A stretch of 64,000 nucleotides of DNA from the NCBI GenBank assembly GCA_963281255.1, contig OY725498.1, forward strand, positions 3,534,001 through 3,598,000, in the 5' to 3' direction. The stretch is from Aphrocallistes beatrix. Its lineage: Eukaryota > Porifera > Hexactinellida > Sceptrulophora > Aphrocallistidae. Positions 1 to 64,000 of the stretch are shown piece by piece. The position numbers and the translations under genes are program-made. The notes below the pieces were generated by a model. The model was not told the origin of the DNA, did no database searches, and saw only the letters and a program-made list of their open reading frames with translations. Each line of letters starts with the position of its first letter. Positions within the stretch are counted from its first letter, which is position 1.

Positions 1-1001
1 ATTTACAAAAATATAAATACAAGTACGTGTACTTCAGCAAAAATGAACTTAAAATGAGAACGAAATTACAGTCTCACATATATTGCTATATGGTAAACAA
101 CCAACAACTTAGGTTACAGTTTAGAAAAACCCTATAAAGTATAGTGAACTATTGCTATAATATTTCAAGAAAATGACATTTTATTTGACTCGATTCTGAA
201 AATATTATTTTGAGAAATGTCAAAAAATCTCTCAATTTCGGCGATTTTCTGCTTTTGGCAAAGGTACTCTCATAATCCATAGGTTTTAGCTCAAATATAA
301 TATTATCAAGGTACAGGAAACTGCTGTTTCTTCAGTTTTTAATCGCAAAAGCTAAACTCTAACACTTAAGTTTTAAAGTTTTTTAAAGCAAAATGGGGAA
401 TTTTGTCCATACTCCTTGATCATTTGGTAAAAATGTTGAACAAATTGCAAGATTTGAATAAACTTTTCTTCTATGTATATATTTGACTTTTTATTAGCAT
501 AGAATATCTAAAATTAGTTGACATCACCAATTCTAAGTAACTCCTAGGAGAATTGTGTTAAGAATCGAATTTTCGGACATATTTGGACTTTTGATATATG
601 TTTCTAAGGCTGCATTTGACTAGCTTTGCTGATATTTTGGGCCTTGTTCGGATTTTCATTTTGGGTTTTATTGTATTATTGAGGATTGACCCTGGGATAC
701 AAATATATTTTACAACAAAAGCATGAAAATTTCTTTTTCATATTTCGCGACATTTTTTAAAACTGTGGTAGTTTACGTCTATCCTCCTCAGTGGCGTCAT
801 TTTTTAAATATATTGAGAGTGAGGTTCGCTTTTACATCATTAGTTATTAACAATCGTAGCAAATGAATGCCCACTTTGGAACAAAATGATGTTGAACGTA
901 GAATTTAAGTGAAAATGTAACAAAATGAATATACAGTTAGTATACTTGATCCCTCTCGAAATCTGATGGAGAAGTTTTATAAAATGAAAAAATTCAAAAT
1001 A
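1..1001. other. AT-rich stretch without a recognised gene
   Basis: No coding exon or structured element was recognised. It lies upstream of the final MED14 exon and is most simply part of a MED14 intron, because that exon opens with a splice acceptor and earlier MED14 exons are not visible in the window. Confidence 0.5.
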
Positions 1002-1301
1002 CAGTACACCCTCGCTAATCCGAACACTTCATTCTTACAATCCGAACACTCGAAATATAATCTTTTTCGCCTCTATGCTTTAAATTAACGTTTATAATAT
1101 TATACACTTCAATAAGATTGAGAAACCTCATTGAAGAAGTAATTATAACAAAATATTATCCTAATATTCTAACAATTCAAATTTTTTATAGTTAATACTC
1201 CATTGAATTAGTGTTATTTCACTAATCGGAACAAATTCACTAATCCGAACGATTTATTAGATCATTGGCACAGAGCTGTTCGGATTAGCGAGGGTGTACT
1301 G
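1002..1301. mobile_element. pogo/Tigger-type MITE, 300 bp
   Basis: The ends are inverted repeats of about 24 bp that begin CAGTACACCCTCGCTAATCC and are flanked by TA on both sides. CAGT-type ends with a TA duplication are typical of the pogo/Tigger branch of Tc1/mariner. There is no coding capacity, so this is a non-autonomous copy. Confidence 0.8.
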
Positions 1302-1386
1302 TAGTGAATATTAACTACATAATAATAAATACAGAATGAAAAAAGGACACCTTGTCTTTTCGCAAAGCGGTTTCTCAAATTTGTAT

Positions 1387-1436
1387 ATATATATATACAC
1401 ATTAATTGAGTTTCAATAGTAAGGATATATATATAT
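1387..1436 (-). repeat. family A leader with (TA)n tract
   Basis: Reverse-strand copy of the leader motif TCCTTACTATTAAAACTCGA plus an AT dinucleotide tract. The same leader occurs near 9067, 27611, 52157, 52711 and 55828, usually beside family A repeats or (TA)n tracts. Confidence 0.6.
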
Positions 1437-1739
1437 AAATATGTCAAAATATCTATGTAAAAGTGTGAAAATATATACATAATATTCTTTATTGCTATGC
1501 ACTTTGGAAAAATTATCATGTGTGTATGTTGCAAGTCCAAATCTGGTGTATTCGCGGATCCCCTGGGTTAAGTCCGAAACATATGTTAACAAGTCCCACC
1601 AAAAAAAAGACTTTCCCTTTACTGTTTCAGACTTTTATTGGTGTATACCCGAATACTACTAGATTCGGACTTGCACTGCAACAGTGCAACATGTGTACTA
1701 GATTGCTTTGAATTAATATTAACAACGACAGTTTACTGT

Positions 1740-1972
1740 GGTGTCATATAATGATTTCTATTGTGGAGTGAAGTCATATAATGTATAGAAAAGAGTGAAA
1801 ATTGTTTCCATTTTTTGCAGAGGTGTGAAAATTTTGTTATATATTCTAACTTAATAATATTCGTTGACTCATCATTAGAAACTTGTATGCTAATTTTCAT
1901 ATTCCTAAGACTTGGCAGTTCGTCAATCAATTTGGACATACAAAAATTCCTAGCATTTTAATATATTACTTT
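1740..1972 (-). repeat. family A2 repeat relic
   Basis: On the minus strand it reads from a head like that of the 44.2 kb element (a TATTAAAATGCTAGGA-type end followed by a diverged TTGATTGA head) into an AAAATTTTCACACCTC-type body. Its outer end lies only about ten bases from the acceptor of the MED14 exon, so it forms part of the intron end. Confidence 0.5.
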
Positions 1973-1981
1973 TACTCTTAG

Positions 1982-2721
1982 GTGCTGCTAACTTATTGGA
2001 CTATGAAAGATTGGTTAAATTTGGAAATCTTCCAACTCTTGATCACTCAAGAATCAAATTGGAAGCAGATTCTTTTCTTGTTCAATTTGATTACATATGC
2101 GTTTCAGTTCATTTAGAATCAACTTTCATGGACCTTGGAGTGAAATTGTCTCATGTCGATAATGGTATTGATCAAGCAGCACTAAATACTCTTGATATAC
2201 AAGCACTAGAGATGTGTTTCCATTCAAGCAAAATAAAATCACCTCAGTTCAGCAATAACGCTTTGTCTTGCTATCTCAAATTAATGAGTTCCCCTTTGAG
2301 ATTTCTGCAAACTGCTGCCTTCATTATTAGGCAATCTCGTAACACACCAACCGATTGGCTATGGCAGCCCGAGTTATGTTTAACTACCCCTGATAACTCA
2401 CAGGTTAAGCCTCAGGATGATCTATCCGCGTCTCCTGGTCATAGTTGTTTATTCATTCTCCCAAATAAATGTTATGTCCTTTATATCCGGTTCTCACCTC
2501 TAAAACAGAAACAAGGTCCAATTCTTGATTTAGTTCTACTTTATGACTACAAACATAATAAAACTGATTTAAAAACACATGGAATATCTGATACTGGTCG
2601 GACACCAGAATTAATCGTAAACGCAATAAATAAAATTTTAGCCAGAGTAAATTCTTGTAATGAATCAGATTGTTCGTTATTACTAGCTGTAGAAGAGTTA
2701 TCAAAAAAATTGGAGATTTAA
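1982..2721 (+). CDS. MED14: Mediator complex subunit 14, last coding exon
   Basis: MED14 is the central scaffold of Mediator, the nuclear complex that links transcription factors to RNA polymerase II. The exon begins after the acceptor TTTACTCTTAG and stays open for about 246 codons to a TAA. Recognition rests on the C-terminal pattern: an asparagine-lysine start to a hydrophobic strand, a strand near LVLLYDY, a helix near NAINKILARVN, and the closing segment CSLLLAVEELSKKLEI, which parallels the C-terminus of animal MED14 (remembered family pattern, not an alignment). An upstream Trp-rich stretch (WLWQPELC) fits the preceding domain. The first two bases complete a codon from the missing previous exon. 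No canonical AATAAA signal is visible in the next 300 bases. The gene lies upstream of the kinesin in the same orientation. Confidence 0.8.
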
Positions 2722-3606
2722 TGAGGTGGAATTAATATGATAGAACATATTTTCGTCGTATATACTAATCGATACTACAAATGGCTACTGCATTTTCCGA
2801 GCATATGATGAAGGTTATTGAACGATCTATTTCCTATATTTCTTGATTCAATTCTTTTGTTGATAGATCTATGTTTCCCTTATTCTAGAAAGACTTAATC
2901 ATGACCAATTTTTTAAATGTATTTATTTTGCAATTGATATGTTATTTTCTACTGTATAGGGTTATTTTGTTTTGAGTATTGATTAATATATAGATATTTG
3001 AATAATATATACTTCTTTGCCTTATATATCACTTATCATTCTATACACTAAGGTGATTCTCAACTTTTTTTCAACTTTTTTTACTGCGGCACTCTCTAAA
3101 ATGTGAGATAATGGCAGATCCAATTGATGTTCATAGTAGGATAATCTAATTACTCCATCTTTTGTTAATAAAAATGACGATTTTTCTCTAGTACAGTCAA
3201 ACCTATCTCTATAATAAACATCCTCGGGACCGGATTTTTCTTCATTAAGCAGAAGTTCCATTGAAATAGCAGACAAATCGTAACTTGACTACTTGTAAAT
3301 TTATATTGGTCTTTCAATTCAAAAATGAATTTTACATTGTTTACTGTTATCGTTCACAGTGCGGAAAGTAGTAGGGTGCAATATGTTTAATACAGTACTC
3401 TAGGGGTCCGAATAAACGGGGGGGTGGAAAATTCTCAATAATTAATTAATTAATAAGCGGGGGGGGTGGAAATTCCGCTTGGTCGGCTGATAAGTCATGG
3501 CCAAAAATTTTTTAATATCCACAGTTGCGTTTCTAATTGACCATGAGCAATACTACAAGTAATTCCCTTTCTGCTGCTTTACTACTGTATTGCAATCACT
3601 CTCAAC
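2722..3606. other. MED14 3' flank, no gene
   Basis: AT-rich sequence, presumably 3' UTR then intergenic. One pogo-like end (CAGTCAAACCTATCTCTATA from 3194) occurs, but no matching opposite end was found. Two G-runs near 3418 and 3459 flank a short duplicated segment. Confidence 0.45.
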
Positions 3607-3875
3607 CAGTGGCGTAGCTAGCATTACGCACGTGCGTACTAAAATTACGAAGCTAGGGGCGCAGAATATTAATCATGGCAACAAAACTCTATTTTTTGAA
3701 CCTGTCTTTTTCAGTAGAATTAATGAATTCTCCTCGCATTTGATTAATCAATTATAATTGAACAATTGATTAGTACATTCAGAAAAAATAGCTATCAAAA
3801 TTTTATTTTCAGGTGGAAGTGGGTCGCCAATTTCGAGGAGTGCTTAATAATTTAAAATATCTAGCTACGCTCCTG
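3607..3875. mobile_element. hAT MITE with 8-bp duplication CTCTCAAC
   Basis: The ends CAGTGGCGTAGCTAG and CTAGCTACGCTCCTG form a short inverted repeat, and CTCTCAAC is repeated exactly on both sides. An 8-bp duplication with CAG-type ends is the hAT signature. It is non-coding. Confidence 0.85.
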
Positions 3876-3955
3876 CTCTCAACCATTTTTCGTTCATTAT
3901 TATTTTCTGTTACTTTTTTTCGGATATTTTGCAAATTTTATTAATTATTTCGAAA

Positions 3956-4902
3956 TGAATGTGTCTGACTACGGGATAGCCATGCGTTCTAGGCAATCAG
4001 GATGATAGAATCAGGAGTACCTAAAAAAGAGGGAGCTAAGAAGAGGCTTAATGTTGGATATCGTTCAGTCCGAAGATGGTCCCAATCCAATAATTCGGGA
4101 GTTTCACTGGAAATCAAGAGGCACTCTGGACATCCGCCGATTTTATACCGTGTAAGCAAAACTTTTATTGATAAATATCTGGGGAAACGACTCCAGTCAA
4201 ACGAGGAAATTCGCGAAGAAACTGCGAGGGAAAGGCTATACTATTTCGCTTAATACTGTCTATAGGCATTTGAAAGATCATATCGGTGCGAAGTTGTACA
4301 AACGTCCAAAAAGGCCACGAATTATCGACAGGATTAAAAAAACCCGACTTTATTTTGCCCTAACCCATCAACATTGGACTGTTGATGATTAGAAAAAGGT
4401 TTGTGGTCGGATGAGTCCCCCCTTGAGTTGTTTGCATCCCCGAATCCACAAAATAACCGCTTTGGGGACAAAACCAGCGAAAGATTAGAGCCTGTCCTCA
4501 AAATGAAATTTCCAGCGAAGGTCATGGCATGGGGCATGATGTCCCATTCTGCTGTTTTAGAACTGCACATAGTCCCTCAAAAGCAACTGTAAATGGTACT
4601 TACTATCGGGATCATATAATAAAGAGGACTTGTCTTCATGCAATTCGAAGAAAGCGTAAAACAGTTTATATTTGTGAGAGGGCTATGTTACAACACATGT
4701 CAAATTATCGGACATACCTAATTTATGGAATGGAACCGAACAGAATGGTTCCGTTCCGTTATGTTCTATTCCATTCCGTAAATTAGGTATCCCAAATTTT
4801 CTGTTCATGTAAGACGGTGCACCAGCTCACACTGCTAATTTGACTCAAGCATGGTGTCAAAGAACTTTCCAAGATTTTGGAAGAAAGGTGAATGGCCATG
4901 CA
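3956..4902 (+). pseudogene. Tc1-type transposase, 5' part (broken)
   Basis: Successive frames encode an N-terminal helix-turn-helix region (SGVPKKEGAKKRLNVGYRSV), a second DNA-binding part (KKLRGKGYTISLNTVYRHLK) and the catalytic core around LWSDESPLELFASPN, followed by VMAWGMMSHSAV and a decayed DGAPAHTAN. Tc1 transposases cut and paste DNA at TA sites. Frame changes near 4170 and 4390, a MITE at 4710-4792 and the inverted-repeat element from about 4903 break the gene. The reading resumes at 8856. It cannot make an active enzyme. Confidence 0.85.
4710..4792. mobile_element. 83-bp Mutator-like MITE in Tc1 gene
   Basis: The ends GGACATACCTAATTTA and TAAATTAGGTATCC are inverted, with a near-exact 9-bp duplication (CAAATTATC / CAAATTTTC, 8 of 9). 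The ends match those of the element at 26141, which has an exact 9-bp duplication. 9-bp duplications suggest Mutator-like elements. Confidence 0.65.
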
Positions 4903-5023
4903 TAGCATTCTAATACACTAAGGCAATGCCGCTAGCTATAATTTCTGGACCATGGATTGGTTAAATGAGCTAATTAATTTTCATAGTTAGTTCATTTTCA
5001 GATCATTCTTAGCTACCTCGACC

Positions 5024-5155
5024 CAGTGTTTCCCGTCGAGCGGGTTAAGCGCGCTATTTAGCACGCTTAGCTTGTCGAATAACGTGAATTTGTGAAATAA
5101 TGCAATAAAAATTACAAATTTAACGTGCTTTCCAATAATCCTCAGGGAAACACTG
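5024..5155. mobile_element. hAT MITE with 8-bp duplication CCTCGACC
   Basis: The ends CAGTGTTTCCC and GGGAAACACTG are exact inverted repeats, and CCTCGACC is repeated on both sides. 132 bp, non-coding. Confidence 0.85.
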
Positions 5156-5269
5156 CCTCGACCTACGAAACGCCTGGATAGCTCATGTGTCCAATAACTA
5201 TTTTTATTTTTTATTAAGATAATTATTTCAGAAACCCATATTTGCAAACAGATTCGAATACAAAATATT

Positions 5270-5391
5270 TAGACAGGAATAGCTCTCACACATAGATGCT
5301 AATACAAAATATTTTCGACTAATAGGGTTCTCTGCTTAATCGGGGCAAAATGTCCTCTGACCGATTTGACCCTATTAAGCAGAGTCGACTG
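5270..5391. mobile_element. pogo-type MITE fragment
   Basis: It matches the right two thirds of the complete MITE at 22258-22446, including the end TATTAAGCAGAGTCGACTG followed by TA. The left end is missing. Confidence 0.7.
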
Positions 5392-5660
5392 TATTTCTTA
5401 TTGTCAAATTTCGGAGAGTGAACGTCGACTTCAATTATCTAATCATCACCATTTTTCGATTAAACAACAATCCAATAATCCTAGTTTTGGACTTTTATTT
5501 GGGACCGTGTTTCATCTCCTCGCCCGCATCAATAGTTAGCTACCGCATATATTGTCATCTTGTGATCAGTATCCCATTCTATTTCAGGTACAGGGAATTT
5601 GTTGCTAGAGATTGAGTTATACAGTCGATATACCAGCATTTCAAAATATATTGATGGTTA

Positions 5661-6249
5661 CAGGGCCGGTCCTTCCCACTAGGCAAACTAGGCAGTCGCC
5701 TAGGGCGGCATATTTGTAAACTGAGTGAACTCCTCTATGATATCCATATTTTGCGAAATCTAAATTCACAAGAACTATTGGAACATTGTTTGAAACATTG
5801 TTTGAAAGGACCAAAAGCTGTTCTACAATTTATTTGTGAAAATAAGCTTACAAGGAGTTTTCCAAATACTTTTATCGCTCTACTTATCCTGTTAACACTC
5901 CCAGTTCCTGTTGCAAGTGGTGAGAGAAGTTTTTCGAAGCTGAAACTGATAAAAACATATATTCGTTCTTCAATGATACAGGAAAGACTTGTGGGCTTGT
6001 CAACAATATCTGTTGAACATGAAATAGCGCAAAAGCTAGATCTTAAGAAACTAGTGACTGAGTTTGCTAAAACTAAAGCTAGAAAAGTAGATTTTGATAC
6101 TTAGATTACTGTTATAACTTTACTACCTACACTTCATTTAGTCTTTTTTCAAAATATTATTTTTAGGATATGTATTCGAAAAGAGGGCGGCACGGCTTCA
6201 AATTTGCCTAGGGCGGCGGATTTAGAATCCGACTCGAGGACCGGCCCTG
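5661..6249 (+). mobile_element. hAT element with 8-bp duplication GATGGTTA
   Basis: The ends CAGGGCCGGTCCT and AGGACCGGCCCTG are exact inverted repeats bordered by GATGGTTA on both sides. Subterminal GCCTAGGGCGGC motifs appear near both ends. It carries the last ~110 codons of a hAT transposase, so it is an internally deleted copy. Confidence 0.88.
5751..6104 (+). pseudogene. hAT transposase C-terminal dimerisation domain (truncated)
   Basis: The fragment contains the hAT dimerisation signature around LPVPVASGERSFSKLKLIKT followed by a conserved Arg-rich helix and an ERLVGLSTIS segment. Only the last ~118 codons remain. The N-terminal zinc finger and the catalytic Asp residues are gone. It ends with a stop inside the element and is in the same orientation as the ends described. 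Confidence 0.8.
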
Positions 6250-6426
6250 GATGGTTATTGAGACTTCAATGCGTGAATTGAATGTTTGTAGCCAATTATA
6301 TATCAAATTACCAGCCTTGACTATATTATAAAATAATGAGATAATGGTCATGTTATATCGCCTACCAGCATCTCCACTGAAGGTCTTTTTAGAACTAAAA
6401 CAACTTTACTATTAACTAGAGCATTA

Positions 6427-6990
6427 GTCGATCCTCAAAAAAAGGATCTAGATCCAGATCCCGATCCTAACTTATAAAAGGATCTTCGATCCGATCACGA
6501 TCCTAATTTTATAAAAGGATCTTCGATCCGATCACGATCCCCAAAAAGATCCTTTCAATAATAGTCAGAGATTTTTAGTACAGCTCCTGGAAGGAGATGC
6601 CTTATGGCATGGACGGCGTGCAATGTCCGTCCGTCTGCGGCAGCCTGGGGCGTACTTAGTACTTAAGTTAGTCTTCAAACCATAAAACATATTTAATCAA
6701 CATAAATTTCAACACTTTCACCTCCAACTTGGGGATTAAAAAGAAAAAGGATCGGATCGAATTCAGTAAAAGTTTCGATCCGATCCCGATCCTACTTTTA
6801 AAAAGGATCGTCGATCCGATCGCAATCCTCAAAAAAAGGATCGCGATCCGGATCTTTAGCTACTTACCATTTTCACTCCAGAAACCGATCCGATCACGAT
6901 TCCTCAGGCTGTAGTATGGCCCAGATCGACGATCCTTTTTAAACTTGATCAAGGGATCGTGATCGTGATCAGATCCTTTTTAAACTTTTA
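6427..6990. repeat. GATC-dense repeat cluster
   Basis: Two blocks (6427-6556 and 6745-6990) are packed with GATC, often as GGATCTTCGATCCGATCACG, and are separated by about 190 bp with a more balanced base composition. A similar block lies at 24745-25125. The orientation flips between blocks, as in an inverted-repeat element, but no clean ends or duplication were found. Confidence 0.6.
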
Positions 6991-7366
6991 AAAACTTTGA
7001 ATGATCTCATTCGTGATATTATAACTATATAGCTCTTAAAGAAAATTTGAATATTTTGCAGAGGATTTTAATGAAGAAATGTATTAATAGATTTTGATTT
7101 TGAGTTTGTTACAAATGAAATAAAATATATTGCTGACCTGTATTTGATGATTCAAAAATTGAGTACTAAATAATGTGGCTGGGCGTGCATTTTTCTATTA
7201 TACAAAAAATCTAACCTATTTAACACTGATAAACGATGTAAGTATAGAGTGATGTAGGATCTCAATATATTCTCGTTGATTTATTAGACAGGGGTTCACT
7301 ATCCATATATTGTTGTCATCGACTGCGTTACTATTCCATAAAACTTTCAAATTACTGACTCTGAAG

Positions 7367-8121
7367 CAGGGGTGGATACAGGGTTTAGACTCAGGGGGGG
7401 TCAAAAGCGAGCTAAGGTAAAAAATTTTTTAACTTTAGGTGGTCAAATATCAATGTACAGCAATTCTTATCAAATCTCATACGGGATTTGAATTTCCTTC
7501 CTGTAACCTGATTACCACTTTGTGCTTCGCGCCAATTCATCACAAGAGTTAAACCGGATTTCAATACTCATTTTAGTAGTGAAGAAAGCACTGAAATACA
7601 ACTAGAAATATAAAAAGAACACGACTAAAACAAAAATTATAACCTTCTTGGACTACTATGGGCAAACTTTGAGATGACGTTTTCAATGTTTACACGGATG
7701 TCCTTATTACAAAAAATGAGAGCAAGACTAGAAAGTCGCTCTTCAACCATAGTAGACCTCAAGTACGTTTTAACAACCCTAAGTTCACTGAAGGATCGCT
7801 CTGAAGTACATGATGAAACAGGAAGCTTCACCTCGAATTTAAATGGAAACTCGAAGCTAATGTTGGAGTATTCGTCTCAAATAAAGGAATAATTGTTACA
7901 CTTATGGGTTAATGTAAATCAGATCTGATGAAATCATTAAACACGGAATAATTGAATTGAAGAAAGAAGTATCTTAGTAGATATCATTGGAATTGAGAAA
8001 ATAAACTCATATAATTGAGGGCTAAAGTTCACAAATCTGGGGGGCTAGGCCTAAATAGCTCCCCCGTAGATCAATTCGTAAAATTTTCAGGGGGGCCATG
8101 GCCCCCCTGTATCCGCCCCTG
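7367..8121 (-). mobile_element. hAT element with 8-bp duplication CTCTGAAG
   Basis: The ends CAGGGGTGGATACAGGG and CCCTGTATCCGCCCCTG are inverted repeats with exact CTCTGAAG duplications. G-runs lie just inside the left end and C-runs inside the right. It contains a hAT transposase tail on the minus strand. Confidence 0.88.
7637..7831 (-). pseudogene. hAT transposase C-terminal fragment
   Basis: A 64-codon remnant with the dimerisation signature SERSFSELRVVKTYLRSTM. This is the last part of a hAT transposase and lacks the catalytic residues. The host element is internally deleted. Confidence 0.75.
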
Positions 8122-8855
8122 CTCTGAAGTTCTTCGAAAACAATTTTATCCCGGTTCAACTCGTACTAAATCACTAGTATTAATTTTAATCATAGTTGAA
8201 GACACATGGGTTGATAGAGAGAGTTGTGTTGTTGTAATGTATGACGATGGGATATATTCATAAAAATTGTGATAATCGTGTGTAACCGTATCCTCGCTAA
8301 AAATTTAGGGATTATAATGCTCTAATTTCAAAAACAGACAACTCTAAACTTCAAAAGTATAATAATTCTTCCTTTCTTAGGAATGGTGTGACAAGACCGG
8401 ATAAAGGATGAAGAAAGAAAAGTGATGTCAAACGGAATAACAATGTTTGGATCTTCCTTAATCTTAGAATCTGCTCTTCTCTTCATAACATCCCTCAGTT
8501 TTCTCTTCATAACATCCCTCAGTTTATTCATGTAATTTACCCTTTCAATAATGATTACTCGTACTTAGTGTCTAATGTTAGTCTTGCTGTGATGTGCTAT
8601 GAATCTATTTCGAATGTACTGTTTGTTTGCTAATTAAAATTGAACTTATTATGATTATAAACGCTCATTGATTAAATGCTTAACCTTTTGAACCCAGTGA
8701 TATGAATTTAATAAGTGTGGTGTAGAAGAGTATATCAAATAGAAAGCGAATAAATGTTAAATTGATAATGAGTGAATAATTCACTTAGCTAGTTTAACCA
8801 ATCCATGGTCCAGAAATTACAGTTGGCGCCATTGCCTTAGTGTATTAGAATGCTA

Positions 8856-9060
8856 GGGGCCAGGTAATTCTCCCAACCAAAATCCTATTGAGAATCTATG
8901 GGCGATTCTTTCAGATAGGCTAGATGAAATGAGACAAATATGCAGAACTGAAGTTATCATTACAAGATTCAAAATAGCATGGTCCAGTATCGATTCGAAA
9001 ATTCTGAACAATTTAGTTAAAGGAATGCATAAGCGAATTGCGCAGATTATAGAGACAATG
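8856..9060 (+). pseudogene. Tc1-type transposase, 3' part
   Basis: This continues the frame broken at ~4902: a decayed catalytic block equivalent to NPIENLW (8877-8900, in GGCCAGGTAATTCTCCC...) is followed by LSDRLDEM, FKIAWSSIDSKILNNLVKGM and HKRIAQII, the usual Tc1 C-terminus. It directly precedes the family A leader at 9067. Confidence 0.8.
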
Positions 9061-9066
9061 GTTATT

Positions 9067-9119
9067 ATCCTTACTATTAAACCTCGATTAATGTGTATAT
9101 GTTTATATATATATATACA
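9067..9119 (+). repeat. family A leader with (TA)n
   Basis: Leader ATCCTTACTATTAAACCTCG followed by TGTGTATATG and an AT tract. The matching family A body resumes only at 20716, after about 11.6 kb of elements inserted in the AT tract. Confidence 0.65.
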
Positions 9120-9891
9120 CAGGGTGGCTTGTAAGTTCTGTCCCAAGCTTTATTAGGTATAAAATTTCTTAAACTCAAACAATCTTAGTTATTATGGTCT
9201 TTAGATATTGTAATTCGAATATTTTCAATGATTTTAAAAGATTTTTCGATTCTATGACTTAGAAATATGTTTTGTATGGTGAGTTTTGAGAAAAAAAAAT
9301 GTGTCCTGGCACGCAGCGAAAATCGTGAATCAGGGCCCACTGCTTTTCAAGTTATCTTCCCAGAGTCTTCAAATCCTAGGAAAAATTAGCTCACACATTC
9401 TCCTCGAACACTATAAATTTGTAGAAATATAGAATGTTTATATCAGTATATATTGAGAACCTTTTGGATCAGATTTTTGGTGATGTGAAAAAAAGTGCCA
9501 TTTTGGGTGATTTTGCAAAATGTACCTAATTTGAAGTAGTGAAATAATAACTTTATCTCGTTTCTGATAATGAATGCAATGGATTTGTGAAATATTTCAA
9601 TGGTGAATGAGAGGTATCTGGTGCTAAATCGTCATGGAACATCGATTTTAGAGACGTTTTGTACAGAAGCAGTGGCCTGGATTCTTGATTTTCGCTGCGT
9701 GCCAGGACCCATTTTTTTTTCTCAAAACTCACCATACAAAACATATTTCTAAGTCATAGAATCGAAAAATCTTATAAAATCATTGAGAATATTCGAATGA
9801 CAATCTCTAAAGACCATAATAACTAAGATTGTTTGAGTTTAAGAAATTTTATACCTAATAAAGCTTGGGACAGAACTTACAAGCCACCCTG
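9120..9891. mobile_element. mariner-type MITE, copy 1
   Basis: Long inverted ends (~250 bp) start CAGGGTGGCTTGTAAGTTCT and include GTCCCAAGCTTTATTAGG. The right end is followed by TA. Related copies are at 31408 and 47309. There is no coding capacity. CAGGG ends with TA flanks point to Tc1/mariner. Confidence 0.8.
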
Positions 9892-9893
9892 TA

Positions 9894-12616
9894 CAGGGTT
9901 TCATACAGAGGGGGGGTGGCCCTGGGATTTCCCCCCCCCCCCCCCAGCCAAAGTTTCCCCCCCCCAGGACAATATCAACAATCTTGAACATGTTGACATT
10001 ATGTGAGATTACAATAAAGGGCAGGCTATATGATACTATTGTTCTAAATCATGAAATCACTATAGCTGATAATAAAATACAGAAGTCAGTAATGATTATA
10101 TGCTATATTATAACTGAATTCGACGATTATTCTCTTTAAAAACTTCAAGAACTTCATCAAAGTTAACTGAGGATAACTCTGGACCTTCGATTGCGATTCT
10201 CATTAAATGTGCGAGATTAGCATTATTAAGCCTATTCCGAAGTCTAGTCTTAATTTGCTTCATGCTGCTGAAAGATCTCTCAACTGAAGCTGTCCCTACT
10301 GGAAGAACAAGAATGATGTTAAGTAGCTTGAATATCTCTGGAAAGATACCAGTGTAAGCTCCAGATGCCTCCATGCGAGCTTTGACATCTTGTAGGCTTG
10401 GTGCTTTGGTTGTCTTATTTTCTTCCCAGACCAACCTTGATTCGTGAATCAATGCTCGCTTGAACAAGCGCCACTCAACATCAATTTCATCCTTGTCAAT
10501 AAGTGATGGGGAAGTAAAAGTTACACCATCATAGAAAACTGTTGCTTCATTGCCATAAAATTGGGCCAAAACTCTCATTTCTTTTTTACCATAATCTGGT
10601 AAAGTTGCTTCTTCTGAAAGAAGAGATGTTGGATTGAAAACAGAGGAGGAGACAAGGAGATCTACAGCTTCACCATAGAGAATCGGTTGCGGATGTTGTG
10701 TAGCAAAGCATCGATATAAGGAAGAGTAACCTTTTCTTATATAAGGAAGAGTAACCTTTTGGAAATCAGTTAAAGATCCAACACAATCACCTCCCGCAAA
10801 GCTACGAGCTGAGCGGCCTCTTGTAATTGTGATTCCATGATCGCTCTCAAGCTCGTCAACCTGAGTGCTCACTCCAGAACACCACTCGGCTTGGTCTTCC
10901 TTCAATTCATCTAGCTCTTTCAGAATGCTTTCAAGAATCAAAGGTAGCCTGCTAAAGTCAGCAGTCTGCCTTTGCATGTAGCAACTAAGCCTGGCAAGGA
11001 GATCAAGTACTTCTGACAAAAGGAAAATGCTGGCTACTCCAGAAAAGGAGCTCAAGACAAGAGAAATTCAGTATGCTTCTGCATCTCCTGACTTCTGGTA
11101 GAGCTCATGTAGAGTAATAATAAGAGCAGGAAGATCTTTACGGATTGCACGAGGCACCGCTCATGGGACAACCACCTCGTGCTACTAGGCTTTACTACCT
11201 TCAGCTCAGGTAAATTTAGAACTGATTGTACAACCTTGAGAGCTTCTGCTTTCTTTGGCGAATAGTAGAATAGTTTCCACAGGTTGGTCATTGTGCCAAA
11301 CATTTTGTTGATTATGGTGATGGACTCAGCAGCTTGAATAGATGTCAGTTGAATTCGGTGGCATGTACAGTGTATGTATACTGCATGAGCTGAGTGCGTT
11401 CTAATCCTTCTTTGGACACCATTTTTACATCCAGAAAAGGTTGCTGCACCATCGTAGCCTTGCCCAACTAGCCGTCTGTAGTCGAGATTTTTCTCTTCCA
11501 TGAAAGAGGTGAGAGCTTTTGTGATTGAGGCAGCATTTACTTCCTTGACATGGAGCATATCTAGAAAGTGTTCCTCGGGATAGCCATCCACAATCCACCT
11601 GCAACAGATAGATAGCTCTTCCTGTGTGGATATATCTTGACACTCATCTGCTAAGATAGAAAAAAATGGGCTGGACCTCAAACTCTGCAATTGCTTTCTT
11701 TCAAGCCACGTGTCAAGAGCTTCCAGAAATATCACTGCACTGTACTTTGATGTGTAATGAGCATTGGAGGCACCTCGAGTGAGGTGCTCTTCCAGCAAAC
11801 CATCTCCATTGGCAACCTGTAAGGCAATTAAATTTGAGTAAACAGTGGTGTAAGGAATCTTGTCCTTTTCCAGGAAATAGATTGATCTCATCAGCTTAAG
11901 TACGATTATACGATTCCTCTCCGCTCTACACGCAGCCTCTTTTGCAGCAGCTGAACACTGTAACTCAAGAACGGATTTCCCGCACTCTGCCTGCTGTGAC
12001 ATACTAGCAGCGGTTGCAGCATCTCTATGACACCGTGACTTTTCGTGTGCTCTCAATAGTTCATTAGCATGGTTCCAGTCGGTAATTCCCCTGCTTGTCC
12101 AAGCACCCCTTGAACCTGAGGTTGGAAGGCCCCACTTCTTGCAGATGGTGCAGAACATGCCTATGCTAGCATCTTTACAAGTTACCCACGGATACTTGTT
12201 TTCCCACTCTCTTTTATAAGAGAGCTTAGCTTTATATTGCTTTATCTGCTCACTAGATGAGTTTGTGTATTTTGGAATTAGGTGGTTTTGGAAGCAGATC
12301 ATCCATGGCAGCAATTCCTGGATTTTGAGAGGAGGGTGGAGAATGACTTCCACTTGATAGTTGTGATAGCTCTTCAGATGCACCTTTATCTATATCCATT
12401 TCACTTGGAGTATCTTCATGTGGCCGCTTTTGTGAAATGAATCGCCTGATATCCATATATACAATATTTGTAGGTTTACTCAGATCTAAATCTAGAGATC
12501 TTAAAAATCTAAAGCTATGTAGGTTAAATGACAAGAATGGTTGTAAATCGATATTTAAGCGTCAATGATTTTAAAAAATCCTCCCCCCCCAGAAAAAAAT
12601 CCTGTATGAAACCCTG
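9894..12616 (-). mobile_element. hAT transposon, near full length
   Basis: The ends CAGGGTTTCATACAG and CTGTATGAAACCCTG are exact inverted repeats with homopolymer C-runs just inside both. It encodes a decayed transposase on the minus strand. The 8-bp flanks are similar but not identical, perhaps because both sides are simple TA-like sequence. Confidence 0.82.
10108..12456 (-). pseudogene. hAT transposase (ZBED/ZMYM-like), frame-shifted
   Basis: Three successive frames give almost the whole protein. A start MDIRRFISQ (12456) leads into a TTF-type zinc finger (WVTCKDASIGMFCTICKKWG ... EKSRCHRDAA). The RNase-H-like core follows, with the first Asp in FSILADECQDIS, the second in LVGQGYDGAATFSG and the hAT CxxH motif in CTCHRIQL. 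The C-terminal dimerisation domain is VGTASVERSFSSMKQIKTRL. Frame changes near 12270 and 11110 separate the parts, and a ~24-bp tandem duplication lies near 10717-10760. Length (~780 codons) is normal for hAT. The coding quality suggests recent loss of function. Confidence 0.85.
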
Positions 12617-12636
12617 ACTGTATATATATATATATA

Positions 12637-13611
12637 CCGGGTGGGCCAAAATAAACAGAACCCAAGTAATTTCGAGTTCATTATGCCTATGTTTTTTAAA
12701 CAAATGAAATAATATTTTAGGATATGGTAGATATATACCCTAAGAGCATTTATAGCAAGCAGTGGAGCACGGAGAATAGGATCTATTGTGTCAAGCTCTA
12801 CTACAAGTTACACTCTTACACATCCGTACAGAAGAAAATTTCGCAAGACTTCAACAAGCCATAACCTCCCAGCAAATCAATTATCTTTGACTGGATCAAG
12901 AAGTTTGAACAGAGAGGGACAGTTAAGAACCTCAACTCTAAGTCTGATGACCATCTGAGCCACTCAGGACGGAAGACGATTCGTACTGATGAGGTCATCG
13001 AAGCCGTTCGTCAGTCTGTTCTCAACTCTCCAAAGAGGTCAACAAGGAAGAGGTTATCTCAAGATTCTTCAGGTCTTTCGGAAGGAACTTGAAGAAAACT
13101 ACACAGGACACCTAGCCCAGTTCTGGTTTCAACAAGATGGAGCAACCCCTCATACCTCCAACAAAAGCCTGGAATGGACAAGAACCACTTTGGAAATCGA
13201 GTAAACAGCGGGAGAAGTGAACATGAGTGGGCACCCAACTCACCGGATCTCAGTCCTCAAGATTTTTATCTCTGGGGGTTCCTGAAGGGCAGAGTTTATG
13301 CTACAAAGCCCAGGACACTCCGTGAACTCAAAACAAAGATCCAGGAGGAGATGAGAAACATCTCAAGGTCAATTTGCAAATCCGTGATGGAAAACCTCGT
13401 TCTTCGACTGGAAAAATCCGCAAATCTAAATGGACACCATCTCGAACATATTATATAGATAAAAAACTACTTGAGTTAGGATATTATAGACTTGCATTAT
13501 TGTTTTAAATACTTTAAAGTAAATAATAGTGAAATCTTGATGCTCTACTCTTAATGAAAGTTGAGAAATAGCACTTTTGTTACGGGTTCTGTTTTCTTTT
13601 GGCCCACCCGG
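12637..13611 (+). mobile_element. Tc1/mariner-superfamily element, internally deleted
   Basis: The ends CCGGGTGGGCCAAAATAAAC and TTTTGGCCCACCCGG are inverted repeats flanked by TA. The interior encodes the start and end of a transposase but not the middle. Confidence 0.85.
12850..13458 (+). pseudogene. IS630/mariner-like transposase, deleted
   Basis: The N-terminal helix-turn-helix (IFDWIKKFEQRGTVKNLN ... SPKRSTRKRLSQ) joins near 13060 to the C-terminal catalytic part with FWFQQDGATPHTS (second Asp) and NSPDLSPQDFYLWG (third acidic position). The region with the first catalytic Asp is deleted and the frame changes near 13185. It is inactive. Confidence 0.82.
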
Positions 13612-13820
13612 TATATACTATATACGTATATATACAGTGGAACCTGTATATAACGGCCACCCATGGGACTGGACAAAATTGGCCGTTATACACAGGTGAC
13701 CATTATATACAGGTGATTGTCTTAATCCCTAAAAGGTATCAACAGTGCAATAAATATAGGTTTATAGAAATCCAATACTTTAAGTAATTACATGAAACCA
13801 TAGCCTACTATAATAAGGCC

Positions 13821-14050
13821 TGTTGCGTGGTATTCTGAGGCACCGTGGTATTTTGAGGCACTAGTCAAATTAACCATGGATATTCATCTAGCGTGGTATT
13901 CTGAGGCACCGTGGTATTCTGAGGCAACACCAATCCTGTGATCATGATGCGTCATTTACATAGTTCCAATTTAGACAATGACTTTCTATTTGAGTAGTGA
14001 TACTTATATGTTTTCCCTGCTCTAAATAGTGTATTGTGCTTCATGACCTG
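13821..14050 (+). repeat. Ginger left terminal inverted repeat
   Basis: 230 bp. It contains four copies of GTGGTATTCTGAGGCA or a one-base variant in the first 105 bp, a tandem subterminal array that probably binds the transposase. Confidence 0.85.
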
Positions 14051-14124
14051 GAATGCTTAAATGATATGTTTATTCGTCTCATTATTCAAGACATACAATA
14101 CAAATAGAAACAAATATGTGAGTA

Positions 14125-17100
14125 CTATAATATTGTTTGAGAATTCAGGGGTTCTTCAATTATTCCGAAAGTGGGAGTTGGACAATTGATCATAGATATC
14201 ACTGGTTCGTAATGATTAGCAAAGTTCTTGATATATATTGCTAACTTTGTGTCCTTGCTACCTTTGAGTAGGCTCCAGCGTACCTGATGGCTAAATTTAC
14301 TTTCTTGTAGTGTATTTAAGTAGTTGTCGTTAGCAATATAAATATCAACTTGGAGAATTGCTGAAGCTGCCATGATCTCGATATCTCCACCCCAAACACC
14401 ATCAAGATGTGGCATTTTTTCATTAAGGAAGTAGTCGCTAGGTGTAATACGGAATTGTCTAAAATACCACCCTAGTTTGGTAGTGCCTTCGCTCGCAATG
14501 AAGTTAGAAATGATTCTTCGTAGTTGTTGGTGGCTGTCTTGTTCTCCTGTAATTATTTTTGATAGACACCTGAATAGACAGTTTCCATCACCTACAATAG
14601 CTTCCGTCTCCCAGGGTTGGTATCTATAGAGTGGCTCATCAATAAGGTGATCTGGTTGCCTGCAATTAGTCTGGTATGTAATACCCAACATCGCACACTT
14701 ATCACGTTGCCATGCTTCGCCAACAACTGTAATTGTTGGACTTTTAACTGCCATATTGGGAATCCAGTTTCGCCAATCATCAGGGTATGTTTCCCATAAC
14801 ATTGTGTTTAAGTATTGAATTGCCTAATGAGAAAGTTCAGAATGAGAAGTGCCTGTCACTACACAAGAGTCAGACTCATGGTTTCATCCAGGCGTTATGC
14901 GGCGGGCCAACAATTTAATCTTATATTGGTCTAGGCGCGCGAAAATTGCCTGAACTCCGATATCGTAATATTTAGTGTATAGGCTAGCGGCGCTAGGTGT
15001 ATCAAAATAACTAGAGGGATATTTTAGGCGCATATCCTACAAAAGCTGGATGAAGCCCTGGGTTCAGTCCACATAAAATCAGATAGGTTTCGTTGAAATT
15101 TACTTGTCTTGAGTATTTTTAATGTTAAGGACACTCTTACAAACTTACCACTCCATACAAGACCTTTTCTGTATATTTTCCAGCTAACACGTCGCCGAAC
15201 ATAGGATACAAATCTGTTGTCCAGCCTAATAATTTGTCTCGAATCGCCTTTTTCTATAAATTAGACTTGTATAGTAATACTTGTAATATCAATATTTAAT
15301 TTTGGAAGAGAAGCACCGTTGAGTTTTGTTTTAGAGTGGTCTATTTAATGTTACAAATAATGTCAAGTTTTGTTAAATCGTCCTTGGCAATACGGCAGAA
15401 TACATACCATATCATCTTCAGTTGAATCTTTTAGAAAAGTAAAAAGAAGTGTGTTCGGAACATACTCGTGATATCTATTAAGCATATTGTGCAGTTGCTC
15501 ATGCAATGGAGTAATAAATGTTCCATCCCGAATATTCTGTGTTAGGATAGCCTGAAAATAAAATTTGAATGATAAACCTGCATCTAGGACAACAGATCAA
15601 TTATTTTAAAGAAGAAAAAAAGTTAAGTAAATGTCAATCTTAACTGGTTAATAATTAGTATTTATATTTATTATTTAAAATTGGATGTTGTAAACCATAA
15701 ATAGATTGAATAATATACAAACCTTGAGAGTGTTGAGATGTGCAATTATTGAGTCACTAGGAAACCCAAAAATAATGGGGTCACTCTAAACAAAAAATAT
15801 ATTCTCAAATTTTGCTAAATGCTTAACAACTAACATAATACCACGGAATGGATAAATGTATTTAAGAATATCATCGAATGTATAGTTTACCACTTACTTT
15901 AATCCGTTTCTTGCCAAAAGTATCAATATGAGAATCTGCTGTAATTATAATATTTGCTTTCCTGGACAAATTAGCATCCCGTTCAAAGTAAGGGCGAGCA
16001 ATGTGAATAGGAATGCGTTTTTCTTTCTGCTTCCCTAGCTGGTCTTGTGATATGACTACATGGCTGTCAGTAACCCGTTTGACTGTTTGTGGCCCCATGT
16101 ATTTTTGCTGTCTTTTAGTATTAGGCATTTTCTTTAGTTTAGGCATGTTTGTGTATAATATCATATCACCTGTTTTAATTTGAGGTCTACAAATGGAATA
16201 GAAAATATATCAGTCATATCCTCGTTACCTAAAGGTGGACTCACCACTTGAAATTTAAGCTATATTTCATTGGAGAAGTTTATAATTTTTAAAAATATGC
16301 CTATGCTAGGCTAATTTAAGCCAAATAAGATGAATTAGATAAAATAGTGCATATAAAACCTGAATCCACCTCTTGCCATGTAGATCCGCAAATTTCCAAT
16401 ATTAAATAAAACACACCTGGTATCATTAACTTTCTTATCAAATTGCCTTTTCTGCCTTAATTGATCTGATCGAATCGAATTTGCTGCACATTTGTATATT
16501 TTAGCTCGCTCATGGTCAATGGAAGATATCTCTTCAAGTCCTTGTTCTCGAAGTTCATCTTCTGTATGTTGGAATTCAGCGAATATGTTTTCCTCTAACT
16601 CCAAATCTTCTTGTGGAGTGGATATGGTATCATTGATCGCTGAGAGAAGATCCTCATACCTTGACTCTCTTCCAAACATTACCATATAAGGAGTATATCC
16701 GTGGGATTTCTTTTGGGTACTGTTCATAGAAAGAACTGCAGACTTTAGTAGATCTGACCAAATCTTTTTAGTTTGGAGGTTCAGCTTGTTCAACCTCCTA
16801 ATTAATCGAATTATAATTTACCATGAGTAACTTTGTATAATAAAATTATAATATTGTGATGACAGACTCTTAAAAGGTCCTTTAAATTTAATAACTTATT
16901 TACACAAAATGAATAATTTTTAAAAATTGAAATTCTGCCCAATTAACAGACTGTTCTCCCTTAATTAAGAAGTAGTTCAAGAAATATAAACATTACGTTT
17001 TGAGAATCTTGTTATGTGCTTCAACTAATCCATTAGCCATAGGGTGATAGGCACGGGTCTTACGATCGTCGATTCCTAGCTTTTGGTGAAATTCCTGAAA

Positions 17101-18103
17101 TATCTACATATATAATAAGTTAATTAGTCGATATTGATGATAAACATAACGTATAAAATTGAGTTTCTAAACACACCTTGCTAGTAAACTCCTTTCCTTG
17201 GTCGTGCTGAATAACATTCGGTAATCCGACATCAAGATATATATCTTTTAGATTCTCAAGAATCTCTTCAGATGTTTTAGATTTTAGTGCTCGAGCTACT
17301 ACAAATTTACTCAAATAACACACAGTGACAAGGATGTGTCGAAAACCGTCTTGAGTTACTGGGAGATCGCATATTAAATCCATTCCAATATGCAGCCATG
17401 GTCGATCTGGGGGTGGAATAGGCTGTAGTTTCCTTTGTGGCTGTGGTGGCAATGAGGCTGTTAATTGGCATATCTCACATGATTTGACCTTTTTGAAATG
17501 ATGAAATGATAAATTAAAAAAATTTAAGCGAAAACTTTAAGTAAAACTTGTTTGAGATTATAAGTTGAAGAAATGCTAATGAAAACCATCTTGATTTACA
17601 CTAATTCAAAGCTGCATTGTAGTAAATACACTAATCCGATTAAGGTGTGAGAAAATTGATGCAGTTGAATAAGTTTGATAATTTTATACTTACATAGTCC
17701 TCGACGCAGGGATACATTCCTTTCCAAGTGAATCGCTGTAGTATTGCAGAATAGGTGGTGTTGATTCCAGGATGGCCAACCTGGTCATGCAGCTTCCTTA
17801 ATATTCCCTGAACTTCCCCAGCTGTTGGCACTTCAACTTGCGTCTCTTTCCCATTAAGAATGATCCTCTTTAAAAAGCAAGTTTGAAACAAGTATGTACA
17901 ACACTATACATTATAAAACTTCTTACATATGAAAGCATTTTACTGTACAAAATTACCTTGAATAGTTTATCTGATTCCTCAACTGAATACAGTGATATCT
18001 TTCTTCGGAAATTCCATTTTGTCTTGGATGTAGAGGATACCGCAGGAGGGTATACACCGTTAGAAAGGAAATTATGAATATCTTCATATTCCTTTGGCTC
18101 CAT
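14125..18103 (-). CDS. Ginger1 integrase-like transposase with C-terminal OTU domain
   Basis: Ten-exon model on the minus strand: 18103-17957, 17867-17694, 17488-17177, 17103-16997, 16797-16417, 16186-15898, 15785-15723, 15551-15408, 15253-15149, 14823-14125. All introns are GT-AG and all phases agree, giving 806 residues. HHCC zinc-binding domain: His76, His81, Cys111, Cys114. Integrase core: Asp144 (GMDLICDLP), Asp203 (IQHDQGKEF) and Glu239 (NGLVEAHNKILK); the last two are 35 residues apart (DD35E). A GPY/F-like module follows (KYMGPQTVKRV, exon 6). Exons 8-9 hold an unrecognised domain. The last exon is an OTU-type cysteine protease with [12 protein letters not shown] (Cys656), WGGDIEIMAAS and a late His778 (NHYEPV). 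Transposase is expected to excise and insert DNA; OTU enzymes cleave ubiquitin chains. Whether the OTU part is always in the same protein needs RNA evidence. Confidence 0.85.
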
Positions 18104-18854
18104 TCAGCAAATTCTGGATATTTGCTAATTTTCAATTTTGAAAAATGACTAATAGTCAAGTTCGCTTTTATTGAATCCGAACGGCAAAAATGGTTCGTAA
18201 TAAAGCAGTCATTAAAAAGTCAATCAACATGAAGAATTAAATGACCTTATAGTGTAATACAAATTTTATGAGGTCAAAATTGGGTTTGTTCATTATAAGC
18301 GATCCTGATCGCATGATAGATTAAACTTAATTTTGTCATACTACTTGTAAGTACAATATTCAAGTTGATTGAAGGACCAAAATGTAAATATTAATATTGA
18401 TTTATAAAATTTGTCATTCGCGAAATAACTATCTTTTATACATGTATTATATCTTTAGGATTCATAATTGTAATTGTTACATACTTAGATTGTCAAGCCC
18501 AGAAATGCAACCAAATAAATGCAAACTTAATCGTGTTATATTACGTAAATAAGCAAATCATATCGTGATGAATTCAGAACACAATATCAATGTAACCACA
18601 ACTCATCATCTAGGTTTTCAATGTTACATATGTACGTATTTCATTTACTTTCAATTATCAAATCAATGTAAAATTTTAAAAATATCGATTTAAGCCAAGT
18701 TCACTTGACTTTTTAGCAAAAAATGAAAAAACTAAGTTAGTTTTGCTTTGTGAATACCAAATTAGTTTCAAAGTTACGTAGTTTAAACTCAATTTTGACT
18801 TAGTAGTTTAAGAAAAACTTAATTTGAGTAGTTTGGTAAATAATCAGGCCCCTG
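18104..18854. other. Ginger 5' region between gene start and right TIR
   Basis: AT-rich sequence inside the transposon, upstream of the predicted start codon at 18103. It presumably holds the promoter and 5' UTR. No second gene was recognised. Confidence 0.5.
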
Positions 18855-19084
18855 CAGGTCATGAAGCACAATACACTATTTAGAGCAGAGAAAACATATA
18901 AGTATCACTACTCACATTGAAAGTCATTGTCTAAATTGGAACTATGTAAATGACGCATCATGATCACAGGATTGGTGTTGCCTCAGAATACCACGGTGCC
19001 TCAGAATACCACGCTAGATGAATATCCATGGTTAATTTGACTAGTGCCTCAAAATACCACGGTGCCTCAGAATACCACGCAACA
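18855..19084 (-). repeat. Ginger right terminal inverted repeat
   Basis: Inverted partner of 13821-14050 with about four mismatches in 230 bp, including a TTCTATTTGAG / TTCAATGTGAG difference. Confidence 0.85.
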
Positions 19085-20476
19085 GGCCTCAGAGTAACTT
19101 GCGAATTTGGCACTAGGGATGCAGTAGAAGATGGTTGAAGAAATACATGAGCTGCCTTAAATCATTAACAAAGCACAATAGAGCTTAGGAATATATTACC
19201 AGCATATATAAATATGGTGTCAAAGCACCCATATCCGTTATTAAAATTTAGATTAGTCATCAAATGATTGCGCAACAGGCTATATTTGGGTCAAATTTAG
19301 TGATTTTCAGAGGTCGTTTAAGGGCACTTCTAAGTGTTTTTATTATAAAGTTTTTCGCATAGAACTGAGAAGTGAATGTGTTAATGCGAAAAATTTGGAA
19401 TTTTTTCATGGAATGTTCTTACATTCAAGTGTTGCTATGGAAACGTGTTTTGGTCAGTTGGGGCTATATCTTGAAAACAGCGATAGCTAGACATTCAAAT
19501 TTAATCCCATTTGATAGCAAATAGGCTACTTCCTATTAAGCTATAATACAATTTATATGTCTTAATTCAATAATTTACGAGTTATTAGACAATTTATCAT
19601 ATTGGTCACATTTGGTAATTTGTCAAATATCTCGTAAACCATTGAATTTAGACACAGAAATTGTATTATAGCTAAATAGGAAGTAGCCTATCAAATGGGA
19701 TTAAATTTGAATGTCTAGCTATCGCTGTTTTCAAGATATAGCCCCAACTGACCAAAACACGTTTCCATAGCAACACTGGAATGTAAGAACATTCCATGAA
19801 AAAATTCCAAATTTTTAGTATTAACACATTCACTTCTCAGTTCTATGGGAAAAACTTTATAATAAAAACACTTAGAAGTGCCCTTAAATGGCTTCTGAAA
19901 ATCACTAAATTTGACCCAAATATAACCTGTTGCGCAATCATTTGATGGCTAATCTAAATTTTAACAACGGATATGGGTGCTTTGACACCATATTTATATA
20001 TGCTGGTAATACATTCCTAAGCTCTATTGTGCTTTGTTCATGATTTAAGGCAGCTCATGTATTTCTTCATCCATCTTCTACCGCATCCCTGGTTAAGTTA
20101 CTCTTAGGCCTTATATATAGTAGGCTATGATGAAACTTGTTTATCGTTCGTAACAGGTCCTGTAATAAATACATAAAAAGGTAAAAAAGGTGATGGCCGT
20201 TATAGACAAGTTATGGCCATTATACACAGTTTTAGGATCAGTAAGGGACTACAAACGGGTGGCCGCTGGCCGCGTTCCGCAGGTGACCGCTATATAGTCA
20301 GGTCAATATGATGTATGACCCCAAAATAATTGCAAGAAATTGTTTTATTGCATTTTTCCGTAGTATCATGTCTTAAGAGTGACATACTAAAAGTTTACCG
20401 AAATCGGACTATCCGAAAGTGGATTGGTACGACTCCGTCGTTGACCCCGGACTATACAAATCGCCGGTTTTGAAAA

Positions 20477-20548
20477 CGGATATTTAAACTTTCAAATGAT
20501 TGCAGATCATTTTTATGATCTGCAATCATTTGAAAGTTTAAATATCCG
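20477..20548. repeat. perfect 34-bp hairpin
   Basis: Two perfectly complementary 34-bp arms (from CGGATATTTAAACTTTC) are separated by TTTT. It lies inside the element at 13635-20714. Confidence 0.9.
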
Positions 20549-20715
20549 TATATATCAAATTTCCGACAATTTGATGTATATATTGACAATATTTTGGACA
20601 AATATTTCTAATACACAGGTTCAATATTATGGAATTTCGGACGGGACTGTCCATTGGTGACCGCTATAGACAGGTGACCGTTATATAGAGTGGCCGTTAT
20701 AGCAAGTTCGACTGT

Positions 20716-21189
20716 ATATACTTGTATATATATATATGCCAGGCGGAGAAAGCTGATTATTGGCATGTGGGAGTCTTTTGGCCATGGCTCCAGTAAGTTC
20801 TGAGCTCAGACGAAAATGTCGACTCATCATTGAATTATGACGTCATTGTCACCTTTTTATAATCAGAAATTTCAGTTTTTCGACCATAACTCAGCCATTT
20901 TAAGTGATAGAAGGCTGAAATTTTAATAGAATGTGCATATTAATATACCTCACATATGATGTAACTACCATCAAAAAATGATGACTCATCACTCTGTTAT
21001 GACGTCATCATTACGCATCAAAAATTAAAAAACTGACAAATTTGGTGATTTTTCGAGGGATATCGATTATAACAGTAGGACAGACGTATTTAGAGATGTC
21101 ATCTTCCTTATAAGTATCAATGTGACCACAGGCGCCTGCGGCGGACACAAACCAGCCGCCGCAGCGCAAGCAAGCGAAGCGTGCTTGTA
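20716..21189 (+). repeat. family A repeat, unit 1
   Basis: The body starts after a TA tract with GCCAGGCGGAGAAAGCTGAT, contains CATGTGGGAGTCTTTTGGCC and ends in the GC-rich tail CAGCGCAAGCAAGCGAAGCG then GCTTGTA. This is the body of the leader stranded at 9067. Confidence 0.75.
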
Positions 21190-21590
21190 AATATATAACT
21201 GCAAGGCACAGAAAGCTGATTTTTGATATGTGGGAGTCTTATGGCTATGGCTCTACTAAGTTGTGACCTCATACGAAAATGTCGACTAATAGAATTATGA
21301 CGTCATTGTCACCTTTTTATTATTAGAATTTTCAGTTTTACTATAATTCAGCCATTTTAGGTGATAGAAGGCTGAAATTTTAAGAATGTTTATATGAATA
21401 TATCTCAAATATGATGCAACACTCATAAAAAAAGATTACTTATTACTCTGTTATGGTGCCATGATTACGCATCAAAATCTACTTTATCTGCCCTATAATT
21501 AAGCAATGTGAGCCTAGGCGCCCAAAGGGCGTCTCTGTCGGACACTGCGTCCGCCAGCCGCGCAGCGCAATCAAGCGAAGCGCGCTTGTA
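21190..21590 (+). repeat. family A repeat, unit 2 (tandem)
   Basis: Begins AATATATAACTGCAAGGCAC and runs to CGAAGCGCGCTTGTA. It is directly tandem to unit 1, with internal deletions. Confidence 0.75.
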
Positions 21591-21595
21591 TATTA

Positions 21596-21751
21596 CAGGG
21601 CCGGCGCCACTGGTCCGGTTGGTCCGGTTTTAACCGGACCACTTTTCAAAAGTGCCCCAGGTTGGTCATGATAAACCGGACAACTTTTCAAAAGTAGTAA
21701 GGTCGGTAAAGTAAAAACCGGACCACTTCTAAAACCGTGGCGCCGGCGCTG
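21596..21751. mobile_element. 156-bp MITE with CAGGGCCGGCGCC ends
   Basis: The ends CAGGGCCGGCGCCAC and GTGGCGCCGGCGCTG are inverted repeats. The interior repeats GTCCGGTT / AACCGGAC motifs. The duplication is not clear because the flanks are TA-rich. Confidence 0.65.
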
Positions 21752-21771
21752 ATTATATATATATATATATA

Positions 21772-22249
21772 CAGTACCCAGACAAAAGTATTTGCACACT
21801 TCATTATCTCACGTTGATTTAATACTAAAATGGGTCTATTAATGAAGATTAAAACTCCGAAACGGTAAGTGATACAACTAATCGGGTTTCAGATTCGAAA
21901 TCTTGCATTCGAATTAGTTATTGTAGGATATTTCTAAGCAATTACTAATTCCCAATTATTTCAAATTATCAATCACTGCCACCTTGTGCCACATATGTCC
22001 CTTTTTATCACTATACATTATGGTGATGTACTACCTCTTGTGTCACAGGTTGATAATTTTACTCATTGGGTTACGCAATTTATTAGAAATATCCTACAAT
22101 AACTAATTCGAATGCGAAGATTTCGAATCTGAAACCCGATTAGTTGTATCACTTACCGTTTCGGAGTTTTAATCTTCATAAATAGACCCATTTTAGTATT
22201 AAATCAACGTGAGATAATGAAGTGTGCAAATACTTCTGTCTGGGTACTG
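21772..22249. mobile_element. Tc1-type MITE, 478 bp
   Basis: The ends CAGTACCCAGACAAAAGTAT and its inverse are flanked by TA. A CAAAAGTATTTGCACAC-type end is common among Tc1-like elements. The arms extend far inside, making a near palindrome. Confidence 0.85.
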
Positions 22250-22257
22250 TATATATA

Positions 22258-22446
22258 CAGTCGACTCCGCTTAATAGGGTCACTGTTTAATCGGGTCAGC
22301 CGCTTAATCGGGTCACTTTTGGCAGGACCGGAATAGCTCTCATACATAGAGGCTAATACAAAAATATTTTCGGTTAATAGGGTTCTCCGCTTAATCGGGT
22401 CAAAATATGCCCTGACCGATGTGACCTTATTAAGCGGAGTCGACTG
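22258..22446. mobile_element. pogo/Tigger-type MITE, 189 bp
   Basis: The ends CAGTCGACTCCGCTTAATAG and its inverse are flanked by TA. Fragments of the same family occur at 5270-5391 and 55720-55776. Confidence 0.85.
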
Positions 22447-22765
22447 TATATATATATATCTGTACCGAATTGATTGAAGAAGCTGCCAGGCACACAAAGC
22501 TGTTTTTTGATATGTGGGAGTCTTTTGGCTATGGCTCCACTAAGTTCAGACCCCACTCTGGTATGACTTCATCATCAGGCATCAAAATTTTTTACAAATT
22601 TGGTGATTTTTCGTACGATATCGATTATAACAGTAGGACTGACATATTTAGAGATGTTATCTCCCTTATAATTAATCAATGTGACCCCAGGCGCCCAAAG
22701 GGTGCCTCCGGCGGTCACAAAGTGTCCGCCAGCCGCGCAGCGCAAGCAAGCGAAGTACGCTTGTA
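22447..22765 (+). repeat. family A repeat, unit 3
   Basis: Head CCGAATTGATTGAAGAAGCT after a TA tract, shortened body, tail ending CGAAGTACGCTTGTA. Confidence 0.75.
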
Positions 22766-23018
22766 TTCTAAAATAATACAATAAATTTGTGTGCAGTTTT
22801 CGTTTATTTTCTTTGATTCTGGTAGTGGCCTCGATTTATGAAACACCCTGTACAATATATTTGACTTGTCGTAGTTACACTAGTCCTTGTTCACGCTTGA
22901 GTGCTTATATAAAAGTCCAGTCAATAATGTAAATAAGAAAGGCTAACTTTTACAATTGAACTATTTGACGTAACAACTACTATTTGCATAAATTATATCG
23001 TGACATTGATAATTACAT

Positions 23019-23170
23019 ACATGCCAACCTGAGCCATGATAAAAGCGGGACGCAGCGTTGAATTTCGCGGGACATAATAGAAAAGTATTACTATACACAA
23101 GTATTATAGAAAAGTATTATACACAAAAGCGGGACGTCTCCGCAAAAAACGGGACGGTTGGCATATATGT
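23019..23170. mobile_element. hAT MITE with 8-bp duplication AATTACAT
   Basis: Inverted ends around ACATGCCAACC and GGTTGGCATATATGT with exact AATTACAT duplications. The interior has GCGGGACG motifs shared with the element at 42762. Confidence 0.8.
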
Positions 23171-23216
23171 AATTACATAACTCAGGGTAATAAACAGGCT
23201 AACCTATACCCAGGGG

Positions 23217-23668
23217 CAGGGGTCTTCAACCTGCGGCTCTTGAGCATGAAGTGTGCGGCTCGCGGGACATTTTTTATGAGTCATTATTTTGTTTAATTTG
23301 AAATTTGTTATATAAGGATTCTGTATGTATTTTATTCAACGGACATTGCGAATTTCCTGAAGTATTAGCACTTTATTGTTTCTAAATTTTGGAAACCTTA
23401 ATGGTGTTTGAATTGTATAGAAGACTTATGTTGTCTTCAGAAATTAATTTATGTATTCTCAATATTCAAAAGTATAAATCAGAAGTATTCGACAATATAC
23501 TATTCCATTTTCGGATCTCGAATACTCTGCAATTACACATTTTCTTATTCATTAATTAGTTAGTTACGTATCCCCTATGGCTACTTGATCGTAAACTTTC
23601 AATGCGGCTCGCAAATTTAATAGAGAACTACAATTTGGCTCTCAGAAGAAAAAGGTTGAAGACCCCTG
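23217..23668. mobile_element. hAT MITE with 8-bp duplication CCCAGGGG
   Basis: The ends CAGGGGTCTTCAACCT and AGGTTGAAGACCCCTG (right end GGTTGAAGACCCCTG) are inverted, with exact CCCAGGGG duplications. Subterminal GCGGCTC motifs lie at both ends. Confidence 0.88.
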
Positions 23669-23676
23669 CCCAGGGG

Positions 23677-24744
23677 TATAGTCTATTTTAGTAAGATCAG
23701 GAGTATTTATATTAACAAATTCAAACTCAGTGATAACCGAGTAAAAAGGGGGTCAGTCGATTTGGTACATTCCTGCGGTTGCTAGATAATTTCAAAAATA
23801 AACTCTGGAAATTGAGCTGAGGATGAACCAGACAATACAAAGTTGATTATAAAACATCCGAAAAGGGGTTGATCTATGTACAGCTAAATCCTTATATTCG
23901 AGTATAGCGGGTTTACGTTGCCTCTGTTAATTTACATAACTAATGTTACAAAATAAATATTTTCCTGGTTCCCTCGGCACCCTCTAGATGAAAAGTCCCA
24001 TGTTTGAGTGGGCCCAATCAGTGTTGTAATCGAGTCGACTTTCAGAACCCGACTATCTTCTATAGATTACTAGATACCGGTTATTCTATTATAAATACTG
24101 AATTAATTTATTATTTTGGTGCATGACAGCAGAGTATAGTAACTCAAGCGCCTCGACTGCCTCAGGAGAAAGTGGAGTTGGAATCGGGTCCACTTTTCAG
24201 AACCCAATTCCAACTCTGCCCAATGGGGGTCACCCTAGGCACCATATCCGCCAGGCTGATGATTGTGGGTGCCGGGCCAATCTGTCCCCTTTTATTTCCA
24301 AAGCTTAGCGTCGATAGTGAGAATTATTCGCATCGGAGATATAGCTACTAGGGATTCTGGCCATGGTCCCAAATACATATTATTGAATTTTTCTCACTGA
24401 ATCGCTATTTCCTAGTTTTATACTCTAGAAGCAAATTGAATGGTCCTATCTTAAAATGAAATTTAGCAGCTAATGACTATCAGATTCAATAGATTTGCGA
24501 TTAAATGCAGAATTCAACGCGGGTTTTACTACCCCTAATGCGGGTCAGCGGGTTTCGACCTTCAAATGCGGGTCTGATCCGCCTAAGGCGAGTCACTTGG
24601 GGCCTATGTTGATTGGTCCCTGGGATGAAGCATTATCGTTTATTGTCAAATAAACTGATGCCCAGTAATACTGATGTACGGTACTACATATAATATATAC
24701 TTACTTGATTGCCTAGTAATACGTACATACTATTGTTAATAACG
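23677..24744. other. intergenic stretch without a recognised gene
   Basis: No exon recognised. Short GC-richer segments near 24150-24300 and 24510-24600 (GCGGGTC motifs) look like degraded repeats. A CAGTGTTGTAATCGAGTC end near 24022 has no partner. Confidence 0.45.
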
Positions 24745-25125
24745 ATCAAGATCGTGATCCTATTTTGACGATCTAATTAAGATCAACGATCTTTATTTTT
24801 TGAATGATCGGATGAAAAATCGCGATCTTCTTTTACCCCGATCATTTTTGGAAATATATATAGTCTTCTTTCCTCACCACCATTAATTAATCCAATTTTC
24901 TATGCTTTAACCAATTTGAGTCTTTTCATCACTAAAAAACTATTATGCACTCTTATGGCAAATAGGCTTGATTGGGGTATTTCGAATTTTAGCTCCCATA
25001 AAAATTATGTGTCAAGTAACAAAAAAGATCGGAAATTATCGAGATCGGGATCGCGATACTTTTTGAAACGATCTTGATCGGGATCACCATCATAATATCA
25101 GCTAAGATCGGAATCAGGATCGCGT
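24745..25125. repeat. GATC-dense repeat block
   Basis: Two GATC-rich arms (24745-24845 and 25025-25125) surround a plain AT-rich centre, like the cluster at 6427-6990. Ends are not defined. Confidence 0.55.
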
Positions 25126-25968
25126 TGTTCTTTTTCACGATCTACTAATGTCCTAAACATAACGACAATGGCCTTGCCACTTTTTATGAGCTTCTGACGG
25201 CAATGTGTAGTATTAGACCGAAACGAGTGTGCGTCGAGCGATTTGTAGAAATAATTGAGTAATTTTAGGATCAGCAGAATTTTCATAATGTTAACCATGT
25301 CCACTTTGTGTCCGGGAAATTTACTTGCCACTTTTTTCCTCTAAAAAATAAAAGGGCAAGTAGAAGTTAAAAGATGTAGCAAGTAAATCCCTGATAAATT
25401 CTAAACACTAATTTCCTTGAAATTAAAACATGGTAAGAATTCAATAATGTACATCAAACAAATAGTCTACTTATATCGAATTTTATCAAAACAGATTAGC
25501 ATCGCAAAAATTCACTTCACAGTCCTCGGAGAACTCTAGTAATACGAGATCCCCCTTAAAAGTGGGGGATGATCCTATGGAGCATCCCCCAACTACAAAA
25601 AGTGGGGGAATATATCCTCCTATACCCCCGGGACTTAAGCCCGTGCCCTCTGATAAAGCTTCCAGCATCAGATTTGGCACTGCTAGTTTTGAAATACAAA
25701 TCGATTTAAGGTTATGGAACCACTCGGATCAAAATTTAGGGGGGTATTTTGACGTCTGGAAAATATATCCAGTTTTATGAATTTAAGGTCGGTCGTACCA
25801 AAATGTTTCATGTTGGGCCGACTCTCTTACAGTTTTTTTTTTCCAAAAAATGTTTCAAGCTACTTAGATTTACGTCGATGAGGGGCATGGGCCCGCTTTA
25901 CCCCCATGAACATTCCTGGGTATAAATTCCTCTTAGCGACCTGTCTGAAACTCAATTTTATTCTAGAC
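25126..25968. other. intergenic stretch without a recognised gene
   Basis: No gene recognised. Around 25540-25640 there are several short CCCCC/GGGGG inverted motifs, perhaps a decayed element. Confidence 0.4.
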
Positions 25969-26140
25969 CAGTGGTTCTCAACCGGCGGTGCGAGGGACGA
26001 TTCTGGGGGGTGCGATAAAGTACTTGATTAATATTTACTAAGTAATAACAAATTTGTTCAATTTTGCCTACTCAATGAAGTGCATTGTTTAGCTTTAGCA
26101 CATTTTATTGTATTCTTGAAGTGCTTTTTCAAAATCATAT

Positions 26141-26828
26141 GGGCATGCCTAATTTCCGGGACGGGACGGGATCAGTCCCGGGAATTAGGTATCTTAACCC
26201 GTCCCGTCCCGGAAATTAGGTACTTTTTCTGTCCCGTCCCGGAGATTAGGCATCTTGACTCGTCCCGTCTCGGAAATTAGGTACCTGATGCATACTTACC
26301 AACCCTCCAGGGAAATGACGTATGATCCAGGGATCCAGGGATTTTGAGCTTTTAACTAGCTTATAATAATTTCCATTATTGTAATATAGTTTATAGAATT
26401 TATTGAATAATTTTAGGTTCCTCATTATTTAGCAGAAATCCAGGGATTTCCCTGGATCGCGAATTTCGAAAATTGTTCTGGAATTTTGATCAAATGATTA
26501 TTTAACGCATTAGAAGAGTTTATATACGATGTACCTTTCCCTAAATCGCTTACTAGTCCATTTCGAAATCTTTAATTACATATATTCGGCCTTTATTTAA
26601 AATCCAGGGAATTCCCTGGATTATCCAGGGAGTTCCCTGGATCGAGAATTTCGAAATTTAAGTCTATTGATTAATGCTAATTTAGTCATTAAAATTAAAA
26701 ATATAATAACATCCAGGGATTTACCATTGAAATCCAGGGAATTCACTCCTAAAATCCAGGGAAATTTCAAAAGGGGTTGGTAAGTATGCAGTGATGGTTC
26801 CGTCCCTTCCAGGAAATTAGGCATGCCC
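26141..26828. mobile_element. Mutator-like MITE with 9-bp duplication AAATCATAT
   Basis: The ends GGGCATGCCTAATTTCC and GGAAATTAGGCATGCCC are inverted, with an exact 9-bp AAATCATAT duplication. GACGGGAC and AATTAGGT motifs repeat in tandem near the left end. Confidence 0.8.
26290..26789. mobile_element. nested MITE with GCATACTTACCAACC ends
   Basis: Exact 15-bp inverted ends. The interior repeats ATCCAGGGA / TCCCTGGAT. It is inserted in the Mutator-like element. No clean duplication is visible. Confidence 0.7.
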
Positions 26829-27073
26829 AAATCATATAATGTGTAAATCAATGCATTTTATTGAATAGGCGTAATGACGCTACCTTTATATTAAAAAGGG
26901 GTGCGAGATTTGATTTCGAAAGCTGAAGGGGTGCGGAAGTCTAAAAAGGTTAAGAAACACTGTTCTAGACCATAGACTAAACAAAATTTGCTATTAATTA
27001 AGAATAAATAAGCAACAATACAATATGAGTGCCTACTAAATATCTAATCAAATTTTATTTCCCAGAGACTTAG

Positions 27074-27346
27074 ATGGATACCCCTGATGTGAAAGGACTG
27101 GAGTTCAGCACATTAGATTGTAAGGATGTGAATGCTAACCTTCTCTCCAAGTTCGAAGAACCTAATAGCTCTGATGATAACCCTTCTGTTGGATCAGCCG
27201 ACCCTCTTACTGTCTATCTTAGAATTCGACCTTTCTCAGCAAAGGAACAAAGGAATAATAACATTTCATGTGTAAAGGTTCTGAATAGAAAAGAGTTGAT
27301 AACTCTGCCTCCTGTTAACTCCCACACTCATATGGGAATCAAAAAG
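27074..27346 (+). CDS. kinesin-6 exon 1 (N-terminus, first motor strand)
   Basis: Residues 1-91. An acidic leader precedes [15 protein letters not shown], the first beta-strand of the motor. Acceptor-like CCCAG and CTTAG just before the ATG suggest a non-coding upstream exon. Donor is AAAAAG|GTAAGA. Confidence 0.88.
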
Positions 27347-30300
27347 GTAAGAGTTATATTTTATTTTCTAATTATACTTGGTAAGGTCCAGCGGACCAAT
27401 TTAAAAAAAAAATATATGGTAGAGATCGACGGGAATCCCGGTTAATTTCCGGTTTTGCCGAGAATTGACTATTTTGTCGGAATCGTCTAAATTTCCTGGG
27501 AACTAGCCGGGTAATTAAAACAGCTTTATATAAGAAACGTATAAATGTTAAACTGTACCGTTACTGCATCACTCCATCAAATTGAAAAGTGACCATTGGG
27601 TGTAATAATTATCCTTACTATTAAAACTCGATTAATGTGTATATATCTATCTATCTGTAACGAATTGATTGAAGAAACTGCCAGGCACAGAAAGCTGATA
27701 TTTGGAATGTGGGAGTCTTTTGGCTATGGCTCCAGTAAGTTCTGAGTTCAGACAAAAATGTCGACCCATCATGGAATTATGGCGTCATTGTCACCTTTTT
27801 ATAATTAGAAATTTCAGTTTTTCGACTTTAACTCAGCCATTTTAAGTGATAGAAGGCTGAAATTTTAATAGAATGTGTATATTAATATTATTCACATGTG
27901 ATACAACTATCATCAAAAAATGATGACTCATCACTCTATTATGATGTCATCATTACGCATCGAAAACATTTTTATAAATTGACAAATTTGGTGATTTTTC
28001 GAGCGATCTCGATTATAGCAGTAGGACAGACGTATTTAGAGATGTTATCTCCCATATAACTAATCAATGTGATCCCAGGCGCCCAAAGGGCGTTTCAGGC
28101 GGACACTTTGTATCCGCCAGCCGCGCAGCGCAAGCAAGCGAAGCGCGCTTGTTACATTAAAGTTAATTTAGTACCTTCATATATTACCAGATAATAGATG
28201 AACTTCATATTGTGATAGTTAGACTCTCATATTGTATATATTTGTTTGTCAGAATGTTCATGTACTTTTAAAATCCCGGCAAAAATTTGACAATCCCAGA
28301 CCGATCCCGTCCCGGCTGAAAATCTTATCCCGGTCGATCACAAATTTATGGGTGTTAAATGAATATAATTAACCGATGCACAATGTTTATGAGCTGACAA
28401 GGTTACCCTATGATTTTCGATCCGACACCTGATTGCACAATTAATTGTGCATAGTTTTATTCTGTTCTTATGACTCAAAAATAATATTATGACCTATTTT
28501 GCAACTCGACGCCATCTAATGAAGAATTAATTCTGAAAAAAGTTCCCAGGGGAATTTTCTTTCATTGCGATCCAATTTTGCACAAATTTATTTAAACTCA
28601 AATTCTATCCAAACTTGAACTTTTAATTTAAATTATTAATCAATCTAACCAAACTATAAGTGATGATACAAATATAGAATTCGGTCTAACGATATGTAAT
28701 ACAAATATACAATCATAGGCGCAGAAAAAGGGGAGGGGTAATGTGCTATAAAGTTCCCTCCGCCCAAGCATAAAAATTGATCGACATGTCATATACGATA
28801 CTAAAGTTACATCCTTAATATGAGTTGTGAATCTTGTGATACTACTTGAAGTAGTAGATTTTAGAACAGCTTTTAGACAAAACATAATATAAGTGTATAT
28901 GATAGCGGTATTATCTTAATCTCAACAAACCATGTCTTTGCTGAGACAAACGCATTTTTCCTAATCTAATTTCATGATACAAATTTATCAAACAAATTAG
29001 CCCTGTCCAGCGTATCCATCTGCTGTTTGTGGATACTGATTCCCACGACATGATGCTGTGAGGAAGTTACCTGTTCCCCATAGCAAACTGTTTATTCTGA
29101 GCAAACTGTCTCCCCTTGTAGTGAGCTGTTCCCATAGGTAGTTACTACGAAGTAACCTGCATCACTCTAAAGTAGATATTCTCCCATGTTATGAAACTTA
29201 TTATACTATTTGTAAATTGTGTTATCTAGAAAGAGCAGGATTTCTAATTTCTCATTAAATCTATTAATTTTATTTAAGTTTGAATACCTGGGGGATACTT
29301 TACCTTTAATTAGCTACTCGGAAGAAATTGGCTAAATTTATAATTACACCGCTTTGCTGGTCAGCTGGTTTTGTACCGCAAATGCTGGCTAAACCAACAT
29401 TTGGCTGGTTATTTGAGAGGTATTAAAAAGTCCAGTGCGCATCCGCAATCGTCACATTGCCATGCCCAATTGACACATTGCGCATGAGTTATCATCACTG
29501 CACATAAGCATCGTACCGCATGCACTCGCACCACAAATCAACACGTACCAAGTCAACTAGTACTAAGTCATACCAAATCAACAGAAAATCCTGATTTTTG
29601 CTGTGTTCTTACATATGTCTCATACAAAATGCTATAAAATCATACATTTCATTTTGGTAGTTAGCACGAATTGACTTTACTATTTGGTACTAGTTGAATG
29701 GTTCTGTCACGAAACATTTGCCCGGGGGAACCAATTTTAGCCGGTGTCATATTGTATTCATCCCCTATAGTGGTTTTCCCCACGGGAAGTTTACTATGTA
29801 GTGATTTCCCCCCCCCCCCTGGGAGGTTTGCTATGTAGTGATTTTCCCTCTGTTAAATTACTACTTAGTAGATAATTACATGATTAGATAATTGCGTTTT
29901 AATAGCATAAACATGAAAAACTCAATCAATACTGGGGAAAATAAAAGAATAGAAAAGCTAAAAGTGATGGAAATATCATTTTTACCAATCGATAGAACTA
30001 CATCGTAATGGAAGCTACTTGAATTATCAATATATATCCCGAAATTGTTAATATTTTCTTTATTATGACCATGTCTATTCCAGCAGAGTCTTTCTCCAAA
30101 TAGATTCCAGGTGTATATTGGAGTTTTTAGCAATGCTGCTGCAGAAAAAAATTTCCTTACATATATATTTACGTAATGCAGATTGTTGGTCTTCTTCTCC
30201 AGTAACTATGAATGATAAAGCTCTAAAAAGGCAGTTACCATCGCCGATAATATGCTTTATTCGGATCGGTTGCGAAAATGCTGTAAATTTTACATTTAGC

Positions 30301-31368
30301 ACTTGACCCATTGGTGCTTAAACTTCAGACTCCTCCAGAAGCATTGCATATGTTTCTTTGTCATTCTATGTCTGGTGGGTGAAATATATAGTGTTGAACT
30401 TGTGTTATTTCAAGTGGTATTACTTCTTGGTTATTGTTTTCGATCAATTTTGTTTTCTTTGCTGGTAATTCTGTTTCAACATCCTCCTTTATAACTGGTT
30501 TGATTTGAGTAGCATTAAATATTCTTTTGGGACCATCTAATTTATCTGTACCCTTTTCCAAAACTTCTACGATAATTCTCTTCCCTATCCAAACAGATTC
30601 AAGCTTGACACCCTTACGTGTATTGCACCGACAGTTTTTATACCATACAAAGATAACTTATTTTATACTTGGGACATTGGTGTTTGGAATCGTATTGTTG
30701 TTTTTTTATTTGCTGAGAGTTATTAATTTTGCGTTTGGCAGTCATCCTGAATGAGTTTAGATTTCTTAGCATAGTGATTCTGGACTCTAAGAAATCTTGG
30801 TCACTTTGTTGCATAATATTCGCATTATCAACGTGATATTATTCTAGCTCGATTGGTAGTCGCATTTGTATTCCACAAGTGCGCTTCGCTTGCTTGCGCT
30901 GCGCGGCTGGCGGACACTTTGTGTCCGCCGCAGGCTCCCTTCGGTCGCCTGGGGTCACATTGGTTAATTATAAGGGAGATAATATCTCTAAATATGTCTA
31001 TCTTACTGTTAAAATCGATATCACTCGAGAAATCACAAAATTTGTCAATTTTAAAAATTTTGATGCGTAATGATGACGTCATAACAGAGTGATGAGTCAT
31101 CTTTTTTAATGTGATAGTTACATCATATGTGAGGTATATTAATATGCACATTCTATTAAAATTTCAGCCTTCTATCACTTAAAATGGCTGAGTTATGGTC
31201 GAAAAACTGAAATTTCTAATTATAAAAAAGGTGACAATGACGTCATAATTCCATGATGAGTCGACATTTTCGTCTGAGCTCAGAACTTAGTGGAGCCATA
31301 GCCAAATGACTTTCACATGCCAAAAATCAGCTTTCTACGCCTTGCAGTTTCTTCAATCAATTCGTTAC

Positions 31369-31410
<42 letters not shown>

Positions 31411-34400
31411 GGTGTCCCATAAGTTCTGTCCCAAGCTTTATTTGGTATAAAATTTCTTATACTCAAACAATATTAGTTATTTTTGTCTTTAGAGATTGTA
31501 ATTCGAATACTTTCAACGATTTAAAAAGATTTTTGATTTTGAGACCTAGAACTGTGTTTTGTACGGTGAGTTTGGTGAATAAAAAATGTGTCCTGGTTCG
31601 CACCGAAAATCGCGAATCAGAGGCCACTGCTTTTCGAATTATCTTTCTAGAGTCTCCAAATTCTCGGAAAAAATAGCTCTCACATTTTCCTCGAACAATC
31701 TAAATTTGTAGAAATATACGATGTGAAGATCAGTGCATTTTGAGGACAAATTGGATCAGATTTTTTTGTGATGTGAAAAAATGTGCCATTTTAGTGAATT
31801 TTGCAAAATATACCTAATTTGAACTGCGAATGAATAACTTTTTCTTACGTCTGAAAATGAATTCAGTGGATTCGTGAAATATTTCTATGGTGAATGAAAG
31901 GTATCTGGTGTTAAATCGTCATGGAACATCGATTATGTAGACAATTTATACAGAAGCAGCGGGACCTGATTTGCGATTTTCGCTGCGAACCAGGACACAT
32001 TTTTTATTCACCAAACTCACCATACAAAACACAGTTCTAGGTCTCAGACTCGAAAAATCTTTTTAAATCGTTGAACGTATTCGAATTACAATCTCTAAAG
32101 ACCATAATAACTAAGACTGTTTGAGTATAAAAAAATTTATACCTAATGAAGCTTGGGACAGAACTTATGGGCAAAGGATATGTTCTCAAACTGTAAGGAA
32201 TACTCTATTTTTTATGTCAAATTCGTAAACTACACATTCTAATTACTCATAATTGATAGCCTCAGCTTAATTTCTAACTCCCAAGTTAATAAATATCAAC
32301 ATTTGCTACTTGATGCTACTTGTCCCAAGTCACAGCCATTATATATGATGTGCGATTAGTGACACAAAGTGACAGAGGTTGATAATTTTCAACATAAGAA
32401 TAGGTAATTGAGTTGAAACTCTCAATTATGAGTAATTAGAATGTGTAGATTACGAATTTGAACTAAAAATAGAGTATTTTCTACTGTTTGTAGATAGTTA
32501 TAAATCAATAATTTATTAGTTTAATGATAGTAAGCACATACATAGAGGTTGCTTTCGCCTAATACGGCTCCTCAGTACAAGAGTTATGGGATTATAAAAA
32601 ATAGAATGAGAGCCCTATAATAAGTGAATATATTTATTGCGAAGCGATTTAAGCTAGGGGTCGTCTTCCTCAGAAGTGATGGGGGGGAGTGGAGCGAGTG
32701 CGTTTTTCAACGCATCATAAAAGCGATTGGGGTGGTCTAGCTGAACTGAAAGATCTGGGTGGTGTTTTCGGATAGTATTTGTAACTTGGACTTCCATTGA
32801 GGTCTCCATACGAGATGGAGGTTTGTAAGATGGTGGAAGAAACTTCCAGACTTGCCAAAACAAGTCAGGAATGGCAGCCAAGTGCCGCCAAATGCGGTTC
32901 GCTGATCGAGGTTGTCTTAATACGTGTTTAGTGGCGCCTGTTTGGCCCACGTAGACCATGGAGGGAACGTAGGGGTGGTGTAGAACATAGATCATACGAA
33001 GGTGAGCACAGGGTTCGAAAGGGAAGGGAGTGAGAGTACCGAAACGTTGATCATACGCTATGCAGATGCGACATCTATCCTTACAGATAGTGATGCGGTG
33101 TTCCAATTTAAATTGGGGGTATGAGTACTGGAGGAGGGAGATGAGGGCCGGGGCCTGAAGAATTGGGACCAGGTGGAAGTCTGATTTTGAGATCGGGGCC
33201 AACTGTCTCATGGTTGGGCGGGTTTGGGAATAATTATAATGGATTCCAGTTGTTTCGGGAGGGGGTTTTTTGGGTGTGTTCCGTGGGTAGTACATCAGGT
33301 CTGCTATTGCATACGTGAGTTCGGAAAGGTGGTGACCTGCCCTCATGTAATGAGGCATATACCTCTGAAAGTGGTTGTTGAGCGCAATATGGGGGAACGT
33401 AGCTATGCGAGCTGAACGGAGAGTTGCTGCTTTCCAGGTGGATGTCAGCATATTACTAGATGGGTGGTTGGAGGCCACATGAAGTGGGGTGGGTTGGCGG
33501 AATGATTGAGCCACTTGTAAGAATGAGCGATTTGATGGGTCAAAGAGAGCATCTTGGGTTACATTATCAGGTCCTCTTTCGAGGATATAGGGGGCCAAAA
33601 GGTCCAGAGGGAGTTCATAGGTCGAGGCTATATCGTCAAAATATATCGTAAAGGCGTTTTCTGGGGGGAGCGAGTAGTTGAGGAGGAGGTAAGCAGTAGT
33701 CATCCTTGCCAATTCAGGGGCGAGGGGAAGACCCATTGGGATGCCTGTAGTGCCTAGGGTATATATTTGGGAGCCGTCTGTAACGAAATTTAATGAGAGA
33801 AGAGCTTTCAGGATGGGGGTATAGAGATTGTCTGGGTTATAATGATCAAAGGCTTCAATTATGAGCGAATGAGGGGCAGAGGAATAGAATGATTTGATAT
33901 CATAGGTGTATAAAGCGTTCATATTGACCGACGGATGAGAAAGGGAAGCTATGACCTCATGCACGTCTTCACTAAGGAAGGGTGAGTTGGCTATAATGGG
34001 TGTCAGTAGGGGTCGTAAGCAGGGTTACCATACGTCCTTTTTTAGAAAGGACAGTCCTTCTTTTTTGCTATCTGTCCTTTTTAAAATATGCTGTCCTTTT
34101 TGTCCTTTTTTTTCGCTTTTTGTCCTTATTGTCCTTCTTGTTCTTATAAACTCATTCTTGTCCTTTTACGTTTTACTTGTAGATTATATACTAGAATGGC
34201 TATCATGATGATTTAGCATATTTTGGAAATCGAAACCCTAGGTGAGAATTTACATATATGTCCGCGGCTTCACAAAAAAATTCAAACCGATATCTCTTAA
34301 ACTCAGGTCTGTACACCACATACGGCCAGACACCAGCACTCATTTTAGAACTGTGCTACTATAACATTATATTGGATCAGAGATCCAATATAATGTTATA

Positions 34401-37400
34401 GAAGCACACTAAAAATATTCAAAACAATTCCTTGGGGTGCTAGCACCCAGACAGCCATTATTGTCGTTCGCTACGCTCTCTCTTTACATCGTTTTTCTAA
34501 ATCTTCGATCTATCCCTGAGTGTCCTTTTTTTTATGATTGAGGAGATGGCAACCCTGGTCGTAAGTGAGAGGATACGAGGGTCGTAATGGAGGGTTTGTG
34601 GTTAGCAATTGGGCAGCACATTGAGACTAATTCTTTAAGGGAGTTTTGAATACGATACAGTGATGGCGAATAGACTTGTTTCGATTTACGTTACCTAGAT
34701 CGGACTTTACCTGGCGGTAAGTGTGTTAACCTACCAGTACCTACAGGGAGCTGCCTGTATAGGAACCTCTGCACCTTGAGCCGCTGTTAAGATAGAAGAC
34801 CTATCCAGCGACCGGCCACCGCATCCGTCAGTACCGAAGTACCTTCTATCGACGTGGCCTTGCCACCCAGGATTTATTATTCCCCCGCCTGAAAGGTTTT
34901 GCCCAATGAAGGACTCACTTTACATGACGGTTCCAATTAGATTGGAGATGGGAATGCCTGAATGACTAACCAACGCATGTCATAGCAACCGTAAAAAATG
35001 GGCGCTCGCGTCCTGGGTGTCCTGTCTAATTACGACTAGAAGCTTAAAACTTCTGTCTGGTATATTCACATGATGCAGTTCGGATAGCCCTTTCTTGAAT
35101 TGATTTTGATGTTGACATTCTTGACAATTATTTACCTTCGAGAGAATATTATTGTACATCCCTTTCCACCAGTACCTTTCAGATATCTTATTGAATGTTG
35201 CACGAATACCAAAGTGACAACCGCCCACCTTAGAACAATGCAATGCTCGAAAAATTCTTTCCTTGTCTATCTCCTTTGGGACTTCTCTAATACCATCAGG
35301 TCGTGACTTCGTAGGAATATGGTAGAGGAGGCCATTTTTAACTTGAAACGATTGACATTTCTTTCGAAAATCTCTCTTTTTATCCTTTGATCATTTCTTG
35401 TTCAGGTTTTCAAAAGATTTTGGTGTGGAATCCCCTTTCCACATACTAGTAATTGTAAATCTCTTCCTATGTTGAAAGTTCCATATTTCAAAGTTCCAAT
35501 TTTGCTCATTAATACTGTACAAATATATATATAATTACGATAACTATATGGGACATTCATTAGAAAACTATTATATAGCATTTCCCCCCGGGGGGAATAT
35601 CTATGGAGGGAAAATCACTATATGACACCGGCCAAAAGTGGTTCCCCCAGCCAAAATTGGTCCGAGTCAATTTTTTTGTGCCATTTAATCCCTTATACTA
35701 ATGCAAGCCTCCCCTCAAATGATGTGATAACGTTACTCGGCAGAAGCAAACTAAGGGTGGTTTGGCAATAATAATATTTGAAAAGTGGCAAGGCCAAATA
35801 GTGTTTTGCTATACTTGTAATACAAATTTTACGAAAAAGTGCTAAATGTTGTATCTGCCAAATCACTTCCTCATACCCTGCATTTAGATTTCAACATGAT
35901 TGTCCTAACCATAGACTGCTTTAAGTAAAGACTGTAGGCGTTCAATCTCGGGTCCTGGAACTTGGGTCCATTGTGTATTATTGTTAAATAGGAAGTCGCA
36001 TTTTTAGTGTCCATTGGTCATGTTGGCTTTCCTCAACTATGTGTGGAATGTGAGTTATGTGGTTTTTCACACCTGTTTTTCACATATTTAAGATACATTT
36101 TGGCAATATTCTGACCTGTTTAAGCACATTTAAAAGCGTTGTTAATGTATGATTTTCAAAGATAATCAAGATAGGAACGGGTTAATTCGAAAGATTTGTA
36201 CTTTTCTAATGGAATGTTGCTACATTTCAGCGTTGCTATGGAAACGTATGTATACCATTTGAGCCAATATCTTGAAAACCGTTACAGTTAGACAAATTTG
36301 ACTATATTTGATAGATAATAAGTCAATATATTTTTTGACAATATATTTTATGACTCATATTTGTTAATTGAACCATATCTCGAAAACCTTAAGATTTAAT
36401 GTTATAAAATGTATTAGGAGCTAATAGAAAGTAACCTATTATCTATCAAATATAGTCAAATTTGAATGTCTAACTGTAACGATCCGGTACAGTAATGGTA
36501 TACATACGTTTCCATGGCAACGCTGGAATGTAGCAACATTCCATTAGAAAAGTTCGAATTTTTCGAATTAATCCGTTCCTACCTTGATTATCTTTGAAAA
36601 TCATACATTAATAACGCTTTTAAATGTGCTTAAACAGGTCAGAATATTGCCAAAATGTATCTTAAATCTGTGAAAAACAGGTGTGAAAAACCACATAACT
36701 CACATTCCACACATAGTTGAGGTAAGCCAACATGACCAATGGACCCAAGTTCCAGGACCCGAGATTGAACGCCTACAGTCCTTACTTAAAGGAGTCTATG
36801 GTACTAACCCAAAAATTAGAAACATAACTTTTTTAGGTTTTTAATTGTCTAAAATATAAGATTATAGATTTTTACTGTTTATCACATTGCTTATAGCAAT
36901 CAAACCTGTAAGTATAATTATTGATTGGGGGTTGCAGAAAATGACCAGCATTTGAACACTCCATAAGTTGGGATCTATGATACATGTGCTCTGGACTTTT
37001 CAATCTATGGTCTGATGCATCGTGAAAGTTTTCGGTCATCTGCTCAAACGAATCCTTATTTAGGGAGTGAGTGATAACCAAACTTTGTTTGGTTTTACAA
37101 GAATTTTTGATGAGAAAACTGATCAGAGAGATTTCTATGACATTGCAATCCTGGACTACATTCAAGATTTTCTCAAAGGTAAGGACTTGTTTAATATTTT
37201 ATTTTAATTACAAGCTCGGTTCTTTTGTTTACATAACATGGACCTAGCTAAAAAACGTAGACTATTAAACGACTGACTACATTTCAGCTCGTGTCCATTG
37301 TTTGATTTATTAGCGTAAAATTGTTAACTTTTAGGATAAGTCTTTTGAATGATTAACAGCGTAACCGATGTTTAGCTTTTACAATTTATAGGATATAACC

Positions 37401-40400
37401 CCGATTCACCAAAACCCCTTATACGTATAACAAATTGGCAACATAGAAGTTTAGCAAATTTCATGGGGAAATTTTTCGAGTCTTCCGACGCGACCTCCAA
37501 CTTTGTAAAATCAATGAGGAGACACTGCAGTTTGCCCATGGAGTGCATTGTTACTAAATGAACTGCTTAGCATGTCATGTCAAGTTCATCCCAGAGTTCA
37601 TGGCTCATGCCATGTTCATACCACAACTCAAAAGTTCATGAAAATAGTCAATTATATGAACTTTGTTCATGATATGGCAACATTGATGGAGTGTAATATA
37701 ATCTAAACGTCCTGGGTTTTCACTAAATGTTGAACAGTTACTGTTATAGGTTAACAACACTACAAACACTACATAATCCAAATATAGTCAAATAGAATAT
37801 ATAATTACTCATTATCATGAACCCTGTCTATTTTTGTGAGACCTTGGAGGGTGAGGAGGCCGCCAAATGGCCCTGCTGGCCCCCTCTCATAGGGCCTGAA
37901 GAGGTAGAACGTTTCGTAAAAATGAGTGGGAATCCTTCGATCTAAGTTTACTGTCTAACTTTGTAAAATCAATGAGGAGACGCTGCAGTTTGACTATGGA
38001 TTTTCGAGGAAAAAAAAACTATTAAATTTGGACTATTATCATAGTTATACTATCGTAGGTATTGGTATATATAATAATAAAGGGAAATCAATCAACCATA
38101 CTTATATCTTTAGTTATAATTTAATTGAGCAAATTGTAAATAATTACGTGACAGACAGTGATACGTATACTAGTCATAATTTTCTACGAAAATGTATAAT
38201 TCTTATACCCTATAGAGTATACAAGCGATCTTTGCTCGATTTATATTTATATACAAGCGCTTCGCGCACTTTTTATAATAAAAACTGCAGATATTTCGTA
38301 TTATCCAATTTGGTTATTACTGGAGTTCTTAATAGAATTACTAATTTCACAATCAAATTCAAAGGTGCAACGATGTCATTATCCATGATTATTGAGAAAA
38401 CACTTTTTCAGGATGAAAATTTTAGTTTTCGAACACAACTCCGAGATTATTTATGATAGAGGGTTGAAATTTCAATTTCAGGTATTCGAGGATTGTCCGA
38501 TAAGTTCCCAAAATAATTTGACTATAAGATGCACTTATTGAAAGCTAACTCTAGCATATTTTCACTTTATTTATCTGTTGTAAGCAACAAACAAACAAAT
38601 AATTATTTAGCACTTCGAAATACGATATTCTGAATGTGCACCCCTAAACCCTGTATCAACCCTTGAAGGTGGTTTCTAGCATCTTTTTTACAAAATATGC
38701 ACATTGTCTTTTTAATTACTCACTCAAATTTTGTGTACTACACTCACCATATGATATCCTAAGTTGACTAATTCATTAAAAAATGGCAAAGAATTATGAA
38801 TTATTCGAATAATTCATAATTCAAGCATGAATTAGTCAACCATAAGCAAGGTTGACTAATTCATGAATTATTGAATAATTCGAATAATTCATAATTCCTG
38901 AAATATGAATTATTCGAATAATTCATAATTCAGGAATTATCAATTGTTCGAATAGTTCAGAATCATGAATTGTGAATTACTGTATTTGAAAAATTCATCC
39001 ATATAATTTATGATATTTTCTCGTAAAAAACATTCAATTTTGAATAATTCTTCTCAGGCTTGATGAATTATGAATTATTCGAATTATTCGAATAATTCAT
39101 TAATTCATGAATTAGTCAACTTAGATGATATCTACATGCAAATTTTTATCCCAACGACTTGCCAGTTCTTCAATCAACTCGGACATTCAACCATACGAAA
39201 TTCAAGTGTTTTAATTTAGGAGATACTTTACCTTTAGTGTATAAATTAAAAAGATTGATTTTAATGAACAATTGATATTTGCATTATATTATGCTATTAT
39301 TTTGAACAGGTCACAACATTTTAATATTTGCATATGGTGTAACCAATTCCGGAAAGACCTACACAATGACTGGAACACGAGCTAACCCAGGAGTGCTACC
39401 TCGTGCTTTAGACACCATTTTCCAGGCAATAGAGCACCAACAACCCGAGAGTATGATATATAAGCCTAAAGGTATATAATAATTTGTGATAGTTTGACTT
39501 TGCATATTCACAAATTCCTTAACTCTATTATTTCATTTGAGATCTTATAACTGTACTAGAATCTCTTAATTTTACTTTAAACATACTAGGTTTTGCAAAT
39601 GCTACACGGCTAGACAAAGATATTGCTGATGCTGAACTTGCTAAAAAGCGAAAATACATGCGTAAAAAAATGCAGAAGACCAGTCTAATGTGTGATTATA
39701 GCAAATTATCTGAAGGATCTGAATCTCAGATGTCCACCCTTCTCTCTACTCAGTCCAGCGAGCAAGAGGTTGGAGGGAACTTAAAGGACTCTAGGATAAA
39801 CCTTGATCCTCACGACTGTAGGTTGGTTATGGTTATTTTATTTGGACTAGCTGAAATAAAATTTTGTGTAATAGTATTTACTAAAAGAATATGATTTACT
39901 ATAATACGATCATTGGACGTCGATTACACTAACCGGACAAAAGTATTTGACTACTTCATTCTTTCCGATACAAATAAGACTGAATTGGATCTTTTCATTG
40001 TGGGAAATGTGTTCAAAATTATAATATATACTAAGAGATTTAGGATTCGAATTAGTCAGAATAGACACATTTACTATTTGCATGTGAAATTACGAAATGT
40101 TCAAATATTTTTTGTCCAAGTAGTTACGTATTCAATATGTCTTGTTTTTAATAGTATTCTTGATATGGAAACAGGCGAAACGAAATACTCTCTATGGGTA
40201 TCATTTGTGGAAATCCACAACGAGTCCATCTTCGATCTCCTCGATCTTTTTGGTCCACATAAGGTTGGACAGAATAAAAAGGTCGGACTTAAATTTGCTG
40301 ATGATCAAGATGGTAATGTATACATTAAAGATGTTACAGAGGTAGGTCTATTTGATTCAATAAGGTATGTTTATATGCGGGGTATATATATATATATATA

Positions 40401-43400
40401 TATATTCCCCTTCGAGCCCTGCTGGACCATTCGCATGGTATATCTCCACCTCCCCTACCTTCCCAAATTGTGTTATGTTGGCCAATCGGGCGCAACACCA
40501 CGCGTTACACGACAAACCCCCTCTAACCACCGGATCTGGACGCATTTGCGTTCATGCCCCCAACTAAGGTGGCAGATCCTAAAGATCATACCACCCGAAT
40601 TATCCGTCCCCACTCGTATGGATATATCCCTGGAACGAACAGCTGTACAACAGCTCCGAACCCAAAACCCAGATACACAGTTTGTACTCCACGATGCTAA
40701 GGATGATGAATGAGTGAACGGAACTTCTAAATTTTGACCCCGGAATATTCATCCGTTTCATCCCCTAGAATGTTTGTTTATCGTTTTAATAGCCGTGTTT
40801 TTTATATAGTTAGGTATAAAAACTGGGATGAGAATCATCAATACTATAGAATTGAACGCAATGTGTCATCCCTCAACAGCATTGTTAGGATGATAGTTGT
40901 TCGGGTGCCCATTCATACATGTTCCATAGGTAAGGGTGGAATTATTCTACTGTTCAGGTAGTCATTTACCAATATACGTTTCCTACTAAATAAAACGTAT
41001 GGTTTAGGGAAGATTTTGGAAAATCTGTCATCAGGATATTTTAACAACAATCCACAGCTTTTTGCTCTGAACAAAGCAAAGTTAGGAAGCATATTTAATT
41101 TTAGGAGAAATTCTGTATGACAAAATGCACGAAATTTCTGGGGACGAAAGTTGTAAAAGCATTTATCAGAGCACTCTTCGCTTCTTAACCCTGCGCGAAT
41201 GGAGAACTTTTTTCCGCTTTAGACGCCTTGTTTTAGATTGATAATTCATATGTTGTTTATTTTTATTCCATGTGCCGATTTTAATGTTTCCATTACAACT
41301 TTTATAATTATCAAAGTATAGCCATTTAATTTGCCTGTGATATCAGGCCAGTGATAGTAATGCTAACTTCCCAGGTTAAACATTTTTCCTAGTCCAGGTC
41401 GGGGTAAATAGTCAAGCTGGTCGATGTCGATAGCTTCACCAAGTTTCTTTTAATCCTTAATGAGCTAGTTAAATTTCATTAGTACTGTTGCGTGGAATTT
41501 TGAGACGCATATAATTTTAGGACATAGTATTATTGAACCAGGGATTGCGTAGAATTTTGAGACGCATAGAATTCTGAGACATGTGGTACTGAACCAAGGA
41601 TTGCGTGGAATTTTGAGACGCATATAATTCTGGAACTGAGTTCACTAGTTGCGTATATACTCTCAAAATTATTAATTCATACCCAAGATTTCACTTGACC
41701 TGATTTATTGCTTTTCATTATGCCCTTGTTATTAATATAAAACTTGATTTAGCTCTAAAAGAACCATCAATGGGGGTTGCGGGCGGGATTTTACACCAAA
41801 ACTAATTACGTCGAATGTATAACTCAATCAATCGTAATAAATGCCCTTACACCTTAAATACAATGAAATGCTGATTGAAATAATGACAATATATGTGGCA
41901 GCTAAATGTTGATGCGGGCAGTGGGGCTGTAACAAGTTCTCAGTGGCATTAAAAAAATGTATCTGATATTATGTGCTTTTTAACTTAGAATTCTAAATGG
42001 ATCGTTTGGGGGTACGTCCGAACATTTACTAATGATGGCCTGTATCTAAATAATTGACATAGTAAATCTAATAGCATGTCTCAAAATTAACGCAAAACTG
42101 AATCCATAGTTCAATAACACTAGGGTCTCAGAATTATATGCAATCCCTGGTTCAAAAACACTATGTCTCAAAATTCCACGAAACAGTACTCACTTATCCT
42201 TAGTTCCACTTCATTTATTTAGTAAATTTCATTTTCAAAGTTCCAAATTATATTTTCCGTCTTTTGTGGTGTGATCTAGATTGAATGCAAAACTGCAATG
42301 GAAGCTCTTCACCTGTTTCTTTTGGGTGAACAGCAGCGGAGAGTAGGAGAAACCAAGCTGAACCAAAACTCTTCTCGTAGTCACATTATATTTTCTCTAA
42401 AATGCATCAGGATTGATGAAATCGGCTGCCCCAAACGAGTTAATACTTTAAGCTTAGTTGATTTGGCTGGTTCCGAGAGACAGGTAAGTATTTGCAGAAG
42501 TGCTGGACAAAATAAACATTTGGCGGTGGCTATTTTACCTTTTTGATAGCTTAAGGACCACCAAATTCTAAATACACTATATAAATAGGCCAATACTTGT
42601 TAGAATTTGGTGGCTATCTCCACCGAATCACCAGATTTGTCGAGCACTGATTTGCAGGTTAATCATAATATTGAGAGCTATATTTGTCAATTTGTTAGAG
42701 CACGTTACTATCGAGTTCTTTTAATTTAAACTCGTAAGTAATGTATTTTGAAGGAAGATAGCATACTTGCCAACTGTCCCGTTTTTGGCGGGACGTCCCG
42801 CTTTTTTCACTCTTCTATTGAGCTAATTTTTTCCAGTGTCCCGCTTTTACATGAAATTTCCCCATTATGTCCCGGTTTTTTTATCCTATGTATAGTACAT
42901 TTCTATTGCGTCCCGCCATGTCCCGCCAAATTCACCGCTGCGTCCCGCTTTTATCATGGCTCAGGTTGGCATGTATGAGATAGTGTACTTTCCTACGTCC
43001 TTCTGTGGCATTCTGCGATGATTATCTATAATCGGGGCTGTGATTTTTCATTTTTACCAAATTTTGTATTTGTAGGATAACTATTCGTATGTACCTGTAA
43101 ATATTTCACACTGGTATTTTCTGAATAACCATTATAATCCATCGACTTTGAAATTAATTAATTTATTTATTTAATACTTTAAGGATAATATTCTTTAAAA
43201 CATCGAATATATTCCATTATACGTATGTATTTTGAAGATATATTATTTTGATGCTATTATGTTCTTAGATTGGCACTAAGGCTGAGGGAGATCGCTTGAA
43301 AGAAGCTGGTAATATCAATATGACCCTGCTAACCCTGGGTAGATGTATAGAAACAATGCGATATAACCAAAACAGGAGTGGTACAGCTCTCAAAATTGTT

Positions 43401-46400
43401 CCATTCAGAGAAACGAAATTAACTCGAATATTCCAATCATATCTTGTTGGGCGTTGTGAGTCTGGATATGAAGGCAAACTGACAATGATTGTAAATATAT
43501 CTCAGGTATTTTGGTTAATCCTTACTCATAGCCTACTCTAATAATGCCTCACAGTAGACTGAAAATCATGGACTAGGGATGAAGTAGTAGCCGAATGGAT
43601 TAATACACGATTAGCCTAAAATCGTTAACCATGTAGAATAGTCATTAAGCATGTATTACCAGCATATATAAACATGGTATTAAAGTACACATATCCGTTG
43701 TTAAAATTTCGATTAGTCATCATATCATTGCGCAACGGTCATTCTAAATACAATTTTAGCGATTTTCTAAGCTGTTTTAACCCTATTTCTAAATGGTATT
43801 AAGGTGTGATTTTTGTGTAGAACCAAGATTAGTACAAGGTGATTTGAATAAATTAGAAATTTTCAATGGAATGTTGTTGCATTCCTACGTTGCTATGGTA
43901 AAGCATTTTGGTCAGTTTGGGCCATTTCATTCAAACTGTAATGATTAGAGCTCCAAATTTGATTGTGTTTGATAGGCAATGGACTACTTCCTATTAGGTA
44001 ATAATACAACTTGAACTTCTAAATTCAAGGAGTTTTGAGTTATGGGTTGATTTTAAGATTGTGACCAAACACTAAATTGTCGCATAACTCTGTAGTCTGT
44101 GAATTTAGAAGTAAAATTTGTATTATTACCTAATAGGAAGTAGCCAATTGCCTATATTGACAATAGCCAATATATTCGTAGAGTATAATATTTTAGTATG
44201 CATCTTATATATTAAAATGCTAGGATTTTTTTTTGTGTGTTTGTCCGAATTGATTGAAGAATTGGGAAGTCGTAGAGGTGTGAAAATTTGCATGTAGGTG
44301 TCAAATGATATACCTACGATTAAGTTCTAAGATCTAAGCGAAATTTTCACAGCTCTGCAAAAAAAATGGAAAACAATTTTTCGCACCTTTTCTATACAAA
44401 ATAAATGACTACACTATTACAATAGAAATCATTGTACAAGTACGACACTACAATAAATAGATCGTCATTGTTATTAATACTTCAAAGCCACAACTTATGT
44501 TTGATATCTTAAATGTATTATAGTGTATGGCTATAAAAAAGATTATCTGCATATTTTCACACCTTTATATACATATTTTCACACCATTTGATGAATTTTG
44601 AAAATAATGCTAGAGACTAGCTTCCAACGGGTGACTTGGGGTTTTCAGGGGTGTAGATTTCGAATATCATATTTTCAGATCGAAATGATAAATTAATCGT
44701 ATACTTTTGTTTACAATATTCATATAAAGTAAAAAATTCCCAAAATAGGTTAGATTGAGCAACTTCAGGCGCCCGCAGGGAGACTCTGCGGACACGCAGT
44801 GTCCGCAAGCCGCGCAGCGCAAGCAAGCGAAGCGCGCTTGTATGTATTGAAAAGACCATTACGAATAATTAGTCACACTTTTTAGGCCAAAATATTTGTG
44901 AAATTCTGAAGAATATATGCTTAATATGCACTTTAGATATTAGATCTTTAGATTTTGAAGAACATTCATCATAACAATTGTCTAGCATTTTTCGGTTAAT
45001 ATATGTATCAATTTTTTAAGGTAAAGTAGTAAGTACTCAATATTAATTTCTTGTAAAGCGTCTTATTGCGACACAAAGTGTTTGCTAGGCGCGGAGCGCA
45101 AGCGTGCGAAGCGCGCGTTGTATTATTAAAAATAATGTGGATTTTCAAATAACAATTACCTGAAATTACATCAACTCTCGTAGACATACGTACACCAGGG
45201 ACTGTCGATATATTTTAAATATTCGGAATTCGTACAACCGCAGTGATGTATATTTGTCTGTAGGAGATTTAAGAATGTACATACTATCCAGAGATAACTT
45301 ATATCATTATCCGAGTTTATACTAACGAGCGTAATTGTTTAATGTAATGTAATGCAACAATAAAATTAGTTTTTACGTATATTAATTTCGATCTAGGTTG
45401 AAGAGACATTTGATGAAACAGCCCATGCACTCAAGTTCTCTGCTATTGCTCGTGAAGTGATACCAGTTTCAATAGCGATCCCTCGGCCTATATTTCATTC
45501 AGGCAAACTATCTGATACGACAGCCTGTACTACCATACTCCAGGAAACTCTCGCTGAATTAAATAGTACTGTGTCAGAGCTAGATATAGAACAGATGAAC
45601 CCTATGCAACTTAGAGAATACTGTTTTGCGCTTAAGCGTGATATAGATTTCCTTATGGATAAGGTAATTGGCATATTTAATTATCACTAACCTTAAATCA
45701 ATCTCGAAATATAATATAATTACTTTTTTAGTAAATAATACTACTATCGTAGATGTCCACCTAGCATTCTACATACACAAATATCAATTTATATTCTCAC
45801 ATCAATTGAATGTATGTACAGAAGATACAAGTGAATTTTCTTCCATGAGATCGATTCCGGTTTCCTTTTTTGGGTCGAAATTATATAATGTGTTAGCCAC
45901 ATTAACTTATTTTTGCGAGTTTCATACACGATTAGCATTGTTCTAGCGAAACTATTTGTACAATACTAAGTGTATTAGATGGCCACTCTCGAGATGAGTG
46001 CTAATTATCCGGCCGCAGTCGCTCTCCTGAACAGAGTTTAGGAGATATTTACTTGAACTTTTTTGTTTGGAGCGCTTGCATGTGTAGATATGCAACTACA
46101 TTATCATAAAAGCATTAAATTATAATTTATGGTGTTTAGTGAATTTCAAATCAAAAAGTTAATCTGGTGTCCAAATTAACATTATTGTTCCGAGTTTTTT
46201 TTTAAACGAGACGAAATCCCCCAGATGGGACAGGGGCGTTCTCCACTTTGCTTGGTGACGACACAATATTTTATGTCCTATTATCATCTAGAAATTCGGA
46301 AGCACATTCCCATCCTGACTGTTAGGGGCTTTTTTAAATTTGAAAGCAAATTTAAGTATCTGATTAATTCGACAAATACATAATAATATTATGTATCGCA

Positions 46401-49400
46401 AATATGCACACAAAGTATAGATCGGTTATTGCATAATTTTAATCTATCTTATTTATTTTTTCGCCTTCCAAAACCACTTTTCAAAATCATTATTTAAATT
46501 AGAATCTACATCTCATCACTGAGAAAACTCAATTTGAGATTCGTTTACGAAACGAGTTAAATCAACAATACGCAGAAGACATTGAAGCTATGAAGTTGAG
46601 AGAAAAGGAGAAGAGATTAAGATCAGAACGAAATACGAATACTTACCATGAAACTCGAATGGAGATCTTACAAAAGTCCATCAAAAAGGATCGACGGCTT
46701 AGGACGAGACGTTCTCGTTCTGTTGACGCAATGGAAACAATTTCTAGCAGGTACACACTAATGGATATTATTTCGACTAAATTCAACAATTGTTGCTTAA
46801 TAATTTTATTGATCTCGACTGATATATAATAAAATACAACTATACCATATCCATTTGAGTGATAGTGATCTATCAAAGCAGAAGTTAGGATCGCGCTCCT
46901 CTATGCACTCCTTTAAAAATACTTATCGAAAAACTTTTTCCAAAAATTAAGGTTATCCATTGAAATTATTCTCTCAGCAAGATAAAAAGGAGAAGATTCG
47001 ATTACTAAATGATAGATACTATTCGAGTGTCATTATTTTTAAAAGTCCACTTTCTATTTTACATTTAGCCTACTTTTAGTATATTAAGGAAACAAACACA
47101 GAGAAAATTTATTAGGATACCTGGGAAAATTGTGGGCTCAAACTTTATTAAAAGGAGCGCACCTTCCGCTCCTACCATTTGGAAAGTAGCTCGCTCCTGG
47201 CTCCGCTCCTGAAAAATGGAGCGCACACTCAGAGCGATGCTCTTTGTAGCGCGCTCCTTTAATGCTCTGCAAATCAGTCAGCTATTACCTCATTAATACG
47301 ACTATATACAGGGTTAAGCATAAGTTCTGCACCAAGCTTCATTAGGCATAAAATTTCTTATACTCAAACAATCTTAGTTATTATGGTCTTTAGAGATTGT
47401 AATTCGAATATTCTCAATAATTTTAAAAGATTTTTCGAGTCTAAGACCTGGAACTGTGTTTTGTATGGTGAGTTTTGAGGAGAAAAATTGTGTCCTGGCA
47501 GACGGCGTTAAACGAGATTCAGGATCCACTGCTTCTGTAAAAAATGTCTCTAAATCGATTTTCGAAAATCGATGACGATTTAGCACTTAATACATTTCAC
47601 CTTGGAAATATTTCACAAATCCATTGAATTCATTATCAGAAACGAGATAAAGTTCAAATTAGGTACATTTTGCAAAATCACCGAAAATCACAAAAAATCT
47701 GATCCAAATGGTTCTCAATATATACTGATCTAAACATCCTATATTTCTACAAATTTAGAGTGTTCGAGGAAAATGTGAGAGCTACTTTGTCCTAGAATTT
47801 GAAGACTCTAGAAAGATAATTTGAAAAGCAGTAGGCCCTGATTCTCATTTAACGCTGTCTGCCAGGACACAATTTTTCTCCTCAAAACTCACCATACAAA
47901 ACACAGTTCCAGGTCTTAGACTCGAAAAATCTTTTAAAATCATTGAGAATATTCGAATCACAATCTGTAAAGACCATAATAACTAAGATTGTTTGAGTAT
48001 AAGAAATTTTATGCCTAATGAAGCTTGGTGCAGAACTTATGCCTAACCCTGTATATATGTATATATATGTATATATATCTGTAACGAATTGATTGAAGAA
48101 ACTGCCGGGCGCAGAAAGCTGATTTTTGGCATGTGCGAGTCTTTTGGCTATGGCTCCATTAAGTTCTGAGCTCATACGAAAATGTCAACTCATCATGGAA
48201 TTATGACGTCAATGTCACATTTTTAGTTAAGTAATTAGGGTTTTTAATCCCGGGATCCCGGCTTGTTTTTGCCCGGGATTGAATCCAGGGATTAATTTTT
48301 CAATCCCGGAATACTGATCCTCAGGATATTTATGCAACAAGTTAAGAACAAGGCTGAATGATAGCACTTTAGACTTGTATTTATTAGGAACAATCTGAAA
48401 AAAGAAAAGAAATAGAGATGTTAATTCTATATTCATTATTCATTACTCATATTATTTCCGTAATTCATAAATAGTCACGTTATATTAAACTATATACAAA
48501 TACTAGCATACCAATTCTTGAAAATTACTAATCCCGGGATTCAGAATTTGTCAATCCCGAAATCCCGGGATTGGAATTTCTGACCGGGATTAAAAACCCT
48601 ATAAGTAATAGAGTTATTCGAGTTAAGCAATAGAGTTATTCGAGCATAACTCAGCCATTATAGGAGATAGAAGGCTGAAATTTTAATAGAATCTGTATAC
48701 TAACATACCTCACATGTGATGCAACTATCATCAAAAAATGATGACTCATCACTTTGTTATGACGTCATCATTACTCATCAAAATTTTAAAAATTGATAAA
48801 TTTGGCGATTTTTCGTGCGATATCGATTATAACAGTAGGACAGACATATTTAGAGATGTTATCTCCCTAATAATTAATCAATGTGACCCCAGGCGCCCGC
48901 AGGGCGCATCCGGCGGACACAAAGTGTCCGCCAGCTGCGCAGCGCAAGCAAGCGAAGCGCGCTTGTACTCATTAAACCACAGTGTCTACTACATTATTAT
49001 TTTAACGAACCCTTTGGGTTCGTTCGTTTTGCGACAGTAATTTATTATGGTTAAATATTAAATTTTTTGTTTCTATGGCGACGCAAAATGCATCATCGAC
49101 ATTCCAATCAAATTTTTCAAAATTTTTGGATTAAGGTCTTCCTATATTCCCCAATAAAAAATCAAAACATTAGAAGACACCTCAATTGCATATTCTGATA
49201 TGATATTTGTATATGCTCATGATACATTTCAAAGGTCTTTTGAACACGACTTTTGATTATCACACTAATGGAACTTTGAACTGTGTTATAACTGGCTCTT
49301 AATTTTAATAATAGGATTAGGGAGCATGCATAACCGTATTATACATAATAGGTCATGCTGCATGATAGATGGATATATTTTTAGTGTGCCTTCTATGCAA

Positions 49401-52400
49401 TTAGTATTGTATAATGATGATATTTATTGAATGAGTGCTGATGAACCTTCCTACTGTGGTCACTACCCTGACCCGAGTTTAATAGATAATGACTTGAATT
49501 TTTGTGATTTGCGACTATATATAGATTTGTACCATAACCGTACGATTTTAAAATATGCTAATTCAGCAGGATCGCACATTTTTGTGATTCCATTCTTTTG
49601 CAAATAACTAAAATTGTTCAACTTAAAAAGTCCATATTCATATTGCCTATCTAATCATTTTTCAGTTCCAAATCAGTTGGATATTGGCTCGCTTAGTTAT
49701 TTGCGGTTAAAATTTTGACGCGTCATAATATTCTATTGAGATTAATATCTCACGAATAAGAGTGGATGAAGTAAAATTTTCGAATGGTAAAATGCCACTA
49801 TGTTATCCTGCTTATGTCATAATGATGCTACAAAAATTTCGAAAGTCTGTAGTTTTGCTCCGATAAATTGAAATGTATATGGAAAGTAATTGTCAGCAAT
49901 AATTTTCTATGCTCTATTCCAACCACAAATCAATCAGACAATCGAATTGCTGATTTATTTTTTGAAAATATTGTTACGTCATCATTCCCAATAAATATTC
50001 AATGGGATAGTGTACTCGCATATTTCCTGGGTTGATGACGCGACACATGTACATTATCTCAGCAGGGTGGAGCCACTTTTCAATCCCGTCTATAAGCGTT
50101 TTTTTATTTTATTTTTACTTCTATATTCTCAAATGTCAGTTTAAATGCAAATTCTAATTAGTAATTCCATAAATATGCATTCAATATTAATGTACAATGG
50201 ATTTTGCTCATTTCCGATTAAATCATTTTTGGGCGTTTTTTTCGTGCGGCTCCTGTGGGGAGGTACCCTAGTGGCATGGACGGCGCACCACATTTCACCA
50301 ATTCCGGTTTCTATAATAATATTTTTTCCAAAATGGGGTTTTGGTGGATTTTGATTGGAAATAGAAATTTCGTATCTAAAAAAACGGTACCATATTTACA
50401 ACGCTTCGACTATTAATTAGTTACATAAAATCGTTGCTTAAACTTTTTGAGAAGGTTATTGGATTGCCTTGTTCAGTGTAATTTACCTTTTAATATTGTT
50501 TCATAATTATATTTATTTTCTTTTGCTCGTTTAGTGATTTTAATCCTACTAAAGCTGAGGCTATTAGTCTTGAGGATGAATTTAATAAATTACGATGCGA
50601 TTATGAGAATAATGTAAAACAGTTAGCCTGTGTTCAGAAAGAGAAAGCTGACCTTAGCGAAGAGTTGGAGCTGACGCATGACCATCTGCAAGATATTCAG
50701 CGAAAAATGCGAGAAATGAGAAAAGAATATGATCAGAAGTTATTAGCATCTGAATTCTATTTACAAGAGAAGGTTAATTATTGTAACTCTATTTCTTTAT
50801 ATTTGGAGTGTTAACTCCAATTTTCATCGATCAGATGGAGCATCCACTAAAAAGTGGTTAGCAGAACGTTACATATTTCACACTCGATAAACAGGTTTCA
50901 ATTGCTTTAGAATGATTGAGCGATGCCGTACATGCAGTGACATAGCAGCATTTTGGCAATGAAGCGTAAATTTTTTTTGCCATCCTAGAATACCTACCAT
51001 TTGCATGGAGTCATTAAGTCTATTTCCTAAGCCATTTGGTTAGTTCCTTAAAGGCTAAAGTATCACAATCTGTATTTCGGATATAATTTTCGTAGTATGG
51101 TTAGTTTTTTAGCTACACTGATCGCGTGTCATACCCCTCAAGCGTGAAAATTGATTGTTGATTCATAATAGTGATACTATAATGGTAACCACTTTAAATT
51201 TGAACGTCCATCACTGCACCTTTTGACAATAATTTACATTTGTGTTAAGACATAACTTTAGTTCTTTAAATCTTATTCTAGATTAAATATAAAAAGGAGA
51301 TTGCTCAGTTAGAAGGAGAACTCAAAATGACTCTAGCTCAGAAAGAAGAATTACTTGATTTGGTGAGTCTAAAATGTAGTTTTACTATTAGATTATATTG
51401 ATAATCGATTTTAGCTTGCTGACTACCTTCTGAAACACACTCCTACCAATATTTTTTTACTATATATCGTTTTTTGTAATACCATAAGTGTGAGATGATG
51501 AAATTTGGACAAAAGAGAGATAATTTTTATGGGCAGACGAGGTTACCATACGATTTTCGATCTGTCACCTCGCGCTTGCGATAAAATTATGCCACTTTAT
51601 GTATTTTTAATCATAAAAGTAGCCTACTAATTTTTGCAAACTCGAAGCCAGGATTGAGTAAATGATTCTGAACAAGTTGCCACAGGAACAATTTCGATCC
51701 TAACCAGAATTCTCACAATCTGCATTTTAAAAAATATTTTTTCGAGATATATGTTTTTGATTTAAATTATTGCATATAATATTCCTAATCGAAATACTGT
51801 TTGTGAAACAGGGATCAGATTCAGTGAAAAGATGAGATGTTACAATGGAACAAAATCTGTTAGGAAATTTGAAATCCGCCCCCATTGCAGCTAATTAGTT
51901 ACTGCACTATCTGCTACAAGGTGTTTCAAAAGTCCTGGAACATTTAAAATTATACATTACATAAGACACTCTCAGAATTTCATTTGCAAAAAGATCACCT
52001 TTAAAATCTATTACTTTCCTAATTCGATTTGGCATAATAATGGGGAAATTTCACTCGTGAAAATTGGCTCAATAAAAAGTGAAAAAGTTGAATAGAGTTG
52101 AAAGACAATTTATCTTTGTAGTATTTGGAAATCTTGGTTTTTAAAAATATGCAAATTATCCTTACTATTAAAACTCAATTAATGTTTGTTTATATATATA
52201 TACAACGCGCTTCGCTTGCTTGCGCTGCGCGGCTGGCGGAAACTTTGTGTCCGCCGGAGGCGCCCTACGGGCGCCTGGGGTCACATTGATTAATTATAAG
52301 GGAGATAACATCTCTAAATACGTCTGTCCTACTATTATAATCGAAAAATCACCAAATTTGTCAATTTTTAAAATTTTGATGCGTAATGATGACGTCATAA

Positions 52401-55400
52401 CAAAGTGATGAGTCATCATTTTTTGATGATAGTTGCATCATATGTGAGGTATAATAATATACACACTCTATTAAATTTTTAGCCTTCTGTCACGTAAAAT
52501 TAGAAATTTCAGTTTTTCGACCATAACTCAGGCAGGGTCGAAAAACTGAAATTTCTAATTATAAAAAAGGTAACAATAACGTCATAATTCCATGATGAGT
52601 CGACATTTTCGTCTGAGCTCAGAACTTAGTGGAGCCATAGCCAAAAGACTCATGCCAAAAAATCAGTTTTCTGTGCTTGGCAGTTTCTTCAATCAATTCG
52701 TTGCAGATATATCCTTACTATTAAAACTCGATTATTATTTGTTTGTTTGTGTATATATCTATATATCTGTAACGAACCTCTCACCACTGCAATTTGATAC
52801 CATCAGGGATAAATATATTCGAAGAGCTATTTCTACTATGTTAGGAAACGTTTGTGTGAGATTTTGTATGTTAAGGAATTCGTACATCTTCAGCTCTATT
52901 GACTTCGTTTTTTCACTTGTTTGAAGCTCTACCGAAGATCTGATCAAGCTGGAAAATTGAATAAGCTCACTCTCAATCGTAGGTTCCAGATCGTTGGGAT
53001 ATGAGCATGTAATACTTCCTGCAGCTTGTTTGATTATTTGATTAGAGAGAGATGGTAGTTTACACAAGAATCCGAAGTTATAGCTGATTTCTTTATATGC
53101 CTCAAGGCGATATTTTAAGTCACTGATCAACTGATCATTGATAACTTGAAACACGTCTTGTCTGAACTTATCCATTGGCGACATCTTGCGATCTTCATCT
53201 TCGTCATCTACATCAACATAACGACGGTTGGGCACTCTAACTCGCTTAAGGACTGAGTTGTACTGGTCATGTCCACACAGAATAATACCCCGCTTATGAA
53301 AATGTTCAAGTTCGGTTCTCTGAGTTTCAATAAATCCAACAAGGGACTCGAGTAGCGATACCATGACATTGAGATTTAAAGTGCTTGACTGAAAGGAGAG
53401 ATTAGTTTGATGAAAGCGCTCTAAAACTGTTTTCCAAAAAACAAGAAGAATGATGAAATCTAATTCGCCAAGTTTTTTAAGTATCGAACTTGCTTCATTC
53501 CGACACTCAACCTTCTGTTCAATATCAGCGCCAAAGATAGTAATAACTCACATAAAGCATTATATCCTTTGTGCAGGGCTTCCACTGCTTCATGTCTTGC
53601 GGACCACCGAGTATCAGAAAAGCTGCGACAAGCCTAGGGGCTTAAGTTTTTCACAAAGAAGTCGCCATCGATACGTAGATGCTGAGAGAAAAGTGTATAA
53701 CTTTCGTATAATGTCAAAGAATCTTACAACCACTGGGCTACATTCAGCGGAACTTTTCCCCACAAGATTGAGGGAATGAGCTGCACATGGTATAAATGTC
53801 GCATATTGACTCCGCTGTTTGATGATAGTCTGGACACCGATATATTTCCCACTCATATTTGATGCATTATCATATGATTGGCCACGACAATTATTAATAG
53901 TCGATTCCATATTTTTCTAGAAAGCTTAGTATCATTTCCGCTATCACTTGTCCAGTATGACCGATCATCGGTAAAAACCTCAGAAATCTTTCCTTAGGCC
54001 CAGTCGGTAGGACATAGCGGACAATAAATGTCAGTTGATCTGAGTGTATAACATCGGTTGTCGAATCGACAGACACTGAATAAAATTTCGCTGATTTTAG
54101 TTCTTCGATAATTGTATCAAGAACCTTGCTACCCATTAGACTAATCAATTCCTCGCAAATGGTTGATGACAAGTAGTATGGCCCCTTCCTTTGTTAACGA
54201 ACATGGTGATGTGTTGATCAAGGAATGAATCGTATTTTGCAAGGACCTCCATCACTCCTAGATAATTACCAATACTTGGAGACCCAATGACTTCGTCTTT
54301 CCCTCTCAATGGGAGACCCCGTTCGCAAAGAAATGTTATTACAGATACTGCATGCTCTATCACTTTGCGCCAATACTGTCGTTGGTTTTCAAACTCCTGG
54401 ATGATATGACAATCCACCCTACCAATACTTGTTTTTCTCGTGCACATCATTACCATGACTTCTCTATGTGCTGGATATTTTCATGGGACGAAATTCTCTC
54501 GTCAGCATGCTTCCAGTCATTAAAGCCTTGGGTGAATGAACTAGTTATTCGTGATAGGAGCTTACAAGCGAAGCAGAATACGTTCTGCAGACTCTCCTAT
54601 CAAAGGATGAATTCGTGTGAAGAAAGACTTAGAGCAGTATCGGTGATATCCTTCAGTTCCATGAATCAAGTTATTACAATTGTTTCTACAATCTTCACTA
54701 CCTTTTGCTATCCAACGATTTCGTATGTCTTCTGACCTATCGTCCCACAACCCAATGTCATTCACAAGTTGTATTTCTTTCTGAGTCATAGGCGTAGCTA
54801 ATGGGCCTGCAGAGCCTGCCCGCAGGCCCACTAAATATCCTGCAGGCCCAGAAAATGTTTCTGCAGGCCCAGTTAAGACGGACCGTACCCCTGGCAGGCG
54901 CTTGTCGGCGCCACTGGCTACGCCCCTATTCTGAGTTAAAGCGTGTTGCTCTTCTACAACCTCTGGAACTTTCCAATGGATCATGTGTATATGTGTACAA
55001 GCATAGCTTACTCTAATAATGCCTCACAGTAGACTGAAAATTATGGACTAGGGATGGAGTATCAGGTTGGACAATATGTTTTGAGACCTGACAACATAAT
55101 AACTATTAGAAACAATCAAACCCCAGTTATTCAATATATTGACCCTTAACTTGAATCACACGAGACCATTGATCACGGAGACTCAAAATTCCATTTTTAT
55201 AAAAGTTTTAATCTTTGGACTCAAGCCTCTTTCAAATCTAGATCGTTCCATTGTTCCCATAAATCCTTCCCCGAAATTCTTCCCTGCAGATGTCTTTTGC
55301 GATTGGAGAATAGGTAATAGTCAGATGGTGCTATATTAGGTAAGTAAGGGTGTGATTAAGTTCCTCGAACTTGCAATCACGAATTGTAGCCTTACTGCCC

Positions 55401-55777
55401 GATACTCCAACTTTTCCATGATTTCAATAAAATATCAAATAGCAAGTAAATAAATCCTCACAAGTGATACAATTCCAAAGCAAACAAATAGATATTCTGA
55501 AGGGAACTAATATACCAATAGTGCTATCAATATAAGAAGTATTAAAGGTCAAGGTTGTATGTAAATCTATGAGTCTCAAAACTTATTGTCCAACCTGGTA
55601 GTAGCCGAATGGATTAAAACACGACTAGCCTAAAATCGTTAACCATGCAGAATAGTCATTAAGAATGTATTACCAGCATATATAAACATGGTATCAAAGT
55701 ACATATATTCGTTGGAAAAAAGTGACCCGATTAAGCGGCTGACCCGATTAAACAGTGGCCCTATTAAGCGGAGTCGA

Positions 55778-55831
<54 letters not shown>

Positions 55832-58800
55832 CTACATTAATCGAGTTTTAATAGTAAGGATATATCTTAATTTGATTATAATGTCGCCATAAAAGAGGTT
55901 GTGTGTATTTTAACACCTTTATATACATATTTTCACACCATTTGACGAATTTTGAATAATATACTAGAGACTGCTTCCAAGGTTGACAAGTTTTTAGGGG
56001 TGTAGAGTGCGAATATCATATTTTCGGGTCTATATGATAAATTAGCTGTTTTCTTTTGTTTACTATTGCTATATAAAGTAAACAAATTTCGAAAATAGGC
56101 TAGAGACTTGCTTCCAACTTTTTGTTAGTTGGGGTCATATCTTGAGAACCACAAGAGCTACACATTTGAGTGTAGTTCCATTTGATAGCGAATATACTAC
56201 TTCCTATTAAGCGATGATAAAATTTAGACGAATAAATTATATTATCACTTAATAGGAAATAGTTTATTCGCTATCAAATGGAATTACACTTAAATGTCTA
56301 GCTCCTGTGGTTTTCAATATATGACCCCAACTGACAAAAAGATTCCATAGCAACATTGGAATGTATATACATTCACATCTCAGTTTTATGCTAACGATTT
56401 ACAATAAAAACACTCAGAAGTGCCCTTAAACGGTCTCTGAAAATCACTAAATATGTTACAAATATACAGGGTGTTAAGAAATTGATGCCCTCCTTAAATC
56501 TTGAAATGTAATTTATTATAGTATTAAGTCTTATAGTCATGAAAGTAATCTTTTTGGAACATATAATAGAGAAGAAATTCTCGAAAATACGATAATAACA
56601 ATATTGCATCGGCCTGGAGGTAAAGTTTCTCTATCTGGGACAAAAATATCTCAAGACATGTCTGTTTTACCTTTATACAATAGAGCGACACGGCACCTTC
56701 GCCTAAAGGTGTCCATCAATAACTCAAAAGAAACGCATTCGCAACATTTGGTCTAAGGATATTTGACCTACCAACTCTCCGAACCTGAACAACTAGAAAA
56801 TCCATGGACAATCATAAAATACACCGTTTATTCATAGCAACGGGAAACATTTCCAAAACCCCCCGAAAAATTACTAATTTCAGTTAGAGAGATCTTTCAC
56901 TACTTTATTATGTCCAAGATGGACATATTAATCCCAATTATGGCATTTCGCATTATAAATGCATCCAATTAATGTGCAGATATATTCGAAAGAATATTGA
57001 GGGTTTAGCGTTGATTTAGCAATTGATCTTAGCGGTAGCACTAGGAGGGCATCAATTTCTTAACACCCTGTAACCTATTGCGCGCAATCATATGGTGACT
57101 AATCTAAATTTTAACAATGGATATGGGTGCTGTGACACCATATTTATATATGCTGATCATACATTCCTAAGCTCTATTGCGTTTGGTTAATGATTTAAGG
57201 CAGTTCATGTATTAGTTCAAACATCTTCTACCGCATCTCTAGTCCAAAATCCGCAAGTTACTGTGAGGCCTTTGTGTACGTGATTTTTAGAGAAAAAAAT
57301 TACATTTTAAATTTCTTCTTTAACACCAATGAATATCAATTCGGTTAATTTCGAACGAATATCCCAAAATTTGGTATATTCGTTATTTCCTATTCTTTTT
57401 AGTAAACTTATTTTGAAGCTAATTTATATTAAATTCGAATTGAAATGTAAATGTTAATAATATGAATTAGCTTCAATGTGATAAAGTGATAGTGTAGTCA
57501 GGTTAAAGCTTGCAAGAAATTTTGAAATATATACGATAATTTATATTTTCGATATAATGAAGGTAGAAGAATTCAAGACCAATACTTCAAGAGCACAACA
57601 GCAACTCATCATTGAAAATCCCAGAGAAGACAGTAAAGAGTTGGAAAATCAACTTCAGAGGCTAAGAACATTAGATGCTGAAAATGCCGCTATTTCTGGT
57701 CAAAACACTATCTTATTAAAAAGAATCATCAAATTAGAAGATGAAACCAGATGTATGTGGGAGTACTGTATGAATATTTTAACTACATTATTTCCTATTT
57801 TAAGGGGTAGAGTATATTAGCCGTAAGCTAACCCTAGAGCTAACCTTTCTAATTTCTCATTGTGTTTAGAATCGTTACTGCTCTTTATATATCATATTAC
57901 ACGTATATCTACGTATGTACAGAGTACTCGGTTCATGGATGTCATAGGAAAACATATATAGCCATCATAGTAGTGCGCTGCACCATTACGCACTACCTTG
58001 GCTATGTCATTGGTCGAGGTATAGCATTCTATATACTATACGGTATATGTAGTACGATATAGAATGCATAGAATGCGATGGTCAGGGTACCCGAATATTA
58101 TCAGTATTCGTATTCGATAAGACAGCTATTCTTGGATCCTGATATCAGGTTTAATAGGTTTCAAACTTTCAACCTTGATAAATACATATGTTTAATTTTC
58201 GAATTACTATTAGGTTGTTGAATTCAAAATTCCGAGTTATCGCTCCCCGGGTTAAAAACCCAATTTCTGAGAGTCTGTCCAAGTACGATTATTTGTGATG
58301 CTTTTTACAAATTCCATTTGTAACTCATGACATCGACGCAGTCAAATTATGCGACATCTTCCTGCATATTCTGAAAATAATTCTTAGAATAAACCCATTC
58401 AAGTTGAAATCCAAGACAACTAGAACGAAGAGGCATTTTCCCAACATTGCAATTAGGCAGTGTAATTACTACTGGGAAACAATAAACCATAATGACTTAT
58501 ACGTACTATTTGTATTCAAATTCTAAATTAAATCTCTCAAAGGAATTGATTGAAGAAGTGGATATAATTGATTTTTGGCATATGTTGTGTTTTATTAGTG
58601 GATTTATAGCTTCATCTTCCATTTTCATAATTAGAAATTACAGTTTTAGTGCAACTGCTATGGGGAAATACCCCTATGCTCATGGAATGGACACTTTTTA
58701 GTGTGCTTCCTATAGTATTAGTATAGGATGCACAGTACTAAAATGAGGATGTTCCGGCCAGCCGGCCGTCCGAAATTCGTGTCCTGATCGGAGTTTAAGA

Positions 58801-61800
58801 GATATCGTCTTGAAATTTTTACAGGAGGTGCAAAGTGATATTGAGATGTGCACCTCGGTGTTCACACCTCGCCGAGATAGGTGACAAAATGTGCTGGCCA
58901 ATCAAATTCGATTATTTTATAATGCAAATACATTGGAATAAAATAGTAGTGACTTATGCATACAATCAAAAGAACTATTTGTGATTGAAATTCATTGGTC
59001 ATGTGACAACCAATCAATTATCAGCCTTTTATAATGCCATTCACACGATTCTATTTCATATAAATGATTGAATACTGCTATTTTGAGTCTATCATTTGAT
59101 TGTTAACAACAATTAAGGTGTGTTATATGCTACGATCAATCAATTCGATCATAAAATAACTTTTAACGACATGGACTGGAATTGATTATTTAAGTATAAT
59201 AAAGGTGACTTAAGGTGACTTATGAGATTTGGAAGCACACTTCCATCCCGTCTGTGGGTTTTTAAAAAAATATTTTAGATAGATTGTGAAAAAGTGTTCA
59301 AAATATTTCTGTTCTTGAAATGGCAACATCAAACAGAAAAAAAACCCGGCAGGACACTGGGTTTTGACCGAAAAAACATATTTGTTCATTGTTTTATAGT
59401 CATTTTTTCAAATTAATATAAATTAGATCATGCAATTATTGATCGAAGAAATACTTATATGATGCACTATATTAATATGCATAATAGACAATGTTATATC
59501 CCTATCTTCGTTTGATTCAACTCTTTAAAAATGTAGAATACGTATAATACTGTTTTGTAATTTATTAGAGGATCTATTTTAACTATGTAGGTTTGAAGGA
59601 GCTTTCAGGAAAAGTTGTTTTGTATGCTACAGAGCTTTCTGGAACAAAAGAAAAGTTAATGGAAGCAGAAAATACGTTAATAGAAATGCGGCAAAAACAG
59701 GAAAAGATCAATGTGAGTGAAATTCAAAATGAAACCCGATCACTCATAAAGCAAGTTTCTGCACTACAAGACAAAATTAAATCCTTGACGGAGCAGAATG
59801 ATAATTTTAGTAAGCAGCTCAATAAATCTGAGACCGCGAATGATAAATTAGAGGAAACTTTGAGAGATAAGAATATTAAACTGAAGGCGAAAGATACAAA
59901 AATTAAAGAGTTTGAGGATGAAATAAGAGAATTAAAAGGCAATGTATCATATTTAAAAGTTCAAGTTTCAAGGTTATTATAACTACTTTAAAATATGTGG
60001 AAATACACTCTTATCTCGTCTGTGGGGTCCTTTTTCTCTACTACTTGTAATTTGTTATATGGAACTTTTACGATAAAACTTGGATTTAAATTTTGCTGTA
60101 TCATCACGAGTCATCAGATGTTAGCGTAATATTGTTGAGGTATCCATTCGCAACATTTATGACTGAAGTTTTATTATAACTCTTATAGGCCTTATGGTGA
60201 AAAATTGTACACTTTTGTGGCGATCGTCGGTTTTGTGAATATAAGAGATCTTTTCTTTTGCAATTTTTATTGTTAGATTCGTGCTAATCTTTAAATTTCC
60301 TCTCTTTTGATGGGTATATTGACAATATTTAGAGAAGAAATTTTTGAAATCCCCTCGTAAGGAAAGGAATGTAACAACAATCCGATATATCAACATTTGA
60401 CCAGTAACATATCGAATAACCCCTTGTTTTTCTCAGATATGTCCACTGAGTTCGAGTTAATATAAACACTATATATTAACTTCGGGAAATAACTTCGTAT
60501 ACATGTGTGTTTGGCATGGTGGTGGTATTAATGCGAATGTAAACTCCCAAAAATTATTTATATGAGATGTGCACATCAGCAATAAAACTTGTCATCATTC
60601 ATTCACATTTTAGGATATCTAGGATTACAAATAAAAACACATGGCTGGAAAGGGATAATATTATGCTGGTACCAGAAGTGAAACAAAGTAACATAAATCC
60701 TTCTCTTCTTCGTTTTCACCATCAGTCTCGGCTTCAGAATCTGATATTTTTCAGGTCATTTAATATACAGTCACACTTGCAGTATGACTACATTAACTAG
60801 CCGACCAACAGCAAAAAAATGATTCTGAAACATGGTATAATTGGTATGCCTGATACAAATCCACAGGAACTAGCTGTAATAGCATTTATGGATCAGCATG
60901 TTTATTACTAAGAACTGGGATAAGGACATTCTCCTCTATTTTCTAGCCAAATTCTATTTTTTACGAATCTAGCAATAAAAGTTGATTTGAAAGCATCTGA
61001 AAAGACAATTTAAATTTCAACATCTATGCTATACTGCTCTCGTTATTTCCCATGTTAGACCTTTAATTTCAGAAAGTATTCATTTACAGTATTAGTTTGT
61101 TAAAATCCAAGGAGGGAGATACCTCAATGAAACTAAAACTGAGATATGAGAGAAAGGATCTCATAGAGAGTACTATATAATTTAGGAATATTAATTTATT
61201 TAGCGTTTAAAGATTCCAGAGGAGATTGAACAATCGTGAGGATATTCACATGCGAAATCTTTATTACTTTCTTACTATTCCTTAGTGCCGAGGATCAATT
61301 AACATTAGCTCAAGCGGATCAAGCTGTGAGACAAGGAGAAGCTGCCTATTATCAATCTAAAATAAACGAGTTAGATAAAAGGTGCAGCCAGGTAGGAGAA
61401 CGTGAGAAGGAATCGAATCAGTTAAAGTCTGATCTGTTAGTGTATAAAGATCAGTTACGGGAACAAAAATTGCACTACGACAAGAGAATTAATGTCCTGG
61501 AAAATGAAATCAATCGCATGAAGACCATCCTTCCTTGCTCTAGTGCTCAGCAGAATGATATTCCCCACTATAATGTGCCGAGATCCACTCGATCTTCACA
61601 TTCTAGGCCCTCTAATCATACATACATCTCAATGAAGGACAGCGATCCACATTACGAAAGCATACATTCCTCGATGTTACAGGTTTGTACAGCTATTTTC
61701 CCTACTTTTTCCCCCCAATTAAAACACAGGTCGCCAGCCTGGAAAGGCTATACCCTATACTAGATAAATACAAGTATGTTTGTAAACTGCAGTTGATATG

Positions 61801-61891
61801 CACTTCTAATGTGAAAATGCTGTACACCAAAAATTTGGGGGGTCGCCGAGCGAGCGTTTTGAAGTGCGAAAGTACATCTTTTTATTGCTAG
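27074..61891 (+). CDS. kinesin-6 motor protein (KIF20/MKLP2-like), 15-exon model
   Basis: Coding exons: 27074-27346, 37064-37178, 39310-39471, 39590-39821, 40155-40341, 42280-42483, 43269-43505, 45397-45663, 46503-46750, 50535-50772, 51282-51362, 57563-57752, 59591-59972, 61286-61682 and, less surely, 61730-61891. The first fourteen total 3213 bases (1071 codons), all GT-AG with matching phases. Motor domain: residues ~46-490, with P-loop GVTNSGKT (139-146), switch I NQNSSRSH (351-358) and switch II DLAGSE (384-389). A charged Ser-rich insertion of about 75 residues (185-260) sits where kinesin-6 motors have an enlarged loop 6. Residues ~560-1010 are predicted coiled coil. Kinesin-6 proteins act at the central spindle and midbody in cytokinesis. 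The start has an in-frame TAG immediately upstream. Introns reach 9.7 kb and are full of transposons. Confidence 0.88.
27422..28341. mobile_element. probable MITE split by a family A insertion
   Basis: GATCGACGGGAATCCCGG on the left and TCCCGGTCGATC on the right look like inverted ends. The family A copy at 27611-28152 lies between. The duplication is not resolved. Confidence 0.4.
27611..28152 (+). repeat. family A repeat, most complete copy
   Basis: Leader ATCCTTACTATTAAAACTCG, short TATC/TA tract, head TGTAACGAATTGATTGAAGA, ~400-bp body, then the GC-rich tail ending CGAAGCGCGCTTGT. This copy gives the full order leader-microsatellite-head-body-tail. Confidence 0.75.
28342..29718. other. 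kinesin intron 1 sequence, nothing recognised
   Basis: AT-rich intronic sequence with no recognisable exon or intact element. Confidence 0.45.
30075..30597 (-). pseudogene. OTU-domain remnant of Ginger-like element
   Basis: [20 protein letters not shown] has the OTU catalytic motif (Asp, then GNC with the nucleophile Cys), preceded by an acidic linker ([15 protein letters not shown]). A stop separates linker and OTU, and the remainder with the catalytic His is not recognisable. The paralogous domain is in the protein at 14125-18103. Confidence 0.72.
30875..31372 (-). repeat. family A repeat, minus orientation
   Basis: From the tail (AAGTGCGCTTCGCTTGCTTG) to the head (CAATCAATTCGTTACAGATA), ending at a long (TA)n tract. 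Confidence 0.75.
31373..31407. repeat. (TA)n tract
   Basis: About 17 AT units between a family A head and the mariner-type MITE at 31408. Confidence 0.85.
31408..32172. mobile_element. mariner-type MITE, copy 2
   Basis: Starts CAGGGTGTCCCATAAGTTCT inside the TA tract. Long inverted ends are shared with copies at 9120 and 47309. The last few bases of the right end are lost. Confidence 0.8.
32187..32490. mobile_element. 304-bp MITE with ~70-bp inverted ends
   Basis: CAAACTGTAAGGAATACTCT and AGAGTATTTTCTACTGTTTG ends. The arms include ACATTCTAATTACTCATAAT. Superfamily unknown. Confidence 0.7.
34020..34557. mobile_element. hAT MITE with 8-bp duplication GTCGTAAG
   Basis: The ends CAGGGTTACCATACG and GAGATGGCAACCCTG are inverted, with exact GTCGTAAG duplications. 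TGTCCTTTTT motifs repeat near both ends. It contains a family B segment with a covarying hairpin (34359-34401). Confidence 0.88.
34359..34401 (-). repeat. family B hairpin
   Basis: Perfect 20-bp arms CTATAACATTATATTGGATC and its complement around AGA. It differs from the 63186 hairpin at two positions in each arm, with pairing kept. Confidence 0.85.
34690..34975. other. GC-richer segment between Penelope RT and integrase relic
   Basis: Unusually GC-rich for the window and without a clear open frame. It may be the 5' untranslated or pseudo-LTR part of the Penelope-like element (minus strand). No hammerhead core (CTGANGA...GAAA) was found. Confidence 0.35.
34980..35370 (-). pseudogene. integrase HHCC segment of Ginger-like element
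   Basis: [20 protein letters not shown] leads to a zinc-binding region with [18 protein letters not shown] and CQECQHQN, equivalent to exons 2-3 of the intact Ginger protein. The catalytic core is missing after DRSFKLLV. Confidence 0.72.
35910..36800. mobile_element. fold-back hAT-type element, 891 bp
   Basis: CATAGACTGCTTTAAGTAA / TTACTTAAAGGAGTCTATG ends, arms of more than 350 bp, and near-exact 8-bp duplication (GTCCTAAC / GTACTAAC). A shorter copy with the same ends is at 62182. It ends 263 bp before kinesin exon 2. Confidence 0.8.
37064..37178 (+). CDS. kinesin-6 exon 2
   Basis: Residues 92-129 plus one base. [18 protein letters not shown] is the motor strand and following helix before the P-loop. 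Acceptor CCTTATTTAG, donor AAAG|GTAAGG, phase 1. Confidence 0.88.
37490..38008 (+). repeat. ~45-bp direct repeat pair
   Basis: ACTTTGTAAAATCAATGAGG and the following GAGACNCTGCAGTTTG occur at about 37499-37535 and 37960-37995. Function unknown. Confidence 0.6.
37546..37685. mobile_element. hAT MITE with 8-bp duplication ATGGAGTG
   Basis: The ends CATTGTTAC and GCAACATTG are imperfect inverted repeats, with exact ATGGAGTG duplications. The interior repeats GTTCATG motifs. Confidence 0.75.
38759..39124. mobile_element. hAT MITE with 8-bp duplication ATGATATC
   Basis: The ends CTAAGTTGACTAATTCAT and ATGAATTAGTCAACTTAG are inverted, with exact ATGATATC duplications. The interior is built of repeated AATTATTCGAATAATTCATA palindromes. 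It sits in a family A2 relic (38690-39185, minus). Confidence 0.85.
39310..39471 (+). CDS. kinesin-6 exon 3 (P-loop)
   Basis: Residues 130-183. Contains [20 protein letters not shown], the ATP-binding P-loop, and [13 protein letters not shown]. Phase 1 at both ends. Confidence 0.92.
39590..39821 (+). CDS. kinesin-6 exon 4 (loop-6 insertion)
   Basis: Residues 185-260, rich in Lys, Ser and Glu, with little conservation expected. Its place between P-loop exon and the [11 protein letters not shown] strand identifies the enlarged loop 6 of kinesin-6. Ends in phase 2. Confidence 0.85.
39935..40125. mobile_element. Tc1-type MITE relic
   Basis: CGGACAAAAGTATTTGACTA on the left and TATTTTTTGTCCAAGTAG on the right resemble eroded ends like those at 21772. 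Confidence 0.45.
40155..40341 (+). CDS. kinesin-6 exon 5
   Basis: Residues 261-323 with [17 protein letters not shown], a strongly conserved motor strand and helix, and VYIKDVTE. Donor GAG|GTAGGT. Confidence 0.92.
40382..40713 (+). pseudogene. 5'-truncated Penelope-like GIY-YIG fragment
   Basis: Directly after a (TA)n tract (40382-40406) a frame encodes [35 protein letters not shown] and [17 protein letters not shown], then a stop at 40713. It parallels the nuclease end of the element at 32654 but is clearly diverged, so it is a different lineage or older copy. The RT is missing. It lies in sense orientation in a kinesin intron. Confidence 0.8.
41486..42185. mobile_element. Ginger-type MITE with 4-bp duplication GTAC
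   Basis: The ends TGTTGCGTGGAATTTTGAGA and TCTCAAAATTCCACGAAACA are inverted and flanked by GTAC. Subterminal tandem copies of GCGTNGAATTTTGAGACGCAT resemble the GTGGTATTCTGAGGCA array of the complete Ginger. No coding capacity. Confidence 0.85.
42280..42483 (+). CDS. kinesin-6 exon 6 (switch I and II)
   Basis: Residues 324-391 with [15 protein letters not shown] (switch I) and [12 protein letters not shown] (switch II). Phase 0 at both ends. Confidence 0.95.
42762..42977. mobile_element. MITE with CATACTTGCCAAC ends
   Basis: Inverted ends CATACTTGCCAAC and GTTGGCATGTATG with AGATAG on both sides. Interior GTCCCG / GCGGGAC motifs relate it to the element at 23019. Confidence 0.75.
43269..43505 (+). 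CDS. kinesin-6 exon 7
   Basis: Residues 392-470. [18 protein letters not shown] and [16 protein letters not shown] are the conserved helix and RETKLT motif near the motor end, followed by LTMIVNISQ. Confidence 0.95.
43527..44165. mobile_element. fold-back element, truncated copy
   Basis: Begins CATAGCCTACTCTAATAATG like the element at 13799 and folds back around 44040, but lacks the right end. Confidence 0.65.
44215..44842 (+). repeat. family A2 repeat
   Basis: Start ATTAAAATGCTAGGATTTTT, head CCGAATTGATTGAAGAATTG, a body unlike family A (AGGTGTGAAAATTTGCATG), yet the same GC-rich tail CAGCGCAAGCAAGCGAAGCG and GCGCTTGTA. Confidence 0.7.
45060..45122 (+). repeat. family A tail relic
   Basis: GACACAAAGTGTTTGC followed by GGAGCGCAAGCGTGCGAAGC and GCGCGTTGTA: an eroded isolated tail. 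Confidence 0.6.
45397..45663 (+). CDS. kinesin-6 exon 8 (motor end, neck)
   Basis: Residues 471-559. [15 protein letters not shown] is the final conserved motor motif; the rest begins the neck and coiled-coil region. Confidence 0.93.
45664..46502. other. kinesin intron 8, no gene
   Basis: AT-rich. Around 46200-46335 lies a relic with GGAAGCACATTCCCATCC and GGGGCTTTTTT, also seen near 59230 and 63890. Confidence 0.45.
46503..46750 (+). CDS. kinesin-6 exon 9 (coiled coil)
   Basis: Residues 560-641. Charged helix ([20 protein letters not shown]) then a basic Ser/Arg stretch ([16 protein letters not shown]) that could be a phosphorylation or nuclear-localisation site. Ends in phase 2. Confidence 0.88.
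46886..47272. mobile_element. possible hAT MITE with GGAGCGCGC motifs
   Basis: GATCGCGCTCCTCTATGCAC near the left and AGCGCGCTCCTTTAATGCTC near the right, with many GCTCC repeats. An exact duplication was not found. Confidence 0.45.
47309..48051. mobile_element. mariner-type MITE, copy 3
   Basis: The ends CAGGGTTAAGCATAAGTTCT and its inverse are both flanked by TA. Arms are homologous to copies at 9120 and 31408. Confidence 0.85.
48052..48968 (+). repeat. family A repeat interrupted by a MITE
   Basis: TA/TG tract, head TGTAACGAATTGATTGAAGA, body, tail CAGCGCAAGCAAGCGAAGCG ending GCGCTTGTA. The MITE at 48236-48601 splits the body. Confidence 0.78.
48236..48601. mobile_element. hAT MITE with 8-bp duplication TAAGTAAT
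   Basis: The ends TAGGGTTTTTAATCCCGG and CCGGGATTAAAAACCCTA are exact inverted repeats with exact TAAGTAAT duplications. ATCCCGGGAT motifs repeat inside. Confidence 0.88.
48969..50534. other. kinesin intron 9, remaining part
   Basis: No gene. Includes diverged family B-like sequence (49370-50060; GTGTGCCTTCTATG near 49384) and a small segment sharing GGCATGGACGGCG with 6605-6630. Confidence 0.45.
50535..50772 (+). CDS. kinesin-6 exon 10 (coiled coil)
   Basis: Residues 642-721, heptad-rich ([37 protein letters not shown]). Uses a GTTAAT donor. Confidence 0.88.
51282..51362 (+). CDS. kinesin-6 exon 11 (coiled coil)
   Basis: 27 residues (722-748), [20 protein letters not shown]. Phase 0 at both ends; good acceptor TTATTCTAG and donor GTGAGT. 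Confidence 0.8.
51363..52150. other. kinesin intron 11, first part
   Basis: No gene. A single mariner-like end (AAGGTGTTTCAAAAGTCCTG, near 51918) has no partner. Confidence 0.4.
52157..52200 (+). repeat. family A leader
   Basis: ATCCTTACTATTAAAACTCA followed by an AT tract, joined to a family A body in the opposite orientation. Confidence 0.65.
52204..52707 (-). repeat. family A repeat, minus orientation
   Basis: From the tail (GCGCTTCGCTTGCTTGCGCT) to the head (TCAATCAATTCGTTGCAGAT), flanked on both sides by plus-oriented leaders. Confidence 0.75.
52711..52776 (+). repeat. family A leader joined to hAT gene
   Basis: TCCTTACTATTAAAACTCGA, GT/TA tract and the first bases of the head (CTGTAACGAA), after which the sequence switches directly into the hAT transposase remnant. 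Confidence 0.65.
52777..54984 (-). pseudogene. hAT transposase, decayed (ZMYM/THAP-like group)
   Basis: On the minus strand several frames give a TTF-like start ([19 protein letters not shown]), an RNase-H-like core with [16 protein letters not shown] (first Asp) and [15 protein letters not shown] (second Asp), [10 protein letters not shown] (the hAT CxxH-type motif), and a C-terminus with [16 protein letters not shown] ending abruptly at MVSNCSGER. Normally SFS and ~50 more residues follow, so it is truncated exactly where the family A leader begins. Several frame changes and a MITE (54787-54928) disrupt it. Confidence 0.82.
54787..54928. mobile_element. hAT MITE with 8-bp duplication TTCTGAGT
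   Basis: The ends CATAGGCGTAGC and GGCTACGCCCCTA are inverted, with exact TTCTGAGT duplications. Internal CAGGCCCA repeats. It interrupts the transposase remnant. Confidence 0.82.
55062..55598 (-). mobile_element. deleted mariner element
   Basis: The ends TCAGGTTGGACAATA and TATTGTCCAACCTGG-type inverse are flanked by TA. On the minus strand near 55370-55240 it encodes [15 protein letters not shown], the mariner third-Asp motif. Only the C-terminal part is left. Confidence 0.75.
55720..55776. mobile_element. pogo-type MITE fragment
   Basis: Right end of the family at 22258 (TATTAAGCGGAGTCGACTG followed by TA), directly before a long (TA)n tract. Confidence 0.7.
55777..55862 (-). repeat. (TA)n tract and family A leader
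   Basis: About 25 AT units, then the leader in minus orientation (CGAGTTTTAATAGTAAGGAT). Confidence 0.75.
55900..56110 (+). repeat. family A2 fragment
   Basis: Matches 44550-44760 (CACCTTTATATACATATTTT, TAGAGACT, TTCCAAC). Head and tail are missing. Confidence 0.6.
56467..57070. mobile_element. Tc1/mariner-type MITE, 604 bp
   Basis: The ends CAGGGTGTTAAGAAATTGAT and ATCAATTTCTTAACACCCTG are exact inverted repeats flanked by TA. Interior eroded, no recognised transposase. Confidence 0.85.
57563..57752 (+). CDS. kinesin-6 exon 12 (coiled coil)
   Basis: Residues 749-811, [20 protein letters not shown] and [13 protein letters not shown]. The acceptor ATAATGAAG has a weak pyrimidine tract, but phase 0 in and phase 1 out both fit the neighbours. 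Confidence 0.78.
57753..59590. other. kinesin intron 12
   Basis: No gene. 58540-59270 is a family B-like repeat (GGAATTGATTGAAGAAGTGG head; TAGTGTGCTTCCTATAGTAT near 58698; GGAAGCACACTTCCATCCCG near 59231). 57890-58080 holds short inverted motifs (GCATTCTATATACTAT). Confidence 0.5.
59591..59972 (+). CDS. kinesin-6 exon 13 (coiled coil)
   Basis: Residues 812-938, continuous heptads ([40 protein letters not shown]). The GTTATT donor gives phase 2, matching exon 14. Without splicing a stop follows three codons later. Confidence 0.85.
59973..61285. other. kinesin intron 13, no recognised feature
   Basis: AT-rich with no clear element or exon. Confidence 0.45.
61286..61682 (+). CDS. kinesin-6 exon 14 (coiled coil to tail)
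   Basis: Residues 939-1071. Coiled coil ([36 protein letters not shown]) then a polar Ser/His/Tyr-rich tail ([20 protein letters not shown]). Donor CAG|GTTTGT. Confidence 0.85.
61730..61891 (+). CDS. kinesin-6 possible terminal exon
   Basis: After a 47-bp intron with a strong pyrimidine tract, the phase-0 frame [15 protein letters not shown] continues to a TAG at 61889. A good GTATGT donor at 61774 could instead splice to an exon beyond the window, so the last ~39 residues are uncertain. Confidence 0.5.
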   Translation, partial: VASLERLYPILDKYKYVCKLQLICTSNVKMLYTKNLGGRRASVLKCESTSFYC

Positions 61892-62181
61892 CATTATGAG
61901 AAAATTAACATATGTTATTATTTATTGCTTTGAACTATTCACTGGTCAACACACATTTTGTTGCCTTAGATCGATTTTTATTGTGCTGAATCTGAAAATG
62001 CCTTTGGTTTGGCCGAATTGGCTCGAGTTTTTAAGATAATGTAAACTTCGAAATCTGAAAACCGTCTTGCATTATTACATTTATATTTTTAGATTCTGTC
62101 AATTGGTTGTTGGTGAAGTATAGCGAAAAACATCAAAAATTTCGACAATTTCAAAATGCCATTATTAGTGTATGCTCAACG
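61892..62181. other. 3' flank of kinesin, nothing recognised
   Basis: AT-rich, with no canonical AATAAA close to the proposed stop. Confidence 0.4.
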
Positions 62182-62648
62182 CATAGACTCCTTTAAGTAA
62201 GGACTGTAGACGTTCAATCTCGGGTCCTGGAACTTGGGTCCATTGTGTATTATTGATATCCCATTTCAAATGGAACGTTTCCATTCCAGCAACGCTGGAA
62301 TGTAGCAACATTCCATTTGAAATGTCCAAATATTTCAAATTAACCCGTTCCTACCTTGATTATCTTCGAAAATCACACATTAATAACGCTTTAAAATGTG
62401 CTTAAAACAGGTCAGAAAATTGCCAAAATGTATCTTAAATCTGTGAAAAACCACATAACTCACATTCCACACATAGTTGAGGTAGGCCATCATGACCAAT
62501 GGACTCTAAAAATACGACTTCCTATTCAACAATAATACATCTCCCATGTCTAACTTGAGCGGATTACGGGATATCAATAATACACAATGGACCCAAGTTC
62601 CAGGACCCGAGATTGAACGTCTACAGTCCTTACTTAAAGGAGTCTATG
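62182..62648. mobile_element. hAT-type MITE with 8-bp duplication GCTCAACG
   Basis: The ends CATAGACTCCTTTAAGTAAG and CTTACTTAAAGGAGTCTATG are exact inverted repeats, with exact GCTCAACG duplications. A shortened relative of the fold-back at 35910. Confidence 0.9.
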
Positions 62649-64000
62649 GCTCAACGAAAAAATTAGCTTGCACAAAAAGCACTAACAGGAACTGTAATAC
62701 GTACTAAAATAGTTCGAACACATGAATCAGCGATTTATGTCTTTCAGAACATCAGGTAAAATTTTGTCAACATTTACAAATCGCCTTTTGTAGGATCTTC
62801 TGTTGTGGGATGCAATGCAGTTTTGCACGCAATATGTAGGGCCCATGGCTTATCCCGATCTCCAAGTTTTATATCAAAATAAGCGAAATAGGATCTTTTA
62901 ACAAAATCAGTGATAGATATCCTCTGTTCTTTAATGGTGTTTTCGCCACAAATGTAGCAAATCTCATCAGGGTGGTTAGTACAGCTTTTCGTAATGAGAT
63001 GATTGTTTCAATAGTACTAATGTAACGATATCTTGAATAGTGTAAACTAACAACGTGTTAAGAAAATACATATAAGATTTGCAGTTCCCTGATCAGAGTT
63101 CTCATTTAATTTTAAGTTAAATTTAGCTACTTTGAGTGGTTAAATTTAGTTATTTGGGTCAATTTAGTCATTTTTAGTGTGCTTCCTATATTATTATATT
63201 GGATCTATGATCCAATATAATAATATAGTAGCACAGTACTAAAATGAGTGCTGGTGTCCGGCCGGCCGTAAGTGGTGCACAAACCAGAGTTTAAAAGATA
63301 TCTCCCTGAAATCTTTTGTGAAGCTGCGGACATATATATAGATGTGTACCTACTCATACGATTTTCAATATATGTTAAATCATCATCATTACGTAGCATT
63401 TTGTGATTTCATTCTTTTGCTTATTCCACAAAAACAAGAAGAGCTAGAAACTTGAGATTGGTAACACTAGTGAAATATGAGGCCCTCTAAAACCTATTTC
63501 ATTCCTAGATCCATCAGAAATAGGACCTCTGAGCAATTTGCGGTTAAAAATTTTGTCGCGTCATCATCGCCTAATTTTAATGATAAATGCCTATTAGAGC
63601 TCAAATTTTAATAGTTTGAGATAAACAATTGTTCAATAAAGTGTTCAATATAGATGTCTCAACAAAATTATGTTAATTAATTATGCTGACGTCATCATGA
63701 TGACACAGCAATAATGATGAATGGTTAATAGAAATAAAATGATGAGATAGAAATAAACATATATTGTATGTTGAGTGTTCAGTCTCAAGCCCCTCACAGA
63801 GCCCGTCTGTGAGGGGCTTTGTCAAGACCCTCACAGACGGGCTAGACGTGTGCTTCCATATTCCTGGGATGACATGTATTGTGTCATCATCCAAGAAATG
63901 TGGAAGCACAATTCTAGCCCAACTGTGAGGGGCTTTTTTATGGGGAGCAAGCTCCCCAGACCCCCGAGATTTATATTTTTGTGTATTGAACCGCTCCACT
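62649..64000. other. right edge: family B repeats, no gene
   Basis: 63176-63420 is a family B repeat with GTGTGCTTCC, the hairpin at 63186-63228, AGCACAGTACTAAAATGAGT and GTCCGGCCGGCCGT. 63785-63960 has palindromic CCCCTCACAG / CTGTGAGGGG motifs and GGGGAGCAAGCTCCCC. No coding exon is recognised. Confidence 0.5.
63186..63228 (+). repeat. family B hairpin
   Basis: Perfect 20-bp arms CTATATTATTATATTGGATC and its complement around TAT, with outer TGTGCT / AGCACA also pairing. Confidence 0.88.

Follow-up and report, generated by a model that had tools for sequence, protein, structure and literature searches.

An apparently young Ginger1-like DNA transposon with an integrase-OTU fusion and GNNC target duplications in the sponge Aphrocallistes beatrix

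The window, a stretch of 64,000 nucleotides from the hexactinellid sponge Aphrocallistes beatrix (assembly GCA_963281255.1, contig OY725498.1, positions 3,534,001 to 3,598,000 of the forward strand), contains a complete Ginger1-like DNA transposon that sits in one arm of a host fold-back repeat (Table 1). The element starts with TGTTGCG, ends with CGCAACA, and has terminal inverted repeats (TIRs) whose similarity ends at 230 bp, with 3 of the 230 positions mismatched; these are the TGT...ACA ends and near-identical 230-bp TIRs that a preliminary description of this DNA had pointed out. The subterminal motif CGTGGTATTYTGAGG sits in tandem 18-bp units, and all eight of its matches in the window lie within the two TIRs (mean in 100 shuffles, 0.00). 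We propose these repeats as transposase-binding sites.

Table 1. Features of the transposon and of its host repeat (positions within the window)
Feature	Position	Strand	Remarks
Complete Ginger1-like DNA transposon	13821..19084	gene on -	5,264 bp; bounded by TIRs and TSD; empty sites are paralogous; other copies exist
Left TIR	13821..14050	+	230 bp; 3 mismatches to right TIR
Right TIR	18855..19084	-	230 bp
Left TSD, GGCC	13817..13820	.	exact match to right TSD
Right TSD, GGCC	19085..19088	.	exact match to left TSD
Subterminal motif CGTGGTATTYTGAGG, four copies	13826..13926 (starts 13826, 13844, 13892, 13910)	+	putative transposase-binding sites
Mirrored copies of CGTGGTATTYTGAGG, four	18981..19079	-	in right TIR
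Exon 1	17957..18103	-	start codon and YPYY-like segment
Exon 2	17694..17867	-	His half of H2C2 zinc-binding domain
Exon 3	17177..17488	-	CxxC half of H2C2; catalytic Asp 1 and 2 of integrase core
Exon 4	16997..17103	-	catalytic Glu (D-x35-E)
Exon 5	16417..16797	-	downstream of integrase core
Exon 6	15898..16186	-	GPY/F-like motif: GPQTV; GPYTV in family L048
Exon 7	15723..15785	-	linker, weakly conserved
Exon 8	15408..15551	-	linker
Exon 9	15149..15253	-	linker
Exon 10	14125..14823	-	cysteine protease domain of OTU type, with GDGNC and NHYEP; stop codon
Host fold-back repeat, ends CATAGCCTACTA / TAGTAGGCTATG	13799..20129	.	transposon sits in its left arm

The gene (18103-14125, minus strand) has ten exons that, spliced in phase at GT...AG sites, encode 806 amino acids followed by a stop codon, reproducing the ten-exon, phase-consistent model proposed earlier. 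In a Pfam scan of the 806-aa protein, the domains above their gathering cut-offs were Integrase_H2C2 (PF17921; E = 1.7e-17, 63.7 bits, cut-off 25.5), rve (PF00665; E = 1.1e-10, 42.2 bits, cut-off 32.6), and OTU (PF02338; E = 4.6e-9, 37.3 bits, cut-off 23.3), and 35 residues separate Asp 203, the second Asp of the integrase core, from Glu 239. The HHCC, D-D-35-E, and OTU signatures of the preliminary description were thus recovered, and the element is confirmed as what that description took it for, a transposon of Ginger1 type whose integrase-OTU fusion is intact. Both the D-x35-E residues, which are identical, and the YP...WNF...Y segment of exon 1, which resembles YPYY, are retained in the related families L042, L045, L046, and L048. 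The GPY/F-like motif reads GPQTV in this element and in L042, GPCTV in L045 and L046, and GPYTV in L048; GPQ in place of GPY/F counts against the interpretation that we favor below. In more distant families, exon order is retained and splice sites are recognizable at most of the boundaries reached by matches.

Because GGCC is a palindrome, the flanking tetranucleotides could have belonged to the TIRs. We therefore examined empty sites with a 300-nt query in which the flanks were joined by a single GGCC, the junction lying at 150. Of 2765 candidate places, 40 were scored, and every one matched at 95-100%, from query positions 107-130 to 298-300, unbroken over the junction; they belong to the abundant fold-back repeat that hosts the element and are thus paralogous empty sites. 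The opposite arm of the host repeat itself carries the mirrored AGGCCT without an insertion. Since the empty sites run unbroken across a single GGCC, the latter is a true target-site duplication (TSD) and not part of the TIR. The exact duplication described earlier is thereby confirmed; its departure from the CCGG and CCGT targets of Ginger1 was absent from that description.

TSDs were counted in the window and 40 fetched loci, with the outermost ends paired by hand; the count omits 11 one-ended cases from 10 loci and five loci with no pair (L045-L048 and L075). Exact 4-bp duplications border 24 of the 26 two-ended insertions, and all 24 have the form GNNC, 20 of them within AGNNCT; none is CCGG, CCGT, or ACGG. 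GNNC occurs at a frequency of 3.4% in the remainder of the window. The remaining two-ended copies, C13 and C9, agree at only three of the four bases, a point against the favored interpretation. The target preference for GNNC recurs in all three copies of a second family (L042-L044). No complete TIRs turned up in the sequence fetched for families L045-L048.

The preliminary description had called the copy young and proposed searching the assembly for close copies and empty sites. In addition to the empty sites, this search yielded six full-length copies in the 100.5-Mb genome, the nearest diverging by 0.7% outside exons. By this measure the element is indeed young. Fold-back non-autonomous derivatives are also present; two of these, located at unrelated sites, show no difference across 961 bp. 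On the grounds of recency provided by the 0.7% divergence and by this identity, the element may still be active. The whole frame is open in two of the six full-length copies, this one and one on C8 with the same 2,421-nt frame, and broken in the other four, which speaks against the favored interpretation. The two open copies differ by 17 indels in non-coding sequence lying between the TIRs and by none in exons. Their 29 coding differences comprise 13 non-synonymous and 16 synonymous changes (binomial P = 6e-5 against neutrality), and the seven that fall in the OTU exon comprise one and six, respectively (P = 4e-4); linker exons 7-9 show four non-synonymous and no synonymous changes. The limited number of differences available to this test and the pattern in the linkers are points against the favored interpretation. 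Comparison of dN/dS with more distant families was set aside because synonymous sites are saturated.

Substitution patterns suggest that the OTU part is held intact by selection. Its catalytic Cys is present in all 36 sampled OTU exons that cover the position and its His in 37 of 38; of 18 OTU clusters, one (L085, L092) has Tyr in place of the Asp of GDGNC. An integrase exon lies upstream on the same strand at 31 of 38 OTU loci, and the other seven have no listed integrase exon nearby. Both the Asp replacement and these seven loci weigh against the favored interpretation. OTU folds are commonly deubiquitinases, and the solved relatives found by sequence are OTUD1 (the best), OTU domains of viral L polymerases, and OTUD5. 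An AlphaFold prediction made for the OTU exon from its sequence alone had a mean pLDDT of 29.8 and was discarded, a further point against the favored interpretation. Ulp1/C48, an alternative protease, gave nine matches in the genome among 14 scored candidates. Viral contigs gave 28 pattern matches to exon 3, none of which was confirmed as a relative.

We interpret the element as a young, probably autonomous Ginger1-type cut-and-paste transposon, and assign a probability of about 0.85 to this reading together with the following mechanism. The spliced 806-aa protein would bind the four 18-bp repeats of each TIR, and its integrase-type DDE center would cut beside the TG/CA ends and join them over a 4-bp stagger at palindromic GNNC, preferably AGNNCT, leaving the GNNC duplication. 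The same-ended fold-back derivatives would be mobilized as well. The retained C-terminal OTU domain is probably a catalytically active deubiquitinase that aids transposition; most likely it works on ubiquitin signals, either where transposase and DNA form their complex or where repair takes place, or else on the transposase itself. Rather than having a repair role at the donor or target site, the domain could, as the preliminary description suggested, counter ubiquitin-dependent processes, shielding the transposase from degradation or its loci from silencing, which the deubiquitinase activity common among OTU folds, the conservation of the domain with its catalytic residues, and the kinship to OTUD1, viral OTU domains, and OTUD5 would all fit. 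We consider such shielding conceivable but somewhat doubtful, given that Bao, Kapitonov and Jurka 2010 (PMC2836005) proposed a role in DNA repair from similar data.

Two readings that deny mobility or the transposon class fare far worse. A domesticated, immobile host gene with relic TIRs, akin to GIN1 or Imagin, would be compatible with the nine introns and the intact frame; Imagin is a multi-exon host gene derived from Ginger1 (PMC12863088). We reject this reading as highly improbable in view of the near-identical TIRs, the exact TSD, the paralogous empty sites, and the five further full-length copies; the DDE residues are also intact. Integrase domains are common to Gypsy elements, and the region could in principle belong to a Gypsy LTR retrotransposon, or to a Polinton, with accidental inverted repeats. 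Only three open frames of at least 110 aa lie inside the element and all overlap exons, with no apparent space left for a polymerase or a reverse transcriptase; in the 806-aa protein, no Pfam domains other than integrase and OTU scored above cut-off, and GNNC duplications border many copies. Hence, this origin, too, is very unlikely and was rejected. A closer contest concerns the targets, which might reflect ordinary variation within the published Ginger1 group rather than any variant. Ordinary membership agrees with the TGTNR termini, the length of the TIRs, the 4-bp TSD, the order of the domains, and the OTU, and the targets published by Bao et al. 2010 come from Hydra elements, with 23 autonomous Ginger1 entries in Repbase in 2022. 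With none of the 24 exact TSDs matching the published targets and GNNC also in the second family, we rate ordinary variation a serious possibility at a little under even odds.

That Ginger1 can carry OTU and Ulp1 domains has been in the literature since 2010, their role being, as far as we found there, proposed rather than tested. The present family, which is young, has an open frame and paralogous empty sites, uses a defined target, and conserves its OTU residues, offers a workable system for such a test. Target choice by integrase-type enzymes is a second question on which it would be informative, if a single type of transposase has shifted from CCGG to AGNNCT. More tentatively, and with the balance tilting against it, a separate Ginger1-like lineage may exist here, with many families that commonly carry OTU, targets shifted to palindromic AGNNCT, continuing movement, and transposition that depends on an active OTU deubiquitinase. 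If so, it would be a natural system for asking why integrase-type transposases carry ubiquitin proteases.

Among known systems, Gypsy (Ty3) integrases share H2C2 and DDE with this protein, and their GPY/F has a GPY/F-like counterpart in it, whereas Gypsy LTR retrotransposons have direct rather than inverted terminal repeats; no reverse transcription genes are seen here. Ginger2/TDD elements share the integrase-like transposase, TGTNR termini, TIRs, and a TSD of 4-5 bp, but prefer AT-rich RTATAY targets and lack GPY/F and YPYY (PMC2836005); the present element targets GNNC and has segments that resemble both motifs. GIN1, GIN2, and Imagin are likewise multi-exon genes with a Ginger1 integrase; in Imagin, inverted repeats are absent and the DDE triad is no longer intact (PMC12863088), whereas TIRs, TSD, DDE, and OTU are kept here. 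The closest match is Ginger1 itself, in which integrase-OTU fusions, mentioned with reserve in the preliminary description, have been known since 2010, e.g., in Ginger1-1_HM, Ginger1-11_HM, and Ginger1-1_AC (PMC2836005). In common are H2C2, the DDE core, GPY/F-like and YPYY-like segments, the C-terminal OTU, TIRs in the 40-270 bp range, a 4-bp TSD, and TGTNR termini (TGTTG here). In contrast to the Ginger1 elements of Bao et al. 2010, which target CCGG or CCGT/ACGG, have at most four introns (their Table 1), and measure 2.6-4.6 kb in the OTU families of listed length, the present element targets GNNC/AGNNCT, has nine introns, spans 5.3 kb, and is accompanied by fold-back derivatives. On balance, the element is best assigned to a young family that is Ginger1-like but differs in the targets it prefers.

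The window contains a complete DNA transposon, a young Ginger1-like element of the known integrase-OTU (ubiquitin-cutting domain) design, placed by its features. Its terminal inverted repeats (TIRs), described from the sequence as nearly identical, are 230 bp each and differ at 3 positions. Given that the flanking GGCC is palindromic, we tested whether it is a target site duplication (TSD) or part of the repeat, using an empty-site query in which one GGCC links the left and right flanks. All 40 places scored, of 2765 candidates, matched this query at 95-100% identity, unbroken over the junction, with matches extending 20-43 bases to the left and, to the right, to the query end or at most 2 bases short of it. 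Thus, the element lies within a single member of an abundant repeat, the other members of which lack it; the proposed GGCC duplication was borne out, and GGCC as part of the TIR was ruled out. AGGCCT is also present, unoccupied, in the other arm of the host fold-back repeat, and a copy from a different Ginger family, L045, lies at an AAGGCC site in what appears by eye to be this host repeat. AGGCCT in the arms of this repeat is apparently a landing site for two Ginger families.

Features of the window and the basis on which they were read
Feature	Position	Strand	Remarks
Transposon	13821-19084		GGCC on both flanks
Inner limits of TIR similarity	14050/18855		
Integrase-OTU gene	18103-14125	minus	ten exons
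Host fold-back repeat	13799-20129		ends CATAGCCTACTA/TAGTAGGCTATG; ATGAAAC on each flank
Phrases like GGCCGTTATACACAGGTGACC	13630-13720		also in flanks of locus L037, thus near each of the two insertions; likely a further dispersed repeat
hAT-type or ZMYM-like transposase remnants	10108-12383	minus	frames resembling such remnants by eye
hAT-type or ZMYM-like transposase remnants	5751-6104	plus	frames resembling such remnants by eye
Kinesin-type motor gene exons	27074-27445	plus	piece resembling such exons by eye
Kinesin-type motor gene exons	39913-40713	plus	piece resembling such exons by eye; continues into GIY-YIG-like retroelement fragment
Penelope-like retroelement, open frame, 436 aa	32654-33964	minus	by eye; reverse transcriptase-like YFDD and GIY-YIG-like end

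The gene splices in phase at GT...AG sites to encode 806 aa, as the preliminary description had proposed, and a profile search confirmed both predicted domains: Integrase_H2C2, rve, and OTU exceed the curated Pfam cut-offs, and three more weak matches fall under theirs. The same frame is open, without a stop, in the copy on C8 (non-coding divergence 2.6%), with no exonic indels against 17 in the non-coding parts between 14051 and 18854 (P about 7e-6 under an even spread of indels). Among loci of other families with 56-69% OTU-exon identity, the exon order is that of the window element in L042 and L048 (all ten exons) and in L045 and L046 (nine; no convincing match to exon 7). Where exon matches reach the exon end, AG or GT adjoins, by eye, at most boundaries; some matches, such as that of exon 6 in L042, end before the boundary.

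At least six full-length copies were found (window, C8, C1, C17, C13, and C9), the frame being open end to end in two (window and C8) and broken one or more times in each of the other four; in C17, C13, and C9, AG is additionally absent from at least one of the acceptor positions used in the window copy. Non-coding divergence from the window copy is 0.72% for C1 (17/2376) and 0.76% for C17 (18/2378), in agreement with the suggested youth of the element, and 2.6-3.4% for C8, C13, and C9. Genome-wide, there are at least 42 left-end matches (40 of 120 candidates scored) and, across many families, at least 152 matches to the OTU exon (150 of 509) and at least 150 to the integrase exon, exon 3 (150 of 683).

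Non-autonomous derivatives are represented by L049, which consists of two inverted 308-bp left-end copies with 1 mismatch and a smaller, 345-bp element with similar ends nested at its center in AGTACT; several other loci show the same end pattern. L049 and L058, located in different places (C19 and C1) with unrelated flanks, are identical over 961/961 bp; other pairs among ten aligned L049-type elements differ by 0.6-4.6%. Of all the evidence, the match between L049 and L058 points most strongly to recent movement. The nested fold-back element, with its Ginger-like ends, is central in the 961-bp derivatives L049, L052, L053, and L058 and in similar loci.

Coding differences between the window copy and C8 comprise 16 synonymous and 13 non-synonymous changes (binomial P 6e-5), distributed as 6 and 1 in the OTU exon (P 4e-4), 10 and 8 in exons 1-6 (P 0.0016), and 0 and 4 in linker exons 7-9. 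We compiled 38 OTU loci (18 clusters at 90% identity), namely the best 20 among the OTU-exon matches and 18 more distant ones picked because they were listed with no or almost no stops, a sample biased towards intact domains. In this set, the catalytic Cys is present in 36/36 loci covering the position, the His in 37/38 (all but the broken copy on C13), and the GDGNC Asp in 34/36 (Tyr in L085 and L092); the roles of these residues are those known for OTU enzymes. In 31/38 loci, there is an integrase exon on the same strand up to 7 kb upstream; for L032, L036, L089, L091, L093, L094, and L100, no upstream integrase exon was found among the 150 exon 3 matches listed. The best sequence relative with a solved structure is OTUD1 (4bop, E 2.2e-7), ahead of OTU domains from viral L polymerases and then OTUD5. 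Conservation of the sequence suggests that OTU catalysis helps the element in some way.

Each TIR carries four copies of the motif CGTGGTATTYTGAGG, eight in all, and at up to 1 mismatch the rest of the window has none; by eye, similar units are present at the L046 family end and in the nested 345-bp element. These copies are putative transposase-binding sites. The enzyme would cut at the TG/CA ends and join with a 4-bp stagger, as expected from the integrase family. Assistance by OTU catalysis is the least certain step.

Pairing outermost ends by hand yielded 26 two-ended insertions: 6 full-length window-family copies, 3 of the L042-L044 family, and 17 short derivatives. Exact 4-bp duplications flank 24/26, those of C13 and C9 matching at 3/4 bases. 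All 24 are GNNC, with AGNNCT context in 20/24 (3/3 in the L042-L044 family), and the single flank of one-ended cases is GNNC in 11/11; the background frequency of GNNC in the remainder of the window is 0.034.

In the parts of the literature surveyed, which included PMC5753468, OTU or Ulp1 domains were already known in Ginger1, as the preliminary description had supposed, and a DNA-repair role is suggested; the termini are TGTNR, the TIRs span 40-270 bp, and some families have 1 to 4 introns (Bao et al. 2010, PMC2836005). Ginger1 TSDs are 4-bp (PMC10045372, using 23 Repbase entries), and Imagin is a domesticated Ginger1 gene (PMC12863088). No published mention of GNNC targets was found in the papers and passages covered, with Repbase entries outside this scope. 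The targets published for 112 Hydra elements are CCGG (75%) and CCGT/ACGG (24%) (Bao et al. 2010, PMC2836005); these fit 0/24 exact duplications here, and the element is therefore filed as a Ginger1 variant.
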